Source of the DNA: an uncultured Eubacteriales bacterium
GTDB taxonomy: Bacteria; Bacillota; Clostridia; Christensenellales; Aristaeellaceae
Assembly (NCBI GenBank): GCA_902764875.1
Contig: CACWXP010000001.1
Coordinates: 182,002-246,001, forward strand
Direction of reading: 5' to 3'
DNA: 64,000 nt
How positions within the stretch are numbered: the stretch's first letter is position 1; every line of letters begins with the position of its first letter. Of this stretch, positions 1-64,000 are shown in pieces. The translations under genes were made by a program, and so were the position numbers. The notes beneath the pieces were generated by a model. The model searched no databases. It saw only the letters and a list, made by a program, of their open reading frames with translations, and had not been told where the DNA came from.

Positions 1-176
1 TCGGCCAGGAGCATGACGTCCTCCGGCTGAATCTGGGTTCGGCCGTTTTCGATTTTTTCAATTCGCTCCGGGGAGAAACCGGGGATCAGATCTCCCGCTT
101 TTTCCCGGGTCAGCCCGAGGTTTTCCCGGGTGATCTGCCACACAGATTTATTCTCCTTCGTTGATTTCCTGCCCAT
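1..176 (-). CDS. XRE-family HTH protein, partial
   Basis: The N-terminal 58 codons of a small DNA-binding protein that continues beyond the left edge. After a short basic lead-in (MGRKSTKENK) the sequence contains TRENLGLTREKAGDLI and FSPERIEKIENGR, the helix 2 / recognition-helix pattern of Cro/C1-type (XRE) regulators. The ATG at 174-176 lies inside the 3' end of the upstream secreted protease gene, so the two overlap by 29 bases and are probably co-transcribed, with AGGAG-like bases available within the upstream coding sequence. Its target cannot be inferred. Confidence 0.7.
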   Translation of the reverse strand, partial: MGRKSTKENKSVWQITRENLGLTREKAGDLIPGFSPERIEKIENGRTQIQPEDVMLLA

Positions 177-1716
177 TTTCTTCTTCTCCTTCTGAAGTGT
201 TCTCCTGATCCGGAATGATGTATTTTTCACGCACCCAGCCGCGCTGGCCGTTGCCCTCGAGGAGCCAATAGCCGTTTTGCTTTTCCACGACGGCGACGGG
301 GGTGCCGGTTTCCCACTGAACCACGCCGGTTTTCCCGTCCGGATTCAGATAAGCGGTGATTTTCTGCGCGCCGGAGGTGTTCCCGTTCTTCGCGATGACG
401 CCGGTTTCAAAGTCTCCCTCGGCTGCGGGAAGAATTTCGACGTCGGCTTTGGTCACATAGCCGAAGCCGTTGTCCCACCAGGCGTAGAGGAGATCTTCCG
501 TTCCGCCGCCCAGCAGCAGTACCATCATATTGCGCTTGATCTTTGCCTTCTTCGGAATCTGCTTTCCGCTGATATCCTTCAGCATGGTGCCTTTTTTATT
601 TGTGACGATGGCAACCTGGATTTCTTCCGGAGCGATGCCGGTGATTTGCAGATCGCGGGTGGGGATGCGCCAGGATTCCTTTTCCTTCGTGACCTTGGTA
701 AGGAGGGCGCCGACGGTTTCCGGAACGACGCTGCGGGCGCCGCCGCCGTCGCCGGGATCTGCCTTCAGCCAGGGGAAGCGAACCAGCCGCATGCCGCGGT
801 TTGCGCAGTATTCAAGATCCATCCAGTATTCCAGACCGCCGTATTCCGCGGTTTCAAAGAACCAGCGGATGCCGGGATGATCCTCCGGCGAGGCGGCTTC
901 GGTGAAGGAGCCGTCGGCATTCTGAATGAAGATTTTCCCGGGGAAGCGGATCCGCTCGTAGGTGGCGCCGGGGGCGCTGTCCACAATGTGGACCTTGGTT
1001 CCGTCCTCGCTGATGGCGTCGGCCAGGGCGATATGCCGGTCCACGATGCTGAAGGAGAAGCGGTCGCCGCGGCGGAAGCAGGCGGCGATTTCCTCTGGTG
1101 AATAGAAGAGTTCCTTCTGCGTGGTGAAATCGTAATCCACTGCGGAATAGCGGATCAGACCCTCGTTCCAGGTTCCGGAATCTTCCTTATAATACACATA
1201 GGTCTTTGCCAGGACCGAGGGGGTAACGTCTTCTCCCGTGAAGCCGGCCCGCTGGAGCAGGTGGCTGAGGGTGAAGATGGCGCAGCCGGAGGTTTGCAGC
1301 TCGGAAGAGGAATACTTTACTTTTTTCCACCAGCCGTCCTTCTGGCTGTAAATTACGTCCGTACCCTCCTGATCCGGGGCGAAACCGGAAACGGGCAGGA
1401 CCACCTCCGCGGTTTCCTTGTCTTTGTTATCATAGACAACGGTGATCCGCAGGGTATAGTCGCCCTCCTTGCGGGGACGGCACCAGACATCGTAATGCTG
1501 AACCGGCTTGCCGGCGAACACCTTTTCCAGATTGTCCCCGTAGAAGAGTGCGTAGGAAACGCTTTCGGGGTTTTCACGGTCCGGCGTGACAATGACATTC
1601 ACATAGTCACCGACCCGGGGATTTTCCGGATTGACGGAGACGGAAACCTCGCCGAGGGCGGAGGAAACCGCCAGAAGAAGCAGCAGAAAACCCAGTACTG
1701 CGATCCATCGTTTCAT
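148..1716 (-). CDS. Secreted C39-like cysteine protease with SH3-type C-terminus
   Basis: A 522-residue exported protein. Residues 1-22 form a Sec signal peptide (basic MKR, then a Leu-rich core). Residues ~25-110 look like an Ig/Cna-type beta domain. The centre resembles peptidase family C39-like: SGCAIFTLSHLLQ supplies the candidate catalytic Cys, and HIALADAISEDG followed by HIVDSAPG supplies the candidate His and Asp. Two later segments, including GVVQWETGTPVAVVEKQNGY with GQRGWVREKYI, are bacterial SH3 (cell-wall binding) repeats. It most likely cleaves peptides or wall-associated substrates outside the cell. The acidic tail (EGEEENGQEINEGE) overlaps the start of the HTH gene. The substrate is unknown. 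Confidence 0.65.
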   Translation of the reverse strand: MKRWIAVLGFLLLLLAVSSALGEVSVSVNPENPRVGDYVNVIVTPDRENPESVSYALFYGDNLEKVFAGKPVQHYDVWCRPRKEGDYTLRITVVYDNKDKETAEVVLPVSGFAPDQEGTDVIYSQKDGWWKKVKYSSSELQTSGCAIFTLSHLLQRAGFTGEDVTPSVLAKTYVYYKEDSGTWNEGLIRYSAVDYDFTTQKELFYSPEEIAACFRRGDRFSFSIVDRHIALADAISEDGTKVHIVDSAPGATYERIRFPGKIFIQNADGSFTEAASPEDHPGIRWFFETAEYGGLEYWMDLEYCANRGMRLVRFPWLKADPGDGGGARSVVPETVGALLTKVTKEKESWRIPTRDLQITGIAPEEIQVAIVTNKKGTMLKDISGKQIPKKAKIKRNMMVLLLGGGTEDLLYAWWDNGFGYVTKADVEILPAAEGDFETGVIAKNGNTSGAQKITAYLNPDGKTGVVQWETGTPVAVVEKQNGYWLLEGNGQRGWVREKYIIPDQENTSEGEEENGQEINEGE

Positions 1717-1731
1717 TCGGTCAAAACTCCT

Positions 1732-2979
1732 TTATCTGAGCAGGAAAACGGCGGCGTCATGCGGCGGCAGAACGGCGCGCAGCGTTCCGGATTTCCGGAC
1801 CTGCCGCCTGGTCCAAAGCTCCGTGCCCCGGAAGAAGGTCAGGTCCGCCTCTTCGGCGGAAAGGGAAACGGAACGCCGGCGGTCGGAAAGATTGAACAGG
1901 GCGATCCAGACCCCGTCGCCGCTTTGGCGGGGAGAGATCCAGATGCTTTCATCATCGGTGGTCCGCAGGGGATGGGCGCACCAGCCTTCCTTCAGGATCT
2001 CCAGCACGCTGCTGTTCGTCAGCAGCGAGAGGGTAAACGCGTCGTTCTTCGTCAGCTCTCCGCCGATCATCAGGGGAGAACGCATCATGCACCAGAGCGT
2101 CATCATGGTGCGTTGCTCGGCGGGGGTAAACCGCGTCCGGTCATTGGGATTTTCGCACTGGCGCAGGGCGCCGACGGGCAGCATGTCCGCATCCGGCCAG
2201 TGGCCGGGGGCGGCATGGACGCACCACTTCTCGGCGCGCTCGAACATGCCTTTCAGCAGTGCCCAGTCGTCCCAGAAATCATCGGTGATGCGCCACATGT
2301 TGGCGTTGGCTTTCAGATGCTCCGCCTGCTCCAGGGGCGCGGGACCGGGGGAGAGACTGAGCACCATATCCCTGCCGCAGTTTTTCACGGCATCGGAAAT
2401 CAGCTCGATTTCCCGCCGGCAATGGGGATATTCCCGGGCAATATCGTCGCACTTGACAAAATCCACACCCCAGGAGGCGTAGAGACGGAAAATGCTGTCG
2501 TAATAGGCTTTGGCGTCCGCCGTGTCGCACTTCAGGCCGTACATGTCCGGATTCCAGGCGCAGATCGAATGCGGATCGGCCGCGAGATGGCAGAAGCCAT
2601 CGCTGTCCGCGATGGGGAGATGATGGTGCGCCGCCAGGCGGGGAAGCCCGCGCATGATATGGATGCCGAACTTCAGGCCAAGGGAATGCACGTAATCCGC
2701 CAGGGGGCGGAAACCTGCGCCGTCCTTCGCGGAGGGGAAACGGTTCAGGGCGGGCGTCAGCCGGCCGAATTCATCCATCGTGAGATCGGCAAACGGCTCA
2801 TACGCGTGGTCCTTCGCGTTGGCACGGGACCACTGGATATCCACCACCACATATTCCCAGCCGTACGGCTTCAGGAAGGACGCCATATATTCCGCGTTGG
2901 CGCGGACGGTCTCCTCCGTGACGGCGGCGCCGTAGCAATCCCAGCTGTTCCACCCCATGGGCGGCGTCTGTGCGATCAT
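1732..2979 (-). CDS. Alpha-galactosidase, glycoside hydrolase family 27
   Basis: A 415-residue GH27 enzyme that releases terminal alpha-linked galactose from oligosaccharides. It opens with the family signature TPPMGWNSWDCYG and the strand VVVDIQW. The segment DFVKCDD carries the expected nucleophile Asp, and MWRITDDFWDDW the expected acid/base Asp. The last ~80 residues form the usual C-terminal beta domain. No signal peptide is present, so the enzyme is probably cytoplasmic and acts on imported sugars. It lies 15 bp upstream of the secreted protease gene in the same orientation; a sugar isomerase-like gene lies further right, but no transporter is visible. Confidence 0.9.
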   Translation of the reverse strand: MIAQTPPMGWNSWDCYGAAVTEETVRANAEYMASFLKPYGWEYVVVDIQWSRANAKDHAYEPFADLTMDEFGRLTPALNRFPSAKDGAGFRPLADYVHSLGLKFGIHIMRGLPRLAAHHHLPIADSDGFCHLAADPHSICAWNPDMYGLKCDTADAKAYYDSIFRLYASWGVDFVKCDDIAREYPHCRREIELISDAVKNCGRDMVLSLSPGPAPLEQAEHLKANANMWRITDDFWDDWALLKGMFERAEKWCVHAAPGHWPDADMLPVGALRQCENPNDRTRFTPAEQRTMMTLWCMMRSPLMIGGELTKNDAFTLSLLTNSSVLEILKEGWCAHPLRTTDDESIWISPRQSGDGVWIALFNLSDRRRSVSLSAEEADLTFFRGTELWTRRQVRKSGTLRAVLPPHDAAVFLLR

Positions 2980-3056
2980 GAAACCCCTCCTTCAAATTCA
3001 TTAACTTCGTAATTATATCAAACGAACGGATTCAAAACAAGACGGCAAAGAATGGC

Positions 3057-3085
3057 TTGTCACGGCGGGAGCTGTTTGATATACT
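3057..3085 (+). promoter_or_regulatory. Sigma-A type promoter of the mscS-like gene
   Basis: TTGTCA at 3057-3062, a 17-bp spacer and TATACT at 3080-3085. The implied transcript start (~3092) excludes a start codon at 3052 and supports the ATG at 3136. Confidence 0.65.
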
Positions 3086-3135
3086 TTTCATGCAGAGTGG
3101 TACAACATGATCTCCAAAAAGAAAGGATGCGGCAT

Positions 3136-3933
3136 ATGAACACGGAAGATATCATCGGTATTCTGAAAACCGGTGGGCTGGATCTCCTGAAGGGCATTGT
3201 GGCGCTGGTGATCGGCTTTTTCCTGGTGCACTGGATCGGGAAACTGCTGAAACGCAACAAAAAGATACAGGCTATCGAGCCGACCCTGAGAGGGTTCCTG
3301 CTGAACCTGGTGAAGATCGTTCTTTCCGTGATTGTCGTGCTGACCGCGGCGAATATCATGGGCATTCCCATGACTTCCATCCTGACCCTGATGGCTTCCG
3401 GAAGCGTGGCCATCGGCCTTGCGCTGCAGGGCGCCGTCGGCAACCTGATCGGCGGACTGATCCTGCTGATTCTGCGGCCGATCAAGGCGGGGGAATATGT
3501 GAAAATCGGGGACAACGAGGGCGTTGTGAAGACAGTAGGGGCTTACTATACCGAGCTGATCACGCCGGATAACAAACAGCTGAGCCTTCCCAACGGAACA
3601 CTGACCAACGCACCCATTAATAACTTTTCACGGCAGGGCACCCGGCGGCTGGACCTTACCTTCTCCGTGGATTACGGCAGCGATCTGGATACGGTTTACC
3701 GGGTGCTGAACGAACTGGCGGCCGGGCAGGAGGGCATCCTGCCGGAGCCCGCGTCGCAGGTCGTGCTGCTCAAGTGCGCGGACAGCAGCCTGGACTTCGC
3801 CGTACGGGTGTGGGTGAAGACGGAAGATTACTGGAACGTGAACTTCAGCCTGCTGGACAAAGGAAAGCGGGCGCTGGACGCTGCGGGCATCTCTATCCCG
3901 TTCCCGCAGATGGATGTGCATGTTAAATCCTGA
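3136..3933 (+). CDS. Small-conductance mechanosensitive channel (MscS family)
   Basis: A 265-residue channel that releases solutes on hypo-osmotic shock. Three membrane segments lie in residues ~15-100, followed by the pore helix TM3 (MASGSVAIGLALQGAVGNLIGG), rich in the Gly/Ala of the family. A beta domain then carries KAGEYVKIGDNEG and VVKTVGAYYTEL and SLPNGTLTNAPINNFS, the standard MscS cytoplasmic vestibule motifs. The length fits the minimal MscS (about 280). The ATG at 3136 is preceded by GAAAGGA; an alternative start at 3127 would add only three residues. It has its own promoter, and a 104-residue gene follows 31 bp downstream. Confidence 0.92.
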   Translation: MNTEDIIGILKTGGLDLLKGIVALVIGFFLVHWIGKLLKRNKKIQAIEPTLRGFLLNLVKIVLSVIVVLTAANIMGIPMTSILTLMASGSVAIGLALQGAVGNLIGGLILLILRPIKAGEYVKIGDNEGVVKTVGAYYTELITPDNKQLSLPNGTLTNAPINNFSRQGTRRLDLTFSVDYGSDLDTVYRVLNELAAGQEGILPEPASQVVLLKCADSSLDFAVRVWVKTEDYWNVNFSLLDKGKRALDAAGISIPFPQMDVHVKS

Positions 3934-3964
3934 GAATCCAGCTATCTGACGCACAGGAGGAACG

Positions 3965-4279
3965 ATGAAGAAAGTACGCATCACCGTGAAGAAGATCGCA
4001 CGGTATGACGATCTGATAGAGCAATACGAAAACCCGATTGCACATGCCTGCCCGATGGAACTGGGGCAGCGCTTCATCTGCAACGGCTGGGAACGGCCGG
4101 AAGGCTTCTGCTCTAGCGCATGGGACACGGTGTCGCCGTTTGTGATGACGCTGGCGCACGGCGGCGAAAACTTCTATGACGGCTGGATGAAGAATCCGAG
4201 ATCGGCGATGATCTCCTGCAACGACGGGTTCAGACCGGTCAGCTTTCTGCTGGAAACCATGGATGAAGAGGCGGAGTAA
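3965..4279 (+). CDS. TIGR04076-like small protein
   Basis: A 104-residue cytoplasmic protein resembling the TIGR04076 family, whose function is unknown. It begins with the typical VRITVKKI strand. A Cys (ACPMELGQRFICNGW), a later segment GFCSSAWDTVSPFVMTLAHGG and a final Cys (MISCNDGFRPVSFLLE) complete the family pattern, which hints at metal or cofactor binding without proof. An AGGAGGAACG ribosome site lies directly upstream, and the gene probably shares the mscS transcript. It ends 7 bp before the convergent isomerase gene. Confidence 0.7.
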   Translation: MKKVRITVKKIARYDDLIEQYENPIAHACPMELGQRFICNGWERPEGFCSSAWDTVSPFVMTLAHGGENFYDGWMKNPRSAMISCNDGFRPVSFLLETMDEEAE

Positions 4280-4286
4280 CGCAATA

Positions 4287-5045
4287 TTATAACCAACGGC
4301 TTAATGATTCATAACTTTCTTTCAGACAATCGAAGGGGGAGGCGCCGTAGCAGTCGTCCTGTTCCACCAGGGCGTATTCCGTGAGGCCGTTTTTGCCCAG
4401 GATATCCAGGATCTTCGGAAAATCAAGGCTTCCGGCGCCGACGGGCGCCATCCGGATGTCGAAGCCGGACACGGTGTAATCCTTCAGATGGACGCAGTGA
4501 AGCCTTTCCGCGTGCTGCTGCAGCCAGGCGCAGATGTCCATGCCGCCGTACTGAAGCCAGTAGGTGTCCGCCGTGACGCCAAGGAGATCTGCCGGCATGG
4601 CGGACAGCAGATGATCCATCATGAACCGGCCGTCCGGCATACGGGCGAACTCAAAAGCATGGTTGTGATACATCATCTTCATGCCGGCCGCGCGGAGCTT
4701 TTCCGCCGACGGCATGAAGTCTTCCGCAAACTTTTCCGGCCCGCCCGGCACGTGATAGCGGTCCGGCAGATAGCCCAGGCCGACATAGGTGCAGCCGTAG
4801 AGCTGATGCCGGCGGATCAGATCTTCCGTTTTTTCCAGGAAATCGGTTTCCGGATTGTGCGTGAGCACGATGCGCAGGCCGTTTGCGTCGCACAGATGTT
4901 TCACCCGCTCCGGCGGGATTGGGCCGATGGCGGAGAGCTGGATATTCCGGTAACCGATCGCGGCGATCTTCTCCAGCGATTCGCCCAGATCCTTTTCAGT
5001 TTGACAGTATTGCCGTACGGTATAGCTTTGTGCACCAATCTGCAT
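4287..5045 (-). CDS. Sugar phosphate isomerase/epimerase-like TIM barrel protein
   Basis: A 252-residue member of the xylose-isomerase-like TIM barrel superfamily (AP endonuclease family 2 fold). It shows the opening strand IGAQSYTVR, the loop YRNIQLSAIGP, the metal-site region MKMMYHNHAFEFAR (His/Glu) and LGVTADTYW, and the late strand LHCVHLKDY with YALVEQDDC near the end, where Asp, His and Glu ligands usually sit. It probably isomerises or epimerises a ketose or polyol, or dehydrates an inosose; substrate specificity cannot be read from sequence. The single gene is convergent with the TIGR04076-like gene. Confidence 0.8.
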   Translation of the reverse strand: MQIGAQSYTVRQYCQTEKDLGESLEKIAAIGYRNIQLSAIGPIPPERVKHLCDANGLRIVLTHNPETDFLEKTEDLIRRHQLYGCTYVGLGYLPDRYHVPGGPEKFAEDFMPSAEKLRAAGMKMMYHNHAFEFARMPDGRFMMDHLLSAMPADLLGVTADTYWLQYGGMDICAWLQQHAERLHCVHLKDYTVSGFDIRMAPVGAGSLDFPKILDILGKNGLTEYALVEQDDCYGASPFDCLKESYESLSRWL

Positions 5046-5076
5046 GTTCAGGCAGCTCCTTTTCGATGAATGTTGT

Positions 5077-5241
5077 TTACTGTTCTGTTATTTCTCCCCG
5101 GGCATCTGAAAACAGATCATCCACGATAGCCTTTGCCGCCTCGAGATGCTCGAAGGGCACATAGAACCGGCTGTATTCCAGCATGGGCCCGACCCTGATG
5201 GCCATTCCCGCACCCATGACGTCTTTCTTCAGGGCGGGAAT
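5077..5241 (-). pseudogene. DUF2007-like C-terminal fragment
   Basis: An open minus frame of about 54 codons without a good upstream start. It reads IPALKKDVMGAGMAIRVG, then MLEYSRFYVPFEHLEAAKAI, then VDDLFSDARGEITEQ and stop. This resembles the C-terminal half of small DUF2007-type proteins (a LLxxxGIPA... start and a YVPxxxxExAK... end). The N-terminal half is missing or lies in another frame. It could instead be a very short gene starting at the internal ATG. The call is tentative. Confidence 0.35.
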
Positions 5242-5302
5242 GCGTTGCCTCCGTTTTCAGTGCTGTAGCCGATTTCCGCCGCGGAAGATTTGACGGAAGC
5301 GG

Positions 5303-5331
5303 TTGCCAAATATTTGCTCGTATGGTATAAT
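5303..5331 (+). promoter_or_regulatory. Promoter of tRNA-Ser
   Basis: TTGCCA at 5303-5308, a 17-bp spacer and a perfect TATAAT at 5326-5331, followed 15 bp later by the tRNA 5' end. Confidence 0.8.
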
Positions 5332-5345
5332 TCGCCCGTTGCAAT

Positions 5346-5431
5346 GGAGCGGTATCGAAGTGGTCATAACGGCCCTGACTCGAAATCAGGTGTACGGCAA
5401 CGTACCGTGGGTTCGAATCCCACCCGCTCCG
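5346..5431 (+). tRNA. tRNA-Ser(CGA)
   Basis: An 86-nt tRNA with acceptor arms GGAGCGG (5346-5352) and CCGCTCC (5424-5430). The anticodon stem CCTGA/TCAGG encloses loop CTCGAAA with anticodon CGA at 5381-5383. A long class II variable arm (GTAC/GTAC pairing) and the T arm GTGGGTTCGAATCCCAC follow. CCA is not encoded. The class II variable arm agrees with serine. Confidence 0.95.
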
Positions 5432-5436
5432 CATTG

Positions 5437-5476
5437 AAAACTCTCACTTTTTGAAAGTTGGGAGTTTTCTTTTTAC
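5437..5476 (+). terminator. Intrinsic terminator after tRNA-Ser
   Basis: AAAACTC...GAGTTTT arms around an inner ACTTT/AAAGT stem, followed by CTTTTT. Confidence 0.75.
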
Positions 5477-5510
5477 CCTTCTTGGTAGGTAGTAGGTCGG
5501 TAGTAGAAAT

Positions 5511-5651
5511 TCACTCGATGGTATCGGTAACTGCTTTTAAGTCTTCAAGCTGACTGCTCTGATACTGACTTCTGGTGAAATTATAGTCAGTATGTCCAAT
5601 TAAAGCAACCTTAACCCTATCATCTCCTTTTGCATGTTTTATCAGCTCCTT
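5511..5651 (-). pseudogene. Tyrosine recombinase/integrase C-terminal remnant
   Basis: A 46-codon open frame bounded upstream by a stop. It reads KELIKHAKGDDRVKVALIGH, then TDYNFTRSQYQSSQLEDLKA, then VTDTIE. The motif ALIGHTDYNFTRSQYQ matches the end of tyrosine recombinases: the G-H pair, then the catalytic Tyr region, then a charged tail. The catalytic Arg box and the N-terminal part are absent. It lies 80 bp downstream of tRNA-Ser, as expected for a decayed element that integrated at that tRNA. Confidence 0.65.
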
Positions 5652-5661
5652 TCATTCTGAT

Positions 5662-5681
5662 TATATCGCTGTGGCGATATA
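5662..5681. repeat. Perfect 8-bp inverted repeat beside the integrase relic
   Basis: TATATCGC-TGTG-GCGATATA. It lies just upstream of the integrase remnant on its own strand and may be an old operator or excisionase site. No function is demonstrated. Confidence 0.5.
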
Positions 5682-5747
5682 GCGTCAAGCAGAAATGAAG
5701 AATTCTCCGGTATCTTTTATGATACCAGGTATCCTGAAAAATCGTAC

Positions 5748-5776
5748 TTGTGCATTTCCATAAACGGTCATATAAT
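5748..5776 (+). promoter_or_regulatory. Promoter of the flavin/HxlR/radical SAM operon
   Basis: TTGTGC at 5748-5753, a 17-bp spacer and TATAAT at 5771-5776. It lies 40 bp before the ATG of the pyridoxamine oxidase-like gene, which has AAGGAGGAAGATC as its ribosome site. Confidence 0.75.
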
Positions 5777-5815
5777 AAAACCGGTTCAAGAAAATGACCA
5801 AGGAGGAAGATCATC

Positions 5816-6217
5816 ATGAGTAACGCTGCAAAGGTGCATGAATTCCTGAACAAAGCGCAGGTGTTCTATTTCCTGACGACGGATGGCGACCAGCCCAAGG
5901 GGCGGCCCTTCGGCTTCCAGATGCTGGTGAACGATACCCTGTATTTTGGCTGCGGCACCTTCAAGAACGTGTTCAAGCAGCTGACAAAGAACCCCAAGGT
6001 GGAAGTGCTGGCCGTGAACGGCAATGATTTCCTGCGCTACGACGGGCAGGCCAAGGTCGTGAAGGACGACGCGCTGCTGGAGAAGGTGCGCGAGGCCATG
6101 CCGCAGATCATGGCCCTGTACGATCAGAACGGCTGGGAAATGGGGCTGTTTTACCTGGAAAACGGCCACGCGGAGATCCGGGGCATGCTGGATCTGAAGG
6201 AAGAATTTGACGTGTGA
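5816..6217 (+). CDS. Pyridoxamine 5'-phosphate oxidase-like flavoprotein
   Basis: A 133-residue protein of the split-barrel FMN/F420-binding fold. VFYFLTTDGDQPKGRPFGF and LYFGCGTFKNVFKQLTKNP are the beta strands and helix that hold flavin in this family. The second half (LRYDGQAKVVKDDALLEKVR) fits stand-alone PNPOx-like oxidoreductases. It probably binds FMN; the substrate is unknown. It is the first gene of a tight four-gene unit: its TGA overlaps the ATG of the HxlR regulator. Confidence 0.82.
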   Translation: MSNAAKVHEFLNKAQVFYFLTTDGDQPKGRPFGFQMLVNDTLYFGCGTFKNVFKQLTKNPKVEVLAVNGNDFLRYDGQAKVVKDDALLEKVREAMPQIMALYDQNGWEMGLFYLENGHAEIRGMLDLKEEFDV

Positions 6218-6570
6218 TGGAAAAGCAAACGACCCTGGAGGAGCGCTTCGGCAAGTGCCCCTTTGCCACGGCCCAGAGCCTGATCTCCGGCAAATGGGCG
6301 GTGCTGATCCTGCTCTACCTGGAGGACGGGCCCATCCGCTTCAATGAATTGCTGCGGAAGATGCCGAAGATGACCCACGCCACGCTGTCCGTCCAGCTGA
6401 AAGCGCTGGAGGAAAACGGCCTGGTCAAGCGGGTGCAGTACGAAGCCATCCCGCCCAGGGTGGAATATTCCCTGACGGAGATTGGCCGCAAGTTTCAACC
6501 CGTCATTGCCGCCATGCAAACCTGGGGAAACGAATACATTGCGCAGATGCAGGGAGAAACCAACGCATGA
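6217..6570 (+). CDS. HxlR-family winged-helix transcription regulator
   Basis: 117 residues. The hallmarks of HxlR/DUF24 regulators are present: CPFATAQSLISGKWAVLIL (Cys plus the SGKW helix), IRFNELLRKMPKMTHATLSVQ (recognition helix) and the wing ALEENGLVKRVQY...RVEYSLTEIG. These regulators often sense reactive aldehydes, disulfide or quinone stress through the N-terminal Cys. Start: ATG at 6217, overlapping the previous stop by one base; a GTG at 6214 is less likely. It probably controls this operon, which ends in a nitroreductase. Confidence 0.9.
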   Translation: MEKQTTLEERFGKCPFATAQSLISGKWAVLILLYLEDGPIRFNELLRKMPKMTHATLSVQLKALEENGLVKRVQYEAIPPRVEYSLTEIGRKFQPVIAAMQTWGNEYIAQMQGETNA

Positions 6571-7460
6571 ATTTGACGGGAATCGTTTACAGACCGCCTT
6601 ATGAGGCCGATTCGCTGCTCCTGCAGGTGACGCAGGGATGCAGCCACAACAAATGCACTTTCTGTTATATGTATCCGGACGTGCAATTTTCCGTCTGCCC
6701 CATGGAGCAGGTGGAAGCGGATATCGACGAATACGCCCGTTACCGCCCGAGCGCCAGGCGGGTATTCCTGGAGCATGGAGACGCCTTTGTGCTCTCTGCT
6801 GATCGGCTGCTGAAGATTGCTGACGCCATCCATCGCAAGCTGCCCAAGGTGGAAACCATTGCCATGTACGCCTCCATCCAGAACATCAAAGGCAAGACGG
6901 ATGAGGAGCTGCGGCAGCTCCGGGCTGCGGGCATCCACGGGCTTGACATCGGCGTGGAAAGCGGCCTGGACGCGGCGCTGGCCTACATGAACAAGGGCCA
7001 CACAGCGGAGGAAGCGCGGGAACAGTTGCTGCGCCTGACCGCGGCCAGCATGGATTACAGCTTCAACGCCATTCTGGGCTGCGGCGGGGCAGAACTGTGG
7101 AAGGAAAACGCCGACGCCACCGCCCGGCTCGTCAACGCGGTGCAGCCGCACCTGCTGTTCATCGGCAGCTTGCATGCCGAACCCGGCTGCAGGCTGTATC
7201 AGGATATGAAAACCGGCGCTTTTAAGGAATGCACCATCGGCCAGCTGCTGGACGAACAGGAACGGCTGCTCTGTCAGCTGGACTTGAAGGACACCTACTA
7301 TTTCGGCTCCCATCCGTCCAACATCGTGCCCATGCAGGGCTATCTGCCGGATCAGAAGCAGGAGATGCTTGCGGTGATCCGGGAAACAAGGGAACAGCTC
7401 CACCCGCATCTGAACGAATTCCCCAAGCGCGGCGGAGAAGGATCTATATTGAACCGATAA
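6567..7460 (+). CDS. Radical SAM protein (Elp3/B12-like fold)
   Basis: A 297-residue radical SAM enzyme with CSHNKCTFC as the [4Fe-4S] CxxxCxxC cluster motif at residues ~26-34. VFLEHGDAFVLSADRLLKI and GLDIGVESGLDAALAYMNKG correspond to the SAM-binding strands of the TIM half-barrel. There is no SPASM or other C-terminal cluster: the only later Cys are scattered. The substrate cannot be assigned. The ATG overlaps the end of the HxlR gene (ATGA). Its position between a redox regulator and a nitroreductase suggests a redox or detoxification role, not peptide maturation. Confidence 0.88.
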   Translation: MNLTGIVYRPPYEADSLLLQVTQGCSHNKCTFCYMYPDVQFSVCPMEQVEADIDEYARYRPSARRVFLEHGDAFVLSADRLLKIADAIHRKLPKVETIAMYASIQNIKGKTDEELRQLRAAGIHGLDIGVESGLDAALAYMNKGHTAEEAREQLLRLTAASMDYSFNAILGCGGAELWKENADATARLVNAVQPHLLFIGSLHAEPGCRLYQDMKTGAFKECTIGQLLDEQERLLCQLDLKDTYYFGSHPSNIVPMQGYLPDQKQEMLAVIRETREQLHPHLNEFPKRGGEGSILNR

Positions 7461-7478
7461 ACAAAGGAGGAAAAAACC

Positions 7479-7997
7479 ATGGCCGAAACCCTGACCACCC
7501 TGAAAACGCGCCGCAGCTGCCGTGCCTACAAGCCTGAACACATCGAGGAAGAAAAGCTCAACGCCATCCTGGAAGCGGGCACCTACGCCGCCACCGGCAT
7601 GGGCAAGCAGTCGCCCATCATCCTGGTGATCAAAGACCCCGAAGTCCGGGCCAAGCTGACCAAGCTCAATGCCGCGGCGATGGGCATGGACATCGATCCC
7701 TTCTACGGCGCGCCGGAGCTGGTGGTGGTACTGGCCAACAAGGCAATGCCCACCTACATCTACGACGGCAGCCTGGTGCTGGGCAACATGATGAACGCCG
7801 CTGCCGATCTGGGCGTGGCCAGCTGCTGGATCCACCGCGCCAAGGAAGAATTCGAGAGCGAGGAAGGCCAGGCCATTCTCAAGCAGCTCGGCATCGAGGG
7901 CGATTACGAGGGTATCGGCAACCTGATCCTGGGCTATGCCGCCAAGCCCGCCAATCCCGCCGCGCCGCGCAAAGCGAATTATATCTATACCATTTGA
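7479..7997 (+). CDS. Nitroreductase family protein
   Basis: A 172-residue FMN-dependent nitroreductase-like enzyme. The N-terminus TLKTRRSCRAYKPEHI is the family's RRS-R-Y FMN-binding motif. AGTYAATGMGKQSPIILVI forms the P-loop-like helix, and LGNMMNAAADLGVASCWIHR the later helix and flavin contact. IGNLILGYAAKP is the typical end. It probably reduces quinones or nitro compounds with NAD(P)H. It is the last gene of the operon, with AAAGGAGGAAAAAACC as ribosome site, followed by a terminator. Confidence 0.9.
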   Translation: MAETLTTLKTRRSCRAYKPEHIEEEKLNAILEAGTYAATGMGKQSPIILVIKDPEVRAKLTKLNAAAMGMDIDPFYGAPELVVVLANKAMPTYIYDGSLVLGNMMNAAADLGVASCWIHRAKEEFESEEGQAILKQLGIEGDYEGIGNLILGYAAKPANPAAPRKANYIYTI

Positions 7998-8011
7998 CCC
8001 AAATAACAAGG

Positions 8012-8043
8012 AACCGGCTGTCTGACAAAGGCAGTCGGTTTTT
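8012..8043 (+). terminator. Intrinsic terminator of the nitroreductase operon
   Basis: AACCGGCTG...CAGTCGGTT stem with one mismatch, followed by TTTTT. Confidence 0.75.
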
Positions 8044-8077
8044 GCATTCACGCAGCTTTGTTGAAACATGACTATAG

Positions 8078-8144
8078 ATTTCGCTTGAATTTCGCGAAAT
8101 GCTTGCTTCGTTTCGCGAAATGGTGTATATTAATTTCGCGAAAT
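8078..8144 (+). promoter_or_regulatory. Operator array: three TTTCGCGAAA palindromes plus a half-site
   Basis: ATTTCGCGAAAT at 8089-8100, TTTCGCGAAA at 8111-8120 and ATTTCGCGAAAT at 8133-8144, with a half-site ATTTCG at 8078-8083. The centres are 11, 21 and 23 bp apart, close to whole helical turns, so bound proteins would lie on one face. The array ends 16 bp before the ATG at 8161. The downstream protein has its own N-terminal HTH, so autoregulation is the simplest reading. Confidence 0.7.
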
Positions 8145-8160
8145 CCTGCGTGAGGTGAAC

Positions 8161-10011
8161 ATGATGAAGTATTTAACCATATCGGAAGCCGCTGCCCGCT
8201 GGGGAATCTCCGGCAGGCGAATCCAGCAATTATGCAAAAGCGGAGCCATTGATGGAGCGAAGAAGGGAGGCCGCTTCTGGCTGGTGCCGGAGAACACACA
8301 AATAGCGTTTCATCCAAAGGCGGAAAAGCGTCCGCAGCTCCTTCCGCTGCCGGTGGGCATTTCCGGCTATGTGGAAGCGGTCACCAAGTATTATTATATC
8401 GACAAAACGCTGCTGATCCGCGATTTTATCGATGCGCTGCCCAAGGTATCGCTGTTTACCCGGCCCCGGCGCTTCGGCAAAACCCTGAACATGGATATGC
8501 TGCGGGTTTTCTTTGAGCGCACTGCGGCGGATACCTCCGTTTATTTCAAGGATAAAGCCATCTGGGCCTGCGGCGAATACTACCGCAGCTTCCAGGAAAA
8601 GTATCCCGTGATCTATCTCTCCTTCAAGGACGTGAAATACCCATCCTGGGATAACGCGCTGAAGGACATTGCCGCCAACATCCGCGGCGAATATGCCCGC
8701 CATGAAGAGCTGGCGGACAGCGGCGCCTGCAATGCCGTGGAAAAGCAGCTCTACGCCGACATTATCGCCGGCACCGCGGACGAGGTCACCCTCTCCCGCT
8801 CCCTGGCTGTGCTGGCCGCCATGCTGCACAAGCATTACGGCATGGAGGCCGTGATCATCATTGACGAATACGATACCCCAATTCAGCAGGGCTATGCCAA
8901 CAGCTATTACGATCAGGTGATCGGCTTCATCCGCAATCTGTTTTCCGGCGCGTTCAAGGATAACCCCGATCTGGCCTACGGCTTCATGACCGGCATTCTC
9001 CGCGTGGCCAATGAGAGCATTTTCAGCGGCATGAACAACCTGAAGGTCAACACCATCCTGGACGACCGGTACAGCAGCTATTTCGGCTTTTCCAAGGACG
9101 AAGTGGCGCAGATGCTGGATTACTACGGTCAGAAAGACAAGCTGGCCGAGGTTTGCGACTGGTATGACGGTTACCAGTTCGGCCAGACGGAGATCTTCAA
9201 TCCCTGGTCGGTCATCAACTACGTGGATGAAAAGTGCGTGCCAAAGGCCTTCTGGCTATCCACCGGCAGCAACGACATCATCGGGGAGATCATTGCCTCC
9301 GCCACGCCGGAGATCACTGAAAACCTGCGCCGTCTGATGCAGGGCGAAACCCTTTCCACCTATGTGGACAGCGGCGTGATCTATCCGGAGGTCAAAAAGA
9401 ACCCGTCCAGTATTTACAGCTTTTTGCTGGTCGCTGGCTATCTGCGCTGCACGAAGATCCTGCCCCAGGACGACGGCAATTTCATGTGCCAGGTTTCCAT
9501 TCCCAACAAAGAAATTGCCTTTGTGTACGCGAAAGAGATCATTTCCCGGCTGAACCTTGCCGGCGGAGAATCCACCGCCGCCGCCATCCAGCAGGCAGTC
9601 TTTGAGCGGGATGCGGACGCCCTGCAAAAGAGCATCGTAAAATACCTGCTGGAAACCATCAGCGTGTACGATACTGGCTCTGAAGCCTTTTATCAGGGCT
9701 TGATGATCGGCCTGTGTGCCATCCTCAACAACCGCTACGCCGTCCGATCCAATCGTGAATGCGGGCTTGGGCGCTTCGATATCCAGCTGCAGCCCATGGA
9801 TCAGCAGCTGCCGGGTTTTCTCTTCGAACTGAAAGCCTCCCGGGATCAGAAAGACGATCTGGAGCAGCTGGCCCAGACCGCGCTTAATCAAATCCGGGAT
9901 ATGCAGTACGAAACGGAAATGCGCAGCGCGGGTGTGAAGGCCATGATCCGGATGGGCATTGCGTTCAGAGGGAAAAAAGTCGTTGTGAAACACGCGGAGA
10001 TGCAAGGTTAA
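8161..10011 (+). CDS. HTH + AAA-ATPase-like + PD-(D/E)XK nuclease protein
   Basis: 616 residues in three parts. Residues 1-45 form a MerR/excisionase-like HTH (TISEAAARWGISGRRIQQLC, then AIDGAKKGGRFWLVP). Residues ~65-380 match the AAA-ATPase-like family PF09820, with Walker A variant RPRRFGKTLN and Walker B VIIIDEYDTP. The C-terminus resembles the PF08011 (DUF1703) nuclease domain: GRFDIQL...GFLFELKAS gives the Asp and ExK of the fold. Start chosen after GAGGTG at 8152-8157; GTG at 8155 is less likely. The family is abundant in gut anaerobes, with function unproven. A second copy at 44936-46639 lacks the HTH. Confidence 0.82.
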   Translation: MMKYLTISEAAARWGISGRRIQQLCKSGAIDGAKKGGRFWLVPENTQIAFHPKAEKRPQLLPLPVGISGYVEAVTKYYYIDKTLLIRDFIDALPKVSLFTRPRRFGKTLNMDMLRVFFERTAADTSVYFKDKAIWACGEYYRSFQEKYPVIYLSFKDVKYPSWDNALKDIAANIRGEYARHEELADSGACNAVEKQLYADIIAGTADEVTLSRSLAVLAAMLHKHYGMEAVIIIDEYDTPIQQGYANSYYDQVIGFIRNLFSGAFKDNPDLAYGFMTGILRVANESIFSGMNNLKVNTILDDRYSSYFGFSKDEVAQMLDYYGQKDKLAEVCDWYDGYQFGQTEIFNPWSVINYVDEKCVPKAFWLSTGSNDIIGEIIASATPEITENLRRLMQGETLSTYVDSGVIYPEVKKNPSSIYSFLLVAGYLRCTKILPQDDGNFMCQVSIPNKEIAFVYAKEIISRLNLAGGESTAAAIQQAVFERDADALQKSIVKYLLETISVYDTGSEAFYQGLMIGLCAILNNRYAVRSNRECGLGRFDIQLQPMDQQLPGFLFELKASRDQKDDLEQLAQTALNQIRDMQYETEMRSAGVKAMIRMGIAFRGKKVVVKHAEMQG

Positions 10012-10086
10012 ATCACATGATCACGTGAATGCTGCATGTATTTCAATAATAGTACGTGAGAGAAGAAACAGGAGGTCTGATCGGTC

Positions 10087-11818
10087 ATGAAATTAAAAAT
10101 TCTTTCTGCGATAACCGCAATCGTTTTGCTGTTCAGTCTGATGCCCCTTTCGGCTGCAGCGGAAACGAAACATCAGATTGAGGAAAAGGCTTTGACACTT
10201 TATGTTGGGGCGATAGATTCCTCTACGGAATTTCCGTTCTATTTTATGGACGGTGTGGAGGATCTTCCCTGGGTTGAACTCAACGCCTGGTGTGATCTGC
10301 TCAATCTGATGTATCACGCTTATTTGGGGGATGAAAACTATGCCCTGACCTATGAACAGAAGGGAAACGAGATCATCCTGAAGCGGGAAAACGGGTACAG
10401 CATGACCGTGGATTTTGCGGAGGGGACGATTGCCTTTGACGACTACAACATGTTTTTGCATGCTTCTTCGGATACCTCGCTGCAGGATATTCTGACCTTC
10501 AGCGGATTCAATGAGGCAGGCGAGTCGGAGCTTTTCCAGCGGAATACCAAAGGATCTTTTGACCGTCAGGGGGATGAACTGCTCCTTGAGCTGACGAAGG
10601 ATTATGAGATAGAAATTATTCTTCAGGACGGAAAAGGATATGTACCGTTCCAGACGATGGGGGATCTGATCACTTCGCCCCATTTTCTGCTGAATCCGTT
10701 CTATAACGGGAAGGCGGCCTTTTTGGGTTCGGGTTCTTACTTTGGGGATGCCGCTTCAGGTCTTACGCCTGTGGGAGAACTATACTATTCCGCTGAGCCG
10801 ACGGAGCGCAGTAAAGCCCTGGCGGATTACGGCTATCGGGAACTGTGCCTGGCGCTGGATGTACTGTATGGCCTGAAAGACGTCCATGAGATCACGAGCT
10901 TTGATACGCTTTTCTGGCAGATCGGATATGATGAATCCCTGCGCGATACCGATCCCTGGGAGGCGGACGCGGCGCTCTATGATTTCATCGATTATTATCT
11001 GGACGATCTGCATTCCGCATTTCTGGGCTATTCCTGGATGAGCGGACGGGAAGAACTGGACGGTTTTTACGGGACAGCCAGCACACGGTACAATACGGAT
11101 TATGAACGGTATCACACCGAGCGGGCCAAATGGCTCGGGGACAGCCCGTACAAGTATCAGGAAGTCGAGAATACCGCTTATGTTTTGTTTGACGAGTTTA
11201 CCGCCAGTATCGGAACTCCCTATTATGAAGTTCTGAACGGGGGGGGAATTTCCGGATGATACAATTGGACTGATTATTTATGCTCATTCCATGATTTACC
11301 GGAAGGACAGTCCGATTCAGAATGTGGTGATCGACCTGAGCTGTAACGGCGGCGGCGCGGTGGACGCCGCGCTCTTTGTGATGAGCTGGGTCCTCGGCGA
11401 GGCGCCTTTCTGCGTCAAGAATACGTCCACCGGCGCGTTTTCCACGGTGCTGTACCGGGGAGATACAAATCTGGACAGGCAATTTGACAGCATGGACGAA
11501 GTGGATGATAAAAACATCTTTTGCCTGATTTCTCCCCTGAGCTTCTCATGCGGCAATCTGGTGCCCGCTGTTTTCAAAAATTCCCAGAAGGTGACTTTGC
11601 TGGGCCGGACCTCCGGCGGCGGAAGCTGTACAGTGCAGCCCATGTCCACGGCGTGGGGAAGCATGTTCCAGATTTCCGGACCGAGCCGGATGTCGTTCTT
11701 CAAAAACGGATCGTTCTATGACATTGATCAGGGCGTCGAACCGGATATCTATCTGTCCCATCTTTCCAGCTTCTATGACCGGGAGACCCTGACGAAGTTT
11801 ATCAACGGACTGATCTGA
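10087..11818 (+). pseudogene. Secreted S41-type C-terminal-processing protease, frameshifted
   Basis: Signal peptide (residues 1-25, ending SAAAE), an N-terminal accessory region, then an S41 peptidase core. The reading frame breaks in a run of eight G at 11239-11246: the first frame (390 codons) ends at a TGA 8 bases later. Removing one G gives the continuous reading NGGEFPDDTIGLIIYAHSMI into the second frame. That frame holds VVIDLSCNGGG (the S41 NGGG motif), IFCLISPLSFSCGNLVPAV (catalytic Ser region) and GRTSGGGSC. The restored protein would be about 576 residues. The cause may be a real mutation, slippage at the G tract or a sequencing error. The ribosome site AGGAGG precedes the start at 10087. 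Confidence 0.75.
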
Positions 11819-11934
11819 TCTCAGGAGACGCCCCATGTTGTAAGAGACTGAAGGACCGTTGGTGACGATTCTATGCCCTGAAGTTCACTCTAAGTCAACA
11901 GTTCTGCAAAGTAATCGGAGAAAAACTTCAGCTA

Positions 11935-11963
11935 TTGACAGAAAGTAAAGTTCAGATTTTAAT
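11935..11963 (+). promoter_or_regulatory. Candidate promoter of the NYN-LOTUS gene
   Basis: TTGACA at 11935-11940, a 17-bp spacer and TTTAAT at 11958-11963. The rest of the 222-bp gap 11819-12040 shows nothing else I can support. Confidence 0.5.
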
Positions 11964-12040
11964 ATACAGGACACGGGAAGACGAATGCACGGCAGTTCGC
12001 TCCCGCTTTGTCGATATCAGAAAGGAATGAAACTTAAAAG

Positions 12041-13312
12041 ATGCCAACGGAAGAAACGAATAATATCGCGGTGCTGATCGACGCGGAAAATGTGGATCCG
12101 GCTTATGCCGGACATATCATGTCCTATGCCTATTCCCTGGGCAATGTCTGCATCCGGGAAATCTACGGTTCCGGAATCTCCCTGAATGAATGGGCCGACC
12201 CGATCCTGATGTATTCCATTCACACGAATTTCACCCTGCGCCCAAACCGGTACAAGAACAGTTCGGATATCTGCCTGGTCATCGGGGCGATGGAGATTCT
12301 TGCAGCCACCCGGGAGGGAGGAAAAGGCGCGGTTGCAGCTGTCGTGATTGCTTCGTCGGACTCCGATTTTTCCGCCCTGGCGGTTCACCTCCGGTCGGCG
12401 GGGGTCGACGTGATCGGCATGGGCGAAGCGGGACGCGTCAATCCCATGTGGCCGCGGGCCTGCACGGATTTTATCCCGCTGGAGGCCAAAACGCCTCTGA
12501 CGCGGAAGAGAGAAGAGACACCCACGCCTGCTGTCGCTCCGGCACAGGAAAAGAAAACAGAACAGAGTCCGGCCAAAGCGACTGAGAAGCAACCGGCGCA
12601 GGCAGCTGAGCAGCTTTCCGATCCATCGGGAAGCACAGGAAACCAGACGGCCGAAACCGGAAAGAAGCAGCAAAAGGCGGAGACGGATAAAAGCAGGAAG
12701 AAGAAGGAAACCGTCAAGATTGCGCCGACACATAAGGCCCGCATGGAAATTATCCGCGGACTGATTACGGAAGAGATCGTATCCCACGACGGGCAGATTA
12801 AGTCCGGCGATCTGTTCCGGGTGATCTCCGCCAATCCCGAATACAAGTATGATCAGCAGCGGTCCAGAAGAGCTCCCATGGATTACCTGAAAACGCAATA
12901 CGGAATCTGGTTCAATTTTGAACCGCAGGAAAACGGTATGTCCCTGATCACGCTGAAGGAGATTGCTCAGCCGGAACAGGCGGCGGAATCTGCTGCGACC
13001 TCAGCTGCCGGCGAGGCGAGCGAACCGAACGGGGAGCAGGCCGGCAAAACAACCGAACCGAAGAAAAAGCAAAGCGGCAAACAGGCCAAAGGAAAGAAGG
13101 AAGTAAAGGCCGAAGAGACGCTTTCGCCCATGGCGCGGCAGCTGAAGGAAGCCGGAATTCCGCAGCAGGATGCCGCGCGGGTGGAGGAAACACTGGCCGG
13201 ATGCAGGAATCTTCGGGATTCCTACAATCACCTGCGGCAGGCTTTCGGAAACGAGACCGGGAAGCAGTATCAGCAGATGATCAAAGACGCCGGAATTCAG
13301 TTCGGAAACTGA
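12041..13312 (+). CDS. NYN (PIN-like) domain protein with OST-HTH/LOTUS domain
   Basis: 423 residues. Residues 1-150 are a LabA-like NYN/PIN nuclease fold: AVLIDAENVDPAYAGHIM holds the first acidic pair, YKNSSDICLVIGAMEIL the next Asp, and VVIASSDSDFSALAVHLRSAG the last. A charged low-complexity linker of about 80 residues follows. Residues ~230-305 (ARMEIIRGLITEEIV, SGDLFRVISANPEYKY, WFNFEPQENGMSLITL) resemble an OST-HTH/LOTUS RNA-binding domain. A second Lys-rich linker and a C-terminal helical region complete it. It may be an RNA-cleaving or RNA-binding protein; the target is unknown. Confidence 0.82.
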   Translation: MPTEETNNIAVLIDAENVDPAYAGHIMSYAYSLGNVCIREIYGSGISLNEWADPILMYSIHTNFTLRPNRYKNSSDICLVIGAMEILAATREGGKGAVAAVVIASSDSDFSALAVHLRSAGVDVIGMGEAGRVNPMWPRACTDFIPLEAKTPLTRKREETPTPAVAPAQEKKTEQSPAKATEKQPAQAAEQLSDPSGSTGNQTAETGKKQQKAETDKSRKKKETVKIAPTHKARMEIIRGLITEEIVSHDGQIKSGDLFRVISANPEYKYDQQRSRRAPMDYLKTQYGIWFNFEPQENGMSLITLKEIAQPEQAAESAATSAAGEASEPNGEQAGKTTEPKKKQSGKQAKGKKEVKAEETLSPMARQLKEAGIPQQDAARVEETLAGCRNLRDSYNHLRQAFGNETGKQYQQMIKDAGIQFGN

Positions 13313-13319
13313 GACATCA

Positions 13320-13352
13320 AAAAACTCGCCGACAAAAATCGGCGGTTTTTTT
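13320..13352 (+). terminator. Intrinsic terminator after the NYN gene
   Basis: CGCCGA (13327-13332), a CAAAAA loop, TCGGCG (13339-13344) and eight T. The A-rich left flank lets it also serve the convergent NUDIX gene. Confidence 0.85.
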
Positions 13353-13821
13353 ATGCTTCGGGATTTTCGGACAGAGACGTTTCCAGCAAGACACCTCCGG
13401 GGGCGTAGATCAGCTTCATGGAGAAGAACGGGGAGCCGCTTTGGAGCAGGGGCAGGAAGACCCGGTCGCCTTCCCAGAGGGGGAGATCCATGACCCGGTC
13501 CATGGGAACCCATTGCAGGACGCCTTCGGCGCATTCGGGAAGGGGAAGGTCCTCGGCTTTGGCCGTGTAGAGAAAAGTCAGCTCGTTGCCCCAGTCCGGG
13601 AGGATGAAGGTGAGGATGCCCCGGAGGCGCAGATCCCGCAGCTCGAGACCGGCTTCTTCACGGACTTCCCGGCGGACGCATTCCTCCGGGGTTTCATCCT
13701 CCAGCAGATGGCCGCCGAGACCGATCCATTTGCCGGCGTTTTCATCCGCGTCCTTTTTGACGCGGTGCATCATGAGCCAGCGGCCCGCGTTTTCGGCATA
13801 GCACAGGGTTGTCAGCCGCAT
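13351..13821 (-). CDS. NUDIX hydrolase (MutT/8-oxo-dGTP type)
   Basis: 156 residues. The Nudix box runs from GGHLLEDETPEECVRREVRE to EAGLEL, with the GX5EX7REVREEXGL pattern intact. The N-terminus MRLTTLCYAENAGRWLMMHR and the strand LTFLYTAKAEDLP fit the YjhB/MutT-like subgroup that hydrolyses oxidised purine nucleotides. The start at 13821 overlaps the end of the fused cyclo-ligase/NUDIX gene by 10 bases, so two NUDIX domains are made from one message. Confidence 0.88.
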   Translation of the reverse strand: MRLTTLCYAENAGRWLMMHRVKKDADENAGKWIGLGGHLLEDETPEECVRREVREEAGLELRDLRLRGILTFILPDWGNELTFLYTAKAEDLPLPECAEGVLQWVPMDRVMDLPLWEGDRVFLPLLQSGSPFFSMKLIYAPGGVLLETSLSENPEA

Positions 13822-14816
13822 GGGAAACCTCCGTTCTGCAAATGTCGGATGAGGGCGAGATCCGCCGGCAGCCAGTCCACCGAATCCAGCTCCTCCGCGG
13901 GAAGCCAGCGGGCGGATTCATGTTCCAGGAGGGTGAGAGAACCGGACTGAATCCGGCAGGCGAAGCAGCCCATGGACAGATGAAAATCGGGATAATCGTA
14001 TTCCACCTGGGCCAGTTTTTTTCCGACAAGAATCTTTGTATCCAGTTCTTCCATGATTTCCCGGGCGAGGGCTTCTTCCGCCGTTTCGCCGGGTTCGATT
14101 TTTCCGCCGGGGAATTCCCAGAAATCCTTCCAGGGCCCGTAGCCCCGGCGGGCGGCGAAAATCCGGCCCTCATGGGAGAGAACGGCGGCGACCACCCGGA
14201 CGGTTTTCTGCGGAGGAGGGGAGATTCGGCTTTCCCGGGGCGGGAAAAGATACAGGTTTTTCTCCGTGACGGCGAAATCCATCGGGAAATCGTCCGGGGA
14301 GGCGGGCAGAGAGGGAACATGCTGGACCTCAAAGGCGGCTATGGCGATCGCTGCATTTTGGCACAGGGGAAGAAAACGGTCGTAATACCCGGCGCCCATA
14401 CCCAGACGGGCGCCGCGATTGTCAAAGGCCGCACCGGGACAGACGACGAGGTCGATTTTACCGGGCGGGACGATTTCGGAAGATGCCGGCGCGGGCTCCG
14501 GGATGCCGAAGGCGCCCTTTTCCCAGCCTCCGGGCAGCAGGGCGGCCATTTCGCTGCCGGCGGCAGGCGTGCTGACGCAGCGGGGATAGACAAAACGCTT
14601 TCCGGAAGACGCCGGAAGGGCGGGAAGATCATCCAGGGACAGCTCGCTCCGGACGGCGCGGTACAGCATGACGGTGCGCGCGGCACGGAACTCCGGCAGA
14701 GCGGCGATCTTCCGGGCCACGCAGAAGGAAGATTGCTCCCGCTCCGTGGGCGAGAGCCCGGCACGGATTTCCAGGGCTTTTCGGCGAATCGATTCTTTTT
14801 CTGACAGACCGCTCAT
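13812..14816 (-). CDS. 5-formyltetrahydrofolate cyclo-ligase fused to a NUDIX domain
   Basis: 334 residues. Residues 1-~190 are 5-FTHF cyclo-ligase (MTHFS): KESIRRKALEIRAGLSP at the N-terminus, the Mg-ATP loop VCPGAAFDNRGARLGMGAGY and YDRFLP, and EVQHVPSLPASPDDFPMDFA. It makes 5,10-methenyl-THF from 5-formyl-THF with ATP. Residues ~205-334 are a MutT-type NUDIX domain (FPGGKIEPGETAEEALAREI and MEELDTKI). The start was chosen for the AGGAGG at 9-nt spacing before ATG 14816; a further upstream ATG at 14903 has no ribosome site. The fusion could couple folate repair with cleanup of a damaged nucleotide, which is inference. Confidence 0.85.
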   Translation of the reverse strand: MSGLSEKESIRRKALEIRAGLSPTEREQSSFCVARKIAALPEFRAARTVMLYRAVRSELSLDDLPALPASSGKRFVYPRCVSTPAAGSEMAALLPGGWEKGAFGIPEPAPASSEIVPPGKIDLVVCPGAAFDNRGARLGMGAGYYDRFLPLCQNAAIAIAAFEVQHVPSLPASPDDFPMDFAVTEKNLYLFPPRESRISPPPQKTVRVVAAVLSHEGRIFAARRGYGPWKDFWEFPGGKIEPGETAEEALAREIMEELDTKILVGKKLAQVEYDYPDFHLSMGCFACRIQSGSLTLLEHESARWLPAEELDSVDWLPADLALIRHLQNGGFPCG

Positions 14817-14946
14817 GGCGGCAAACCTCCTGTGAAACATCAGGTTTTGAATACAGGAAGAACGATACAGGAAGGCGGGGCAACTGTCAACTTGATTTTT
14901 CATGCCGTAAAGGGTAGAATGGAGCGTAACACCGATACGGGCGTTT

Positions 14947-15008
14947 CAGGATTCGGGATACAGGTTCAGGTTGCCGGGAGAGGGTTCAGGTCTTTGGATA
15001 CAGGAGAC
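14947..15008 (+). repeat. Degenerate GGATACAGG/TTCAGG leader repeats
   Basis: The leader before murB contains TTCAGG three times and GGATACAGG twice within 62 bp. Similar wording (GGATGCAGG, GGATTCAGG) occurs at 22762-22787 before the yhaM gene. The origin is unknown. Confidence 0.35.
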
Positions 15009-15015
15009 AGAGGTT

Positions 15016-15894
15016 ATGTTTGAACGGTTTGAGGTACTGCAGAATGCCGATATGCGGCAATACACGACATTGAAGCTGGGCGGGACGGCGGATTGGCTGG
15101 CCTTTCCGCGCAGCGCGGCGGAAATCGCGGAACTGTTTGCGGAAGCCGGGGCGGCGGGATTGCCCGTGTCGGTGATCGGGCACGGGAGCAACCTGCTGGT
15201 GTTGGACGGCGGAATCCGGGGACTGGTGATCCGGATTGACAAAAACATGAAGAACATCCGCCGGGAAGGGAACCGCCTGACGGCTGCGGCCGGGGCCATG
15301 CTGGGAGCTGTTGCAGGATTCGCGGCGGAAAACGGCCTGACCGGACTGGAATTCGCTTCCGGGATTCCGGGAACCGTGGGCGGCGCGGTGACCATGAATG
15401 CCGGCGCCTACGGCGGGGAGATGAAGGACGTCGTGGTACGGGTGGACGGCATCCTGCCGGACGGGACGGAGATGTCCCTGAGCGGAGAGGAGATGCGGTT
15501 CGGATACCGGCGGAGCGCCGTGAAGGACCTGAACCTGATCGTGACGGAAGTGACGATGGAGCTGGCGGAAGGCGACCCGGCGGCGATCCGGGCGAAGATG
15601 AGTGAACTGAACCGGCAGCGGGCGGAGAAACAGCCGCTGGACGTTCCCAGCGCGGGCAGCACCTTCAAGCGGCCGGAGGGATTCTATGCGGCGGCGTTGA
15701 TCGACCAGTGCGGCCTGAAGGGATACAGCGTCGGCGGGGCCCAGGTGAGCATGAAACACGCGGGGTTCCTGGTGAACAGCGGCGACAGCAGCCGGGACTA
15801 TCTGGAGCTTGTGCGGACGGTGCAGCGTATCGTGCGGGAAAGGGCTGGCGTTGAACTGGAACCGGAGATCCGGATCATTGGGGAGGAAGTATGA
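15016..15894 (+). CDS. murB: UDP-N-acetylenolpyruvoylglucosamine reductase MurB
   Basis: 292 residues. It reduces UDP-GlcNAc-enolpyruvate to UDP-MurNAc with NADPH and FAD in peptidoglycan synthesis. The FAD-binding signature is clear: TLKLGGTADWLAFP, VIGHGSNLLVLDGG and the loop ASGIPGTVGGAVTMNAGAYG. The catalytic Ser sits in SAGSTFKRPEG and the C-terminal Glu in ELEPEI. The conserved SVGGAQVSMKHAGFLVN is present. The length and missing Tyr-loop fit type II MurB of Gram-positives. Start: ATG 15016 after CAGGAGACAGAGG; it overlaps rapZ by four bases. Confidence 0.95.
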   Translation: MFERFEVLQNADMRQYTTLKLGGTADWLAFPRSAAEIAELFAEAGAAGLPVSVIGHGSNLLVLDGGIRGLVIRIDKNMKNIRREGNRLTAAAGAMLGAVAGFAAENGLTGLEFASGIPGTVGGAVTMNAGAYGGEMKDVVVRVDGILPDGTEMSLSGEEMRFGYRRSAVKDLNLIVTEVTMELAEGDPAAIRAKMSELNRQRAEKQPLDVPSAGSTFKRPEGFYAAALIDQCGLKGYSVGGAQVSMKHAGFLVNSGDSSRDYLELVRTVQRIVRERAGVELEPEIRIIGEEV

Positions 15895-16796
15895 AGTATT
15901 TAATTGTGACGGGGCTGAGCGGCGCGGGAAAAACGGCCTGCGTGCGGTATCTGGAGGATAAGGGCAGCTTTTGCATGGACAACATTCCGCCGGTGATGCT
16001 GCCGAAACTGCTGGAAGCCTTTGAGACCACCCACACCCGGTGGCAGACGGTGACCATCGGGGTGGACGCCCGGAGCGGCGAATTCTTCGACGCCCACGCG
16101 GTGGCCCAGATGATCCGGGAACTGAGCCGGCTGGGCCATTCCATGGAAACGATTTTCATGGAGGCCAGCGACGAAACGCTGCTGGCCCGATACAAGGAGA
16201 CGCGGCGGGATCACCCCCTCTGCCAGGAGGGGCTGACGCTGGTGGAGGCGATCGCGGAGGAACGGCTGCGGCTGCAGCCCCTGCGGGAGACGGCCGACTA
16301 CGTCATCGACACCACCGGGATTTCCTCCCGGGCGATGAAGAAAAAGCTGGACGAAAACCTTGGGAAAATGGGGGACGAGGAACCGCCGATCCGGGCCGAG
16401 GTGATGAGCTTCGGATTCAAGCGGGGGCTTCCGCGGCAGGCGGATCTGGTGATCGACGTCCGGTTCCTGCCCAACCCTTTCTATATCGAAAGCATGTGCC
16501 GGCACACGGGGCTGGATCCGGACGTGAAGGAATTCGTGACCGATCATCCGGCGACACAGGAATTCATGAAAAAATGGAAGGATCTGCTGGCATTCCTGAT
16601 CCCCTGCTATCGGGAAGAGGGAAAGCACCGGCTGGTGATCGCAGTGGGCTGCACGGGCGGCGTGCACCGGAGCGTCACCATTGCCGAGGCCATCGGCGCT
16701 TTCCTGCAGGAAATGGGCCTGCCGACAGAGATCAATCACAGGGACCTGCTGCTGGAGCAGGCGAGATGGAATACACCGGTTGAGGATGGGGAATAA
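15891..16796 (+). CDS. rapZ: RapZ/YvcJ-type nucleotide-binding RNase adapter
   Basis: 301 residues. The Walker A motif GLSGAGKT lies at residues 8-15, followed by CMDNIPPVMLPKL; GVDARSGEFF and FMEASDETLLARYKETRRDH are family landmarks. The C-terminal half carries VMSFGFKRGLPRQADLVIDV and RFLPNP, VAVGCTGGVHRSVTIAE in the form IAVGCTGGVHRSV, and INHRDL. In enterobacteria RapZ directs GlmY/GlmZ-dependent control of glmS. In Gram-positives (YvcJ) its partner is less clear. It is translationally coupled to murB and immediately followed by whiA. Confidence 0.95.
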   Translation: MKYLIVTGLSGAGKTACVRYLEDKGSFCMDNIPPVMLPKLLEAFETTHTRWQTVTIGVDARSGEFFDAHAVAQMIRELSRLGHSMETIFMEASDETLLARYKETRRDHPLCQEGLTLVEAIAEERLRLQPLRETADYVIDTTGISSRAMKKKLDENLGKMGDEEPPIRAEVMSFGFKRGLPRQADLVIDVRFLPNPFYIESMCRHTGLDPDVKEFVTDHPATQEFMKKWKDLLAFLIPCYREEGKHRLVIAVGCTGGVHRSVTIAEAIGAFLQEMGLPTEINHRDLLLEQARWNTPVEDGE

Positions 16797-17762
16797 ATGC
16801 GAACGGGCGAAGGACAGAGCTTTGCGGCCGGGGTTCGGGATGAACTGATCCGTTATCCGGTGGGGAAAGCCTGCTGTATGCTGAGCGAGATTTCCGCGCT
16901 GACACAGACCTCGGGGCATCTGGCCTTCCGGGGCGGCGGATGGATCAGCGTGAGCTGGCGGCTGGAGGACGCGGGGGTGGCCCGGCGGCTTTTCCAGCTG
17001 CTGAAAAAACGGCTGGGCGTGAACCCGACGCTGCATTTCACCCAGACGTCGCGGCTGGGCGGCAGGCGGGTGTGCGTGCTGACGCTCAGCGGTGCGGACG
17101 CGAAGGTGCTGCTGGACGCGCTGCACATGACGGAAACGGATGAGAACGGACAGATGCACCTGAAGCGGACGGTGCCGCGGCACCCGATGACTCGGCAGTG
17201 CTGCCGGCGGGCCTTCCTGCGGGGAGCTTTTCTGGGAGCCGGCACGGTGACCAACCCGGAAAAGGGATATCACTTCGAATGGAAGGCGGAGGACGAGCAC
17301 CTGACGCAGGTGCTGGGGAAACTGCTGGAGAAGAGCGACCTGCCCTTTCATACCTACACGCGGAACGGCCAGCAGGTGGTTTACCTGAAAGGCGCCCAGC
17401 AGATCGCCGACACGCTGGCGCTGATGGGCGCGGGACAGAGCGTGCTGCAGATGGAAAACATCCGGATTCAGAAGCAGCTGCGGGCTGCGGCGGTCCGGGC
17501 GGCCAACTGCGACGAGCATAACGGGGAACGGATGCTGGACGCCGCGCAGAAACAGGCGGAGGCAATCCGGCGGCTTTCCCTGAAACAGGGACTGTTTACG
17601 CTGCCGCCGGCGCTGCGGGAGATTGCGAGGCTGCGGCTGGAAAATCCGGACCTGAGCCTGAAGGAACTGGGGGAAATGCTGGATCCCCCGGTCGGAAAAA
17701 GCGGTATCAACCACCGGATGCGGCGGCTGATGGAAATTGCCGGGGAAGGAGAGGGCACATGA
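16797..17762 (+). CDS. whiA: WhiA-type DNA-binding regulator
   Basis: 321 residues. The N-terminus FAAGVRDELIRYP and the segment CCMLSEISALTQTSGHLAFR begin the degenerate LAGLIDADG homing-endonuclease-like domain. Later CCRRAFLRGAFLGAGTVTNP and KGYHFEWKAEDEHLTQVL are typical of WhiA. The C-terminal HTH is RLENPDLSLKELGEMLDPPV and GKSGINHRMRRL. WhiA links cell division and chromosome segregation in Firmicutes. The ATG directly abuts the rapZ stop. The glmR/yvcK gene commonly found between rapZ and whiA is absent here. Confidence 0.95.
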   Translation: MRTGEGQSFAAGVRDELIRYPVGKACCMLSEISALTQTSGHLAFRGGGWISVSWRLEDAGVARRLFQLLKKRLGVNPTLHFTQTSRLGGRRVCVLTLSGADAKVLLDALHMTETDENGQMHLKRTVPRHPMTRQCCRRAFLRGAFLGAGTVTNPEKGYHFEWKAEDEHLTQVLGKLLEKSDLPFHTYTRNGQQVVYLKGAQQIADTLALMGAGQSVLQMENIRIQKQLRAAAVRAANCDEHNGERMLDAAQKQAEAIRRLSLKQGLFTLPPALREIARLRLENPDLSLKELGEMLDPPVGKSGINHRMRRLMEIAGEGEGT

Positions 17763-19759
17763 TCGCTTCCGTATCGTATCTGCTGCTTTATCTTTGCCTG
17801 GGGATGCTGAGCATCCGGTTTCTGCTGCCGCGGCACAAGCCGCTGAACCGGATCTGGCTGGGGCTGAGCTTCGGCGTGCTGGAAATGATGTGGCTGCCGG
17901 CGCTTTGCGCGTTTTTCCTCGGATTCACGGCGGCGGGGCACGCGCTGGCGGCGGGGCTGCTGGTGCTGATCACGGTCGGGTGCTGGTTTGCACGGGACCG
18001 GCGGGACGCCGCCCCCTTTGACTGCGAGGAAAAGGCGCAGCTGAAGAGAATGCTGCCGGTGCTGATCCCGCTGACCATTCTGGGCATTTATCTGCAGATC
18101 ACCCACACGATGCGCCCGGACGCGGCCGGAAACTGGCACACGGGACAAAGCACCTACGGCGACCTGCCGATGCACATGAGCTTTATTACGGGCGTGGCGG
18201 GGAAAACCTTCCCGGCGGACTATCCCTTCTATCCGGGTGCCCGGCTGAGCTATCCCTTCCTGGCGGACTCTCTGAGCACCACGTTCTACCTGCTGGGCTG
18301 CAGCCTGCAGGCTTCCATCATCCTGCCGGGATCGCTGATGATGGCACTGTGCTATATGGGCGTGCTGGTGCTGGGGCGGGAAATGACCGCCGGCAAGAAG
18401 GCGATGATCCTGGCGGCGCTGCTGTTCTTCCTGAACGGGGGCCTTGGATTCCTGTACGACTTTGACCTGGCGGGCGGAACCTGGGACGGGACGCTCGGCG
18501 GGTATTTCCGCACCGTCGGCGACCGGATCGGGAACATTCTGACCGGGTACTACAAAACACCGACGAACCAGCCGGATCCGAACAACCTGCGCTGGTCCAA
18601 CGTGATCTGCGACCTGATGGTGCCCCAGCGGACGATCCTGGGCGGGTGGTGCATGGCGATTCCGTGCTTCTACCTGATGGACGCTGTTTTCCGGCCGACA
18701 AAGAGGGACACGGAGAACGGACTTCGGGGGCTGCTGGTGCTGGGCGTGTGGGCCGGGGCGCTGCCGCTGATTCACACTCACAGCTTTCTGGCCCTGGGGC
18801 TGGCTTCCCTCGGGTGCATGATCTATGACCTGATCCACGGGGATCCGGACGCGATGATGATCCGGCGGACGAGGGGACAGATCCTGCTGCCGTACCTGAT
18901 TTATGCCGCCGTGGCGGCGGTGCTGGCCGTGCCGCAGCTGCTGGCCTTCACCTTCCGGCAGACGTTCCAGGAAAACACACGGCAGGGGTTCATTCAGTTC
19001 CAGTTCAACTGGGTCAACAATCCCGGCGGCTCCGGGATGCGGGATCTTTACATCTGGTTCTATGTGAAAAACATCGGGCTGCCTTTCCTGGCGCTGATTG
19101 CGGCGGCCTTCGACCGGACGCCCCGGCACAGGCGGATTTTCGCCATGGCGCTGCCCATCATTCTGGCGGCGGAATTCATCCGGTTCCAGCCCAATGAATA
19201 TGACAACAATAAACTGCTGTACCTGGCCTGGCTGCTTTGCGGGATGATCGTGGCGGACTGGTGCATCATGATCTGGAACCGGCTGAAGGGACTGCGCAGC
19301 CGGACGGTGCTGGCGGTGGTCGCCGCTTTTGTGACCTTCGTGAGCGCGGGGCTGACGATCTGGCGGGAATGCGTTTCGGACTATGTGGCCTTCGGAAAGG
19401 AATCCGTGGAGGCCGGCGAGTTTGTGCGGGACCGGACGGAGGCGGACGCCGTTTTCCTGACGGGAACGCAGCACCTGAACCCGGTGTGTGCCATCGGCGG
19501 AAAGACTGTGGTCTGCGGACCGAATCTGTGGCTGTACTGGCACGGGTTCAACACGCAGGAACGGCAGGAGGACCTGAAGCTGTTCTTTGAGGATCCGGAG
19601 GGGAATCCGGACATTCCGCAGAAATACGACGTGGACTATATTTACGTGTCGAGCTATGAGCGGTCCCTGTACGACGTGGACCGGGAGGCGCTGGACCGGA
19701 ACTACCGGAAGGTTTTCGAAAACGGGGAGGCCGCAATCTGGAAAGTCCCGGAGGGGTGA
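17759..19759 (+). CDS. Large polytopic membrane protein, GT-C glycosyltransferase-like
   Basis: 666 residues with about 11-13 predicted hydrophobic segments and a soluble C-terminal ~120 residues. An extracytoplasmic-type loop THTMRPDAAGNWHTGQSTYG then DLPMHMSFITG resembles the acidic first loop of GT-C-fold glycosyltransferases. VICDLMVPQRTILGGWCMAI and LPLIHTHSFLALGL follow. The C-terminal soluble part (FVRDRTEADAVFLTGTQHLN, VDYIYVSSYERS) is also seen in such proteins. It may transfer a sugar from a lipid carrier. The ATGA overlap with whiA suggests co-expression. No exact family was recognised. Confidence 0.6.
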   Translation: MIASVSYLLLYLCLGMLSIRFLLPRHKPLNRIWLGLSFGVLEMMWLPALCAFFLGFTAAGHALAAGLLVLITVGCWFARDRRDAAPFDCEEKAQLKRMLPVLIPLTILGIYLQITHTMRPDAAGNWHTGQSTYGDLPMHMSFITGVAGKTFPADYPFYPGARLSYPFLADSLSTTFYLLGCSLQASIILPGSLMMALCYMGVLVLGREMTAGKKAMILAALLFFLNGGLGFLYDFDLAGGTWDGTLGGYFRTVGDRIGNILTGYYKTPTNQPDPNNLRWSNVICDLMVPQRTILGGWCMAIPCFYLMDAVFRPTKRDTENGLRGLLVLGVWAGALPLIHTHSFLALGLASLGCMIYDLIHGDPDAMMIRRTRGQILLPYLIYAAVAAVLAVPQLLAFTFRQTFQENTRQGFIQFQFNWVNNPGGSGMRDLYIWFYVKNIGLPFLALIAAAFDRTPRHRRIFAMALPIILAAEFIRFQPNEYDNNKLLYLAWLLCGMIVADWCIMIWNRLKGLRSRTVLAVVAAFVTFVSAGLTIWRECVSDYVAFGKESVEAGEFVRDRTEADAVFLTGTQHLNPVCAIGGKTVVCGPNLWLYWHGFNTQERQEDLKLFFEDPEGNPDIPQKYDVDYIYVSSYERSLYDVDREALDRNYRKVFENGEAAIWKVPEG

Positions 19760-19778
19760 GGCCGCGCTGCGGCGCGGC

Positions 19779-19822
19779 AGTGGTTAGTGGATAGTGGTTA
19801 GTGGATAGTGGGTAGTGGATAG
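19779..19822 (+). repeat. TAGTGGATAG tandem repeat, copy 1
   Basis: Four imperfect copies of (A/T)TAGTGG(A/T)TAGTGG-like units (GTTAGTGG, GATAGTGG, GGTAGTGG). Copies of the same motif occur at 41870-41903 and 43147-43171, always between genes. Confidence 0.7.
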
Positions 19823-19852
19823 CGACGCGGAGGATTGACGGACGGGTTTTGA

Positions 19853-19881
19853 TTGATTTTTCTGCTGTTTTGGGATACAAT
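19853..19881 (+). promoter_or_regulatory. Promoter before the DUF2232-rplI-dnaB unit
   Basis: TTGATT at 19853-19858, a 17-bp spacer and TACAAT at 19876-19881, 33 bp before the ATG at 19914. Confidence 0.65.
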
Positions 19882-19913
19882 AAAGTGATAATGTATGCGA
19901 TTGGAGGGGCGGC

Positions 19914-20879
19914 ATGAGCGGAAGCGGATGGGTGATTCCCGTGATGGTGATCCAGATCCTGCTGCCCGTGGCGGCAGCGATGACGGGGGCCGTATGTTCT
20001 CCGATCGTGCCGGGGATCCTTTGCGCCGCGGCCGCGATCGCGGGAGGCGTGGCTTTCCCGCCGGAAGCGCTGCCGGTGGTGCTGGTGTGGTGCGCGGGAT
20101 GGGCGCTGACAACCCTGCTGCCGATGAAGAAGCGGCTGCTTCGCCCGGCGCTTCGGGCAGGCGTGTGCCTGGCGGCATGGGGAATCGGACTCTTCATTCT
20201 GCTGCGGCTGACCGGCGGCCAGATTGTGGCGGGACTGGCGGGGGCCGCCTGCGACTGGGTGGACAAGAGTTCCAACAGCACGGAGATCCTGCTGCGGGCC
20301 TACAGCGCGGGATACGCGCGGCTGCAGGGGGCGCAGGCGCTGATGCCGGCGGTGCAGATGCTGGGCAGCGTGCTGATTCCCGACGGCATCCGGACGCAGA
20401 TGCTTCTGAGCCTGCGGGCTTCCATGGAAGAGATCCTGCCGAAACTGCTGTGCAGTGCGGTGGTGTATCATACGGCGCTGACGGTGCTGCTGAGCACGGT
20501 GCTGCCGGACTGGCTTCGGCGGAAACGGGGCGAAAAAGGCGACTTTGCTCCGATGGAACAGTGGTACATGCCCCGGCGGCTGGGCGCGGCGGTGTTTGCG
20601 CTTTGCATCGGATGGGTGATGGCCCTGATGGCGCAGGACGGCGTCGGCGCTTACCTCGGATGGCTCTGCGCGGATGTTTTCCGGGTGGCGTTCATCCTCC
20701 AGGGCATCTGCTGGATGCAGTGGATGGGCAAACGGATGGGGATCCGGAGCACTGTGCGCAACATCTGGTCGGTGATTCTGGGCATCGTGCTGCCGCTGAT
20801 CCCGATGATTATGGGAATGATAGATCAACGCAGGGACGCGCGTCATCTGCGTCCGAAAGAGGAGGCTGATCAGGAATGA
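19914..20879 (+). CDS. DUF2232/YybS-like membrane protein
   Basis: 321 residues, with roughly eight hydrophobic segments and an amphipathic middle ([20 protein letters not shown], then [20 protein letters not shown]). The C-terminal part CRDxxRVAF-like [14 protein letters not shown] fits the YybS/DUF2232 family. The position, directly before rplI and dnaB, matches Bacillus subtilis yybS-yybT-rplI-dnaC, except that the cyclic-di-AMP phosphodiesterase gene (yybT/gdpP) is missing between them. The function is unknown. The stop overlaps the rplI start (ATGA). Confidence 0.75.
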
Positions 20880-21328
20880 AGGTTGTATTGCTGAAAGACG
20901 TTCGGAACATGGGCAAGCGGGACGATATCCTGACGGTGAGCGACGGGTATGCCCGGAACTTTCTGTTCCCCCAGAAGCTGGCCGTGGAAGCGACGCCAGG
21001 AACCCTGAAGGAGATCGAGCGCAAGCGTGCGGCCCAGGACGCCCGGGAGGCGGAGCTGCGGGCGGAGGCCCAGGCCAAGGCCGAACTGCTGAAGAACAAG
21101 GTGATCGTGCTGGAAGTGAAGTGCGGCGACAAGGGACGGCTGTACGGCAGCGTGACGGCGGCGGAAGTCGCGGAGGCGCTGGAAAAGCAGCACGGCATCA
21201 AGGCCGACAAGCGGAAGATCGACATTGGGGATCCCATCCGGGAAGTCGGTATGCGGGAAATTTCCGTATGGCTGTATTCCGGCATCACGACGAAGATGAA
21301 GCTGGACGTGCGGCCCCTGGCGAAGTAA
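20876..21328 (+). CDS. rplI: 50S ribosomal protein L9
   Basis: A 150-residue two-domain L9. The N-terminal domain [20 protein letters not shown] and [20 protein letters not shown] is the L9 signature. A long helix rich in Ala/Glu/Lys ([20 protein letters not shown]) connects to the C-terminal rRNA-binding domain ([20 protein letters not shown]). It binds 23S rRNA at the base of L1. It is coupled to the upstream membrane protein and followed by dnaB. Confidence 0.98.
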
Positions 21329-21392
21329 GGGTTCAGGGGTAAACAAAGTTTAAAGGTCAGACAATCCTGACAGCAGTTCGCGGGGAGACGAG

Positions 21393-22760
21393 ATGGAAAA
21401 TCCGGAGAGCTTAAGCGGAGTTGTTCCGCCTCACAGCAACGAGGCGGAGGTCAGCGTCCTGGGCGCCATGCTGCAGGACGGCACCGCTGTGCTCCGGGCC
21501 ATGGAACTGCTGACGGCGGATGATTTCTATTCGGCGGAACATCAGGAACTTTTTAAAGTCATGACGGAACTGAACCAGGCCCATTCCCCGATCGACCTGG
21601 TGACGATGCACGCGGAGCTGGCACGGCGGGGGACGCTGGAAGGCGTCGGCGGCCTGGAAGCCCTGATGCGGATTCTGAACGCCGTGCCGGCGACGGCCAA
21701 CGCGAAGGCCTACATCGATATCGTCCGGGAGAAGAGCACTCTCCGGAAGCTGATCGGCGCCTGCCAGAAGATTTCGGCGGAATGCTACCGGCAGCAAAAC
21801 CCGGTGCCGGACACCTTGGCCGCGGCCGAAAAGGCGATTTTCGACATCGTGATGAACCGGGCGGACGGGGAAGCCCTGCAGCCTTTAGGTGAAGTCATGC
21901 TGCGGACCTTTGACCAGATCGAGGAACTGGCCAAGCTGAAGGGCGCCATTGCGGGCGTGCCGACGGGGTTCATTGACCTGGATAACCTGCTGACGGGCCT
22001 TCACGGCGGCGAACTGATTGTGGTGGGCGCCCGGCCTTCCATGGGTAAAACCTCCTTCGCCATGAACATTGCCTCCCACGCGAGCCTGAACCAGGGCAAG
22101 AAGGTGGCGGTGTTCACGCTGGAAATGCCGCGGGAGCAGATCGCTATGCGCATGCTCTGCTCGGACGCCCGGGTGGACATGCAGAAGGTTCGGAAGGGAA
22201 CGCTTTCCAACGACGACTGGATCCGGCTGGCCAAATCCATGACGCCCATGTCGGCGGCGCCGATGTATATCGACGACACGGCGGGGATCACTCCCAGCCA
22301 GCTGCGGTCGCGGTGCCGGCGGCTGATGATGGACAAGGGGCTGGACCTGATCGTGCTGGACTATCTGGGTCTGATGCGGGCGGACGGCCGGGTGGAAAAT
22401 CGTCAGCTGGAAGTGAGCGAGATCAGCCGCCAGCTGAAAGCCATCGCGCTGGATCTGAAGATTCCTGTGGTGGCCTGCGCGCAGCTGAGCCGGGCCAACA
22501 AGGACCGGCAGGACAAGCGGCCGGTGCTGAGCGATCTGCGGGATTCCGGATCCATCGAACAGGACGCGGACGTGGTGATGTTCCTGCACCGGGAGGAATA
22601 TTACAACAAGGACACGGAAGACAAGAACATCGGCGAAGTGATTATTGCCAAACAGCGCAGCGGCCCTCTGGGGACGGTGAAGCTGGCGTGGCTGAGCGAA
22701 TACACGACCTTCGCAAACCTTGCGAGGGACAACGGGCCTTCAGGGGATGCGCCTTTTTGA
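21393..22760 (+). CDS. dnaB: Replicative DNA helicase DnaB
   Basis: 455 residues. The N-terminal dimerisation domain (PHSNEAEVSVLGAMLQDG, PIDLVTMHAELARRG) is followed by the RecA-like ATPase. Walker A VGARPSMGKTSFAMN, then VAVFTLEMPREQIAMRMLC, Walker B GLDLIVLDYLGLM, and DLRDSGSIEQDADVVMFLHR and AKQRSGPLGTVKLAW are all canonical. It unwinds DNA at the replication fork. GGGGAGACGAG precedes the ATG at 21393. The rplI-dnaB order is conserved in Firmicutes. Confidence 0.98.
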   Translation: MENPESLSGVVPPHSNEAEVSVLGAMLQDGTAVLRAMELLTADDFYSAEHQELFKVMTELNQAHSPIDLVTMHAELARRGTLEGVGGLEALMRILNAVPATANAKAYIDIVREKSTLRKLIGACQKISAECYRQQNPVPDTLAAAEKAIFDIVMNRADGEALQPLGEVMLRTFDQIEELAKLKGAIAGVPTGFIDLDNLLTGLHGGELIVVGARPSMGKTSFAMNIASHASLNQGKKVAVFTLEMPREQIAMRMLCSDARVDMQKVRKGTLSNDDWIRLAKSMTPMSAAPMYIDDTAGITPSQLRSRCRRLMMDKGLDLIVLDYLGLMRADGRVENRQLEVSEISRQLKAIALDLKIPVVACAQLSRANKDRQDKRPVLSDLRDSGSIEQDADVVMFLHREEYYNKDTEDKNIGEVIIAKQRSGPLGTVKLAWLSEYTTFANLARDNGPSGDAPF

Positions 22761-22808
22761 GGATGCAGGATATAGGATTCAGGTTTAGGAAGAGGAGCTT
22801 GGGTTTCG

Positions 22809-23768
22809 ATGGAGAGTTACACGGTTTGCCAGCTGCAGAAGGACATGCGGTTTGAGGGGTTCCTGCTGGTGCGGTCCGCCGAAAAGCGGAAGGACGTCAA
22901 GGGCAACGATTATGTGGACATGAACCTGACGGACCGGACGGGGGAAATCAACTGCAAAATCTGGAACTGGGAAAGCAGTGCGGAAATGCCGGAAAACGGC
23001 AGCGTTGTGAAGATCCGCGGAACGGTTCAGGAATACAACGGACGGCTGCAGCTGCGGGTTGAAAGATGGCGGAAGGCCGCGGCGGAGGATCCGGTGGACA
23101 TGAACCGGCTGGTTCCCTGCGCGCCGCGAAAAGCCGAAGACATGACGGCGGAAATCCGGGAAACGGTGGAAAGTTTCCGGAGCGAAAAACTTCGGAAACT
23201 GACGATGGGCATGCTGGAGAACGCCGGGGGAGACCTGAGCTGGTTCCCGGCGGCGCAGCGGATGCACCACGCGGAGCGCAGCGGGCTGCTGCACCACACG
23301 ACGGACATGCTTCGGATGGCGAAGGCGATGCTGGAGGTTTATCCCTGGCTGAACCGGGACCTGCTGCTCGCCGGGGTGATCATCCACGATCTCGGCAAGA
23401 TGGACGAGCTGAAGAGCGACAGGGCCGGGAACGTTTCGGACTACACACGGGACGGACAGCTGCTGGGACACCTGGTCCGGGGCATCACGAACCTGAACCG
23501 GGTGGCGGACCGGCTCGGCATTCACGGGGAGACGGTGACGCTGCTGGAACACATGCTGCTGAGCCACCACGGGGAAAGCGAATACGGAAGCCCGAAAGCC
23601 CCGATGTTCCCGGAAGCGGAGGCGCTTCACTGGCTGGACATGATGGACGCCCGGATGAACACCATGAAGAGCGCCGAGGACAAGACGCCGGAAGGCGCTT
23701 TCAGCGAGAAAATATTCAGCCTGGACAGGCGGATTTATCACCCGGTTTACACAGACGACGCGGAATAA
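22809..23768 (+). CDS. yhaM: YhaM-type 3'-5' exonuclease (OB fold + HD)
   Basis: 319 residues. Residues ~12-95 form an OB-fold nucleic-acid binding domain (GFLLVRSAEKRKDVKGNDYV, CKIWNW, VKIRGTVQEYNGRLQLRVER). From residue ~155 an HD phosphohydrolase domain follows: HHAERSGLLHHTTDM, VIIHDLGKMDEL, LLGHLVRGI and HMLLSHHGESEYGSPKAPMF supply the metal-binding His/Asp set. YhaM degrades RNA and single-stranded DNA 3' to 5'. AGGAG at 22793-22797 serves as a somewhat distant ribosome site for ATG 22809. Confidence 0.93.
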   Translation: MESYTVCQLQKDMRFEGFLLVRSAEKRKDVKGNDYVDMNLTDRTGEINCKIWNWESSAEMPENGSVVKIRGTVQEYNGRLQLRVERWRKAAAEDPVDMNRLVPCAPRKAEDMTAEIRETVESFRSEKLRKLTMGMLENAGGDLSWFPAAQRMHHAERSGLLHHTTDMLRMAKAMLEVYPWLNRDLLLAGVIIHDLGKMDELKSDRAGNVSDYTRDGQLLGHLVRGITNLNRVADRLGIHGETVTLLEHMLLSHHGESEYGSPKAPMFPEAEALHWLDMMDARMNTMKSAEDKTPEGAFSEKIFSLDRRIYHPVYTDDAE

Positions 23769-23787
23769 AAAACGGAGGGGATGTACC

Positions 23788-24648
23788 ATGTTGAAGAAAA
23801 AGACTATTTGCCTGGCACTGGTTCTTTGCTGCGCGCTGGTTCTGACGGCCTGCGCACAACAGGCGACCTATCCGAATCAGCCCAAGCAGGATTCGGCCTC
23901 GCACAGCAGCACCGAGCAGCAGCCGGTGACCGGGCAGGCGGACATGTCCGCGGCCTCGGAAGCGGCTCCGGCCCAGCAGATCAACTTTAACGACGGCAGC
24001 TATGATCCCGCCTCGGAAGAGGGCGGGCAGAGCGAGCAGATCGGGAATACGGCCCAGAACGCCCCCGCGGTGACGAACGCGCCGATGATGCAGAGCGAAT
24101 TCGCCGGCGCGACGCCCGTGAAGATTGATCCGGTGGATAAGCCCACCCCCACGCCGCTGCCGAAGATCACCTTCTCCTACACGACGTACAACGCGCCGAA
24201 CCTGCACCTGACCTTTGAAGGCCCGGCGGGCTGGATCGCGGACGACCTGGCGGCGGACACCTATATACTGACCAACCCGGATCCTTCCATGGACTATGAG
24301 GCGAAGGCGGAGATCCGGACGATCGCGGCGGGCAAGGACTACACCCAGAAGGAACTGGTGAAGGAAGTGAAGGCCCAGGCGGAAGCACTGCAGGGCACCG
24401 GCAGCTTCCAGAGCTTCAGCACCTCCGACACCGCGACCCGGACGTTCATCAACGGGAACGGCGTTTACATCGCTTACAAGGGCACGTTGAACGACGGCCA
24501 GGAAACCGGCGTTGCCGGACGCATCATCGTGAACACGGTGAACAAGGTGCTGTATGTGCTGCACGTCAGCTATCCCAGAGGCCTGGCGGACACTTTCGCC
24601 GACGGCGTTTACAACAAGATCCGCCACTCCATGAAACTGACCAACTGA
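23788..24648 (+). CDS. Secreted lipoprotein, unknown function
   Basis: 286 residues. Lipoprotein signal peptide: MLKKKTICLALVLCCALVLT followed by lipobox LTAC, with Cys at ~22 as the acylation site. A Ser/Gln/Ala-rich low-complexity stretch extends to about residue 130 and includes PTPTPLPK. A compact domain (FSYTTYNAPNLHLTFEGPAG, YILTNPDPSMDYEAKAEIRT, VAGRIIVNTVNKVLYVLHVS) of mixed alpha/beta character follows, similar in outline to other surface-lipoprotein domains that I cannot name. GGAGGGG precedes the ATG. It lies between yhaM and the giant repeat protein and may belong with the envelope genes downstream. Confidence 0.75.
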   Translation: MLKKKTICLALVLCCALVLTACAQQATYPNQPKQDSASHSSTEQQPVTGQADMSAASEAAPAQQINFNDGSYDPASEEGGQSEQIGNTAQNAPAVTNAPMMQSEFAGATPVKIDPVDKPTPTPLPKITFSYTTYNAPNLHLTFEGPAGWIADDLAADTYILTNPDPSMDYEAKAEIRTIAAGKDYTQKELVKEVKAQAEALQGTGSFQSFSTSDTATRTFINGNGVYIAYKGTLNDGQETGVAGRIIVNTVNKVLYVLHVSYPRGLADTFADGVYNKIRHSMKLTN

Positions 24649-24660
24649 TCCGACGCGCAT

Positions 24661-24737
24661 GAAGGAATCCGGATTCCGGATTCCTTCACAATTACATGAC
24701 TCTGTACTGACTGATTTGCCGAAGGGCAGGTCAGTCA
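24661..24737 (+). repeat. Two hairpins in the leader of the SdrD-like gene
   Basis: Hairpin 1: GAAGGAATCC/GGATTCCTTC (24661-24687). Hairpin 2: TGACTGA (24708-24714) with inner TGCC, loop GAAG, inner GGCA and TCAGTCA (24731-24737). No T-run follows either. They could be an RNA leader or an inserted short palindromic element. Confidence 0.6.
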
Positions 24738-24763
24738 GTGCATCATCGGAGGCTTTGCGTTCT

Positions 24764-27700
24764 ATGAAAAGGGCACTGCGTTTTCTGACCCTGGCTCTGT
24801 GCATTCTGCTGGCATACGGCCTGACCGCGGCATACGCGGACATGGTGACGATGGGGATCACCCTGACCGGCGTGATTCCCGCGTCGGACGGATCCGTGCG
24901 GACCGTCGTGCCGGAAGGCGAATTCCGGGTCTGGCAGAACGGAGAAGAAGTCGGCGTAATCAAGGCAGGGCGGGGAACCCTGACGCTGAACAGCCGGGAA
25001 AGGATCCGCATTGAGCCGGTTCCGCAGAGCTTTGCGCCCGAATGGGACCTGAGCACGGCATATGTGACGCCGGAGCTTTCCACCGACAGCGCCCAGATCA
25101 TCGAGATTACGATTACATCCCGGGAGGCGACGATCATCACCCCGGCGCCGACCCCCGTGCCCACGGAGACGCCGGCGCCTGAGATCCCGGAGGAAGTGAT
25201 TCCGGAGGAAACGCCGGCGGAGCTTCCGGCGGAGAATACCGCCACGCCGGAGCCCGAACAGCAGGCCGGGGCGGACATCGCTCCTGTGACGCCCGCACCG
25301 GCGGGAAATGGGGAAGCCCCTTCGCTTTCCGAGTATCAGGCTGTTTCAGCAACGCAGGAGCCGGAACTGCCCGGATTTGACAGCCGGGAAGGGACAGGAT
25401 CCCTGCGGGTGCAGATTTTCTTTGACAAGAACGGCAACGGCAACCAGGGCGACTATGAATACGGCATTTCCGACCTGACGGTTTACCTGCTGGACGAAGA
25501 CGAGCGGCCGCTGACCGCCGAAGTGACCGACGCGGACGGGTTCGCGACCTTCATGAATGTGCCGGCGGGACGCTACCGGACCCGGATCAACCTGCCGGAA
25601 CAATGGTACTTCACCCCCTTCGGCGGGGAAAACAGCCTTATCCTGAACGCGTACAACCTGACGCCGGCGGGCTCCCAGAGCAGCGGCGTGTTTGAAATCG
25701 CGGACGGAAGGGAAACAGAACAGGGCGTCGGCATCCATAACAACGCCACCGGCGCCAGCGGCTTCTGCTGGCTGGAGGACGAGGTGGACGGCCTTTACAC
25801 CGAAGGCGAAGCCAAAATTTCAGGCATCAAAATTCAGCTGAAGAGCAAGGACGGGGACATCGTCTGCGAAACGGAAACGGACGCGGAGGGCAACTGGTCC
25901 ATCACCAACCTGCGGCCCGGATTCTACATCCTGAGCTGCACGGGACGGGACGGCCTGATGCTGACCCGTTATACCCAGAGCCGCGGACGGCGGTCCTATC
26001 TGACCTCGGACAATCCGCGGCGCCAGATGGAACTGAAGGCGGAGGAGATCACCCCGATGAACCTGGGGTTCAACTTTGCCTCGCAGATCTTCGGTATCTG
26101 CTATCTGGACGCGAACTATAACGGCCTGTACGACGAGGGTGAAGCGCCCCTGGCCGGCGTGAAACTCGGCGTGAAATTCATCTACGACGGTGCGGACGCC
26201 TCCTCCGCGGTTTCCGGGGAGGACGGCCGGTATGTGCTGGACGGCCTGCGGGGCAACCAGTACTCGATGCAGGTGATGCTGCCTGCGGACGGCAGCCAGT
26301 ACACAAAGACGGCGCCGGACGAACCCCTGGGCAACCGGTTCCCGCAGCGCGGCGAACGCCGGGAGAACGAGATCCAGAAATTCACGCTGGGCGACACGGA
26401 ACAGCTGGAGATCAACATCGGCGCGATCTATCCGGGCTCCGTTTCGGGCACGGTGTATTACGATGACAACTTCTCCGCGGCGCCGGACGGCGGCGAGAAG
26501 ATGGTTTCCGGATTCACGGTGAACCTGCTGTACGCGGACGGAACCCTGGCCGCCACGGCCCGCACCGGAGCGGACGGTACCTATAAACTTGAAAACCTGA
26601 CCCCCGGGGAATACTCCCTGGAGGTGACGGCGGCGGCCGGCTATGCCTTTACCAAACAGGGCGAAGGCAACGTGATTCTGAACCGGACCGGCGGACAGGG
26701 CTATTCCGAGCCCTTCCGGGTGGAACTGGGTGAAGACCTGAGCGGACAGGATATCGGCATGATCCTGCCCGGAACCGTGCAGGGCGCGGTGTTTGCGGAT
26801 CTGAACGACAACGGCGTCCGGGACGAGGACGAAGGCGGCATGACGGGCACGCTGGTGCGCCTGATCCATGAAGAAGAAGGCGAGGCCTTCCGGGCCGAGA
26901 TCGGCGAGGACGGCAACTTCCTCTTCGACGCGGTGATGCCGGGACGGTACTACATTGAATACACCCTGCCGGCGGGCGCGGTGTTCGCGCGGGTGACCAA
27001 CGGCGGAAACGAAATTACGGAAACAGAAATTCTGGAGACGGGAAGCATCGGCCGAAGTGATTCGTTTGATTTTGCGACGGGGCAGAAGGTCGACGCACCG
27101 GTTTGCGGCGCGCTGACGCTGGGCCGGATCGAAGGTGTCGCTTATCAGGACCACGACGGCAACGGCCGGATGGAAGGCGAGGAAACCTATGCCGGCATGA
27201 CCGTGCGGCTGATTCCCTCCCGGAGAGAACTGGAAGAGATCAGCGCGGAAACAGGCGAGGACGGCGCCTTCGTGCTGGCGGACCTGCGGCCGGACAGCTA
27301 TACGCTGGAAGTAATCCTTTCCGATGGCTGCGTCGTGAGCCGGACGGATTCCCTGAAGCTGCCGCTGACCGCCGGCAAAGCGGAACAGCGCGTGACGCTG
27401 AACGTGGAGATGGGCCGCGAATGGCTGAACCAGCAGATCGGCGCGGTGCGCCCGGCGACGCTGAGCGGCCAGGTGTGGCTGGATGAGAACAACAACGGCT
27501 ATTTCGACGAAGGCGAACGTACGCCGGAAGGCATCCGGCTGAACGTGACGGACGAAAGCACGGGCAGCGTATTTGACACGCCTGTGACGGACGGGGAGGG
27601 ACGCTTCTCCGCGGCCGGCATGATTCCCGGAACCTTCAGCGTTTCCATGGAGACGGACGCGAAGACCGTGGCCCCGAAGGACGGCGACTCCATGTTCCGC

Positions 27701-28540
27701 GACGCGGGCGACGAGCTGGTGCTTTCCGGCCTTGCGCTGGAGGAGGGCGAGACGAAGGAAGGCCTGCTGCTGGGCTTCGTGCGCTACACCTCCGTGACCG
27801 GACACGCCTGGATTGACCGGGGAGACGAAACCGAAAGCCTCAGCGATGTGGAAATCGTGATGAAGAACGCCGACGGCGACACCATCAGGGAAACCACGAC
27901 GGATTCCAACGGGAACTATCGCATCGACAAGCTGATGCCCGGCACCTTCACGCTGGAAGTGAAGGCACCGGAAGGCTGCGTGATCATCGAACCGGAAGAT
28001 CCGCGGCTGAACGACACGCTGCGCAGCGTGGTGACGCACCCGAACAACCGCCTGGGTACCACGGACGAAACGGAACTGAAGATGGACCAGGATCTGACGC
28101 AGATGGACGTGGGATGCGTGCTGCCGGGACGGCTCGGCGATTACTGCTGGGTGGACCTGAACGGGGACGGCCTGCAGGCAGGGGACGAGCCCGGCCTGGC
28201 GAACGTGCGGATCGAACTGATCCGGAACGGGAACGTGGTGACCGAAACCACGACGAACCAGTACGGCTTCTGGCGGTTTGTGGATCTGTATCCCGCGACT
28301 TACACGCTGCGGGTGTACGCGCCGAAGGAAGTGAAACCCACCCGGCACCGGACGGATCTGCCCATCATTGCTTCGGTGATGGATGAAACGGATCAGTCTC
28401 CGGCGATTTCACTGGAACTGACGGTGGAGAGCAACAAGAACCAGTACGACGCGGATCTGGGCTTTGTGTGCCGCGAGGAAGGCGTGCTGCCGACCGGCGC
28501 AGGCATCGGGGAGACGCAGGACTGGACGCCGAAGTATTGA
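24764..28540 (+). CDS. Giant secreted SdrD-B/Cna-B repeat protein
   Basis: 1258 residues with a signal peptide (MKRALRFLTLALCILLAYGL), then a Pro/Glu/Thr-rich stretch (~residues 125-200). At least nine tandem beta domains follow, each starting with a calcium-loop-like FxDxNxNGxxDEGE motif (FFDKNGNGNQGDYEYGISDL, YLDANYNGLYDEGEAPLAG, FADLNDNGVRDEDEGG, WVDLNGDGLQAGDEPG) and ending ...DGxYxxxxLxPGxY. This is the SdrD B-domain/Cna-B fold of adhesins. No sortase signal or C-terminal membrane anchor is visible; the protein ends GETQDWTPKY. ATG 24764 follows GGAGG by 11 nt. Probably a rod-like, Ca-stabilised surface or secreted protein. Confidence 0.85.
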   Translation: MKRALRFLTLALCILLAYGLTAAYADMVTMGITLTGVIPASDGSVRTVVPEGEFRVWQNGEEVGVIKAGRGTLTLNSRERIRIEPVPQSFAPEWDLSTAYVTPELSTDSAQIIEITITSREATIITPAPTPVPTETPAPEIPEEVIPEETPAELPAENTATPEPEQQAGADIAPVTPAPAGNGEAPSLSEYQAVSATQEPELPGFDSREGTGSLRVQIFFDKNGNGNQGDYEYGISDLTVYLLDEDERPLTAEVTDADGFATFMNVPAGRYRTRINLPEQWYFTPFGGENSLILNAYNLTPAGSQSSGVFEIADGRETEQGVGIHNNATGASGFCWLEDEVDGLYTEGEAKISGIKIQLKSKDGDIVCETETDAEGNWSITNLRPGFYILSCTGRDGLMLTRYTQSRGRRSYLTSDNPRRQMELKAEEITPMNLGFNFASQIFGICYLDANYNGLYDEGEAPLAGVKLGVKFIYDGADASSAVSGEDGRYVLDGLRGNQYSMQVMLPADGSQYTKTAPDEPLGNRFPQRGERRENEIQKFTLGDTEQLEINIGAIYPGSVSGTVYYDDNFSAAPDGGEKMVSGFTVNLLYADGTLAATARTGADGTYKLENLTPGEYSLEVTAAAGYAFTKQGEGNVILNRTGGQGYSEPFRVELGEDLSGQDIGMILPGTVQGAVFADLNDNGVRDEDEGGMTGTLVRLIHEEEGEAFRAEIGEDGNFLFDAVMPGRYYIEYTLPAGAVFARVTNGGNEITETEILETGSIGRSDSFDFATGQKVDAPVCGALTLGRIEGVAYQDHDGNGRMEGEETYAGMTVRLIPSRRELEEISAETGEDGAFVLADLRPDSYTLEVILSDGCVVSRTDSLKLPLTAGKAEQRVTLNVEMGREWLNQQIGAVRPATLSGQVWLDENNNGYFDEGERTPEGIRLNVTDESTGSVFDTPVTDGEGRFSAAGMIPGTFSVSMETDAKTVAPKDGDSMFRDAGDELVLSGLALEEGETKEGLLLGFVRYTSVTGHAWIDRGDETESLSDVEIVMKNADGDTIRETTTDSNGNYRIDKLMPGTFTLEVKAPEGCVIIEPEDPRLNDTLRSVVTHPNNRLGTTDETELKMDQDLTQMDVGCVLPGRLGDYCWVDLNGDGLQAGDEPGLANVRIELIRNGNVVTETTTNQYGFWRFVDLYPATYTLRVYAPKEVKPTRHRTDLPIIASVMDETDQSPAISLELTVESNKNQYDADLGFVCREEGVLPTGAGIGETQDWTPKY

Positions 28541-28572
28541 TTTGAAGTTTGCATTTTGAGGTATTGAGTTTT

Positions 28573-30399
28573 ATGAAAAAATGGATCAGCCTGATGCTGG
28601 CTGTACTGCTTGTTTTTGCTGCGGCTTCGGCTGCTTTTACGGAAGCGGGAGACGACGCGGACGGCGCTGTTCAGATGTCGGAGGATGCTTCCGGGATGGA
28701 AGACGACGGGGACGACTCCTTGCAGATTCCGGTGGATATGCCCGGGGATGAAGACGAAGAAGCAGAGAAAGACGGAGACGAAGCGCAGGGCGGGGAGAAA
28801 ACCTCGATGGAGCTTCGGCCGCTGGACGTCGGGGACGAAGGCGAGGACGTGCTGTTCCTGCAGATGCGGCTGAAGAGCCTGCAGTACTTCAGCGGGAACG
28901 AGGACGGAAAGTACGGCAAGGACACACAGGCCGCCGTGCGCAAGTTCCAGGAGGACAACGCCAATCAGGGGCTGGAAGCCACGGGTATTGCGGATACCGC
29001 AACCCAGCTGCTGCTGGCTTCCGCCCGGTATCGGGGACTGAAGTACGGCTCGGAAGGCGAGGACGTGAAGGAACTCCAGACCCGGCTGACCATGCTCGGA
29101 TACTACACGGGCAAGATCAGCGGGAACTTCCTGGAAGGCACCCAGAACGGCATCAAGCAGTTCCAGAAGAACAACGGCCTGGAGATCACGGGGGTCGCGG
29201 ATCCGCTGACCCAGGAAGCCGTGTTTTCGGACGGCGCCGTCGGCCGCCACGACGTGGAGGAAACGAGCCCGACCCCGACGCCTTACAACGACATGAGCTG
29301 GTACCTGGTGGATGAGAACGACACCGGCATTCCTATGCCGGAAGCGCCGGTGGCCTATCAGGGCGAACTGAAAAAGGGCAGCAAGAACGACGCCGTGAAA
29401 GCGCTTCAGGAGCGGATGCAGCAGCTGGGCTACTTTGACGGGCCTATTTCAGGGAACTATCAGGACAAGACCGCCAAAGCCGTGAAGAAGATTCAGGAAC
29501 AGAACGGCATGACGGTGACCGGCAAGGTGGACGACACGACGTGGAACCTGATCTTCAACAATCCGGGGATTGTGATGCCGGACGCAACGCCGAAGCCTTC
29601 GCCCACGCCGGAACCGGTGCCCTTCGCCATCACCGTGGACGTGAAGAACCAGATCGTTTCCGTCTACACCCGGGACGAGGACGGCAACTATACCATTCCC
29701 GTGCGCCAGATGCTGTGCTCCTCCGGCAAGGTGGGCACGCCCAGCCCGGTGGGCGACTGGGTGCTGAACGGGCGGAAGGCAAAATGGTGCTATTTCCCGA
29801 AATGGGGCGACTATGCCCGCTACTGGACGCGGATTAATTCCAAGGTTGCGTTCCATTCGCCGATTTACTCCGAGGTCAGCCTGAAAGCCATGAAGATCCA
29901 GAGCTATAAGATGCTCGGCAGCAGGGCCAGCCACGGCTGCGTGCGGCTGTCCGTTGCGGACGCCAAATGGATCTACGACAACGTGGGCGCGGGTACGGTG
30001 GTTTCCATCCGGGAAGACCTGCCGGCGGACGAGGAACTGAAGGAAGCCCTGAAGCACGACAAGCCCGTGAATCCCAACGATGACCCGCCGGTGAACACTC
30101 CCGAACCGGAATACAACCGGGACGCCGTGCCGGAAATCCGGGGCTGGCTGACCTATGATACCCGGAACGAAGCGGTGTACTGGATGCAGTGCCGGCTGAA
30201 GGAACTCGGATACTACACAACGAAATGCACCGGCCACATGCTGAGCCGGACGGTCACCGCGGTGAAGGCCTTCCAGAAGGATCACGGTTTTTCCCAGAAC
30301 GGCAACGCGGACCAGAACCTGCTGAACGCCATGGCGGCGGCGGAAAAGATCACGCCGGAACCGGAGGAGATTCCGCCGGAAGCCACGCCGGCGCCTTAA
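28573..30399 (+). CDS. L,D-transpeptidase (YkuD) with peptidoglycan-binding repeats
   Basis: 608 residues. A signal peptide precedes a very acidic stretch (DDADG...GDEDEEAEKDGDE). Three PG_binding_1 repeats then follow (LQMRLKSLQYFSGNEDGKYG, LQTRLTMLGYYTGKISGNFL, LQERMQQLGYFDGPISGNYQ). The YkuD catalytic domain lies at roughly residues 355-475, with catalytic motif SHGCVRLS. A fourth peptidoglycan-binding repeat (MQCRLKELGYYTTKCTGHML) ends the protein. It forms 3-3 crosslinks in peptidoglycan or attaches proteins to it. The distance of 32 bp from the giant repeat protein, in the same direction, suggests one envelope unit. Confidence 0.93.
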   Translation: MKKWISLMLAVLLVFAAASAAFTEAGDDADGAVQMSEDASGMEDDGDDSLQIPVDMPGDEDEEAEKDGDEAQGGEKTSMELRPLDVGDEGEDVLFLQMRLKSLQYFSGNEDGKYGKDTQAAVRKFQEDNANQGLEATGIADTATQLLLASARYRGLKYGSEGEDVKELQTRLTMLGYYTGKISGNFLEGTQNGIKQFQKNNGLEITGVADPLTQEAVFSDGAVGRHDVEETSPTPTPYNDMSWYLVDENDTGIPMPEAPVAYQGELKKGSKNDAVKALQERMQQLGYFDGPISGNYQDKTAKAVKKIQEQNGMTVTGKVDDTTWNLIFNNPGIVMPDATPKPSPTPEPVPFAITVDVKNQIVSVYTRDEDGNYTIPVRQMLCSSGKVGTPSPVGDWVLNGRKAKWCYFPKWGDYARYWTRINSKVAFHSPIYSEVSLKAMKIQSYKMLGSRASHGCVRLSVADAKWIYDNVGAGTVVSIREDLPADEELKEALKHDKPVNPNDDPPVNTPEPEYNRDAVPEIRGWLTYDTRNEAVYWMQCRLKELGYYTTKCTGHMLSRTVTAVKAFQKDHGFSQNGNADQNLLNAMAAAEKITPEPEEIPPEATPAP

Positions 30400-30414
30400 C
30401 AAATTTCCGCAGAA

Positions 30415-30447
30415 AACACACCGGGAACCGCGCGGTTCCCGGTGTTG
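30415..30447. terminator. Bidirectional terminator hairpin
   Basis: ACACCGGGAACCG and CGGTTCCCGGTGT arms around CG, between the convergent transpeptidase and Sel1 genes. The following T-run is short (GTTGCT). Confidence 0.7.
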
Positions 30448-30474
30448 CTATGTAGGGGAGCACGGGCCGTTCAG

Positions 30475-31476
30475 TTACCGCAGGCTTTCGTAGGCCTCGA
30501 GGGCGTCGGTGCGGCCGGCGAGGGCGGCAAGCTCGAACCAGCGGGCGGCCTGATCGTAATCAGAATCCATGCCCTGGCCGGTCAGGCTGGCGTGGCCCAG
30601 GGCCATCATGCTGCGGGCATTTCCGAGCTCCGCGGCTTTTTTGTAGTATTCGACGGCCTTTTCTTCGTCCTTCTCCACTCCTTCGCCGGTCATGTAGAGA
30701 TATCCCAGATAATCGCAGGCGTCGGCGCTTCCGCATTCCGCGGCTTTCTCGTAATAGGAGAGGGCTTCGTAAGGATCCTGTTCCGTGCCTTTTCCCTCGG
30801 CATAGCAGACGGCGACGCTCATCCAGCTGTCCGCATCCCCGGCTTCCCCGGCCTGAACATACAGTTCCAGCGCTTTTTCATCGTCCGGCTCGTAAACCAC
30901 GCCCTCCGCGTGGTAGACGCCCAGATACCAGATGGCTTCCGCGATGCCGAGATCCGCGGCCTGCTGGAAATACTCCGCCGCGGTGAACTTGTCCTGTTCG
31001 ACAAGTTCGCCTTCGTCATAGAGCTTTCCAAGGAACAGGTAGGCCCGGTCGTATCCGGCTTTGGAGGCACGGCGGTAGCACCGGACCACGGCATCCGCAT
31101 CCTGCGGAACGAAGAGGCCGGTTTTATAATACTCGGCCAGCAGGCACAGCGCTTCGCCGTCCCCGGCTTCCGCCAGCAGCCGAACCGCGGGCCAGGCCCG
31201 GAGAGGATCGCCGCAGAAGGCCTGATCCAGCAGGGAATCGTTCCGGTTCTTTTCGCACACGCGGCAATAGGCCGACAGATTGTCGGCCCCGCAGTTGAAG
31301 CAGGTCCAGACGCCGCGGACCCTTCCGCAGAAGGGGCAGGCGTCTCCGTCCATCTTGCTGCCGCAGGCCATACAGATGGACGCGGAGGACACGGCTTCCT
31401 CTTCGGCCGGGGCGGACAGGGGCAGGATGCACAGTATCGCCGCCAGCAGAAACATCAGGATATTTTTACGGTTCAT
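30475..31476 (-). CDS. Exported Sel1-repeat protein with N-terminal zinc ribbons
   Basis: 333 residues. Residues 1-24 are a signal peptide. Residues ~30-80 hold four CxxC pairs (CMACGSKMDGDACPFCG, CFNCGADN, CRVCEKNR), two zinc ribbons. From residue ~95 about six Sel1-like (TPR-type) repeats follow, with the consensus AxxxYxxAAExGxAxAxxxLG (AAECGSADACDYLGYLYMTG, AGEAGDADSWMSVAVCYAEG). Sel1 repeats mediate protein-protein contacts. Zinc ribbons after a signal peptide are unusual, since they would need to fold outside. ATG 31476 follows GGGAGTTGACTTC; 30 bp after the convergent terminator. Confidence 0.8.
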   Translation of the reverse strand: MNRKNILMFLLAAILCILPLSAPAEEEAVSSASICMACGSKMDGDACPFCGRVRGVWTCFNCGADNLSAYCRVCEKNRNDSLLDQAFCGDPLRAWPAVRLLAEAGDGEALCLLAEYYKTGLFVPQDADAVVRCYRRASKAGYDRAYLFLGKLYDEGELVEQDKFTAAEYFQQAADLGIAEAIWYLGVYHAEGVVYEPDDEKALELYVQAGEAGDADSWMSVAVCYAEGKGTEQDPYEALSYYEKAAECGSADACDYLGYLYMTGEGVEKDEEKAVEYYKKAAELGNARSMMALGHASLTGQGMDSDYDQAARWFELAALAGRTDALEAYESLR

Positions 31477-31514
31477 GAAGTCAACTCCCATCGGAAAGGA
31501 TCTGCCCAAAAGAA

Positions 31515-32522
31515 TCAGGAACGGGGCGCAAAGCCGATCTTTTTCTGCACCTTACGCAGGGTTCTGGAGGCCAGATACGCGGCCTTCTCGGAACTTCCGT
31601 TCAGGACGCTGAAGAGATATTCCTTATCGGCGATCAGCCGTTTGAACTCCGCCTGGAGCGGCTCGAGGGCGGCGATGACGCAGTCGCTGGCCCGGGTTTT
31701 GAGGGCGCCGTATCCCTGACCGCTGAGCTCGGCACAGATGCTGTCTGTGCTTTCGCCGGTGAGGGCGCTGATGATGTTCAGCAGGTTGCTGACGCCGGGC
31801 TTGTTTTCCGGGTCAAAGCGGATTTCGCTTTCCGAATCCGTGACGGCGCGCTTGATTTTGCGCCGGATGGTGTCCGGATCGTCGAGCAGGGAAACGAAGG
31901 TGTCCTCCGGATCACTCTTGCTCATTTTCCGCTCCGGATCCTGAAGGCTCATGATCCGGGCGCCGCTCTTGGTGATCAGGGGCTCCGGTACGGTGAACAC
32001 ATCGCCGTAGACGCCGTTGAAGCGCTGGGCGATGTCACGGGTCAGCTCCAGGTGCTGTTTCTGATCGGCGCCGACGGGAACGAAGGCCGTCTGGTACAGC
32101 AGAATATCGGCGGCCATCAGCACCGGATAGGTGAAGAGGCCGGCGTTGATATTGTCCGCGTGTTTGGCGGACTTGTCCTTGAACTGGGTCATGCGGCTGA
32201 GCTCGCCCATATAGGTGTAGCAGTTCAGAATCCAGGCCAGCTCGGCATGGGCGCTGACATGGCTCTGGCAGTAGATCAGACTCTTTTCGGGATCAATGCC
32301 GCTGGCCAGATAGAGGGCGGCCAGCTCAAGGCAGCGGCGCCGGAGATCGGCCGGATTCTGGCGGACGGTGATCGCGTGCTCGTCGACGATGCAGTAGATG
32401 CAGTCGTATTCGTCCTGGAGCTCGGCAAAACGGCGGAGGGCCCCGATGTAATTGCCCAGGGTGAGAACGCCGCTGGGCTGAATGCCGGAGAAAATGACCG
32501 GCTTGCGAACCTGCTCTTCCAT
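31515..32522 (-). CDS. trpS: Tryptophan-tRNA ligase TrpS
   Basis: 335 residues, class I aminoacyl-tRNA synthetase. The HIGH equivalent is in [19 protein letters not shown], the KMSKS loop is intact ([14 protein letters not shown]), and the tryptophan-site and dimer motifs [20 protein letters not shown] are typical of bacterial TrpS. It charges tRNA-Trp. AGGAGTACCTTTG precedes the ATG at 32522. It runs toward, and is separated by 38 bp from, the Sel1 gene, so the two may share transcription. No T-box leader was recognised in the 200 bp upstream. Confidence 0.97.
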
Positions 32523-32666
32523 AACAAAGGTACTCCTTCACAATATTTAATAATCTATTATAGAACGGGACCGGGTAAAAGACAAGGAAAAAAGAACGGT
32601 CACGGGGCATGGTAACTGTGCACGAGCATTGACAGGGAAAAGCTGTGCCTGCGCGGGAGGGCCCGA

Positions 32667-32695
32667 TTGACACGGGATGGCGCCCTTTGTATAAT
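32667..32695 (+). promoter_or_regulatory. Promoter of the DMT transporter gene
   Basis: TTGACA at 32667-32672, a 17-bp spacer and TATAAT at 32690-32695: both elements match consensus. Divergent from trpS. Confidence 0.85.
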
Positions 32696-32721
32696 CATCG
32701 GCGGACAGGAGGCGATCGGAT

Positions 32722-33639
32722 ATGAACCGGAAAGCACTGAGAGGGAGCCTGCTCCTGCTGCTGGGAGCCGTGATCTGGGGCGCGGCCTTTGCGGCCCAGC
32801 GGGCCGGCATGGATCATGTGGGTCCCTTCACGTTTTCCGGCGTGCGGATGCTGCTGGCCGGGATTGTGATGATTCCCGCCTCGATGCTGTCGAGAAGAAA
32901 AGCGGGACCCGTGACAGCGGAAGTGCAGAAAAAGCAGCGCCGCGGCGGGCTGATCTGCGGGCTGCTGCTGTTTTTTGCGACCTCGCTGCAGCAGATCGGC
33001 CTGGTTTACACCTCGGCGGGAAAGGCCGGGTTCATTACGGCGCTGTATGTGGTGCTGGTGCCGGTGGCCGGATGGGTTTTCCTTCGGAAGCAGCCCGGAA
33101 AGATGATCTGGGCCGGCGTCGGGCTGGCGGTGATCGCGCTGTACCTGCTGTGCGTCCCGGCGGAGGGCTTTCAGATCGAAAAGGGCGACGCGCTGCTGCT
33201 GGGCTGTGCCGTGTGCTTCACGGGCCAGATCCTGTGCGTGGATCATTACGCCCCGCAGGTGGATGGGCTGACCCTGGCCCGGGATGAATTCCTGATCACC
33301 GGGGCGCTCTCCATGATCATTGCGGTGTTCACGGAGGAGATCCGCATGGACGGCATCCTCGAAGCGGCGTTTCCGATCATCTACAGCGGAATTCTCTCCG
33401 GCGCGGTCGGGTATTCGCTGCAGATCATCGGCCAGCGGGACGTGAACCCCACCGTCGCGTCGCTGGTCATGTGCCTGGAAGCGGTGTTCGCCGTGCTGAC
33501 CGGGGCGATCATGCTGGGCGAACGTATGACCGGGAGGGAAATCGCCGGGTGCGTGCTGATGTTCTGCGCCGTGATCCTGGCGCAGCTTTCTGCCGCGTTC
33601 AAAGGGAACCGTACTCAAAAAGAAAGGAAACCGACCTGA
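32722..33639 (+). CDS. EamA/DMT-family membrane transporter
   Basis: 305 residues with about ten hydrophobic helices in two EamA repeats. LLLGAVIWGAAFAAQRAGMD and VGPFTFSGVRMLLAGIVMIP form the first repeat; TLARDEFLITGALSMIIAVF and NPTVASLVMCLEAVFAVLTG, with GAIMLGERMTGREIAGCVLM, are the typical second-repeat end. This family exports or imports small metabolites; the substrate is unknown. GGAGGCGATCGGAT precedes the start. Its stop overlaps the start of the phosphoesterase by one base. Confidence 0.9.
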   Translation: MNRKALRGSLLLLLGAVIWGAAFAAQRAGMDHVGPFTFSGVRMLLAGIVMIPASMLSRRKAGPVTAEVQKKQRRGGLICGLLLFFATSLQQIGLVYTSAGKAGFITALYVVLVPVAGWVFLRKQPGKMIWAGVGLAVIALYLLCVPAEGFQIEKGDALLLGCAVCFTGQILCVDHYAPQVDGLTLARDEFLITGALSMIIAVFTEEIRMDGILEAAFPIIYSGILSGAVGYSLQIIGQRDVNPTVASLVMCLEAVFAVLTGAIMLGERMTGREIAGCVLMFCAVILAQLSAAFKGNRTQKERKPT

Positions 33640-34187
33640 TGAAAATCCTGATTGCATCCGATATCCACGGATCGGCGCTGTACTGCCGGCAACTGCTGGA
33701 CGCCTGGGACCGGGAAAAGCCGGAGGAGGTCGTGCTGCTGGGAGATATCCTGTATCACGGCCCGCGGAACGACCTTCCGGAAGCATACGACCCCAAATCC
33801 GTGCTGGCCCTGCTGAACGAACGGCGGGACCGGATTCTCTGCGTGCGGGGGAACTGTGACACCGAAGTGGACCAGATGGTGCTGACGTTCCCGATCCTTT
33901 CGGAGTATGCCTGGATGCTGCTACCCGGGAACCGCCGGATTTTCGCCACCCACGGACACATCTGGCATCCGGATCACCTGCCGCCGCTGGCGGCGGGGGA
34001 CATCCTGCTGTACGGGCATACGCATGTCCCCGCATGGGAAATGCGCGGAGGCGTCCGGTGCTTCAATCCGGGATCCGTTTCCATTCCCAAGGGGGACAGT
34101 GCGCGGGGCTATATGATGTTCGAAAACGATGTCTTTCAGTGGAAAACGCTGGATGGAGAAATGCTTCACTCCGAAACGGCGGATTGA
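33639..34187 (+). CDS. yfcE: YfcE-type metallophosphoesterase
   Basis: 182 residues. The calcineurin-like motifs occur in order: SDIHGS, LLGDILYHGPRND, RGNCDTEVD, THGHIWHP and YGHTHVPAWE, with CFNPGSVSIPKG. This matches YfcE/MJ0936-type phosphodiesterases that hydrolyse model phosphodiesters with a Mn pair. AAAGGAAACC gives the ribosome site, and the ATG at 33639 shares its A with the transporter TGA. The last 22 bases are antisense to the end of the next gene. Confidence 0.9.
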   Translation: MKILIASDIHGSALYCRQLLDAWDREKPEEVVLLGDILYHGPRNDLPEAYDPKSVLALLNERRDRILCVRGNCDTEVDQMVLTFPILSEYAWMLLPGNRRIFATHGHIWHPDHLPPLAAGDILLYGHTHVPAWEMRGGVRCFNPGSVSIPKGDSARGYMMFENDVFQWKTLDGEMLHSETAD

Positions 34188-34606
34188 GGAACGGTATAGG
34201 CATACATTCCGTCCGGACCCACCAGCAGGCCGCGGTACAGTTCCACGGTCATGATGTGCTTCCCTTCAGGCGTTTCAAAAGAATACAGCCAGGTGCCGCC
34301 GGTGACCATTTCATCGGACTGCCGCCCGGTGACCACTCCGTACATCGCCAGCGTGCGGAGTTCTTCCTGTTCCTCTTCGGGGACTTCGGTGGGAATCGGG
34401 CCGGCTTCGCAGTCCAGGGTGCTTCCCATGATCACCGCCGTTTCCAGCAGATCCGGATCCCCGTGGAAGAACTTCCAGACCGTCAGATCGATCTTTGACG
34501 GATCGGTTTCCAGGGGACGGATTTCCGCCGCGCAGGCGCAGACGCCGGCCAGGCCGATCAGCAAGAGCGCCGCCAGGACGGCAACCATCAGACGGGGATG
34601 TTTCAT
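34166..34606 (-). CDS. Exported protein of unknown function
   Basis: 146 residues with a signal peptide (MKHPRLMVAVLAALLLIGLA, cleavage near CACAAE). The mature part holds VWKFFHGDPDLLETAVIMGS and VTGGTWLYSFETPEGKHIMT and VELYRGLLVGPDGMYAY, a small beta-rich domain with no family that I recognise. GGAGGGAATCACG precedes ATG 34606. It overlaps the convergent phosphoesterase gene by 22 bp. Confidence 0.65.
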   Translation of the reverse strand: MKHPRLMVAVLAALLLIGLAGVCACAAEIRPLETDPSKIDLTVWKFFHGDPDLLETAVIMGSTLDCEAGPIPTEVPEEEQEELRTLAMYGVVTGRQSDEMVTGGTWLYSFETPEGKHIMTVELYRGLLVGPDGMYAYTVPQSAVSE

Positions 34607-34694
34607 CGTGATTCCCTCCGTTTCATTCGTTTCGGGTTCCTTCAATCTGTAGGACGAAGGCGCGGCAAAAAAGTTTCCTGCCGGGGGAAAGAAA

Positions 34695-34722
34695 CAAAAA
34701 ACCGGCTCCGAAGAGCCGGCCT
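34695..34722 (-). terminator. Terminator of the downstream secreted-protein gene
   Basis: On the minus strand GCCGGCTC-TTCG-GAGCCGGT followed by TTTTTTG. The tetraloop TTCG is the classical UUCG type. Confidence 0.85.
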
Positions 34723-34740
34723 GAGAGAACCATGGGAAAC

Positions 34741-35403
34741 TCAGTTCCAGGGAGAATAGGTGTAGAGGAACTCGGAGAGTTTTCCGTTCTCGTCAAAGGT
34801 CACCTTGGTGTTGTAGGGGGAGAAGTTCGTGTCCTCCAGCAGGAGATCGAGCAGCTCCGCATAGCCCTTCTTCACCGGCGCTTCCAGATTTTCCGGATCG
34901 CTCCAGTCCAGGAAGCTGATGTCCTTGGACAGCGGGATCGTGACGGTGAAGAGCTCGGTGTAGAACATGTTGTCGGTTTCCGTGCGGGCTACATAGGTTC
35001 CGTCTTCCATCTTGATGAAGAGGTATTTGTCGGAAGTGGCGGCGTCCTTGATTTCGAATCCGGTTTCATCGGCCGTCTTTTCACCGATCATGATGGAGGT
35101 TCCGGGCTTGAAAGTGATGATATCGCCTTCCTTCAGGCTCTCGATGTCATTCGCGGCATAGCGGGTTTCCTCAGCTGCGGTGATCGTGACAGTGTAGAAC
35201 GCGTCTTCATCCTCGCCGAAGCACTCCTTCCGGGTGACTCCCGCTTCGAAGGTTTTTCCGCCCACCAGCGTCTTGAACGTTTCGGACATGACCGGCTTGC
35301 AGAGGGCGGAAGAGGGGACGGTTTCCGCGCAGGCTGAGGCCGCGAGGCAGGCGATCAGCAGCGCACACAGAATGGCGGACAGAATCGTGGATCCTTTTTT
35401 CAT
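34741..35403 (-). CDS. Exported protein of unknown function
   Basis: 220 residues with a signal peptide (MKKGSTILSAILCALLIACL, cleavage near SACAE). LLIAC could be read as a weak lipobox, but a second AxA site after ASACAE makes a Sec-cleaved protein more likely. The mature part alternates beta-like stretches (TFEAGVTRKECFGEDEDAFY, TVTITAAEETRYAANDIESL, GFEIKDAATSDKYLFIKMED) and is rich in Thr/Asp/Glu. No family recognised. The single gene has its own terminator. GGAGGAAACCAAA precedes the ATG. Confidence 0.7.
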   Translation of the reverse strand: MKKGSTILSAILCALLIACLAASACAETVPSSALCKPVMSETFKTLVGGKTFEAGVTRKECFGEDEDAFYTVTITAAEETRYAANDIESLKEGDIITFKPGTSIMIGEKTADETGFEIKDAATSDKYLFIKMEDGTYVARTETDNMFYTELFTVTIPLSKDISFLDWSDPENLEAPVKKGYAELLDLLLEDTNFSPYNTKVTFDENGKLSEFLYTYSPWN

Positions 35404-35541
35404 TTTGGTTTCCTCCTGTTTTGTTTATTTTATTCCAGGTGTTTCCTGTGGTGTCCCGGCGGCGGTTTCCGTTCCGCCGGTCACTATTATATACGCTTCT
35501 CAGGAATTGTGTGGCAGTAAAATTGAAATAACTCTTGTGTC

Positions 35542-35570
35542 TTGACATCATTTCATTATTGCACTACAAT
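35542..35570 (+). promoter_or_regulatory. Promoter of the RelB-like antitoxin
   Basis: TTGACA at 35542-35547, a 17-bp spacer and TACAAT at 35565-35570. It is followed closely by AAGGAGG. Confidence 0.8.
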
Positions 35571-35593
35571 CGTATTGCAAGGAGGTGGCTGAA

Positions 35594-35863
35594 ATGGCAA
35601 AGCAAGCTGTGTATCAAGTACGGATGGATGAAGAAATAAAGGACCAGGTTGAAGCACTGTACAGGAGTTTGGGAACGACTTTTGCGGAAGCAGTGCGGAT
35701 ATTCGCTGTTCAGAGCATCCGCGAACAGGGAATGCCTTTTACACCGTCGGAAGTACGCGGGAAAGCTTTCGGCGCTCTTTCTGCATACGCGAACCCTGCG
35801 CTGATGTCTGAAGAGGCGGCGGCTTTTGAGAAAGCGATGGTGGAGGAGCATGCCAATCATTGA
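35594..35863 (+). CDS. RelB/DinJ-family antitoxin (orphan)
   Basis: 89 residues. VYQVRMDEEIKDQVEALYRS and LGTTFAEAVRIFAVQSIREQ are the ribbon-helix-helix strand, helix and turn of RelB/DinJ antitoxins. The C-terminal tail (MPFTPSEVRGKAFGALSAYA, MSEEAAAFEKAMVEEH) is the toxin-binding region. ATG 35594 follows AAGGAGGTGGCTGAA. The gene after it, which would be the toxin, is cut off after 14 codons, so this antitoxin has no partner in cis. Confidence 0.85.
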   Translation: MAKQAVYQVRMDEEIKDQVEALYRSLGTTFAEAVRIFAVQSIREQGMPFTPSEVRGKAFGALSAYANPALMSEEAAAFEKAMVEEHANH

Positions 35864-35894
35864 CGCGGATGTCATCTGCAAACCCTGTTTCTGA
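35850..35894 (+). pseudogene. Truncated PIN-domain toxin (14 codons)
   Basis: ATG at 35850 lies within the end of the antitoxin gene and is preceded by GGAGG. It reads MPIIDADVICKPCF then stop. MPIIDADVI is the standard first strand of PIN toxins, including the first catalytic Asp. The rest of the domain is deleted and replaced by unrelated sequence leading to tRNA-Val. Confidence 0.65.
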
Positions 35895-35933
35895 CAAAAC
35901 TGCGTGGAAAGTACATGGTGCTCAAAAAAGTGC

Positions 35934-35962
35934 TTGCAAAAAGCTTTCTAATGTGGTATTAT
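35934..35962 (+). promoter_or_regulatory. Promoter of tRNA-Val
   Basis: TTGCAA at 35934-35939, a 17-bp spacer and TATTAT at 35957-35962. Confidence 0.65.
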
Positions 35963-35983
35963 CCCAATGTTGCAGCGATGCAC

Positions 35984-36057
35984 GGGATTATAGCTCAGTT
36001 GGTTAGAGCACCACGTTGACATCGTGGGGGTCATAGGTTCGAGTCCTACTAATCCCA
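35984..36057 (+). tRNA. tRNA-Val(GAC)
   Basis: A 74-nt tRNA. Acceptor GGGATTA (35984-35990) pairs with TAATCCC (36050-36056), discriminator A. D arm AGCTCAGTTGGTTAGAGC. Anticodon stem CCACG/CGTGG with loop TTGACAT, anticodon GAC at 36018-36020. T arm ATAGGTTCGAGTCCTA. CCA is not encoded. Confidence 0.95.
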
Positions 36058-36059
36058 CT

Positions 36060-36099
36060 CCCCGGAGCTTTGAAAATCAAGGCTCCGGGGTTTTCTTTT
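36060..36099 (+). terminator. Terminator after tRNA-Val
   Basis: CCCCGGAGC (36060-36068) and GCTCCGGGG (36082-36090) followed by TTTTCTTTT. Confidence 0.85.
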
Positions 36100-36156
36100 A
36101 TTTGTGGACACGGCGACCGTGGGGGCTTTTGGACGCAAAAGTGGCCGCAGACGAAA

Positions 36157-36188
36157 ACCCGCTGCATTTTCGCAGCGGGTCTTTTTTT
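36157..36188 (+). terminator. Second terminator-like hairpin
   Basis: ACCCGCTGC (36157-36165), a short loop, GCAGCGGGT (36172-36180) and CTTTTTTT. Confidence 0.8.
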
Positions 36189-36216
36189 CGTGGTTCAACG
36201 GCGGGCGGAGCACGCA

Positions 36217-36519
36217 AACACGGAGGTGCGGATCAGGCTCTTGCTGGAACTGGTAGACGAGATGGTCAAGAACAGCCTGCCGGAGTGGATGGCGAGAGAA
36301 GCCCAGCCGGAAGAGGAACAGACCGGAGCCTGCCGTGACTATGATGACTTCTTCAACCGCACGAAGTACACGGTGCCGGAGGGCGTGCTGGACGAGAACG
36401 GGCGGATGGAGAGCTTCAACAACGACCTTGTTATCCGCTACCTGGACAAGATGATTGTGAAGGATGACGGCTATGAGGTGGTTTTCAAGGCGGGGGTGAA
36501 AGTGCAGGTAGAGGTATGA
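36217..36519 (+). pseudogene. Serine recombinase C-terminal remnant
   Basis: About 100 codons in frame with no credible start. NTEVRIRLLLELVDEMVKNS, CRDYDDFFNRTKYTVPEGVL, FNNDLVIRYLDKMIVKDDGY and EVVFKAGVKVQVEV match the C-terminal coiled/beta tail of large serine recombinases, whose usual last motif is IRYLxKVxVxxDxxxVxFKxGVEV. The catalytic resolvase and zinc-ribbon domains are missing. It lies directly behind tRNA-Val, so it marks a decayed mobile element. Confidence 0.6.
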
Positions 36520-36739
36520 GGGAGAAACGGCGGGCGGCTGTTCTGCGTGTGATCGTGGAATGGCTGCCCGCTTTTTTGCGTTTGTGCCTGCCCTGGCTTC
36601 ATGACCACACGCGCTAAATCTGTTCTTGCGCTCATATCTACGCCTGTACTAAACTACCGTCAGGCGAGGAAATGCTTCTCGCCTATTTGTTGTTCGGTAA
36701 GCGCTTCATCCAGACACGGTATCCATACTTTTGTAAAGT

Positions 36740-36776
36740 AAAACGCTTGCACACTACAAACTGTGCAGGCGTTTTT
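36740..36776 (+). terminator. Terminator-like hairpin in a 268-bp gap
   Basis: AAAACGC-TTGCAC and GTGCAG-GCGTTTTT arms around ACTACAAACT. A weaker hairpin AGGCGAG/CTCGCCT lies at 36662-36684. Apart from these, 36520-36787 shows no gene. Confidence 0.65.
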
Positions 36777-36787
36777 GAGTGGTTTTG

Positions 36788-36907
36788 TCATATGCAGTAG
36801 ACTCTGGCTTCATCATTCCAGGGAGTCAGCTTCTCCAGTTCCTCATCCGTCATGCCGGCATGCGGTCGCTTCTCAAGGAGGAAGGTCAGATATTTTTCTA
36901 CGTTCAT
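36788..36907 (-). CDS. Possible 39-residue small protein
   Basis: Reads MNVEKYLTFLLEKRPHAGMT then DEELEKLTPWNDEARVYCI. The amphipathic second half has the look of small mobile-element proteins. No good ribosome site precedes the ATG, so it may be the relic of a longer gene. It is divergent from the XRE gene. Confidence 0.35.
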   Translation of the reverse strand: MNVEKYLTFLLEKRPHAGMTDEELEKLTPWNDEARVYCI

Positions 36908-36951
36908 GTGTAAATGCATACACATTCATAAGTGCATAATAATTTGTTGTA

Positions 36952-36983
36952 ACGTTGACAACGTCACGGTATACCGTTATACT
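36952..36983 (+). promoter_or_regulatory. Promoter with two palindromic operators (XRE/NTase module)
   Basis: TTGACA at 36955-36960, a 17-bp spacer and TATACT at 36978-36983. A 13-bp palindrome ACGTTG-A-CAACGT (36952-36964) covers the -35. A perfect 12-bp palindrome ACGGTATACCGT (36966-36977) fills the spacer. These are well placed for repression by the XRE protein encoded next. Confidence 0.75.
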
Positions 36984-37003
36984 ATTAACGGGAGGTATCG
37001 ATT

Positions 37004-37573
37004 ATGGTTGTGAATGAACTAATGGAACGTGCTGGTATAACAAAATACCGTTTGGCTCAAATTGCACATATTCCATATATGACAATAAACGATATCTGCA
37101 ATGGAAAAACTAGTTTGGGCAGATGTAATGCGGAAACAGTTTACCAGATAGCAAAGGCGTTCAATGTTACCGTAGAGGAATTGCTTGAAGCGGCCAAAGA
37201 ACAACGTTGCTCTTTTTCTATATTTAAAAGTAATGTATGCCATCGACTTAAGGAATTAGGAGATATAGATTTCCTTTTGCAAACACTTTCGAATGATGAT
37301 ATCCGACGGTACTATGAAAAAGCATGGTATCCAGAATGCCTATATCTGTTGGCGATGGTTGACTATATCAGTCGCCTGAATCAGATTTCTTTATGCAGTG
37401 ATTATGATGATTTACGTAGCATGAAGCTGTCTGAAAAAGTTTTTCCTTCTGGTGTTTTGGCATTGGCTTTAGCGGAGAAGAATGATGCTCCAAAGGAAGC
37501 AGCGTGGAAGGAAGCTATTCCAGAGTTTAAACGGTTTAACATCGTAGAAAATGAGGTGCGCAATGTTATCTGA
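37004..37573 (+). CDS. XRE-family regulator, probable antitoxin partner
   Basis: 189 residues. Residues 1-70 are an HTH of the Cro/C1 type (AGITKYRLAQIAHIPYMTIN, DICNGKTSLGRCNAETVYQI, NVTVEELLEAAKE). The remaining ~120 residues form a helical domain with YPECLYLLAMVDYISRLNQI and SEKVFPSGVLALALAEKNDA, which I place with XRE-type antitoxins of nucleotidyltransferase modules. GGGAGGTATCGATT precedes ATG 37004. It overlaps the next gene by 11 bases. Low GC and A-ending codons set the pair apart from the chromosome around it. Confidence 0.75.
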   Translation: MVVNELMERAGITKYRLAQIAHIPYMTINDICNGKTSLGRCNAETVYQIAKAFNVTVEELLEAAKEQRCSFSIFKSNVCHRLKELGDIDFLLQTLSNDDIRRYYEKAWYPECLYLLAMVDYISRLNQISLCSDYDDLRSMKLSEKVFPSGVLALALAEKNDAPKEAAWKEAIPEFKRFNIVENEVRNVI

Positions 37574-38375
37574 TGACAGCAAAGCATTCACCAAAGATAA
37601 TATCAATTTGTTCTTCCGGGATCTTTCTAAGGAGTATAAAAGGCTTGGTGGGAAAAACACTCCTGTGGAAATCATATTAATTGGAGGAGCTGCGATTATT
37701 GAAAGTTATGACTTCAGAGAAATGACTACTGATATTGATGCCGTCCTTCCGGATGTATCAATTATGAAAGAAGCAATAAATCGTGTTGGTGATATGCATG
37801 ATCTTCCCAATGGCTGGTTAAATGCTGATTTTATGAAGACTGCTTCCTGGTCACCTAAACTGAGACAGTATTCAGTTGCATACAGAACATTCAATCAAGT
37901 GCTGAATGTTCGTATGATAACAGGAGAATACTTGATTGCAATGAAGCTTCGGTCTGGGAGACAGTATAAAAATGATCTTTCTGACATTATTGGAATCTTA
38001 GCAGAACAAAAGCGGATGGGAAATCCGATATCAATGGAGCAGATTGAACTTGCTGTTACCAATTTGTATGGTGGATGGGATGATTTTTCCGAAGAAGCAA
38101 AACAATATATCCAGCAGATTCTATCAATTGCTGATTATCAAAAGGCTTATGAAACAGTAAGAAACAGTGAGATTCAAACAAGTATCAGTTTGGTACAGTT
38201 TCAGGAAGCGTATCCTGGGATTTTGTCTCAGGACAATCTTCATTCTGTGATCGAAAATGTAGTTCAACGTAGAGAGAAAAGATCCTCAGTGCTTCAGCAA
38301 CTACAAGAATTGAAAGCATCTGAAGAAAAAAGCAAAAAGAAAAACACTAAAGCACAGGATGAAACATCATTATGA
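37563..38375 (+). CDS. DUF6036-like nucleotidyltransferase, probable toxin
   Basis: 270 residues. VEIILIGGAAIIESYDFREM followed by TTDIDAVLPD is the nucleotidyltransferase GG...DxD-type core. ADFMKTASWSPKLRQYSVAY and MITGEYLIAMKLRSGRQYKN (a conserved KL..R basic site) are seen in AbiEii/DUF6036-type proteins. The tail is Lys/Glu rich. Such enzymes modify tRNA or other targets by NTP transfer when not neutralised. The ATG at 37563 is preceded by GAGGTG inside the regulator gene, hence coupling. The pair is best read as a mobile toxin-antitoxin or phage-defence module. Confidence 0.7.
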   Translation: MLSDDSKAFTKDNINLFFRDLSKEYKRLGGKNTPVEIILIGGAAIIESYDFREMTTDIDAVLPDVSIMKEAINRVGDMHDLPNGWLNADFMKTASWSPKLRQYSVAYRTFNQVLNVRMITGEYLIAMKLRSGRQYKNDLSDIIGILAEQKRMGNPISMEQIELAVTNLYGGWDDFSEEAKQYIQQILSIADYQKAYETVRNSEIQTSISLVQFQEAYPGILSQDNLHSVIENVVQRREKRSSVLQQLQELKASEEKSKKKNTKAQDETSL

Positions 38376-38658
38376 TGCCAATTGATGGCATAATAAATGG
38401 CACTATCAGAAACAGATAACTACGACGGCGCGATCCGCCAAGGGAGCAGAGCAACGGAGGTTTCATGACGCAACAATTGGCGCACCACTGCTGTAAATTT
38501 GGCACCCCGTTAGCTGTTGTATACTGTCGAAACCTGTGATATCATTATCCTGTCCGTGCGAGCTCCTGATCCAGGGGCTTTTTCTTATTTGTGCCAGCTG
38601 CCTGCCGGAGGGCGTCACTGTATGAACGACTCAAGTCGGGCAAGTGATTTTATACGAA
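38376..38658. other. Gap with no gene supported
   Basis: This 283-bp stretch contains a small TGCCA-ATTGA-TGGCA hairpin at its left end and a terminator-like AGCTCCTGATCCAGGGGCT followed by T5 around 38560-38583. No coding frame with a credible start was found. It is the left border of the prophage remnant. Confidence 0.4.
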
Positions 38659-39153
38659 ATGAAACTTACGATCCACGACGACCCGGAGCTGCTCGGTGAG
38701 CGGATCCGGGCCCTGAAAAAGCTGAAATCGGCAACAGTGAAAGTCGGCCTTCCGTCCTCCGCGGGAGGCCGGCTTCATTTTATCCTCGCCGTGCAGGAGC
38801 ACGGCTCGCCGATCATGCACATCCCTTCACGGCCGGTGATCCACCCGGCCCTGGCGAAGAACGAAACCCGCGACGAAATGGCCAAAGCCATGAAGGCCAC
38901 TATTGCATCCGCTTGGGAAGGGAAGAACCCCCGGCCGGATCTGGAAGCAGCCGGTCAGGCCGGGGCCGACGGCATCCGTGCCTACATCGACGCGCATATT
39001 CCGACGCCCAACAGCCCTGCCACCGTGAACGGCGGCTGGATCTGGAACCGGGCGGCGAAGAAAGCCGTCTACGTGAAAGGCAAAGGCTTCAACAAGCCTC
39101 TGTTCGATACCGGCAATCTCTACAGCGCCTTTGGCTATGAAATCGAGGAGTAA
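38659..39153 (+). CDS. Phage neck/tail-completion protein (gp10/virion morphogenesis-like)
   Basis: 164 residues. KLKSATVKVGLPSSAGG, ILAVQEHGSP, MHIPSRPVIHPALAKNETRD and KPLFDTGNLYSAFGYEI reproduce the layout of HK97 gp10/virion-morphogenesis tail proteins (an 'EHG ... IPxRPF' middle and a 'DTGxLxxS' end). It is the first recognisable structural gene of the prophage. Start: ATG 38659; GTG 38644 is possible. Confidence 0.65.
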   Translation: MKLTIHDDPELLGERIRALKKLKSATVKVGLPSSAGGRLHFILAVQEHGSPIMHIPSRPVIHPALAKNETRDEMAKAMKATIASAWEGKNPRPDLEAAGQAGADGIRAYIDAHIPTPNSPATVNGGWIWNRAAKKAVYVKGKGFNKPLFDTGNLYSAFGYEIEE

Positions 39154-39158
39154 TACCA

Positions 39159-39521
39159 TTGAACGTTTCCGACGCGATTTTTGATCCGGAGCTGGGTTAT
39201 ACCGGCTTCACTGTGCAGCGCACAACTTACAGTCGGCAGAACGGAACTTCCGTCCCGTCGAATGAGACGATGAGCGCCGCCGGTACGATCCATCCGGGAA
39301 CGCCTGAAATGATCCAATTGCTCCCGGAGGAAGAGCGCCACGAGGAGTTCATCTCGATCTACGCTGACTTTCCCCTGAGCCTGGGCGAAAACGACGGGGG
39401 AGAGACCTACACGACCCCGGACCGAATCACCTGGAATGATAAAACCTGGCGGGTTGTGAAGGTTCGCGATTGGTCGGCTTTCAACTATTATCAATGTCTG
39501 GCAGTGAGGGTGGCGGAATGA
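39159..39521 (+). CDS. Phage structural protein, probable head-tail/neck component
   Basis: 120 residues, starting at a TTG (39159) after GAGGAG. The sequence has no strong family motif. MNVSDAIFDPELGYTGFTVQ and YTTPDRITWNDKTWRVVKVR, then DWSAFNYYQCLAVRVAE, resemble the small beta-barrel connector/stopper proteins found at this position in tailed phages. The function is inferred mainly from position. Confidence 0.55.
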   Translation: MNVSDAIFDPELGYTGFTVQRTTYSRQNGTSVPSNETMSAAGTIHPGTPEMIQLLPEEERHEEFISIYADFPLSLGENDGGETYTTPDRITWNDKTWRVVKVRDWSAFNYYQCLAVRVAE

Positions 39522-39542
39522 TATAAAATCTGTTTGTTCCCC

Positions 39543-39571
39543 TTGTTCCGTAAGGGCTTCAGGCTTATAAT
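39543..39571 (+). promoter_or_regulatory. Promoter of the small-toxin mRNA
   Basis: TTGTTC at 39543-39548, a 17-bp spacer and TATAAT at 39566-39571. The implied start is near 39578. Confidence 0.75.
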
Positions 39572-39648
39572 GGTATTGCCCTAATGGGCCGGGAGTGAAC
39601 ACACAAGCGCAGGCGGTTGCTCCATCCCTCCGAAAGGAGGTGGTGCGT

Positions 39649-39738
39649 ATGCGTATTACGTTCCATATCGGACGGTTTACCGTGACGATTATGCTGAAAC
39701 GGACACATACAAAGAACAGCCGCCACTCTGCCAAGTGA
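39649..39738 (+). CDS. 29-residue peptide, candidate type I toxin
   Basis: Reads MRITFHIGRFTVTIMLKRTH then TKNSRHSAK. It has a hydrophobic/beta-branched N-terminal half and a basic tail, which fits small membrane-active toxins. The ribosome site is very strong (GAAAGGAGG at 39632-39640, 8 nt before the ATG). The transcript has its own promoter and terminator, and an antisense promoter faces its 3' end. There is no phage structural role for such a peptide. Its toxicity is inference. Confidence 0.6.
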   Translation: MRITFHIGRFTVTIMLKRTHTKNSRHSAK

Positions 39739-39811
39739 CGGCTGATTTCGTGGCTTTCGCCACAATCCGCTAATAACTCGAGGAGCTAACCGCGTGCGTG
39801 GTTCACTCTTC
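39709..39811 (-). ncRNA. Candidate antisense RNA overlapping the 29-aa toxin mRNA
   Basis: The minus-strand promoter, -35 TTGACA (39841-39846), 17 bp and -10 TACTAT (39818-39823), would start an RNA near 39811. It would end at the hairpin 39718-39743 (10-bp stem with one mismatch), which on this strand is followed by GTTCTTT. The ~100-nt RNA covers the last 30 bases of the toxin ORF and the mRNA tail, as in txpA/ratA-type loci. Transcription is not shown by sequence alone. Confidence 0.55.
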
Positions 39812-39817
39812 GTTATT

Positions 39818-39846
39818 ATAGTAAGACGATCGAGCCTGCTTGTCAA
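39818..39846 (-). promoter_or_regulatory. Antisense promoter
   Basis: Minus-strand TTGACA (39841-39846), 17-bp spacer, TACTAT (39818-39823) running into an overlapping TATAAT (39815-39820). Its -35 lies inside the terminator stem of the sense mRNA. Confidence 0.6.
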
Positions 39847-39862
39847 GCAGGTTTTTGCTTTG
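39834..39862 (+). terminator. Terminator of the toxin mRNA
   Basis: CCTGCTTG and CAAGCAGG arms, followed by TTTTTGCTTT. Confidence 0.8.
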
Positions 39863-39881
39863 TCAGGAGTGATTTATAGTC

Positions 39882-40418
39882 ATGATCACCACCATCTATC
39901 AGGCCCTGTGTGCCTGCTTCGGGCTGTCGCCCTCATCGGCTGATGCTTCCTTGTTGATTCGGGAAGCTTATCAGGAGCCGGAGAACGCGCCGCGGCCCCC
40001 ACGGAATGCGGACGTGATCTATTTTTCCATCGAGCCTGATAGTGTTTCAACTGAAGCTCCTGCGGCGTATTCGGCAGAAAACGCAGCTGAAGCTTCTTTT
40101 TCAATGGCTGTTTCTTCTTTCGCCGCCTGGAAGCTTCAGGTCATATGCTACGGGCCGCATGCCCTGACCAATGCCCGCCAGATCCGGGCTTTCCTTTACG
40201 TCGACGGCACGAACATGCCCCGCTGCATCCTGCGCAAGGTCGGCATCCGCCCGATCCCGGATCCTCCGGAACCCCTCCTGCTCCATGAGCCGGAAGGTTC
40301 CCTCTGGCGGCTTCGCTGCGATCTCATGATCCAGCTCCGCAGCGAGGAAAAACAAACGCACCCCGTCAGACAGGGTGCGGTGTCCATCGCTCCGGCAGTT
40401 GTGGTCCGGACGGGGTGA
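39882..40418 (+). CDS. Phage neck protein (LIC_12616-like)
   Basis: 178 residues. IYQALCACFGLSPSS at the N-terminus and VICYGPHALTNARQIRAFLY and EPEGSLWRLRCDLMIQLRSE fit the LIC_12616-type tail-neck proteins found just ahead of the sheath gene in contractile phages (the 'CYGPxAxxxAxxIR' motif). In such phages sheath and tube genes should follow, but the next gene here is the tape measure. It lies 20 bp after the toxin-locus terminator. Confidence 0.6.
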   Translation: MITTIYQALCACFGLSPSSADASLLIREAYQEPENAPRPPRNADVIYFSIEPDSVSTEAPAAYSAENAAEASFSMAVSSFAAWKLQVICYGPHALTNARQIRAFLYVDGTNMPRCILRKVGIRPIPDPPEPLLLHEPEGSLWRLRCDLMIQLRSEEKQTHPVRQGAVSIAPAVVVRTG

Positions 40419-40465
40419 CAGTCCGCAAAAGGTGCATTTTTTCCATAAAGGGGAGATGATGACAT

Positions 40466-41299
40466 TTGGCTGATCAGGAATTCCTTGCGTCCTTCGGCGT
40501 CGAGATCGACGAAACGGGCGTCCTTCGCCTGCAGAAGGCGCTGACGAAGAACCGAGCTCTGGCGGATGACCTGGCTGCGGCTTTTAACCGCGCCCAGGAA
40601 GCGATGACCTCGTTTTTCGATTCCATGACTGAAATCACCATGCCGACGCTGGATTTCGGCTCAGGCGGGATCGCCGGGGAGGCAGCCTCCGGCCTGAGTA
40701 TTCCGTTCTCCCTGGACATGACGAAAGCCAACCGGGAGCTGAACGCCTTCTTTAAGGAAGCCGGAAAGAATCTGAAGCTGACGGCGGACGCCAGCGGCAT
40801 TGTGTCGGCCGGGCAGGGGGCCTTGAACCGTTTGCGGTCGCTGTTCAGTTCCACAACCCTGAGCGTTAGGGCCAATGTACAAACTTCCACGTCTGCCGGC
40901 GGCATCAATCTCAACACCATGTTGAAGGCCGCCACCGGCGGGCGATTTACGCGGCCTCAGCAGGTGGAGATTGCCGAAGACGGCGATCCGGAATACGTGA
41001 TCCCGGTGAAGAAGGAGGGCATCGCCGTGCCGCTGCTGCGGCAGCTGATCGGGGAGCTTTCCGCTTCTGCCCGGGAAAGCCTGCAGAGCGGATCCTTGAA
41101 CGAGCTTTCGGGAATGTTGGCCTCAGCCAGCGGCGCAAATGCCCCGACCGTGAACCAGACCAACAACAACTCTGTACAGGCTCCGGTGAGCATCAATGTT
41201 ACAGCCTCCGGAAGCGACCCGGAGGCTGTCGGACGATCGGTTTATGACGTTGCGGAGCAGTATCTACTGCGGACAATCAGGGGAACGATCAGTGGTTAA
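40466..41299 (+). CDS. Short phage tape-measure-like protein
   Basis: 277 residues, starting at TTG 40466 after GGGGAG. Coiled-coil N-terminus (LRLQKALTKNRALADDLAAA). The central segment LSIPFSLDMTKANRELNAFF is followed by GGRFTRPQQVEIAEDGDPEY and VIPVKKEGIAVPLLRQLIGE, the 'xEIxEAGPExVIPL' signature near the end of tape-measure proteins. Full-length ones are usually 600 or more residues, so this one is probably internally deleted. Confidence 0.65.
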   Translation: MADQEFLASFGVEIDETGVLRLQKALTKNRALADDLAAAFNRAQEAMTSFFDSMTEITMPTLDFGSGGIAGEAASGLSIPFSLDMTKANRELNAFFKEAGKNLKLTADASGIVSAGQGALNRLRSLFSSTTLSVRANVQTSTSAGGINLNTMLKAATGGRFTRPQQVEIAEDGDPEYVIPVKKEGIAVPLLRQLIGELSASARESLQSGSLNELSGMLASASGANAPTVNQTNNNSVQAPVSINVTASGSDPEAVGRSVYDVAEQYLLRTIRGTISG

Positions 41300-41364
41300 T
41301 TCATTCAAAAGTGGGGCGAAAAGAACCGTCCCCTTAGGACCACGGTCGCATTAAGGAGATTTGT

Positions 41365-41871
41365 ATGACCTCTTCTGTTTCGATTTACCTTCCGGATTAT
41401 GGCTACACGTACCGCTTTTCCGGTGTGCTTTCCGTGAAGCATGAGATGTCCCTGAACATCCAGAAGGACGGAGAATCCCTGTACCACACAGACTATGTGA
41501 ACGGCGCGAGGAACGAGCCGAACAGGGTGAGCCTGGAAGTGTTGGAAAGCGACATTGGCCACGCGGCCGGATGGGCCACCCGCATGATGCAGGCGATGGA
41601 AAGCATCAAGCGGAACCGCTGTGTCTGCGTTGTGACAACTCCGGCGTTCGTTTATTCCGGTATGCTGCTGTCGGACTTCTCAGCAACTGTGGACGAGACC
41701 AGCCAGAGCGGCTGGCAGGGAACACTGATCTTTACACAGTATGCGCCGGCGGTCGGCGTGAAGATGAACGATAACAGCTCCAGCACAACCCATGTCGGAA
41801 GCGTCGGCTCCAGTATGTACCTGAGCGGGGAAGCACTGCTGGACGAACTGCGAAGGGCGGGGGTTTTGTGA
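41365..41871 (+). CDS. Phage baseplate Dit-like protein
   Basis: 168 residues. VSIYLPDYGYTYRFSGVLSV, HTDYVNGARNEPNRVSLEVL and RNRCVCVVTTPAFVYSGMLL, SDFSATVDETSQSGWQGTLI are consistent with Dit-like tail-hub proteins after the tape measure in Pam3-like contractile phages. AAGGAG precedes the ATG. The spacer 41300-41364 holds only a weak GGGGCG/CGTCCCC inverted pair. Confidence 0.6.
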   Translation: MTSSVSIYLPDYGYTYRFSGVLSVKHEMSLNIQKDGESLYHTDYVNGARNEPNRVSLEVLESDIGHAAGWATRMMQAMESIKRNRCVCVVTTPAFVYSGMLLSDFSATVDETSQSGWQGTLIFTQYAPAVGVKMNDNSSSTTHVGSVGSSMYLSGEALLDELRRAGVL

Positions 41872-41903
41872 GTGGATAGTGATGAATGGATAGTGGATAG
41901 TGG
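41870..41903 (+). repeat. TAGTGGATAG repeat, copy 2
   Basis: GAGTGGATAGTG, AATGGATAGTGG and ATAGTGG units, the same family as at 19779-19822 and 43147-43171. Confidence 0.7.
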
Positions 41904-41939
41904 AACGAGAGACGCACGAGGGTTTAGGGGCGATGAACA

Positions 41940-42296
41940 ATGACCGAATACATTCTGCCGCTGACAAACGATCCGCGCCAGGTGATGACCTTGGATCTTT
42001 CCATCGACGGAGAAGGCTTTCACGCCCGGATCGAAGTCCGCTGGCTTCCGGCTCCGGGCATCTGGGTGATTTCCGTCTGGGATGATTCTACCGGGGAACT
42101 GCTGATCAACCAGATCCCGCTGATCTGCTCTTATGGCTTCGTCAACGACCTGACCGCTCCTTTTCGGCATTTGCGGGACGGGAAGGGGATCGGATCACTT
42201 TTCGTGATCCGGGCGGTGGATGAGCCTTCCACTGCTGATCCGGGGGAAGGGAATCTGACGGAGTTTAAGGTACTATTCGGAGACTCGTATGAGTGA
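41940..42296 (+). CDS. Phage baseplate plug-like protein (Pam3 gp18 type)
   Basis: 118 residues. YILPLTNDPRQVMTLDLSID, then HARIEVRWLPAPGIWVISVW and DSTGELLINQIPLICSYGF match small baseplate plug proteins (the 'PLTxxPQQF...W....G.W...L.D..G' pattern). The stop overlaps the start of the next gene (ATG 42289). Confidence 0.7.
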   Translation: MTEYILPLTNDPRQVMTLDLSIDGEGFHARIEVRWLPAPGIWVISVWDDSTGELLINQIPLICSYGFVNDLTAPFRHLRDGKGIGSLFVIRAVDEPSTADPGEGNLTEFKVLFGDSYE

Positions 42297-43149
42297 TTTG
42301 CTGAGGGATTTTCATGTACTGCTCGACGGTGAATCCTTCACCCAGGGCACAGGCTTCCGCCTGAACGGCCGGGTGGATCTGAACCTGTATCCGGATCTCT
42401 TTATACTGCAGTGCAGGAATCTTCCGAAGGAAGGAATTTACCAGCTGCAGAACGCCCGGCAGATTTCGGTCGTGTCTAATGGATCGCACTTGGCATCTGG
42501 CCAGACTTCGGGCCTGCCCAATGGCTCCTGTCTGGCCTCCGGGACTATCTCTGACGTTTATACACAAACGGTTCCGGAAGGCACTGTCACCGTTGCAGCT
42601 TTCTCTCTGGGGCTGAACCTGTGGAATGCGGAGGTTTCTGTTTCCTGTCCGGCCGGAACTTCCATTTCAGATGATGTCCGTACCATCCTGGAAGCCTCCG
42701 GTACCGGGATTCAGTTGCTGTCCTTTCCCGGTGAGGATCCGCTGCCGCTGCGCGGCCGGGCTTACGTCGGTAAAGCCGCCGAAGCTATCTCGCAGGCTCT
42801 GTCTCATTGCAACGGCATCGGCACCGACGATGTTCCAACCATTCACACAAGCCGCACTGCGGCTTGTGCCCGTGGCTTCCTGACCCCGGCAGGTTTACAG
42901 GTGATCCCCAAAGATCCGCTGCCCGCCAGTCTCCACTTGACCGAAGCCGATCTGACCGACCGCCCCGTCTTCGCCGATTCCGGCCGGAAGATGATCCTCT
43001 CCACAAACGTCGTAGGCTTCCAGCCGGGCGACGAGATGACGCTGTCCTTTGAGGGAACCACTACAAAAGGCCTGATCGTCTCCCGACTTGTGGACGCAGA
43101 CTCCTATGCCGGCCCGTGGAGGACGCAGCTCCTGGTGGAGCTGCGATAG
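42289..43149 (+). CDS. Phage baseplate hub-like protein
   Basis: 286 residues, overlapping the plug gene by eight bases. The position, length and beta-rich composition (GFRLNGRVDLNLYPDLFILQ, GTISDVYTQTVPEGTVTVAA, KMILSTNVVGFQPGDEMTLS) fit the hub protein between plug and spike in Pam3-like baseplates. No catalytic motif seen. Family assignment rests on context more than on motifs. Confidence 0.55.
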   Translation: MSDLLRDFHVLLDGESFTQGTGFRLNGRVDLNLYPDLFILQCRNLPKEGIYQLQNARQISVVSNGSHLASGQTSGLPNGSCLASGTISDVYTQTVPEGTVTVAAFSLGLNLWNAEVSVSCPAGTSISDDVRTILEASGTGIQLLSFPGEDPLPLRGRAYVGKAAEAISQALSHCNGIGTDDVPTIHTSRTAACARGFLTPAGLQVIPKDPLPASLHLTEADLTDRPVFADSGRKMILSTNVVGFQPGDEMTLSFEGTTTKGLIVSRLVDADSYAGPWRTQLLVELR

Positions 43150-43171
43150 TGGATAGTGAATAGTGGATAGT
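43147..43171 (+). repeat. TAGTGGATAG repeat, copy 3
   Basis: TAGTGGATAGTGAATAGTGG with a further TAGT, between hub and spike genes; same family as the copies at 19779 and 41870. Confidence 0.7.
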
Positions 43172-43191
43172 AACGAGGAGGTGCGCCCCAG

Positions 43192-43560
43192 ATGAACAAT
43201 ACGCTTTCGCATGAAGAGCGCGAAGCGCAGAAGCAGGAAATCTTTCATTCCCTGCATTGCGCACTGCCTGGCAATGTGGTCAGCTTTGATCCGGACACCC
43301 AGACCGCCAGCATTCAGCCGGCGGTGAAACTCGGCTCCCTGCCGTATCCTGTCCTGACCGATGTTCCGGTTTTCATGCCGGTTCCCTTTGAGATCAACCC
43401 CGGCGACGCCTGTCTGGTGATCTTCTCCGACGTGGACATCGATAACTGGTTCGAAACAGGAGAAGCCTCCGCGCCGAATTCGCCGCGGAGGCATTCACTG
43501 TCAGACGGTTTTGCGTTTGTGGGGTTCAAGGTTCCCGAAAATCCAGAGAGCAGGGGATAA
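43192..43560 (+). CDS. Phage spike protein, Gp138 N-terminal-domain type
   Basis: 122 residues. ALPGNVVSFDPDTQTASIQP, PVLTDVPVFMPVPFEINPGD and ACLVIFSDVDIDNWFETGE are the OB-fold motifs of Gp138-type membrane-puncturing spikes ('GxVxSfdxxxxTAxVqP... DVPV ...GDeclvxFxdrxiD.W'). The C-terminal part is short. GAGGAGGTGCGCCCCAG gives the ribosome site. Prophage genes stop here: no wedge or tail-fibre gene follows. Confidence 0.8.
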   Translation: MNNTLSHEEREAQKQEIFHSLHCALPGNVVSFDPDTQTASIQPAVKLGSLPYPVLTDVPVFMPVPFEINPGDACLVIFSDVDIDNWFETGEASAPNSPRRHSLSDGFAFVGFKVPENPESRG

Positions 43561-43581
43561 TTTCCAATAAATGAATGTTTA

Positions 43582-44184
43582 CTATAAATGTGAGGGTGTA
43601 AAGCGAAGCAACTTCAGATACGCCATCAGTTTCTCCACCGCTTTTGCACGGTGAGAATACTTTTCCTTGAATGAAATGGGCAGACTGGCTGTCGTCCTGC
43701 CGTTTCCGTCTTCGGAAATGAAAATCGGATCGTAACCAAAACCGTTCGAACCTTCTTCCTTTTCAGCAATGACGCCATTCCATTCACCAGTAAAAAGATG
43801 CTCCTGGCCTGATTCATCGATAAAGCAGATACATGTGACAAAACGGGCTTTGCGGTTATCGGAACCTTTTAACCCTTCCAGCACAGCCAGTCTTCTCTCA
43901 TGTTCAGTCGGCAATCCTTTATAACGGGCAGAATAAAGGCCCGGTTCACCGCCCAGTGCCTCAACTTCCAATCCGCTGTCATCGGAAATAACACAGCAAT
44001 GAGTGTTTTCATAGATGGCCCGGGCTTTCAGAAGCGCGTTTTCCTCAAACGTGGTACCGGTTTCTTCCACTTCAAGGCAGATCGCCTCCTGTTTCTGTGA
44101 AACCACCTGAAATCCAAATGGTTCAAGGATATCTCTGTACTCTTCAATTTTTCCAGGGTTGTTGCTTGCAATGATCAGTTTCAT
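43582..44184 (-). CDS. rdgB: XTP/dITP diphosphatase RdgB (HAM1)
   Basis: 200 residues. The family motifs are intact: SNNPGKIEEYRDI, TTFEENALLKARAI, VISDDSGLEVEALGGEPGLY with SARYKG, and GSNGFGYDPIF near the C-terminus. It removes ITP, dITP and XTP from nucleotide pools. The gene sits between the prophage end and a Phd/RelE pair. GC is lower here than in the core genes, so this may be an acquired copy. Confidence 0.93.
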   Translation of the reverse strand: MKLIIASNNPGKIEEYRDILEPFGFQVVSQKQEAICLEVEETGTTFEENALLKARAIYENTHCCVISDDSGLEVEALGGEPGLYSARYKGLPTEHERRLAVLEGLKGSDNRKARFVTCICFIDESGQEHLFTGEWNGVIAEKEEGSNGFGYDPIFISEDGNGRTTASLPISFKEKYSHRAKAVEKLMAYLKLLRFTPSHL

Positions 44185-44189
44185 TCATG

Positions 44190-44516
44190 TCACCCAAATT
44201 CTGATAGAAGTTTCTTCATGTTGCGTTTTATGTAGAAGATTCGACGAACTTCCATGACCGAATCAATGACAACATAAAAGATGATGTAATTGTTCACTTT
44301 TATCCAATAATACGGAAACTCTCTTTCTGCAATACCATGATACGGCTCGAAGGATTCTGCCATTGGAAGTCTTTCATAAATGGCTTTTTCCACTGCATCG
44401 ATCAAATGATCAGCAGCGTCCGGATTCCGAAGACGATAGGCAATATAGTCTGTTATTGCGTTGAGATCATGCTCAAATAACGGCAGGATTTTCAATTCAT
44501 ATTGCTTTTTTTCCAT
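44190..44516 (-). CDS. RelE/ParE-family toxin
   Basis: 108 residues. LKILPLFEHDLNAITDYIAY, then AIYERLPMAESFEPYHGIAE and YYWIKVNNYIIFYVVIDSVM with EVRRIFYIKRNMKKLL show the ParE/RelE fold: two helices, then beta strands, with a basic R-R-I-x-Y-x-K-R end. ParE types poison gyrase; RelE types cut mRNA; the sequence does not decide. It overlaps the antitoxin gene by 20 bases. Confidence 0.85.
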   Translation of the reverse strand: MEKKQYELKILPLFEHDLNAITDYIAYRLRNPDAADHLIDAVEKAIYERLPMAESFEPYHGIAEREFPYYWIKVNNYIIFYVVIDSVMEVRRIFYIKRNMKKLLSEFG

Positions 44517-44769
44517 GAAGCCGCTCCCTCACGCGTGAAAAAACTTCCTCAGCGGTATAGCGTTCATCGCTGATGCCAGCCGCAATATCCGCTTCGTCCA
44601 GTTTCAGCTCGATCTCATCCGTCATCTCAGCATACTGTTCCAGACTCATAACAACCATAGAACCATAACCGTTTTTAGTCAGGATTACCGGTTCACCTTC
44701 CTTAAGAACCGTATCTTCAATTTCGGTATACTTATTTCGAAGATCAGAAACAGGGCGAATGTTATACAC
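44497..44769 (-). CDS. Phd/YefM-family antitoxin
   Basis: 90 residues, starting at GTG 44769 after GAGGAGG. YNIRPVSDLRNKYTEIEDTV, GEPVILTKNGYGSMVVMSLE and QYAEMTDEIELKLDEADIAA are the DNA-binding Phd fold with the 'PVI(I/L)TKNG' motif, then the toxin-binding tail. It probably autoregulates through the repeats over its promoter. Confidence 0.88.
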   Translation of the reverse strand: MYNIRPVSDLRNKYTEIEDTVLKEGEPVILTKNGYGSMVVMSLEQYAEMTDEIELKLDEADIAAGISDERYTAEEVFSRVRERLHGKKAI

Positions 44770-44785
44770 ACGAACACCTCCTCGA

Positions 44786-44822
44786 ATATCATAATATTAT
44801 CATAATTTTGCTCTTGGTGCAA
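44786..44822 (-). promoter_or_regulatory. Promoter and repeat operator of the Phd/RelE pair
   Basis: Minus-strand TTGCAC (44817-44822), 17-bp spacer, TAATAT (44794-44799). Two direct repeats ATATCATAAT (44786-44795) and TTATCATAAT (44797-44806) cover the -10, as expected for a Phd operator. Confidence 0.65.
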
Positions 44823-44935
44823 GCTCCTGGTTTGAAAAAGCTTAGGCCGAAACGGCAGACTGATTTGCCGTACGTCCGTATAGTCGGCTGCTGGCAAGGA
44901 GTGAATGAGCGAGGGGAGGGTTTTTAGTCGTGATT

Positions 44936-46639
44936 TCATCCCTTCCGGATCAGACATTCTTTGCCTTTGAAGGCCAGGCCGTATTTCAGGATACGTTCCG
45001 CCGGGATCCCGCGGGCCAGCAATTCCGTGTCGTATTTTTTCTCCTCAATCTGCTTCAGGGCGTTGGCGGCGGTGTCCTCCAGGGCGGTTTCATCATCCAG
45101 CGTATCAAACAACTTGAATTCCATGATCACGGCGGTTCCTCCGGAATCCTTCGGTTCCATGACCACGTCATACCGGCCGTATCCGCTTTCCCGGTTGGAT
45201 TTGACCACATAGTCCTGGGTGTTTTCGGCCAGCAGTCCCAGCACCAGCCCGTGATAAAACTTTTCGGGTTCCTCCATGCCCGGTTTCTTTCCACCGTCAA
45301 AGTAGCTGAAGGTTTCGCAAAGAATTTTGTTCAGATAGCGGGTCATGTCTTTTGTATTACCCTGCAGCATGGCTGCGGTAAATCCGGACAGGCCTCTGGC
45401 TTTTGCGAACCACAGCCTGACCATTTCATGGAACATCAACCAGACTTCATGGTTTGTCAGCTCCAACGTGTAAATCTGCTCCGTGAGATATTCATTTCCC
45501 TCCCTGAAAGACGTCGTGTGCACAACCTTCAGGTATCCGGAGGCCAACAGCAGGCTCCAGATGGCAGCCGGGTTTGTATCCAGCTGGTTGAAGATGATCT
45601 GTTCATCCACAGGAACCTTGATCGCTTCGCATTTCAACAAATCCTCAAAGAGGTTTTTGATATCCGGATCCGCGGTGCGCAGCAGTTTTCCGACCAGCCC
45701 GTTGCTGCTGGTGTTTGCCCAGTATACCTTCAGTTTCTTCTCGTTCAGGAAATTTGTAATCGACCAGGGATTATAAATGTCTGTTACAGGGCCGAAAGTG
45801 AATCCGTCATACCATCTTTTCACATCCTGCTTGTCTTTTTCCGTAAATCCCTGATCCTCCAACGCCTGGAACACTTCTTCCTCCGTAAAGCCGAAGCAGT
45901 CGGCATACAGATTTGACGTTGTCGTTACAACAACCAGATTGTTCAGGTCGGAAAAGATGGATTCCTTGCTGACCCGGGTAATCCCGGTCATGATGCCCCG
46001 CTCGAGGGACGGATTGGTCTTGAAGGCGTTGTTGAACATCGTCCTTGTAAAAGCGACCAGGTCATCCCAGTAGCCGTTAATATAGGCCTCCTGCAACGGG
46101 GTGTCATATTCATCCAGGAAGATCAGCACCTTTTTACCGTAAACCTTTCGCAGAAGGCCGGACAGAAGCTTTATGGAAAACGCAGCGTCTGTATCAGACA
46201 TATCCTCGCAAATTTTGTTCAATGATTGCCGCTCAATGCGCTCAAATCCCGTATACTGATATAATTCCGGAAAGCCAAGGAAAAGTTCCGTCAGTGCTTT
46301 CTTCATCTGAACCATCGTGTCTTCATAGGTTCTCCCTTTGATTCCGGCAAAACTCAGGAAGATGACCGGCCATTTTCCCTGCTGCGCCCGCAGATCCGCG
46401 TCCTCCCAGACTTTCAGGCCTTCAAAAAGGTCTCCCCAGTTTTCAAATTTGTTGGAGAAGAAGCAGTTGAGCGTGGACATATTCAGGGTTTTACCGAAGC
46501 GGCGCGGACGGGTGATCAGCGTTACATCGTCTCCGCCGTTCCACCATCTGGCGATGAAATCTGTTTTGTCTATATAGAAGCGCTGATTAACTCGCAGCTT
46601 TTCAAAGTCCTGGACTCCAGTGGCAATGACTTTCTCCAT
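44936..46639 (-). CDS. AAA-ATPase-like + PD-(D/E)XK nuclease protein
   Basis: 567 residues. It opens with FEKLRVNQRFYIDKTDFIAR, then Walker A variant RPRRFGKTLN, Walker B VLIFLDEYDTP, and ERGIMTGITRVSKESIFSDL. The C-terminal nuclease shows GRYDVVMEP and AVIMEFKLF (Asp, then ExK), as in PF08011. It is homologous to 8161-10011 but lacks the HTH and has no TTTCGCGAAA array. The role is unproven; suggestions for this family include defence or element maintenance. Start taken as MEKVIATG at 46639. Confidence 0.82.
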   Translation of the reverse strand: MEKVIATGVQDFEKLRVNQRFYIDKTDFIARWWNGGDDVTLITRPRRFGKTLNMSTLNCFFSNKFENWGDLFEGLKVWEDADLRAQQGKWPVIFLSFAGIKGRTYEDTMVQMKKALTELFLGFPELYQYTGFERIERQSLNKICEDMSDTDAAFSIKLLSGLLRKVYGKKVLIFLDEYDTPLQEAYINGYWDDLVAFTRTMFNNAFKTNPSLERGIMTGITRVSKESIFSDLNNLVVVTTTSNLYADCFGFTEEEVFQALEDQGFTEKDKQDVKRWYDGFTFGPVTDIYNPWSITNFLNEKKLKVYWANTSSNGLVGKLLRTADPDIKNLFEDLLKCEAIKVPVDEQIIFNQLDTNPAAIWSLLLASGYLKVVHTTSFREGNEYLTEQIYTLELTNHEVWLMFHEMVRLWFAKARGLSGFTAAMLQGNTKDMTRYLNKILCETFSYFDGGKKPGMEEPEKFYHGLVLGLLAENTQDYVVKSNRESGYGRYDVVMEPKDSGGTAVIMEFKLFDTLDDETALEDTAANALKQIEEKKYDTELLARGIPAERILKYGLAFKGKECLIRKG

Positions 46640-46739
46640 TCTGATCATGCTCCTCTGTCCAATTCGTATTGATTATATCAGTTTCAGGGGTGAATCACAA
46701 GCAATGGCGGTTTACAGCCCAAAGATCCCGGCAGAGGGC

Positions 46740-46835
46740 ATGGCTGACGGCAAGGTCAGTGTGGCCTACAGCAACTTCCTCGGCTACGACAAGGGCGAGA
46801 ATGGGAATCTGGTGGTGAACCGGGAACCCCTTTAA
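46740..46835 (+). pseudogene. Serine recombinase middle-domain remnant
   Basis: 31 codons reading MADGKVSVAYSNFLGYDKGE then NGNLVVNREPL and a stop. The string 'FLGYD.G..GNLVVNxE' is the start of the Recombinase (PF07508) domain of large serine recombinases, where 'QAxxVRxIF' would normally follow. It is cut off exactly there. It is evidence for a decayed element near the AAA/nuclease gene. Confidence 0.55.
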
Positions 46836-47050
46836 CGATTGTGAATCGGGTTCAAAGGTTTCACATTTACTTGAAGGTCGATTCATCGTTGAAATGTGCT
46901 TGTGAGCACAAGAAAAAGCGCCTCCGAAGAGACGCGCGATGGGTTTGCTGCGCAGGATGGCGACGCAAAGCTTTAATTCAATATGAAACAGCGCAGCTCA
47001 TTTCAGGCTGTGCTGCATTTGGTGGTGCCGGGCATGAAATCAGTACAGTT
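46836..47050. other. Gap, nothing supported
   Basis: 215 bp without a credible gene; contains only a small CTTGTG-AG-CACAAG hairpin near 46901. Confidence 0.4.
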
Positions 47051-47899
47051 TTATTCCTGCGCATCAAAGTCCGGTGCCCAGGCCTTGTAGCCTGCGATCT
47101 GCTCCGGTGTACCGTTGTAGTAGCGCTTATTCTTATCCAAAGTGGCGATCTTCGCCATGTCCTCCGCGGTCAGGGCAAAGTCGAAAACATCGAAGTTATC
47201 CCGGATATGAGCCGGATTGCGAGAACCAGGAATCACCACATTGCCGCTCTGAATGTGCCAACGCAGGACGATCTGGGCGGGCGTTTTGCCATACTTTTTC
47301 CCCAGCTCCGTGAAAACGGGCTCTTCGATCAGGCTCTTATCGCCGTGTCCAAGCGGATACCAGGCCATCAGGCCGATTCCGTAAGGAGCCAACAGCTTCT
47401 TCAATTCTGTTTGCGGATAATAGGGATGCGCTTCCACCTGTACGGTTTGAGGCTTGATATCCGCAAAATCGATGGCCTGCTGCGTCAGACCCAGGGTGTC
47501 GAAATTGGAAATGCCAATGGAACGCACCTTGCCTGCCTTCACAGCCTTCTCAATATTCCGATAGCCCGCCTGCCAATTGTCCGTGGGCTGATGAAGGAAA
47601 AGCAGATCAATGTAGTCAGTATCCAGGCGGCGCAGCGTATCGTCCACGGCAGTTTCGCTCTCGTAGACAGACGGCCACAGCTTGGTGACAAGATAGATGT
47701 CCTCGCGTTTCACGCCGCTGGCTTTCATGGCCCGGCCCGTTGCTTTTTCATTCTGGTAGGCGTTGGCGGTATCGATCAGCCGAATGCCATCCCGGAGCGC
47801 GCTTTCAATGGCAGCCTGCGCTTCAGCGGGTGTAAAGGTAAACACGCCGATCCCGGCCATGGGCATCTGGGTTCCGTTGTTCAGCTTGAAAAATTCCAT
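47051..47899 (-). CDS. Aldo/keto reductase (AKR)
   Basis: 282 residues. LNNGTQMPMAGIGVFTFTPA begins the barrel; DTANAYQNEKATG supplies the catalytic Asp and Tyr, VTKLWPSV the Lys, and DLLFLHQPTDNW the His. VQVEAHPYYPQTEL and VIPGSRNPAHIRDNFDVFDF fit AKR family 5-type enzymes that use NADPH. AGGAGGGTCAAC precedes ATG 47899. It is the last gene of the LysR-governed minus-strand cluster, 31 bp after a second AKR. Confidence 0.92.
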   Translation of the reverse strand: MEFFKLNNGTQMPMAGIGVFTFTPAEAQAAIESALRDGIRLIDTANAYQNEKATGRAMKASGVKREDIYLVTKLWPSVYESETAVDDTLRRLDTDYIDLLFLHQPTDNWQAGYRNIEKAVKAGKVRSIGISNFDTLGLTQQAIDFADIKPQTVQVEAHPYYPQTELKKLLAPYGIGLMAWYPLGHGDKSLIEEPVFTELGKKYGKTPAQIVLRWHIQSGNVVIPGSRNPAHIRDNFDVFDFALTAEDMAKIATLDKNKRYYNGTPEQIAGYKAWAPDFDAQE

Positions 47900-47930
47900 G
47901 TTGACCCTCCTCATCCAATTTGTTTTCTTG

Positions 47931-48818
47931 TTACCAATTCTTCTTTTCCTTGCTGGAATCATGCTGATGCTTACGTTCTTCTACCATCTTAGCGAACCAT
48001 TCCACCATATTGGGATCATAGTGGGAGAAGAAGCTCGACTGCTTTTTGTCCAGGGTGGCGATGGCTGACATGTCCTCATCCGTCAAAGTAAAATCGAACA
48101 CATTGAAATTTTCCACCATCCGCTCGTAATGGGTGGACTTGGGGATCACAACCACGCCCCGCTGGATGTGCCAGCGCAGCATCACCTGGGCTGTGGATTT
48201 GCCGTACTTCGCGCCGATGGCGGCAAGCACTTCATTCTGGAACAGGCCGCCCCGGCCTTCGCCGAAGGGAGCCCATGCTTCGATCTGCACGCCGTACTTG
48301 TCCATCCATTGCTTCGCTTCGATCTGCTGGTTCAGGGGATGGGTTTCCACCTGGTTCACCATGGGCTTGATGCGGGCGAAAGAGCAGATGTCCACCAACC
48401 GATCCGGGTAGAAATTGCTGACGCCGATGGCCCGGAGTTTGCCTTCCTCATAGAGGTCTTCCAAGGCATGCCAGGCTCCGTAATAATCGGAGAAGGGCTG
48501 ATGCAGCAGCATGAGATCAATATAATCGGTTTTCAGCTTCCGCATGGATTCCAGCACCGATGCGCGGCAGGCGTCATAGCCGTAATGCTCCACCCACACC
48601 TTGGTGGTGAGGAACAACTCTTCCCGGGGGATGCCGCTCTTCTGAATCGCGTTGCCCACTTCTTCCTCGTTGAAATAGCTTTGGGCCGTGTCGATGTGCC
48701 GATAGCCTGCCCGGAGGGCGTCGCTGACGCAGCGCTCACACTCGTCCTTGGTGACCTGATACACGCCGTAGCCAAGGATGGGCATCTGAACGCCGTTGCT
48801 GAGTGTTTTGTATTCCAT
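47931..48818 (-). CDS. Aldo/keto reductase (AKR), second copy
   Basis: 295 residues. DTAQSYFNEEEVG (Asp, Tyr), LTTKVWVEHYG (Lys), DLMLLHQPFSDYYG (His), NQVETHPLNQQIEA and VVIPKSTHYERMVENFNVFD. It is a paralogue of the neighbouring reductase, with a longer C-terminal tail rich in Lys/His (KHQHDSSKEKKNW). GAGGAGGATACTGTC precedes ATG 48818. Adjacent AKR copies suggest two related carbonyl substrates. Confidence 0.92.
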   Translation of the reverse strand: MEYKTLSNGVQMPILGYGVYQVTKDECERCVSDALRAGYRHIDTAQSYFNEEEVGNAIQKSGIPREELFLTTKVWVEHYGYDACRASVLESMRKLKTDYIDLMLLHQPFSDYYGAWHALEDLYEEGKLRAIGVSNFYPDRLVDICSFARIKPMVNQVETHPLNQQIEAKQWMDKYGVQIEAWAPFGEGRGGLFQNEVLAAIGAKYGKSTAQVMLRWHIQRGVVVIPKSTHYERMVENFNVFDFTLTDEDMSAIATLDKKQSSFFSHYDPNMVEWFAKMVEERKHQHDSSKEKKNW

Positions 48819-48834
48819 GACAGTATCCTCCTCT

Positions 48835-49161
48835 TTACTCTTCATCCGGCCACACTTCCGCGATCATGGGGAAGGTGCTCCACGCTTTGGGCCAGCCGCA
48901 GTAGAAGGCCAGCTGGGTTACGATCTCGACAGCTTCTTCTCTGGTGATGCCGTGTTCCTTGCCCAGGATCAGGTGGGATTTCAGCTGCGGATACAATCCT
49001 GCGGAAAACAGTGCTGCAATGGTGATCATGCTGCGGTCCCGCGCAGAGAGCTGTTCCTCCCGTGCCCACACTTCGCCGAAGAGCACATCGTCGTTCAGCG
49101 CCGCGAATTGCGGTGCAAGCTTGCCCAGGCGGTCTCGTCCTGCTGTTTGTTTCTTTGCCAT
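48835..49161 (-). CDS. Carboxymuconolactone decarboxylase-like (AhpD fold) protein
   Basis: 108 residues. APQFAALNDDVLFGEVWARE, LSARDRSMITIAALFSAGLY and GITREEAVEIVTQLAFYCGW match the CMD family. The redox CxxC of AhpD is missing; a single Cys is present near the end (FYCGWPKAW). It could be a decarboxylase-like or peroxidase-accessory protein. GAAGGAG precedes MAKKQ at 49161. It lies 16 bp upstream of the AKR gene in the same operon. Confidence 0.88.
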   Translation of the reverse strand: MAKKQTAGRDRLGKLAPQFAALNDDVLFGEVWAREEQLSARDRSMITIAALFSAGLYPQLKSHLILGKEHGITREEAVEIVTQLAFYCGWPKAWSTFPMIAEVWPDEE

Positions 49162-49178
49162 GTGCCATTTCTCCTTCT

Positions 49179-49398
49179 CTATTTTGTTTGGTATCGAAGC
49201 CAAATGCAATCTCCATCAAGACGCTGAACATCGATCAGTGACAGCGGTTTAGGGCCGTGATTTGCAGCAAACGCTGAGTCGTCAAAGGCGGACGCAAGCC
49301 CGGTTCCGCCATCAATGACGGGCGGAATGATCAGGCTGATTTCGTCGATCAATCTGCAGAATGTGGCAAATGATCTTTGGTCTGTCCATGCTTGCCTC
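49179..49398 (-). pseudogene. RibD C-terminal / DHFR-family reductase remnant
   Basis: An open frame reading FCRLIDEISLIIPPVIDGGT, then GLASAFDDSAFAANHGPKPL, then SLIDVQRLDGDCIWLRYQTK and a stop. This is the end of the RibD-C reductase fold ('LVVAPVIdGG...LxLxxverLdgdvvxLRYxv'). No start and no N-terminal part are present. It fills the 237-bp space between the CMD-like and NTF2-like genes and shows that the cluster once held another NADPH-dependent reductase. Confidence 0.65.
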
Positions 49399-49761
49399 TC
49401 AATGCACCAGCGCCGTGAAGGTGAACTGGATCATCATCCATTCATCATTTTGCAGCTGGAATACTTCGGTGGTCGTAAAGTGATGGGTCGTGGGCTGACC
49501 GCCCAGCAGCAAGCCGTAATCCACATCGCTGATTACAATGGCCACGTCACCAAAGGCACGAGCTTCCTGGCTGTGCAGGACGATTTCCGTTGGCTGGAAA
49601 ACCTTTTTCTCAAAAGCGTCCATTTCCCGATCCAGATCACAGTTGCCGCCGATGTGCACAAAGAAACACTTGTCGTCGCACACAGAGCGCATGGTAGCCG
49701 TATCGGCCTTTTCAAGCCCCTTCCAGAAAACCTGAGACTGCTTCAAAACCTGTTCCTGCAT
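49399..49761 (-). CDS. NTF2/SnoaL-like (DUF4440-type) protein
   Basis: 120 residues with the NTF2-like cone fold. QVLKQSQVFWKGLEKADTAT and MRSVCDDKCFFVHIGGNCDL begin the helices and first strand; FGDVAIVISDVDYGLLLGG and TTTEVFQLQNDEWMMIQFTF are the typical end strands. The family includes isomerases and cyclases as well as ligand carriers; no catalytic residues can be assigned. GAGGGATCCGAAC precedes the ATG. It forms part of the LysR cluster. Confidence 0.78.
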   Translation of the reverse strand: MQEQVLKQSQVFWKGLEKADTATMRSVCDDKCFFVHIGGNCDLDREMDAFEKKVFQPTEIVLHSQEARAFGDVAIVISDVDYGLLLGGQPTTHHFTTTEVFQLQNDEWMMIQFTFTALVH

Positions 49762-49777
49762 GTTCGGATCCCTCCGT

Positions 49778-50719
49778 TTATTTCATATTCTTTTCCCAGA
49801 AAGCAACCGCGTTGTTGATCCATCCATCCGCCACGGTGCCGGTTCCCAACCCGAAGCCGTGAGGCAGACCAGGGAAAACCTCAATCATAGCGTCTGTGCC
49901 GTTTGCCTGAATCGCCGCGATCCGGCGTTCCATAGTGCGGTAGCTGGCGATGCCGTCACTGGTGCCCACACAGTTATAGGTGGGAGGCTCGTTGCCGTAT
50001 ACTTCGCTGAGGCCCGTATACTGCATGATCACCGCGCCGGGGCGGGGATAATCTTTTTCGCCAAAGGCTGCTGTGCCATAGCTGCCCAACCAGGCCGCCA
50101 TCCTCGCGCCTGCGCTCCCGCCCCACAGGGAATAATCGGCTGTGTCCACTTCCAGTTCGTCCGCGTGTTCATAGATAAAGGCGATGGCTCGGGCCAGGTC
50201 CTCACAGGCTGTCTGGGATCCGGGACGATAGATCAGAGCGAAGGCGTTATAGCCCATCTTGCTCAGTTCCAGCGCATGGGGAAAGCTGTCGTGCATGGCC
50301 CCCACGTAGGCGAATCCGCCGCCCGCGTTGCAGATGGCGACCTTTGCGCCGGGATGACCCTTGAAAAAGAATAATCCGGTATCTGCTTTCCAGGGATCAG
50401 CGGCAATTTCCTCGTCGGTGTAGATGCGGTAAAAGACCTGCTCTCCCGCATCTGCCTTTTCTCTCATGTAGTTGACGATCTCCACCGTCTTGGCGGACTG
50501 GATATTGCTGTACCAGGTCAGGCGCAGACTGCCCAGGGTGCCGCCGGAATAATAGCCCGTATCCACCGGGAAGATCATCCGGCCCCAATCCCCGAAGGCG
50601 GGATAAGAAGTCACTTCATCGATCCTTGTGCTCTCGTTCCAGGTCACTTGTTCCGCCTCCGCAGGTATCAGTCCCAGTAGGACAATGACTGCCCATACAG
50701 CAGAAAGAATACTTTTCAT
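49778..50719 (-). CDS. Secreted alpha/beta-hydrolase (esterase)
   Basis: 313 residues with a signal peptide (MKSILSAVWAVIVLLGLIPA, cleavage near AEAE). The oxyanion loop is ICNAGGGFAYVG, the nucleophile elbow GGSAGARMAAW (G-x-S-x-G), and LPHGFGLG gives the His of the triad, with Asp in the preceding loop. It fits secreted family IV-like carboxylesterases that cut small acyl or aryl esters. It is separated by 15 bp from the next hydrolase. Confidence 0.87.
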   Translation of the reverse strand: MKSILSAVWAVIVLLGLIPAEAEQVTWNESTRIDEVTSYPAFGDWGRMIFPVDTGYYSGGTLGSLRLTWYSNIQSAKTVEIVNYMREKADAGEQVFYRIYTDEEIAADPWKADTGLFFFKGHPGAKVAICNAGGGFAYVGAMHDSFPHALELSKMGYNAFALIYRPGSQTACEDLARAIAFIYEHADELEVDTADYSLWGGSAGARMAAWLGSYGTAAFGEKDYPRPGAVIMQYTGLSEVYGNEPPTYNCVGTSDGIASYRTMERRIAAIQANGTDAMIEVFPGLPHGFGLGTGTVADGWINNAVAFWEKNMK

Positions 50720-50734
50720 GCGTCCCGGCTCCTT

Positions 50735-51718
50735 TTACTGCCGGAAGAACAGCGGCAGTGCGTTGTACATATATTCCTGTACAGCGTCAAAGTCATGATA
50801 GCCACCGTCCTTCTGGTAGAAAACATAATGATCCGGGGTGAACGTATCAGATCGGGAGAGCATCTCATCTGCCATCATCAGGGATTGGCTCTTGACCGCG
50901 TCTCGTGTACCCACAGTGTGATAGATAAAGTAGCCGCGCTCATCCAGATTGTTTTCCCGGACAAGCTGCTCGATGAAGTCCACGTTCCGTTCAATCTGAA
51001 AATCACCATAGGTGCCATAGTACCAGCTGGAGCCGCTCATGGGCAGGAAATAGCGGATGTAATCCGTGTCATGGCAGAACTGCAGCCAGGTGGTCACGCT
51101 GCCCAGGGAGAAGCCGCCGAAAGCTCGGTGATCCCGGGAAGCCATCAGGTCTTCTGGAGAAACGGATTTAGCGTAGGTGTGGTATTTCCCCTCCACCGCA
51201 GGCATCAGCGCGTTTTCAAAATCCAGATGGAACTGGCGGAATTGATCGATAGAAGCGCTGAAATCCCGGCTGCTGCCCTCGGTGTAGAAGGTGGCGGAAA
51301 CCGCGATCAAAGGCTTGATGTCGCCTCGTTCGATCATCTGATCCAGCATGGTTTTGATGGCCCCGTTGTTCATGTAGAAATATTCGCCTGCCGCGCCGCC
51401 CCAGCCGTGCATCAGGTAAATGATGTCGTAGCAGGTTTCGGTGTCGTTTGCGTCATAACCATAAGGCAGGTACATATACGCCACTTTCTGAATGTCCGAA
51501 CCATCCCCGGCGTAGTCCTTCGTATCATATACGATCTGTTCCACTGTGCCAGGATGAGCTGATGCAACAGTATATTCGACTGGCACGGCTGTCGTCCATC
51601 CTGTTTGGGGAATGCTGTTGTCAGCGGAAGCGGAAGACAGCAACGTGAATAATGAAATCATCAGGAATAATAAGCCTCTCTTCATATATGCGAGCAGTAA
51701 GTTAAAAACAGCTTTCAT
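50735..51718 (-). CDS. Secreted esterase D/feruloyl esterase-like hydrolase
   Basis: 327 residues with a signal peptide (basic MKR, then LLFLMISLFTLLSSASA). VAYMYLPYGYDANDTETCYD, IIYLMHGWGGAAGEYFY, GGFSLGSVTTWLQF (G-x-S-x-G) and GGYHDFDAVQEYMYNALPLF (His) follow the esterase D/XynZ feruloyl-esterase layout. It may release ferulic acid or similar from plant cell walls. The ATG at 51718 is chosen since it avoids overlap with the upstream stop at 51724. Confidence 0.85.
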   Translation of the reverse strand: MKAVFNLLLAYMKRGLLFLMISLFTLLSSASADNSIPQTGWTTAVPVEYTVASAHPGTVEQIVYDTKDYAGDGSDIQKVAYMYLPYGYDANDTETCYDIIYLMHGWGGAAGEYFYMNNGAIKTMLDQMIERGDIKPLIAVSATFYTEGSSRDFSASIDQFRQFHLDFENALMPAVEGKYHTYAKSVSPEDLMASRDHRAFGGFSLGSVTTWLQFCHDTDYIRYFLPMSGSSWYYGTYGDFQIERNVDFIEQLVRENNLDERGYFIYHTVGTRDAVKSQSLMMADEMLSRSDTFTPDHYVFYQKDGGYHDFDAVQEYMYNALPLFFRQ

Positions 51719-51723
51719 GTCGC

Positions 51724-52356
51724 TCACCACGCAATCAGATCGAGGAACGCGGCAAACTGGCTGCGGGTTTCTTCATTGGATGTCTGGCATTCCACGGTAA
51801 AGCGATCCACGATCACGGCATCCGGCTGATAGGACAGGATTTCTTCGGGAATGCCTGCAAAACCACTTCCGCGATGAATGCCGAAGAAAACGATCTTTTT
51901 GCCTGAAAAATCAGCCTGCTGCAGCACGGTCAGAATGGACTGCGGCGCTCCGTACCACCAGACTGGGGTGCCCAGGTAGATGACATCATACCGGGAAAAA
52001 TCGGGCAGTTCTTCCTGAAACGCCAGCATCTCGTTATTTTCCTTCTGCTCCCGGGCTGGGCCCATCATATCTCCAAAGTCAGGCGCGTACAGATCAGCCA
52101 CACGCAGCGAATAGATATCCGCGTTCGTGCGTTCCTTCAGCACGTCCACCATCACCAGCAGGTTGCTGGTGTCCCGGGTACGGGTTCCTGCCATGCTGGC
52201 TTGGCTTATGGCGTCCACATCCAGGCCGGTGGTATCAATGTTTTCACTGTAATCAAAATAGAGAACCAGGGCTTTGCTTTCCTGTTCCGCTATGGCCGGA
52301 ACGCAGGCAATCGTGGTCAGTAATGAGAGCAACAGACAAATCAGCTTTTTCATCAG
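51724..52356 (-). CDS. Secreted flavodoxin-like protein
   Basis: 210 residues with a signal peptide (MKKLICLLLSLLTTIACVPA, then IAEQ). The mature part has the flavodoxin core KALVLYFDYSENID for FMN phosphate binding, YDVIYLGTPVWWYGAPQSI and GKKIVFFGIHRGSGFAGIPE. A flavodoxin with an export signal suggests extracytoplasmic or lipid-side electron transfer; the 'CVPA' context could be read as a weak lipobox. A cytoplasmic flavodoxin is encoded just upstream. Confidence 0.83.
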   Translation of the reverse strand: MMKKLICLLLSLLTTIACVPAIAEQESKALVLYFDYSENIDTTGLDVDAISQASMAGTRTRDTSNLLVMVDVLKERTNADIYSLRVADLYAPDFGDMMGPAREQKENNEMLAFQEELPDFSRYDVIYLGTPVWWYGAPQSILTVLQQADFSGKKIVFFGIHRGSGFAGIPEEILSYQPDAVIVDRFTVECQTSNEETRSQFAAFLDLIAW

Positions 52357-52367
52357 GTTTCTCCTCC

Positions 52368-52838
52368 TCAGAATCCATTCTCTTTCACCCATGTGCAGAG
52401 TTTTTCGATCTCTTTGTTGTAAAGGCCCGGCTTTACATCCGCGCCTTTCGCGTATACTGCAGCATCACGGATGGCGTTCACAAACTGGCTGGAAATATCA
52501 CTGTAGGAATTGGCAAAGACGAATAGCTTTTTTCCTTGCCAGTCGGAACAGCTTTCCAGAAAGGTCATCACAGGTGCGGGCATGGTGTACCACCAGATGG
52601 GAAAGGCAACGATTACAGCATCGTATTCGCTCAGATCCGGAAGCGGCCCGAGGATGGCCGGCTTCAAATGCTTGTCCGCTTCTTCTTTGGCTTCAGTGTA
52701 AGCGCATGTGTTGTAATCGGTACTGTAAGGGATTTCTCTTTCAATCCGGAACAGTTTTCCATGCGTCTTTCGTGCAATCCGCTCGGCAATCTCCTTGGTG
52801 TTGCCGCTCCAGGTAAAATAGGCGACCAGTGTTCTCAT
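52368..52838 (-). CDS. Flavodoxin
   Basis: 156 residues. RTLVAYFTWSGNTKEIAERI is the FMN phosphate loop (T-x-x-G-N-T-x-x-x-A), and YDAVIVAFPIWWYTMPAPVM, then GKKLFVFANSYSDISSQFVN are the isoalloxazine loops. It probably carries electrons between redox partners. GAAGGAGATTCCG precedes ATG 52838. It is the first gene of the minus-strand cluster, divergent from lysR across 128 bp. Confidence 0.92.
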   Translation of the reverse strand: MRTLVAYFTWSGNTKEIAERIARKTHGKLFRIEREIPYSTDYNTCAYTEAKEEADKHLKPAILGPLPDLSEYDAVIVAFPIWWYTMPAPVMTFLESCSDWQGKKLFVFANSYSDISSQFVNAIRDAAVYAKGADVKPGLYNKEIEKLCTWVKENGF

Positions 52839-52913
52839 CGGAATCTCCTTCCATCCCATACAGACTTGGCTCTGCTACGTATAGAATTTTAGCGGACTTT
52901 TGCAGGAATGTAC

Positions 52914-52950
52914 AATACTTTTGTCGTATTAAACCATACGTGAAACGTAT
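52914..52950. promoter_or_regulatory. Two LysR-type T-N11-A boxes in the divergent promoter
   Basis: AATAC-TTTTGTC-GTATT (52914-52930) and ATACG-TGAAA-CGTAT (52936-52950), both with T-N11-A. The centres are 21 bp apart, two helical turns, as for the recognition and activation sites of LysR regulators. On the minus strand a promoter TTGTAC/18 bp/TAAAAT follows toward the flavodoxin gene. Confidence 0.75.
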
Positions 52951-52966
52951 AGTGGAGGATGAAAAC

Positions 52967-53818
52967 ATGATCGACACATACTTGCTGGAGCAGTTATGCG
53001 CAGTTTTGGACTGCGGCACCCTGTCCGCAGCGTCTGAAAAGCTGCACCTGACGCAGCCATCCCTGACCCGCTCTATGCAGAAGCTGGAGGATTTGCTGGG
53101 CGTCGAGCTGTTTGACCGCGCAAAAAATCGCGTCCATCTGAATGAGAATGGACGCTTGGCGGCGGAATGCGCAAAGCATATTCTGATGGAAGAGCAGGAC
53201 ATGATCAGCCGTGTCCGGGCTTTGGACCGTTCTTCCCGCACCCTGGCGGTGGGCATGATTTCTCCAGGCCCCATGATGGAATTAAGCCCGCTGCTTTCCT
53301 CCCTGTATCCGGACAGGACGATCGCCACTGAGCTGCGAACAGAAGAAGAACTTGTCCAGGGGCTGCGGCAGGGCATGTATCAAATGATCCTGCTGAATCA
53401 TCGCTTAGAGGACGAGGCTTTTGCTTGCCATTCCTGCGGAACGGAACAGCTGTATTTTGTCGTTCCCCACGATCATCGCTTAGCTGACCAGGCGCAGTGC
53501 ACCTTCTCCGATATGAACGGCGAAAGTCTGTTGATGGCAGATCAGGTTGGATACTGGGACCGAATCGTGCGGGAGGCAATGCCGCAGTCTCATTTCCTCT
53601 TGCAAAACGGCATTGGCGCATTAGCGGAAATTATCCGCGCGTCTTCTTTGCCTTACTTCGCTACTGATCTGACTATTCGGCTGCATGGGCGCAATCCGGA
53701 AAGAGCCTACGTCGCCATCTCCGATGACGCCGCAACCGAGCATTTTTACTGTTTCTGCAAACGCGAGGATGAAAAGAAGTACCTTGCCTGGTTCCAGGCG
53801 CTGGAGAGAAGGTTTTGA
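52967..53818 (+). CDS. LysR-family transcription regulator
   Basis: 283 residues. The N-terminal winged HTH is clear: YLLEQLCAVLDCGTLSAASE, KLHLTQPSLTRSMQKLEDLL and GVELFDRAKNRVHLNENG. A periplasmic-binding-like effector domain (residues ~90-283) follows, with LAVGMISPGPMMELSPLLSS and MLLNHRLEDE-type strands. ATG 52967 lies after GTGGAGGATGAAAAC; upstream in-frame codons are ignored since they overlap the operator. It probably controls the eight divergent genes, sensing an aromatic acid or quinone-like compound (inference). Confidence 0.92.
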   Translation: MIDTYLLEQLCAVLDCGTLSAASEKLHLTQPSLTRSMQKLEDLLGVELFDRAKNRVHLNENGRLAAECAKHILMEEQDMISRVRALDRSSRTLAVGMISPGPMMELSPLLSSLYPDRTIATELRTEEELVQGLRQGMYQMILLNHRLEDEAFACHSCGTEQLYFVVPHDHRLADQAQCTFSDMNGESLLMADQVGYWDRIVREAMPQSHFLLQNGIGALAEIIRASSLPYFATDLTIRLHGRNPERAYVAISDDAATEHFYCFCKREDEKKYLAWFQALERRF

Positions 53819-54042
53819 AGAAAGCGACCTGTGTTTTAACCATTGATGCCTTTAGGACAGCCGACACCATATAAGCATTCGGGGTTTGCCGCTATACAGC
53901 CCCGCCACTCATCTCTACGGGTTCTGTAGTATGCTGAGGCCTACAGAAAGAGTATAGCAAATTACTATCTGATGCGAAACGGCACCCCGGTTTCATAACC
54001 GCATCGGTGCCTTTCGCAGAAAGGCGGAACATAAGCATGAGT
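53819..54042. other. Gap, nothing supported
   Basis: 224 bp between lysR and the palindromic element; short GGGGTTT and GCGGG stretches but no credible gene. Confidence 0.35.
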
Positions 54043-54160
54043 AAAGGGGCTGTCTCACTAAGCAATGATATGCTCCCTTTTGAGGATACAGAAAAAGAAA
54101 AAACTGTACCTCAGAAGGGAGCATATCAATCTTTTCAGATCATTTTGAGACAGCTCCTTT
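54043..54160. mobile_element. Palindromic MITE-like element with IS1182-type ends
   Basis: Terminal arms AAAGGGGCTGTCTCA (54043-54057) and TGAGACAGCTCCTTT (54146-54160), 14 of 15 paired. Inner arms GATATGCTCCCTTTTGAGG (54067-54085) and the matching half (54109-54127), one mismatch. A short A-rich loop separates them. No coding capacity. The GGGGCTGTCTCA end also begins the transposase locus near 55785, so it is probably a non-autonomous derivative. Confidence 0.7.
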
Positions 54161-54386
54161 TCATTTTTCCGCCGGACCCGGACCATTCTGCCGAACGTCA
54201 GAAACCATCCCGCAGTTCCCAATCCGCGGAACGGGCAGGGCCGTCTCTTGTTCGCTCCCAAATATACAAATTGGCAGAATTTTTTCCGAAATGACTACCA
54301 TCCCTGTACGGTGCTGCGTATATAAAGATGACGGATGCAAACAGCGCCTGCGAAAAAAAAGGCACACAGTGCAGGAGGATAAGAAA

Positions 54387-54614
54387 ATGAAAACGAATGA
54401 AACGGAACTGAACCTGAACCAGATGGGAGAAATCACAGGCGGGACGAACAACAAAAATCCGAACCCCGGCAAGATGGATCCCGGCATCGACGGAATCATC
54501 AACGGAAAGAACTACGATGCGATTGCGCAGTGGATCGCCAACTGGCTCAACGGGGACAACAAAAGATCCCGCAAAGTCAACAATAATGTCGATATTTACG
54601 ACACCGAGATCTGA
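54387..54614 (+). CDS. Double-glycine leader peptide precursor, 75 aa
   Basis: 75 residues, start ATG 54387 after AGGAGGATAAGAAA. MKTNETELNLNQMGEITGGT is a class II bacteriocin-like leader: the pattern L-x-L-x-x-M/L-x-x-I/V-x-GG directs cleavage after GG by a C39-type ABC transporter. The putative core (about 57 residues) is rich in Asn/Lys/Asp, has no Cys, and contains GKNYDAIAQWIANWLNGDNK, an amphipathic stretch with two Trp. It could be a bacteriocin or a signalling peptide. It is the first of three such genes; no immunity, transport or maturation gene is seen in the window. Confidence 0.65.
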   Translation: MKTNETELNLNQMGEITGGTNNKNPNPGKMDPGIDGIINGKNYDAIAQWIANWLNGDNKRSRKVNNNVDIYDTEI

Positions 54615-54643
54615 GCACAGATGCTGAAAGGAGGAAAAAGAGA

Positions 54644-54976
54644 ATGAACACATTCACGATTCTTACCCTGGATGAAATGGCAGAAATTGCCGGAGGCCAT
54701 CCCTTTGAAGAGAAGTTCGCGGATTACGCCCTGTACCGCGCCGGAATCACCTGTGAGGAACACTTCTTCAGTGACGACGAATTCCGGATCGGATCCACGG
54801 GGATCTCCAAGTCCCTTGCGAAGTCCCTGCGGTCGCGCAGTGCGAAGCTGTGGGCGAATTATTCCGCCAGCGGCGACTATGTCGCCTATGCGCGCGTCTG
54901 GAAAGGCATTCTGGCGAATGAATACGGAATTGCCTGGAACGGTGAAATGGGACGCCTGATCGGCTACTGTGACTGA
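54644..54976 (+). CDS. Double-glycine leader protein, 110 aa, paralogue A
   Basis: 110 residues. Leader MNTFTILTLDEMAEIAGG fits the GG consensus. The putative mature part (about 92 residues) contains FADYALYRAGITCEEHFFSD, DEFRIGSTGISKSLAKSLRS and GILANEYGIAWNGEMG, ending GYCD. It aligns by eye with the next gene: GIT(C)...FF.(D/N)DEF...G..IS and YGI(A/Q)WNG..G..(C)D. Two Cys could form a disulfide. AAAGGAGGAAAAAGAG precedes the start. No known family recognised. Confidence 0.7.
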   Translation: MNTFTILTLDEMAEIAGGHPFEEKFADYALYRAGITCEEHFFSDDEFRIGSTGISKSLAKSLRSRSAKLWANYSASGDYVAYARVWKGILANEYGIAWNGEMGRLIGYCD

Positions 54977-55008
54977 TGACCTGAAAAAGAGTGAAAGGAG
55001 GGAAAAAC

Positions 55009-55383
55009 ATGACTGCTTATGCAACTACAAATCAGATGCCGTTCAGCGCAGCAGAGCTGACGCTGGATGAACTGAATCTGGTGACCGGCGGAACCTTCAC
55101 CAGCAACAAATACTCAAAGAGCTTCTATCATGCCTGCGGAATCAGCACATGCTACAATTTCTTCGACAATGACGAGTTTATGTTCATGGGCCAGAAAATC
55201 AGTTATCAGAAGGCAAATGAAATCGCCGATATTGCAAACCGGGTTTACAATGTACTGAATGAGGGAAACCACGGCGCCAATATCATCGGATACGGCGAGG
55301 CTGCCTTTATCCGGGCATTCAACAGCCAGTTGAGGCTGAAATACGGCATCCAGTGGAACGGTGCCCCGGGATGTGACTTTTAA
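55009..55383 (+). CDS. Double-glycine leader protein, 124 aa, paralogue B
   Basis: 124 residues, start ATG 55009 after AAAGGAGGGAAAAAC. Leader ...AAELTLDELNLVTGG, then a core of about 95 residues: SKSFYHACGISTCYNFFDND, EFMFMGQKISYQKANEIADI, AFNSQLRLKYGIQWNGAPGC with DF at the end. It contains three Cys. The shared DDEF/NDEF...IS and YGI-WNG motifs show it is a paralogue of the preceding gene. Closest in design to bacteriocin or peptide-signal precursors. A terminator follows. Confidence 0.7.
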   Translation: MTAYATTNQMPFSAAELTLDELNLVTGGTFTSNKYSKSFYHACGISTCYNFFDNDEFMFMGQKISYQKANEIADIANRVYNVLNEGNHGANIIGYGEAAFIRAFNSQLRLKYGIQWNGAPGCDF

Positions 55384-55440
55384 CCTGCGAATATACACAG
55401 TTGGAGGAACCCGGTTCCGGGGGCCCGGAGCCTGTGCCAA

Positions 55441-55467
55441 AAGCAGCCTTTGCCGGCTGCTTTTTTT
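55441..55467 (+). terminator. Terminator of the GG-leader cluster
   Basis: AAGCAGCC-TTTGCC-GGCTGC followed by seven T. Confidence 0.85.
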
Positions 55468-55470
55468 AAG

Positions 55471-55893
55471 CACCAGAAACCGTAAAGGAATCGGGTGCCT
55501 GCAGTTTCCGTTTCAGCAGTCCTTACCAGTTAATTTCGAGCGAAGTGTCTCTGGACGACTTGCCGCAGTACTCACAGACATAAAATATGGAGGTCTGCTT
55601 CAGGATCAGTAAAATGGGGTCGTGAGATTATATCCCGCTTTTTCCAATCCATAAACTGCCTCAGATATCATCAGAACCAGTTTGTGCCCAAAGTCAAGAT
55701 GCTATCTAGACAGACAAGCCTTTTTTGCCCAAAGAAAAAAGCCAGTTCATCCGAACCAGCTTTTAAATCACCCTACAGTACGAGAGGGGCTATCTCACTG
55801 AGAATGAAGTGAGGCAGTCCTTTTTTATAATAAAAAAACATACCAAAAACACCCGAAACCTTAAAGGAATCGGGCATTTGCGGTATAATGTAG
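55471..55893. other. IS-derived debris between GG cluster and transposase
   Basis: GAAACC(G/T)TAAAGGAATCGGG occurs at about 55477-55498 and again at 55855-55873, just before the transposase. At 55785-55826 a collapsed palindrome AGGGGCTATCTCACT ... AGTGAGGCAGTCCT pairs over an 8-base loop. Around 55740-55766 lies an AAGCCAGTTC/GAACCAGCTT terminator-like hairpin. No full gene is present. Confidence 0.5.
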
Positions 55894-55896
55894 GTG

Positions 55897-56664
55897 ATGA
55901 ATCAAACACTAAACCTGCAGGCCAATTATAGCGCAAATGAGAACGGATATCAACTATGGATTCCGCTGGACTGCAGCATCCAGATTCCCAAGGATGATCC
56001 GGTGAGATTACTCAATGCCGTGGCGGAAAGGATGGATTACAGAGCGATAGAAGCGGCATACTCCAGATATGGGAGAATCGAGTACTCAGCGAAAATCCTC
56101 ACCAAGATCCTGGTCTATGGATATATGAGAGTGATCATATCAACCCGAAAAATCGAACAGGCCTGTAAAGAGAACATCTGTTTCATGTATCTTTTGGAAG
56201 GACGAAAAGCACCGGATCACAATACAATCAGTCGGTTCAGGACAAATATACTGAGCAAAGGTGCCGGGCAGGAGCTGCTGAAACAGTTGATCCAGATGCT
56301 GATCGAAGCGGGATTGATAGATCTGAAAGCGGTATTCATTGACGGAACGAAAATCGAAGCCAACGCAAACAAATACAGCTTCGTATGGAAGAAAGCCCAG
56401 GTCAAAAAGCTGACGAAGCTGAATGAGCGAATCAAGACAGAATTGCCTGATATGTTGGAGAAAGCAGGAATTCATTTTCATGTTCGGGAAACGATGCAGC
56501 TCTGTCATTTGAAAAAGCTCATGAAGCAGTTGAAGGCAAAGGTCAAGGAGACAGAAGCCAAATTCGTATACGGGAAAGGAAAACACAAAAGCGTCCTGCA
56601 AAGGCTGGTTGAGAAGGTTGAGGACTGGATCAGCAAATACAAACAATACATTGCGGATATCTAA
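55897..56664 (+). mobile_element. IS1182-type transposase, N-terminal part
   Basis: 255 residues, then a stop. LWIPLDCSIQIPKDDPVRLL and AYSRYGRIEYSAKILTKILV with YGYMRVIISTRKIEQACKEN are the IS1182 N-terminal domain. MYLLEGRKAPDHNTISRFRT and DLKAVFIDGTKIEANANKYS carry the DDE-family 'DGTKIEANANKY' motif. A full transposase has around 480-550 residues, so the C-terminal half with the final acidic residue is missing: the gene is dead. Start ATG 55897, or GTG 55894. Confidence 0.85.
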
Positions 56665-56910
56665 GAGACAAATATTCCGTCAATCCTTTTATTCCAAAAG
56701 CTTGGATTTCAAACTTCAGAGAAAGAGCAAGAACTTAAAAGTATTGTAAGTTGTTATAATGACAAATCCCGGGATGAACCTTGGAACATAAAATTGGAAT
56801 ACTGGCCTTACATCATCCGCTATAAGGTCTTTGAATGCACCAAGTGCGGCGTAAAGCAGCATCAGACAGATGATCATGTTATCATCGGCACATACAACCC
56901 GGAATGGTAA
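56665..56910 (+). pseudogene. Orphan in-frame fragment after the transposase stop
   Basis: 81 codons in the transposase frame after its TAA, without a start codon. It includes ILLFQKLGFQTSEKEQELKS, WNIKLEYWPYIIRYKVFECT and KCGVKQHQTDDHVIIGTYNP. The FECTKCG pair looks like half a zinc site. I do not recognise the family. It may be a piece of a gene interrupted by the IS. Confidence 0.35.
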
Positions 56911-56977
56911 ACGTTCAGGTACCGCCGCAATCACGATACGGGAAAAGGAAGGCTGAAGGCCAACCGGTAAAAACAGA

Positions 56978-57025
56978 GAAAAACACCTCAATTCCGTTCG
57001 CTTTCAACGGATAGAGGTGTTTTTC
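56978..57025 (-). terminator. Bipartite terminator of the Nif11-like precursors
   Basis: GAAAAACACCTC (56978-56989) pairs with GAGGTGTTTTTC (57014-57025), with an inner CCGTT/AACGG stem. On the minus strand a T-rich tail follows. Confidence 0.75.
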
Positions 57026-57142
57026 TTTATACCTGACCGGTACGTACCATACGGTGCAACGGGAGAGGCGAGGGATTGCCTGTTAGCAGGATATGATGCT
57101 GCCTCTGCTTCAAGCAGAACGGACGATTTACGATCATGGACC

Positions 57143-57430
57143 TCAACGGGGGTCCCCACGGCTCGGACAATCCATGTCTGTGCATTCTGTAATAACATGA
57201 TCGTCACAATCACAGCCGCCCCCGGCTGCTGCATCCAGTTTATCGTCGGACATTTCACGTTTTGCGGTCAGCCTCTGCATTTCCTCTTCGGCCAGGGAAA
57301 TGCCGTACTTTTTCAGAACGGACAAGCCTTCCTCAAGCTTGGTAATGCCTTTGAGGTCTTCAACAAACGCTTCCTTTTTGTCTTCCGGTACCTTGGTCAG
57401 CAGGTAATCAATACGTTCTTTGTCGTTCAT
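57143..57430 (-). CDS. Nif11-like leader RiPP precursor, Cys-rich core 1
   Basis: 95 residues. The leader (residues 1-~72), KERIDYLLTKVPEDKKEAFV, KKYGISLAEEEMQRLTAKRE and MSDDKLDAAAGG, has the Nif11-like pattern ending in a double Gly. The core GCDCDDHVITECTDMDCPSR (and GDPR) has four Cys in 24 residues with a charged background. Such precursors are matured by a lanthipeptide synthetase or radical SAM enzyme and cut after GG. No maturation enzyme is seen nearby. The leader differs at only a few positions from its neighbour. The ribosome site is weak (AGAAAG). Confidence 0.75.
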   Translation of the reverse strand: MNDKERIDYLLTKVPEDKKEAFVEDLKGITKLEEGLSVLKKYGISLAEEEMQRLTAKREMSDDKLDAAAGGGCDCDDHVITECTDMDCPSRGDPR

Positions 57431-57494
57431 TTCTTTCTCATCCTTTATGATGCTGCCTCTGCTACAAACAGAGCAGATGTTTCATGATCATCGA

Positions 57495-57797
57495 TTAACT
57501 AATAACAGAAGGGCAAAATTCTTCTTCGTATGCATCGCAGTATGCATTGCACACATGGTCATTGCACACATGGTCACTGCAGCAGCCCCCGGCAGCTGCG
57601 TCCAGTTCATCGTCGGACATTTCACGTTTTGCGGTCAGTTTCTTCATTTCCTCTTCGGTCAGGGAAATGCTGTACTTTTTCAGAACGGCTAAGCCTTCCT
57701 CAAGCTTGGAAATGCCTTTTAGGTCTTCAACAAACGCTTCCTTTTTGTCTTCCGGTACTTTGGTCAGCAGGTAGTCAATACGTTCTTTGTCGTTCAT
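57495..57797 (-). CDS. Nif11-like leader RiPP precursor, Cys-rich core 2
   Basis: 100 residues, start ATG 57797 after GGGAGGCAAAAAA. The leader KERIDYLLTKVPEDKKEAFV with KKYSISLTEEEMKKLTAKRE and MSDDELDAAAGG is nearly identical to that of the other copy. The core CCSDHVCNDHVCNAYCDAYE with EEFCPSVIS holds six Cys and a repeated 'DHVCN' unit, so it shares little with core 1. Conserved leader plus variable core is the usual RiPP diversification pattern. The two copies lie in tandem, each with an AGCAGAGGCAGCATCAT-like 3' flank, so they arose by duplication. Confidence 0.8.
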   Translation of the reverse strand: MNDKERIDYLLTKVPEDKKEAFVEDLKGISKLEEGLAVLKKYSISLTEEEMKKLTAKREMSDDELDAAAGGCCSDHVCNDHVCNAYCDAYEEEFCPSVIS

Positions 57798-57897
57798 TTT
57801 TTTGCCTCCCCATATTTTGTTTCCCGGGATGTCCTGCACATCCGATCGTTTATACGAATAAGATAACAGTTTTTGTAACCCAAGTCAACATTTATCA

Positions 57898-57999
57898 GGG
57901 GAGGGCGTTGCTTTGCCCCTTCCACCCCTCGCCGAACAAAAACGCATCGTAGCCAAATTGGAAGAACTCCTGCCGCTGTGTGAAAAGCTGAAATCATGA
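57898..57999 (+). pseudogene. Type I restriction specificity subunit (HsdS) C-terminal relic
   Basis: About 33 codons reading PLPPLAEQKRIVAKLEELLP then LCEKLKS and a stop. 'PLPPLxEQKRIVxKxExLLxxCxxL' is the conserved helical end of HsdS proteins, used for the coiled coil with HsdM. All other parts are missing. An ATGA overlap leads into a 16-codon stub (MKPYGHWDEPGVDFGV). Confidence 0.75.
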
Positions 58000-58090
58000 A
58001 GCCCTATGGACATTGGGATGAACCCGGCGTGGATTTCGGTGTTTAGCCAATAATTGCATCGGTTTCTTTTCAGTTATGCCTTTACAGAAA

Positions 58091-58110
58091 TATAACATTT
58101 GTGTTATAAT
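58091..58110 (+). promoter_or_regulatory. Palindromic operator and -10 of the HigBA-like pair
   Basis: TATAACA-TTTG-TGTTATA (58091-58108) overlaps the TATAAT -10 at 58105-58110. It suits autorepression by the XRE antitoxin. Confidence 0.7.
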
Positions 58111-58130
58111 CCACTTGTAGGAGGTAATGA

Positions 58131-58508
58131 GTGTTGAAGCATGAGATCATCATCTATGAGGATGCAAGGGGCAGGGCACCATTGCGCGAATACCTGAAGA
58201 AATTGAAGAGCCAGAAAGACGATGATTCGCGGATACGTATTGGCAAAATTCAGGACTATATCTCCCTCCTGCAGGAAAAGGGTACCATGTTGCCAAAACC
58301 TGTTTGCAAGCACTTTTCGGACAAGAAGCATTCGTGGCTGTGGGAACTTCGGCCGGGTGGCGACCGTGTATTATTCTTCGCATGGACTGGTGGCGCGTTC
58401 GTTCTGTTGCATGCATTCAAAAAGAAAAGCCAGAAAACGCCCGACGCAGAACTTCGCAGAGCGGAACGCGAATACAAAGACTGGATAGAAAGGAATGGAG
58501 AAATATGA
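58131..58508 (+). CDS. HigB/Gp49-family RelE-like toxin
   Basis: 125 residues starting at GTG 58131 after AGGAGG. IYEDARGRAPLREYLKKLKS and RIRIGKIQDYISLLQEKGTM with PKPVCKHFSDKKHSWLWELR, then RVLFFAWTGGAFVLLHAFKK and KSQKTPDAELRRAEREYKDW form the PF05973 fold, including the 'LWELRPxxxRVxFFxxxxxxxVLLHxFxKKxxKTPxxEIxxAxxR' pattern. It probably cleaves mRNA on ribosomes. The stop overlaps the antitoxin start (ATGA). Confidence 0.92.
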   Translation: MLKHEIIIYEDARGRAPLREYLKKLKSQKDDDSRIRIGKIQDYISLLQEKGTMLPKPVCKHFSDKKHSWLWELRPGGDRVLFFAWTGGAFVLLHAFKKKSQKTPDAELRRAEREYKDWIERNGEI

Positions 58509-58777
58509 GCAATAAGCATCTGACATGGGATGAACTTGAAGCGGAAATCTTTACTCCGGAGGAAATTGCTGAGAGCCGTGCGCGTGTGGAGATTATTTCC
58601 TCCATCATAGATGCCCGTCAGGCCAAAGGCCTCTCCCAGAAGGAACTGGCTGAGATTACAGGGATTAAACAGCCTGCGATTGCCAGATTGGAGAATGGAC
58701 ATATCAGTCCGAGCGTGGATACAATCAACAGACTTTTGGCCCCTTTGGGAAAACGTCTTGCGGTTGTTGACGCCTGA
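58505..58777 (+). CDS. XRE-family antitoxin (HigA-like)
   Basis: 90 residues. An N-terminal toxin-contact region (WDELEAEIFTPEEIAESRAR) is followed by the HTH LSQKELAEITGIKQPAIARL and ENGHISPSVDTINRLLAPLG, typical of Xre antitoxins encoded after the toxin (HigBA order). It probably represses its own operon through the palindrome at 58091-58108. Confidence 0.92.
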   Translation: MSNKHLTWDELEAEIFTPEEIAESRARVEIISSIIDARQAKGLSQKELAEITGIKQPAIARLENGHISPSVDTINRLLAPLGKRLAVVDA

Positions 58778-58837
58778 TTCATCGAATGCCTGTCAATATC
58801 AGGGCAGCCCCTCCAAAACGGAGCGGCTGCCCGTATT

Positions 58838-60784
58838 TCATTTCTTGTAAAATTCGGCCGCAAACCCATCCGCCCGTAGCTCAATCCCCGGCAGCCAGTC
58901 CGGAGTCCGGCCCATAATTTCGCAGGCTTCCTGCAGCTCCGTTTCCCGGGAAACCTCCAGGATCACTTCATCATGCACATGCGCCACAATCCGGTATCTG
59001 TCGTCAAGCCGTATCATTGCGTCGGCCAGCAGATCCCGACAAATCGCCTGGGTGATGTTCTCCACGAACTTCGGGCCGTAACTTTCCACCCGGGTCCAGT
59101 GCTTCTGGGCATCCAGGCCCATGTAGGTCACGCTTTCGCCGCCGAACTGGTTTTCCTCAATCCGGGGCTGGATGTAGGCCATTCTCCGGCCGGAGGGCAG
59201 GGTGATGAACAGCACGTTTCTGCGAAAATCAAACTGCAATTTTCCGACCTTCTGCGGCAGGCGCAGCAGGATGGCATCTTTCACGGCCTTATCCACGGCC
59301 CACCAGTACTGTACGATATTCGGATTCGCTTCCCGCCACATGTCGACCAGGGGCTTCAATTCTTCTTCCGGCACGCCCATACGCACCGCGTCCATCGCCT
59401 TCAAAGCACCGACGCTGCCACCGTAACCCAGGGCAAGTTCGGCCACCTTGCCGCGCTGGCGGAGGTGACCGTTTTCGCCACCTTTGACGACCGGGACGCG
59501 GAACATTCTTGATGCGGATTCGCAGTAGATATCCCGGCCGTTGTGAAAGACGTCGATGCGCCATTTCTCGTCAGCAAGGTAGGAGAGAGCCCGGGCTTCC
59601 ACAGCGGAATAGTCTGCAACGATGAACTTCTGTCCGTCCTCCGGAATGAACGCTGTCCGGATCAATTCAGAAAGCACCTGGGGCACGGAAGGGTAGAGCA
59701 GCTTCAGCATTTCATAGTCACCAGCCTTCACCAGCTCCCGGGCCTGTTCCAGATCCGGAAGATGATTCTGCGGCAGGTTCTGCAACTGGATGAGCCTTCC
59801 GGCCCAGCGGCCGGTGCGGCTGGCACCATAGAATTGAAACAGCCCATGACAGCGGCAGTCGGCGCAAACTGTGTTCTCCATAGCCAGGTATTTTTTGACG
59901 CTGCTTTTCGCAACCTGCAGGCGGAGGGTCAGCACCCGGGCCACATCCTCCGGCACGTTGGGAATCAGATCCGCCGCTTCCTTTTTGCCCAGGCTTTCGA
60001 CGTGGATCCCGTGATCCGCCAGATACTGCTTCAGCTGTGCCACAGAGTTCGGATTCTCGAGCCCGGTCAGCTTTATCAGTTCGGCGGTGAGGTCGTTTCG
60101 GGAAATTTCGTCCATGCGCAGCGCCTGTCGTACCAGCTCCCGATCGATCCGGATGCCGCGGTCGTTGATCCGCTGGTCCAGCCGGTATTCCGCCCAAACT
60201 TTTTCCGGCACCGGGTATTTGCTCAGCCGATCCTGAATGGCCAGTTCGACTTCCACGTCCCGCCTGTTGTATTCCTTGAAGAGTTTCCATTTCTCCGGCG
60301 CATCCTGCGGCCGGTTCCATTTCCGGTCTTTTGTCTGGCTGGGACAGCAGAAGTACCGGATCAGGGCTTTGCCTTCCTTCAGCTTCTGTTCCGAGAATTT
60401 CAGCGCGGCGCCGATCTTCTCCAGCCCGATGGGCAGGCCGTTGTAGGCGCCCCAGACCAGGGTGCATTTCCAGCCGGCGGGATCCAGGTATTCGCCGCTG
60501 AAGATTTCCGGATGATGACGCCGCAGCCAGCGGGAAAGGCAGACCCGCTCGAAGCCGGCGTTATAGGCGCTTTTTTCGACGGCAGGGTTCACCAGTGCCT
60601 GCAGAATCTCCATAGGTACTGTTTCACCGCCGGCCAGATCGTATACACGAACCGGTCCATGATTCAAGGAAACGCCGAACAGCAGGATGTCGAAATCTTC
60701 CGATTCGGCGTACCGGTATACCCCGGATTTGCTGATGTCCGCGCTGCTGCGGGTCTCCAGGTCGATGCTCAGATGTTGTATCAT
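58838..60784 (-). CDS. Phage-type family A DNA polymerase with 3'-5' exonuclease
   Basis: 648 residues. The N-terminal DEDD-type exonuclease shows LSIDLETRSSADISKSG (Exo I) and AYNAGFERVCL (Exo II), and EYNRRDVEVELAI (Exo III). Polymerase motifs follow: A VADYSAVEARALSYLADEKW, B RQRGKVAELALGYGGSVGAL and C AHVHDEVILEV. It resembles the phage/plasmid replication polymerases of Firmicutes, not the ~880-residue cellular Pol I. Start: ATG 60784 after GGAGGTGATTAAT. It points to a phage or mobile-element replication block. Confidence 0.9.
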   Translation of the reverse strand: MIQHLSIDLETRSSADISKSGVYRYAESEDFDILLFGVSLNHGPVRVYDLAGGETVPMEILQALVNPAVEKSAYNAGFERVCLSRWLRRHHPEIFSGEYLDPAGWKCTLVWGAYNGLPIGLEKIGAALKFSEQKLKEGKALIRYFCCPSQTKDRKWNRPQDAPEKWKLFKEYNRRDVEVELAIQDRLSKYPVPEKVWAEYRLDQRINDRGIRIDRELVRQALRMDEISRNDLTAELIKLTGLENPNSVAQLKQYLADHGIHVESLGKKEAADLIPNVPEDVARVLTLRLQVAKSSVKKYLAMENTVCADCRCHGLFQFYGASRTGRWAGRLIQLQNLPQNHLPDLEQARELVKAGDYEMLKLLYPSVPQVLSELIRTAFIPEDGQKFIVADYSAVEARALSYLADEKWRIDVFHNGRDIYCESASRMFRVPVVKGGENGHLRQRGKVAELALGYGGSVGALKAMDAVRMGVPEEELKPLVDMWREANPNIVQYWWAVDKAVKDAILLRLPQKVGKLQFDFRRNVLFITLPSGRRMAYIQPRIEENQFGGESVTYMGLDAQKHWTRVESYGPKFVENITQAICRDLLADAMIRLDDRYRIVAHVHDEVILEVSRETELQEACEIMGRTPDWLPGIELRADGFAAEFYKK

Positions 60785-60814
60785 ATTAATCACCTCCGAG
60801 TAATGAACTTGCTT

Positions 60815-61471
60815 TTACCGGCGCCTGCGCTTGCTCTGGAAAGGTTCCGGGAACTTGTAGCAGCCCTCGTCGAAATACAGCCTCCGATACTCCTGGGCGA
60901 TCCGCAGGGATTCCGTCGTGATGGTACAGATCATGTCCTGCGGTTTTTCGAGCAGTTCGCTGATCTCCAGGCTTGTATATCCCTGTGTATGAAGGAGATA
61001 TACCTGGGGATACAGGCGGCTTTTCGGATGAAACTGCCGGATGAAATCCGCAATCAGCCCGGGCAGGTCGCTGTAATCCGCAAGAGTATACCCGTCCTCA
61101 TTCCGACGCATGCCGGGAAAGAAATCCCAGACATTATCGACGTCTTCGTTCGTGCCATACTTTTTCAGCAGGGTATACTTCTTGTCGTACCGTTGTGCCT
61201 GTCTGTGCAGTGCGTCCATCCGCCGCTTCTGCATCATCGCGACTTCCCGATCTTCCGTGTCGAAAAAGTGTACCCGGATTCGCCTTTCATCTGGATACCG
61301 AAGGGTCGTGAAGGTACGATCCGCTTCGTCTTCCACCGGGGTTTCAACGGTTTCGTCCTCCGGCCGCTCCATGGGCGCCGAATAGATGACTTTGCCGTTT
61401 TCGTCCTGTCGACTCCGGAACCGATAGGTTGGGTCGGCGTGATTGAGTTTCTGATTGTCCTTGTTTGCCAT
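60815..61471 (-). CDS. Phage-associated protein of unknown function, HTH-like C-terminus
   Basis: 218 residues. The N-terminal half is charged and low in structure (RFRSRQDENGKVIYSAPMER, DEADRTFTTLRYPDERRIRV). The middle holds MMQKRRMDALHRQAQRYDKK. The C-terminal ~70 residues (YPQVYLLHTQGYTSLEISEL, LEKPQDMICTITTESLRIAQ) look like a sigma-factor region 4-type HTH. It ends in a basic KRRRR tail. It lies 30 bp upstream of the polymerase gene, so it may control or assist its expression. No family recognised with confidence. Confidence 0.55.
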   Translation of the reverse strand: MANKDNQKLNHADPTYRFRSRQDENGKVIYSAPMERPEDETVETPVEDEADRTFTTLRYPDERRIRVHFFDTEDREVAMMQKRRMDALHRQAQRYDKKYTLLKKYGTNEDVDNVWDFFPGMRRNEDGYTLADYSDLPGLIADFIRQFHPKSRLYPQVYLLHTQGYTSLEISELLEKPQDMICTITTESLRIAQEYRRLYFDEGCYKFPEPFQSKRRRR

Positions 61472-62116
61472 AAGATTGACCGTCCTCTCTTTTGTTTGAG
61501 AGGCAGAGCCAATCTTTCCGGCGAGCCAGTTTCAACATATTGGTCACCTGCAGCGGATTTCTCCGCCTCCCGTTTTCGGTAAGGTGACCAGCGAGGCACA
61601 ACTGCTGGCTTCCTGAGTGATATGTGGCCTGAAACTCTGTGTGCTGTGCTGCTTAAGGCATTTGCAACTGCCTTTTCAGCCTTGCCCCAGGCGGGCTTAA
61701 CGCCATACCCCGGCGTTTGTGAAGGATTCCGCCTTCACGCGGCGGCAGTTTACCGTCCTGCCGGGGACCTGTATCCAAAAGCCTTTCGGCCGGATAACCC
61801 AAAACAAAAAGCCGGCGCAATCCGACAGCAGGAAGCATATGCTTCCGACTGTCTGACTGCTCCGGCTTGTCTCGTGTGATCAGGGACCTGACGGCCCCAT
61901 CGGACAGCTCATGAAACAGGATTCCTCTTCCCGAGGTGAGGTTTCCCCGCGTTGCCCGCTCTCGTTCACAGCCACCGTTTTCAGTGGGAGGCGGGGTTTA
62001 CGTTTCCAGGGGACCTTGCGGATGACTCTTCTGTCATCCGGAATGACCGGCTGCCGTTCTCAGCCACCGTTTTCAGTGGGGCGCCCGGCTCATTCCCTGC
62101 TGTTTTTTTCAGCGCT
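61472..62116. other. 645-bp noncoding stretch rich in hairpins
   Basis: No credible gene. It holds CGGATGAC-TCTTCT-GTCATCCG (62018-62040), a CCAGCGAGG...CTGCTGG-type hairpin near 61590, and two identical 20-bp copies of CAGCCACCGTTTTCAGTGGG (61969-61988 and 62061-62080), each able to form a CCAC/GTGG hairpin. It may be a structured phage RNA or regulatory region. Confidence 0.45.
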
Positions 62117-62317
62117 TCATGCATTTTTCGGAGGGACAATAACGCACTGAACTCCCGGACCATACAACTGTTCCGCGAACTCATTCAGGGTCAGCGTATC
62201 CTTGTTATTACTCGGACCCACAAGCGCCGCGGGTTCGTTGCCTTTCAGAACTTTTTCGCCGAATTTGACCTGCTTTTCCTTCGTCAGCAGCGCGTTTGAG
62301 TTTTTCTTTCTGCTCAT
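62117..62317 (-). CDS. Small phage-associated protein, 66 aa
   Basis: 66 residues, start ATG 62317 after GGGAGGACGTAAC. Reads MSRKKNSNALLTKEKQVKFG, EKVLKGNEPAALVGPSNNKD, TLTLNEFAEQLYGPGVQCVI, then VPPKNA. It has a basic N-terminus and a helical second half (TLNEFAEQLYGPGV). Not recognised. It is the first gene downstream of the DnaA-box cluster on the minus strand and may belong to the replication block. Confidence 0.6.
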   Translation of the reverse strand: MSRKKNSNALLTKEKQVKFGEKVLKGNEPAALVGPSNNKDTLTLNEFAEQLYGPGVQCVIVPPKNA

Positions 62318-62474
62318 TGTTACGTCCTCCCTGATCTGGTCTGATTGTCTGCCGGATTTCGTTGATTGAGTGGAAACTCTTCCTGCCGTTCCGGCGGCCG
62401 GGGAGAAGAGTGAAGCAGCGGGTGAGGGAAGGCAATGATACCGCAGAACGACTCCGATTTCCATGTACAATCTG

Positions 62475-62714
62475 GTATCCACAGGCGCCTGTGGATAACT
62501 CCCGCAGCCCTGTATTTACAAGGCCTCAACGGAAGAACAAGGGGGTCTGTGGAAAACTCCGCAACCCCTTGCGGTACCTGCCTTCGGGATGATGTACAAT
62601 CTGGCAAGCTGTTTCGATAATTTTCGTTTTATCCACAGCTTTTTCCACCATCGGGCGGGATCGGACCGGTTTTCCACCGGGTGGAGAAAACTATCCACAG
62701 GGGGATGTGGATAA
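62475..62714. other. DnaA-box cluster (candidate replication origin)
   Basis: Perfect TTATCCACA boxes at 62490-62498 (minus), 62629-62637 (plus) and 62706-62714 (minus). One-mismatch boxes at 62475-62483 (plus), 62548-62556 (minus) and 62691-62699 (plus). A TTTTCCACC occurs at 62641-62649 and near 62670. The first pair forms a perfect 22-bp palindrome at 62476-62497. An AT-rich stretch follows at ~62740-62900. Confidence 0.65.
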
Positions 62715-62918
62715 CTCGGCGGGAAACTGTGGTGAAAGGATAGCACAATAAATTTGATATGTCAAGATCAAGAAGAACAAAAATTATGATCCTTGCATTT
62801 GACGTGTCCCAGAGCATGTGTTACAAACATATCAGGTAAGTAAGGAAAGTAAGACTAACTATTAAAAGTCAAGTCCCTGAGAGGAGGAAATCGAAGAAAA
62901 TTTAGAAACCCCCCGCCG

Positions 62919-63045
62919 CTTTTGACAAACAGCATTCAAGTGCTGGAATTGGTCGAGCGAGGGCGATGGAGGGTACAGCAAACAAAACTACAACCGCCCT
63001 CGCATAAAGGGAGTGTAGCACTTGAATGCTTCGGTTTGTCAAAAG
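62919..63045. repeat. Long nested inverted repeat
   Basis: Outer left arm 62919-62944 holds CTTTTGACAAAC then AGCATTCAAGTGCT. Right arm AGCACTTGAATGCT (63017-63030), a 3-base bulge, then GTTTGTCAAAAG (63034-63045). Inner arms GCGAGGGCG (62957-62965) and CGCCCTCGC (62995-63003). 26 paired outer bases are too regular for chance. It could be an oriT-like, attachment or RNA element. Confidence 0.75.
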
Positions 63046-63300
63046 TTCGCTTCGCCGGCTGCTTGAGCGTCAGCGAACAAAGAGCTCAGGCTCCGAAGAG
63101 TACAGCATCAGGTTGTTGGGCAAAAGCGCTAATGTTGAAACTATTTCTTATGCGTTGCAATAATGACAAATAATATAGACAAAATGCAACCGCCGTGGTT
63201 TAATGTCATTGCAGACGGAAAGAGCGTTAAAGACCGACCAGAACCTTGGCAAGTGAACAGCCCAGACGCGAGTGATACTTCCAAAGAGGAGGGCAAAAAA

Positions 63301-63396
63301 ATGGATATCAATGTGAGGATGAACGAGATCATGAACGATCTGCACACCCGTGTGCAAAAGCAATGCACACCCGTGTGCAGAGGGGTGCAATATTGA
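63301..63396 (+). CDS. Possible 31-residue small protein containing twin palindromes
   Basis: Reads MDINVRMNEIMNDLHTRVQK then QCTPVCRGVQY. A strong GAGGAGGGCAAAAAA site precedes the ATG. The last third is encoded by two copies of TGCACACCCGTGTGCA (63341-63356 and 63364-63379), 23 bp apart. It may be a short leader peptide, or the ORF may be incidental to the palindromes. Confidence 0.4.
   Translation: MDINVRMNEIMNDLHTRVQKQCTPVCRGVQY
63341..63379. repeat. Twin perfect palindromes TGCACACCCGTGTGCA
   Basis: Each 16-bp copy has perfect 7-bp arms TGCACAC/GTGTGCA around CC. The copies start 23 bp apart. Confidence 0.8.
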
Positions 63397-63949
63397 CACC
63401 TTACGGACGTGTCAGGACGAACTGTTCCAAATGTCCAACTGGACTGGTAGGCCGAAAGTACGAAAGCATGGTGGCATGGCTCAGTCGGTAGAACATACTG
63501 GTCGAGTTAGCAACAAGGTTACATTCACATGTATAAACTTGAAAAAACTGGCCAGGATAATGGGAGGGAATCCCTCTCTTTCCGGCACTTTTAGACGGTT
63601 TTTGCAGCTCTTATTGGATTTTCTGGTAAGGCAAAACAAAATAACTCCAGCGTTTGTACGCTGAAACCATTTTGTCTACGATCTGTGGCTACGCGATTTT
63701 CGCGTAGCTCTATTGGCAGTCATACCGTCATTTTCGGTTTTCGTAGATGTAAACGGAATGACGGATACCGACAAAAATCCCGCGAGGAGTTTTCTGCTGC
63801 TCCCCGTGGGCTATTTTATTTCTACTTCAGGCTACCACGCCGATGTACTGCTTCATGCTGATTCGGAGCCGGATCAAGGTCAAGCACTACGCAGTCATCA
63901 ACATCAACAAGGGATTCCTCATGTTCATATCACTCCTTGCAATTTCTCA
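63397..63949. other. 553-bp stretch without a supported gene
   Basis: Contains GCTACGCG-ATTTT-CGCGTAGC (63692-63709) and a CCCGCGAGGAG...CTCCCCGTGGG hairpin near 63780-63810. An open frame from 63760 runs to the right edge, but has no ribosome site or recognisable motif. Confidence 0.4.
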
Positions 63950-63978
63950 TTGACAGAAAAACTCCTATATGGTACAAT
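63950..63978 (+). promoter_or_regulatory. Strong promoter at the right edge
   Basis: TTGACA at 63950-63955, a 17-bp spacer and TACAAT at 63973-63978. The gene it drives lies beyond the window. Confidence 0.7.
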
Positions 63979-64000
63979 TTCAAAGTACTACTATGTAGGA

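Follow-up and report, generated by a model that had tools for sequence, protein, structure and literature searches.

Three small genes standing in a row in an uncultured member of the Eubacteriales each begin with a double-glycine leader, and the question is whether such a row encodes a bacteriocin or some other kind of exported protein. The genes, here called A, B and C, lie within a window of 64,000 nucleotides (the whole stretch of DNA that was analyzed; Table 1). An earlier note on this DNA had described them as three double-glycine leader proteins forming an operon, the second and third of them a paralogous pair of unrecognized family. Throughout, G000 is the genome of the window, and the other G and L numbers are the other genomes and loci compared.

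The leaders of A, B and C are alike at positions -12 (L), -10 (L), -7 (M or L), -4 (I or V) and -2/-1 (GG); at position -8, A has Q where B and C have E. When the strict pattern L...[EQD][LM]..[IVL].GG was sought in the first 45 residues of the 312 window open reading frames of 50-200 aa, exactly three carried it, namely A, B and C, which confirmed the row with all its motif positions present; shuffled proteins gave a mean of 0.01 matches per round (200 rounds). Judged by these residues, the leaders agree with the consensus that the portion of PMC6363468 available to us states, L(-12)...E(-8)L(-7)...GG. The genes are separated by only 29 nt (A-B) and 32 nt (B-C). The terminator hairpin behind C has a folding energy of -15.2 kcal/mol (z, -2.99; 2 of 200 shuffles equally good) and was absent from the list of a simple terminator scanner. 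With its three AGGAGG sites and one terminator, the row is operon-like, in line with the earlier claim. Since no promoter-like site was found on the plus strand of 53850-55950 (two were found on the opposite strand, 2.1 being expected), we can only infer that A, B and C are co-transcribed.

Table 1. Features of the trio and its surroundings (positions are those of the window).
Feature	Position	Strand	Remarks
Gene A	54387-54614	+	75 aa; 19-residue double-glycine leader, 56-residue core
Gene B	54644-54976	+	110 aa; 18-residue double-glycine leader, 92-residue core
Gene C	55009-55383	+	124 aa; 28-residue double-glycine leader, 96-residue core
Ribosome site of A, AGGAGG	54373..54378	+	sequence ahead of A's ATG
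Ribosome site of B, AGGAGG	54629..54634	+	sequence ahead of B's ATG
Ribosome site of C, AGGAGG	54996..55001	+	sequence ahead of C's ATG
Intrinsic terminator, 10-bp hairpin merging into T-run	55439..55467	+	folding energy vs shuffles
118-bp element, inverted ends (15 nt, 93% complementary) and inner inverted repeat	54043..54160	.	upstream of A
Stretch with transposase frame (DUF772)	55786..56664	+	downstream of cassette
Transposase frame (DUF772)	55894-56664	+	domain match

B and C are paralogues, with 29% identity over 106 positions (E 3e-11), as had been proposed, and both possess YGI(A/Q)WNG and D(D/N)EF. The longer shared motif given earlier, DDEF/NDEF...G..IS, held in part: the stretch from DEF to IS is six residues in both proteins, and the glycine is differently placed. 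The two share a core motif that can be written GI-x9-DEF-x6-IS. Of the core lengths of about 92-95 residues stated earlier, that of B stands, while that of C needed a slight correction (Table 1).

To these sequences could be added homologues from related genomes, giving eight A, nine B and nine C proteins. The residues invariant in A are G18, G19, N22, N24, D35, I38, N39, G40, N42, Y43 and A45, followed by A47, Q48, I50, A51, L54, R60, R62, N66, D69, I70, D72 and I75. Those of B, counted from G17, are G17, G18, P20, E22, D27, L30, R32, A33, G34, F42 and D45 in its first part, I54, K56, A59, L62, R63, S66, W70, Y73 and D78 in its middle part, and Y82, R84, W86, K87, L90, Y94, W98, G100 and G103 in its last. 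Those of C, counted from G28, are G28, F30, N33, Y35, Y40, G44, I45, S46, T47 and Y49, then D55, E56, F57, M60, G61, I64, A69, N70, I72 and A76, and finally N84, G86, F100, N105, S106, Q107, W116, G118, G121 and F124. The cores are better conserved than the leaders: mean pairwise identity of core and leader was 0.61 and 0.32 for A, 0.59 and 0.41 for B, and 0.61 and 0.41 for C, the leader figures taking in the variable N-terminal tails. pN was below pS in every pair of cores (28/28 for A, 36/36 for B and 36/36 for C, 100/100 in all), with some distant pairs near saturation; one very close A pair (G055/G082) had an omega of 0.98.

Searches of Pfam, NCBIfam and PADLOC with A, B and C returned only sub-threshold or noise matches, PHROG gave none, and the best PDB profile matches had E values of 0.32 (B/C alignment) and 0.15 (A alignment), so that the cores fall outside these libraries, in line with the earlier note. 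No relative was found among viral contigs (alignment of C) or among phages and plasmids (C of G054), a contig scan with B alone gave no match, and in the literature searches made here no paper was recognized as describing A, B or C. By these searches the trio adds two new families of proteins and, in its entirety, a set of three parts.

Two of the weak matches bear on what the proteins might do. In PADLOC, C matched Drt3b (E 0.0064, 13.1 bits) over 60 of 651 positions, and this might be taken to mean that the trio consists of anti-phage or other intracellular proteins, in which the GG stretch would play no part in export, a reading to which the replacement of GG by AG in three of nine C proteins (G055, G082 and G142) would also lend itself. 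The matched stretch is, however, short for so long a model and lies partly in the leader, and is probably noise; moreover, GG is retained behind a hydrophobic -12 residue in 8/8 A, 9/9 B and 6/9 C proteins. We therefore consider an intracellular role improbable. Given the AG endings, and the T or E that the B and C proteins of both G055 and G082 carry at position -7, some homologues may escape cleavage. In NCBIfam, C matched BlpC weakly (E 0.13) and within the leader only. Since pheromones also use double-glycine leaders, the trio could be thought of as secreted signals, small proteins that diffuse and are sensed by the producing cell or by its kin; but with cores of 56-96 residues, three of them per operon, and no receptor-like gene common to the loci, this appears very unlikely.

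To learn how far the trio extends, profiles were searched against genomes of the same family. With a profile of B and C, matches came from 13 of 300 family genomes, and with a wider profile from 21 of 308 at E <= 0.01; full-length B and C proteins were present in 7 of 308 (G000, G006, G009, G054, G055, G082 and G142). The A profile gave ten matches in the 308 genomes, seven strong (E <= 1.8e-35) and three weak (E 0.002-0.004), two of the weak ones being other double-glycine proteins. The seven genomes with a strong A match are the same seven that carry full-length B and C. Because A genes lying beside B or C supplied the A profile, the informative part of this result is the other 301 genomes, which have neither a strong A match nor full-length B or C. 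A, B and C thus belong together: where a pair plus one further leader protein had been described, the pair stands, and A also accompanies B and C in every genome found. They are contiguous and in this order at six loci (the window, L033, L034, L036, L037 and L072). In G009, A and one C lie together and a second C and B are on two other contigs (three loci), and G006 has two B genes at a distance of 3 kb from A and C, across a stretch of unresolved sequence. An alignment of C found eight loci in seven genomes, all metagenome-assembled Clostridia, with annotations that include sheep rumen, sheep jejunum and Christensenella sp. (once each); L072 represents an eighth trio genome, outside the G set. 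Within the genus of the window, a strong match was confined to G000, which shows that the distribution of the trio is patchy.

Beyond the full-length proteins, shorter B/C kin with a motif like DKDEFWWNGENIG occur in G055, G099 and G169, and another kind in G219. Of 15 loci with weak A or B/C matches that were inspected, 12 hold a frame with a double-glycine leader and a different core. Several candidates were set aside: the B/C-profile matches of G228 and G272 are double-glycine proteins of other kinds, that of G269 looks like chance, and in G000 itself one match (contig C6) lies inside a 447-residue frame. A further match in G000 (contig C2) has an E value of 0.72. In a sample of 391 genomes of the class, a B/C profile matched five genomes at E <= 0.01 and the wider profile eight. 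The convincing relatives besides G000 are four double-glycine proteins from two genomes of one other family (G357 and G384), which possess W..(I/V)GI.CVT followed by N.Y(Y/F)..G..I....A; one of the four was itself in the profile. The matches of the other five are weak (E >= 0.0018) and fall within frames of 491-848 aa. The B/C motif is also seen in shorter double-glycine proteins of other genera and in double-glycine proteins of another family of the class. Two loci visited in this survey contain further frames, recognized by eye: a radical-SAM-like frame on the minus strand (L035:5105-6160), 3.6 kb from short B/C kin, and, at L099:18418-18840, CRISPR-array-like repeats encoding FQSTRPTRGET units beside a cas-like frame.

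Next, we turned to the exporter that such leaders call for. The earlier note had taken the absence of GG-dependent exporters from all genomes with homologues as the outcome that would tell against it. This outcome did not occur: a C39 peptidase was found in 11 of the 13 B/C-profile genomes and in 8/8 of those at least 90% complete, the domain not being found in G142 (a trio genome, 59% complete) or G269. The exporter is, however, not where it had been expected. Six of the seven trio genomes have a C39 exporter, and in those six it is never on the contigs of the trio; in G000, the sole C39 domain found is on contig C7, and the trio is on another. The ABC protein of this exporter matched TIGR03796 with 902 bits (cut-off, 853), the second ABC subunit matched TIGR03797 just under the cut-off (708.7 bits vs 709.4), and the accessory protein gave a weak HlyD-like match (22.6 bits vs 156.2). 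By these model matches the exporter is of the NHLM/NHLP type, the TIGR03794/03796/03797 system of Haft et al. 2010 (PMC2887384, in the part accessible to us). Of the 130 family genomes with a completeness of at least 90%, 59 had TIGR03796 over its cut-off, and these include all six trio genomes of that completeness (hypergeometric P of 0.0076, not corrected for relatedness). The exporter is thus unlinked to the trio, and many family members have it whether or not they carry the trio. Taken together, the leader pattern (hydrophobic residues at -12, -7 and -4, with GG, GA or GS allowed at -2/-1) and the C39 exporter in G000 mark the trio as putative C39 exporter substrates, predicted to be cut after GG and secreted.

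The surroundings of the trio were then compared between loci. Neighboring genes were compared with one another, using frames of at least 60 aa and E <= 1e-5, and L036 was omitted as syntenic with L034. The frames shared among the resulting seven loci were A, B and C, their antisense shadows, a kin gene of L072 and one gene, with shadows, which we take to be seryl-tRNA-synthetase-like and which is common to L034 and L038 only. In a set of 14 loci, a few extra frames were common to two or three loci each, unrelated to the position of the cassette; G055 and G082 have a whole syntenic region in common. No exporter or other partner gene common to the cassette loci was found, and the immunity genes expected earlier were not seen either, no small gene being common beside the cassettes.

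There is little in the composition of the locus to set it apart: the cassette has a G+C content of 50.4% (window, 55.7%), but 60 of 316 equally long stretches have a lower value, which makes it a poor indicator of mobility. The 118-bp element upstream of A is a possible relic of an insertion element, and by eye one of its ends resembles the start of the stretch that holds the downstream transposase frame. That frame seems to stop early for a DUF772 transposase. In an empty-site comparison, the closest match to the upstream LysR gene in 40 other genomes of the genus was 52%. Farther downstream lie two tandem Nif11-type precursors on the minus strand (57143-57430 and 57495-57839; TIGR03798, 29.6 and 32.8 bits, cut-off 32.3). 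Both have Cys-containing cores after GG; like the trio, from which they are some 2 kb distant, they do not lie near the exporter. They are followed by a toxin-antitoxin-like gene pair near 58131-58777 and a family A DNA polymerase of 651 aa (58838-60793, minus strand; PF00476) that is phage-type by eye; the pair and the polymerase possibly mark a prophage edge.

The reading that the row most readily suggests is a multicomponent class II bacteriocin, in which the three proteins would jointly attack neighboring bacteria and immunity would be encoded elsewhere. The trio resembles two- and multipeptide bacteriocins in its consecutive small genes and its short GG leader of the Bacteriocin_IIc/ComC kind. 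Bacteriocin_IIc is the best Pfam match of B, through the leader (13.2 bits vs a cut-off of 27.1), and touches 4 of 19 B/C proteins, all below the cut-off. The patchy spread over 7 of 308 family genomes would also suit a bacteriocin, and L114, a further double-glycine protein found in the family, resembles a bacteriocin (Bacteriocin_IIc at 17.8 bits, under the cut-off of 27.1). The cores, however, point elsewhere. Class II bacteriocin cores are typically cationic. Here, the net charge is below zero in 25 of 26 cores and positive in one, most being acidic or near neutral, and all 26 are hydrophilic: GRAVY ranges from -0.33 to -1.09, and no stretch of 19 residues exceeds a hydropathy of 1.15. The cores of A have masses of 5.9-6.5 kDa, and those of B and C, at 10.3-12.3 kDa, exceed the limit of <10 kDa stated for class II bacteriocins in the available part of PMC13289728. 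Conservation of the cores, trio contigs without an exporter and, in the mutual comparison of neighbors, no shared gene fit for immunity add to the differences; all three proteins also carry export leaders, so none resembles a cytoplasmic immunity protein. The likeness to class II bacteriocins implied by the earlier note is therefore not upheld: none of the family matches exceeds its cut-off, the cores as a group are not both small and cationic, and the comparison of loci showed no immunity or export genes in the cluster. We regard a bacteriocin as unlikely.

The type of exporter raises a further alternative, namely that A, B and C are RiPP precursors and, as would the two Nif11-type precursors nearby, supply the NHLM exporter with modified peptides. 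NHLM exporters are tied to such precursors in what we could consult of PMC2887384, and the trio has in common with NHLP/Nif11 precursors an exporter of this type in the genome and a GG cleavage motif. Unlike the NHLP/Nif11 families, whose cores are short and hypervariable according to the same portion of PMC2887384, the trio has long, conserved cores behind short classical GG leaders. NHLP and Nif11 models gave no NCBIfam match to A, B or C at E <= 1, so that the leader domain as well as the hypervariable core is missing, and no modification gene is common to the cassette loci, the radical-SAM-like frame of L035 not being shared. We hold this alternative to be highly improbable.

What else the leader is used for was explored with a profile of 15 leaders, including those of the trio, which in G000 matched 14 places on 11 contigs at E <= 10, 12 of them at E <= 0.005. 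Beside the trio, eight small double-glycine proteins of 78-123 aa could be read out (L150, L151 and L155-L160); L162, with AG in place of GG, is a weaker candidate, and the match L163 looks like chance. Five of these nine contain LysM over the Pfam gathering score (L150, L155, L156, L157 and L160, orphans on five contigs), and four are without a match. The same leader precedes LysM proteins and an SH3_3 protein in other genomes of the family. LysM proteins are an unexpected cargo for a C39 exporter. Since eight other double-glycine proteins are present and LysM occurs in five, the leader is probably the mark of a general route of small-protein export and not of bacteriocins as such. The orphan LysM and SH3 proteins share with the trio the leader and the availability of the same exporter; unlike the trio, they are scattered single genes with recognized domains.

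A closer likeness to the trio is offered by the EbfG proteins of Synechococcus elongatus. In the text of PMC4997328 open to us, EbfG1-4 are co-transcribed double-glycine proteins on which biofilm depends and whose secretion is aided by the C39 transporter PteB; their cores measure 6-7 kDa, and other cyanobacteria lack homologues of them. EbfG4 is at the cell surface and EbfG1-3 form amyloid (PMC9981879, as far as available). Both sets are rows of small double-glycine proteins, and the need for a C39 peptidase transporter and the joint action outside the cell, known for EbfG, are predicted for the trio; EbfG proteins are not bacteriocins. Unlike the EbfG proteins, the trio has cores of 56-96 residues that are conserved over genera, and the two are likened by their way of working, not by homology.

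With this comparison in mind, we give about even chances to A, B and C being one secreted three-part set that acts at the cell surface or outside the cell. The three proteins would be translated from one message, and their double-glycine leaders would be recognized in trans by the NHLM/NHLP-type C39 exporter on another contig. The precursors would then be cut after GG and released as soluble proteins of 56, 92 and 96 residues. Outside the cell they may act jointly, the likeliest form being a complex, extracellular or associated with the wall, or a component of the producer's matrix, in a role more like that of the EbfG proteins than that of a membrane-permeating bacteriocin. The case for a surface role would draw on the EbfG analogy and on the weakening of the other readings.

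More tentatively, and with somewhat less than even confidence, the trio may be a three-protein extracellular machine absent from the literature searched, made up of the paralogous B and C and the small partner A and delivered in trans by an NHLM exporter that in these Clostridia is now a general route for folded small proteins, LysM wall-binders included. If so, a larger superfamily of secreted proteins would have the B/C motif as its core. Genes with double-glycine leaders are readily mistaken for bacteriocins, and here one genome combines a single C39 exporter, as far as found, with at least 11 double-glycine proteins (the trio and eight others), LysM being present in five of them. Should all of these be carried by that exporter, NHLM would serve these Clostridia as a general secretion system for small proteins, and the leader alone should not be read as the mark of a bacteriocin.
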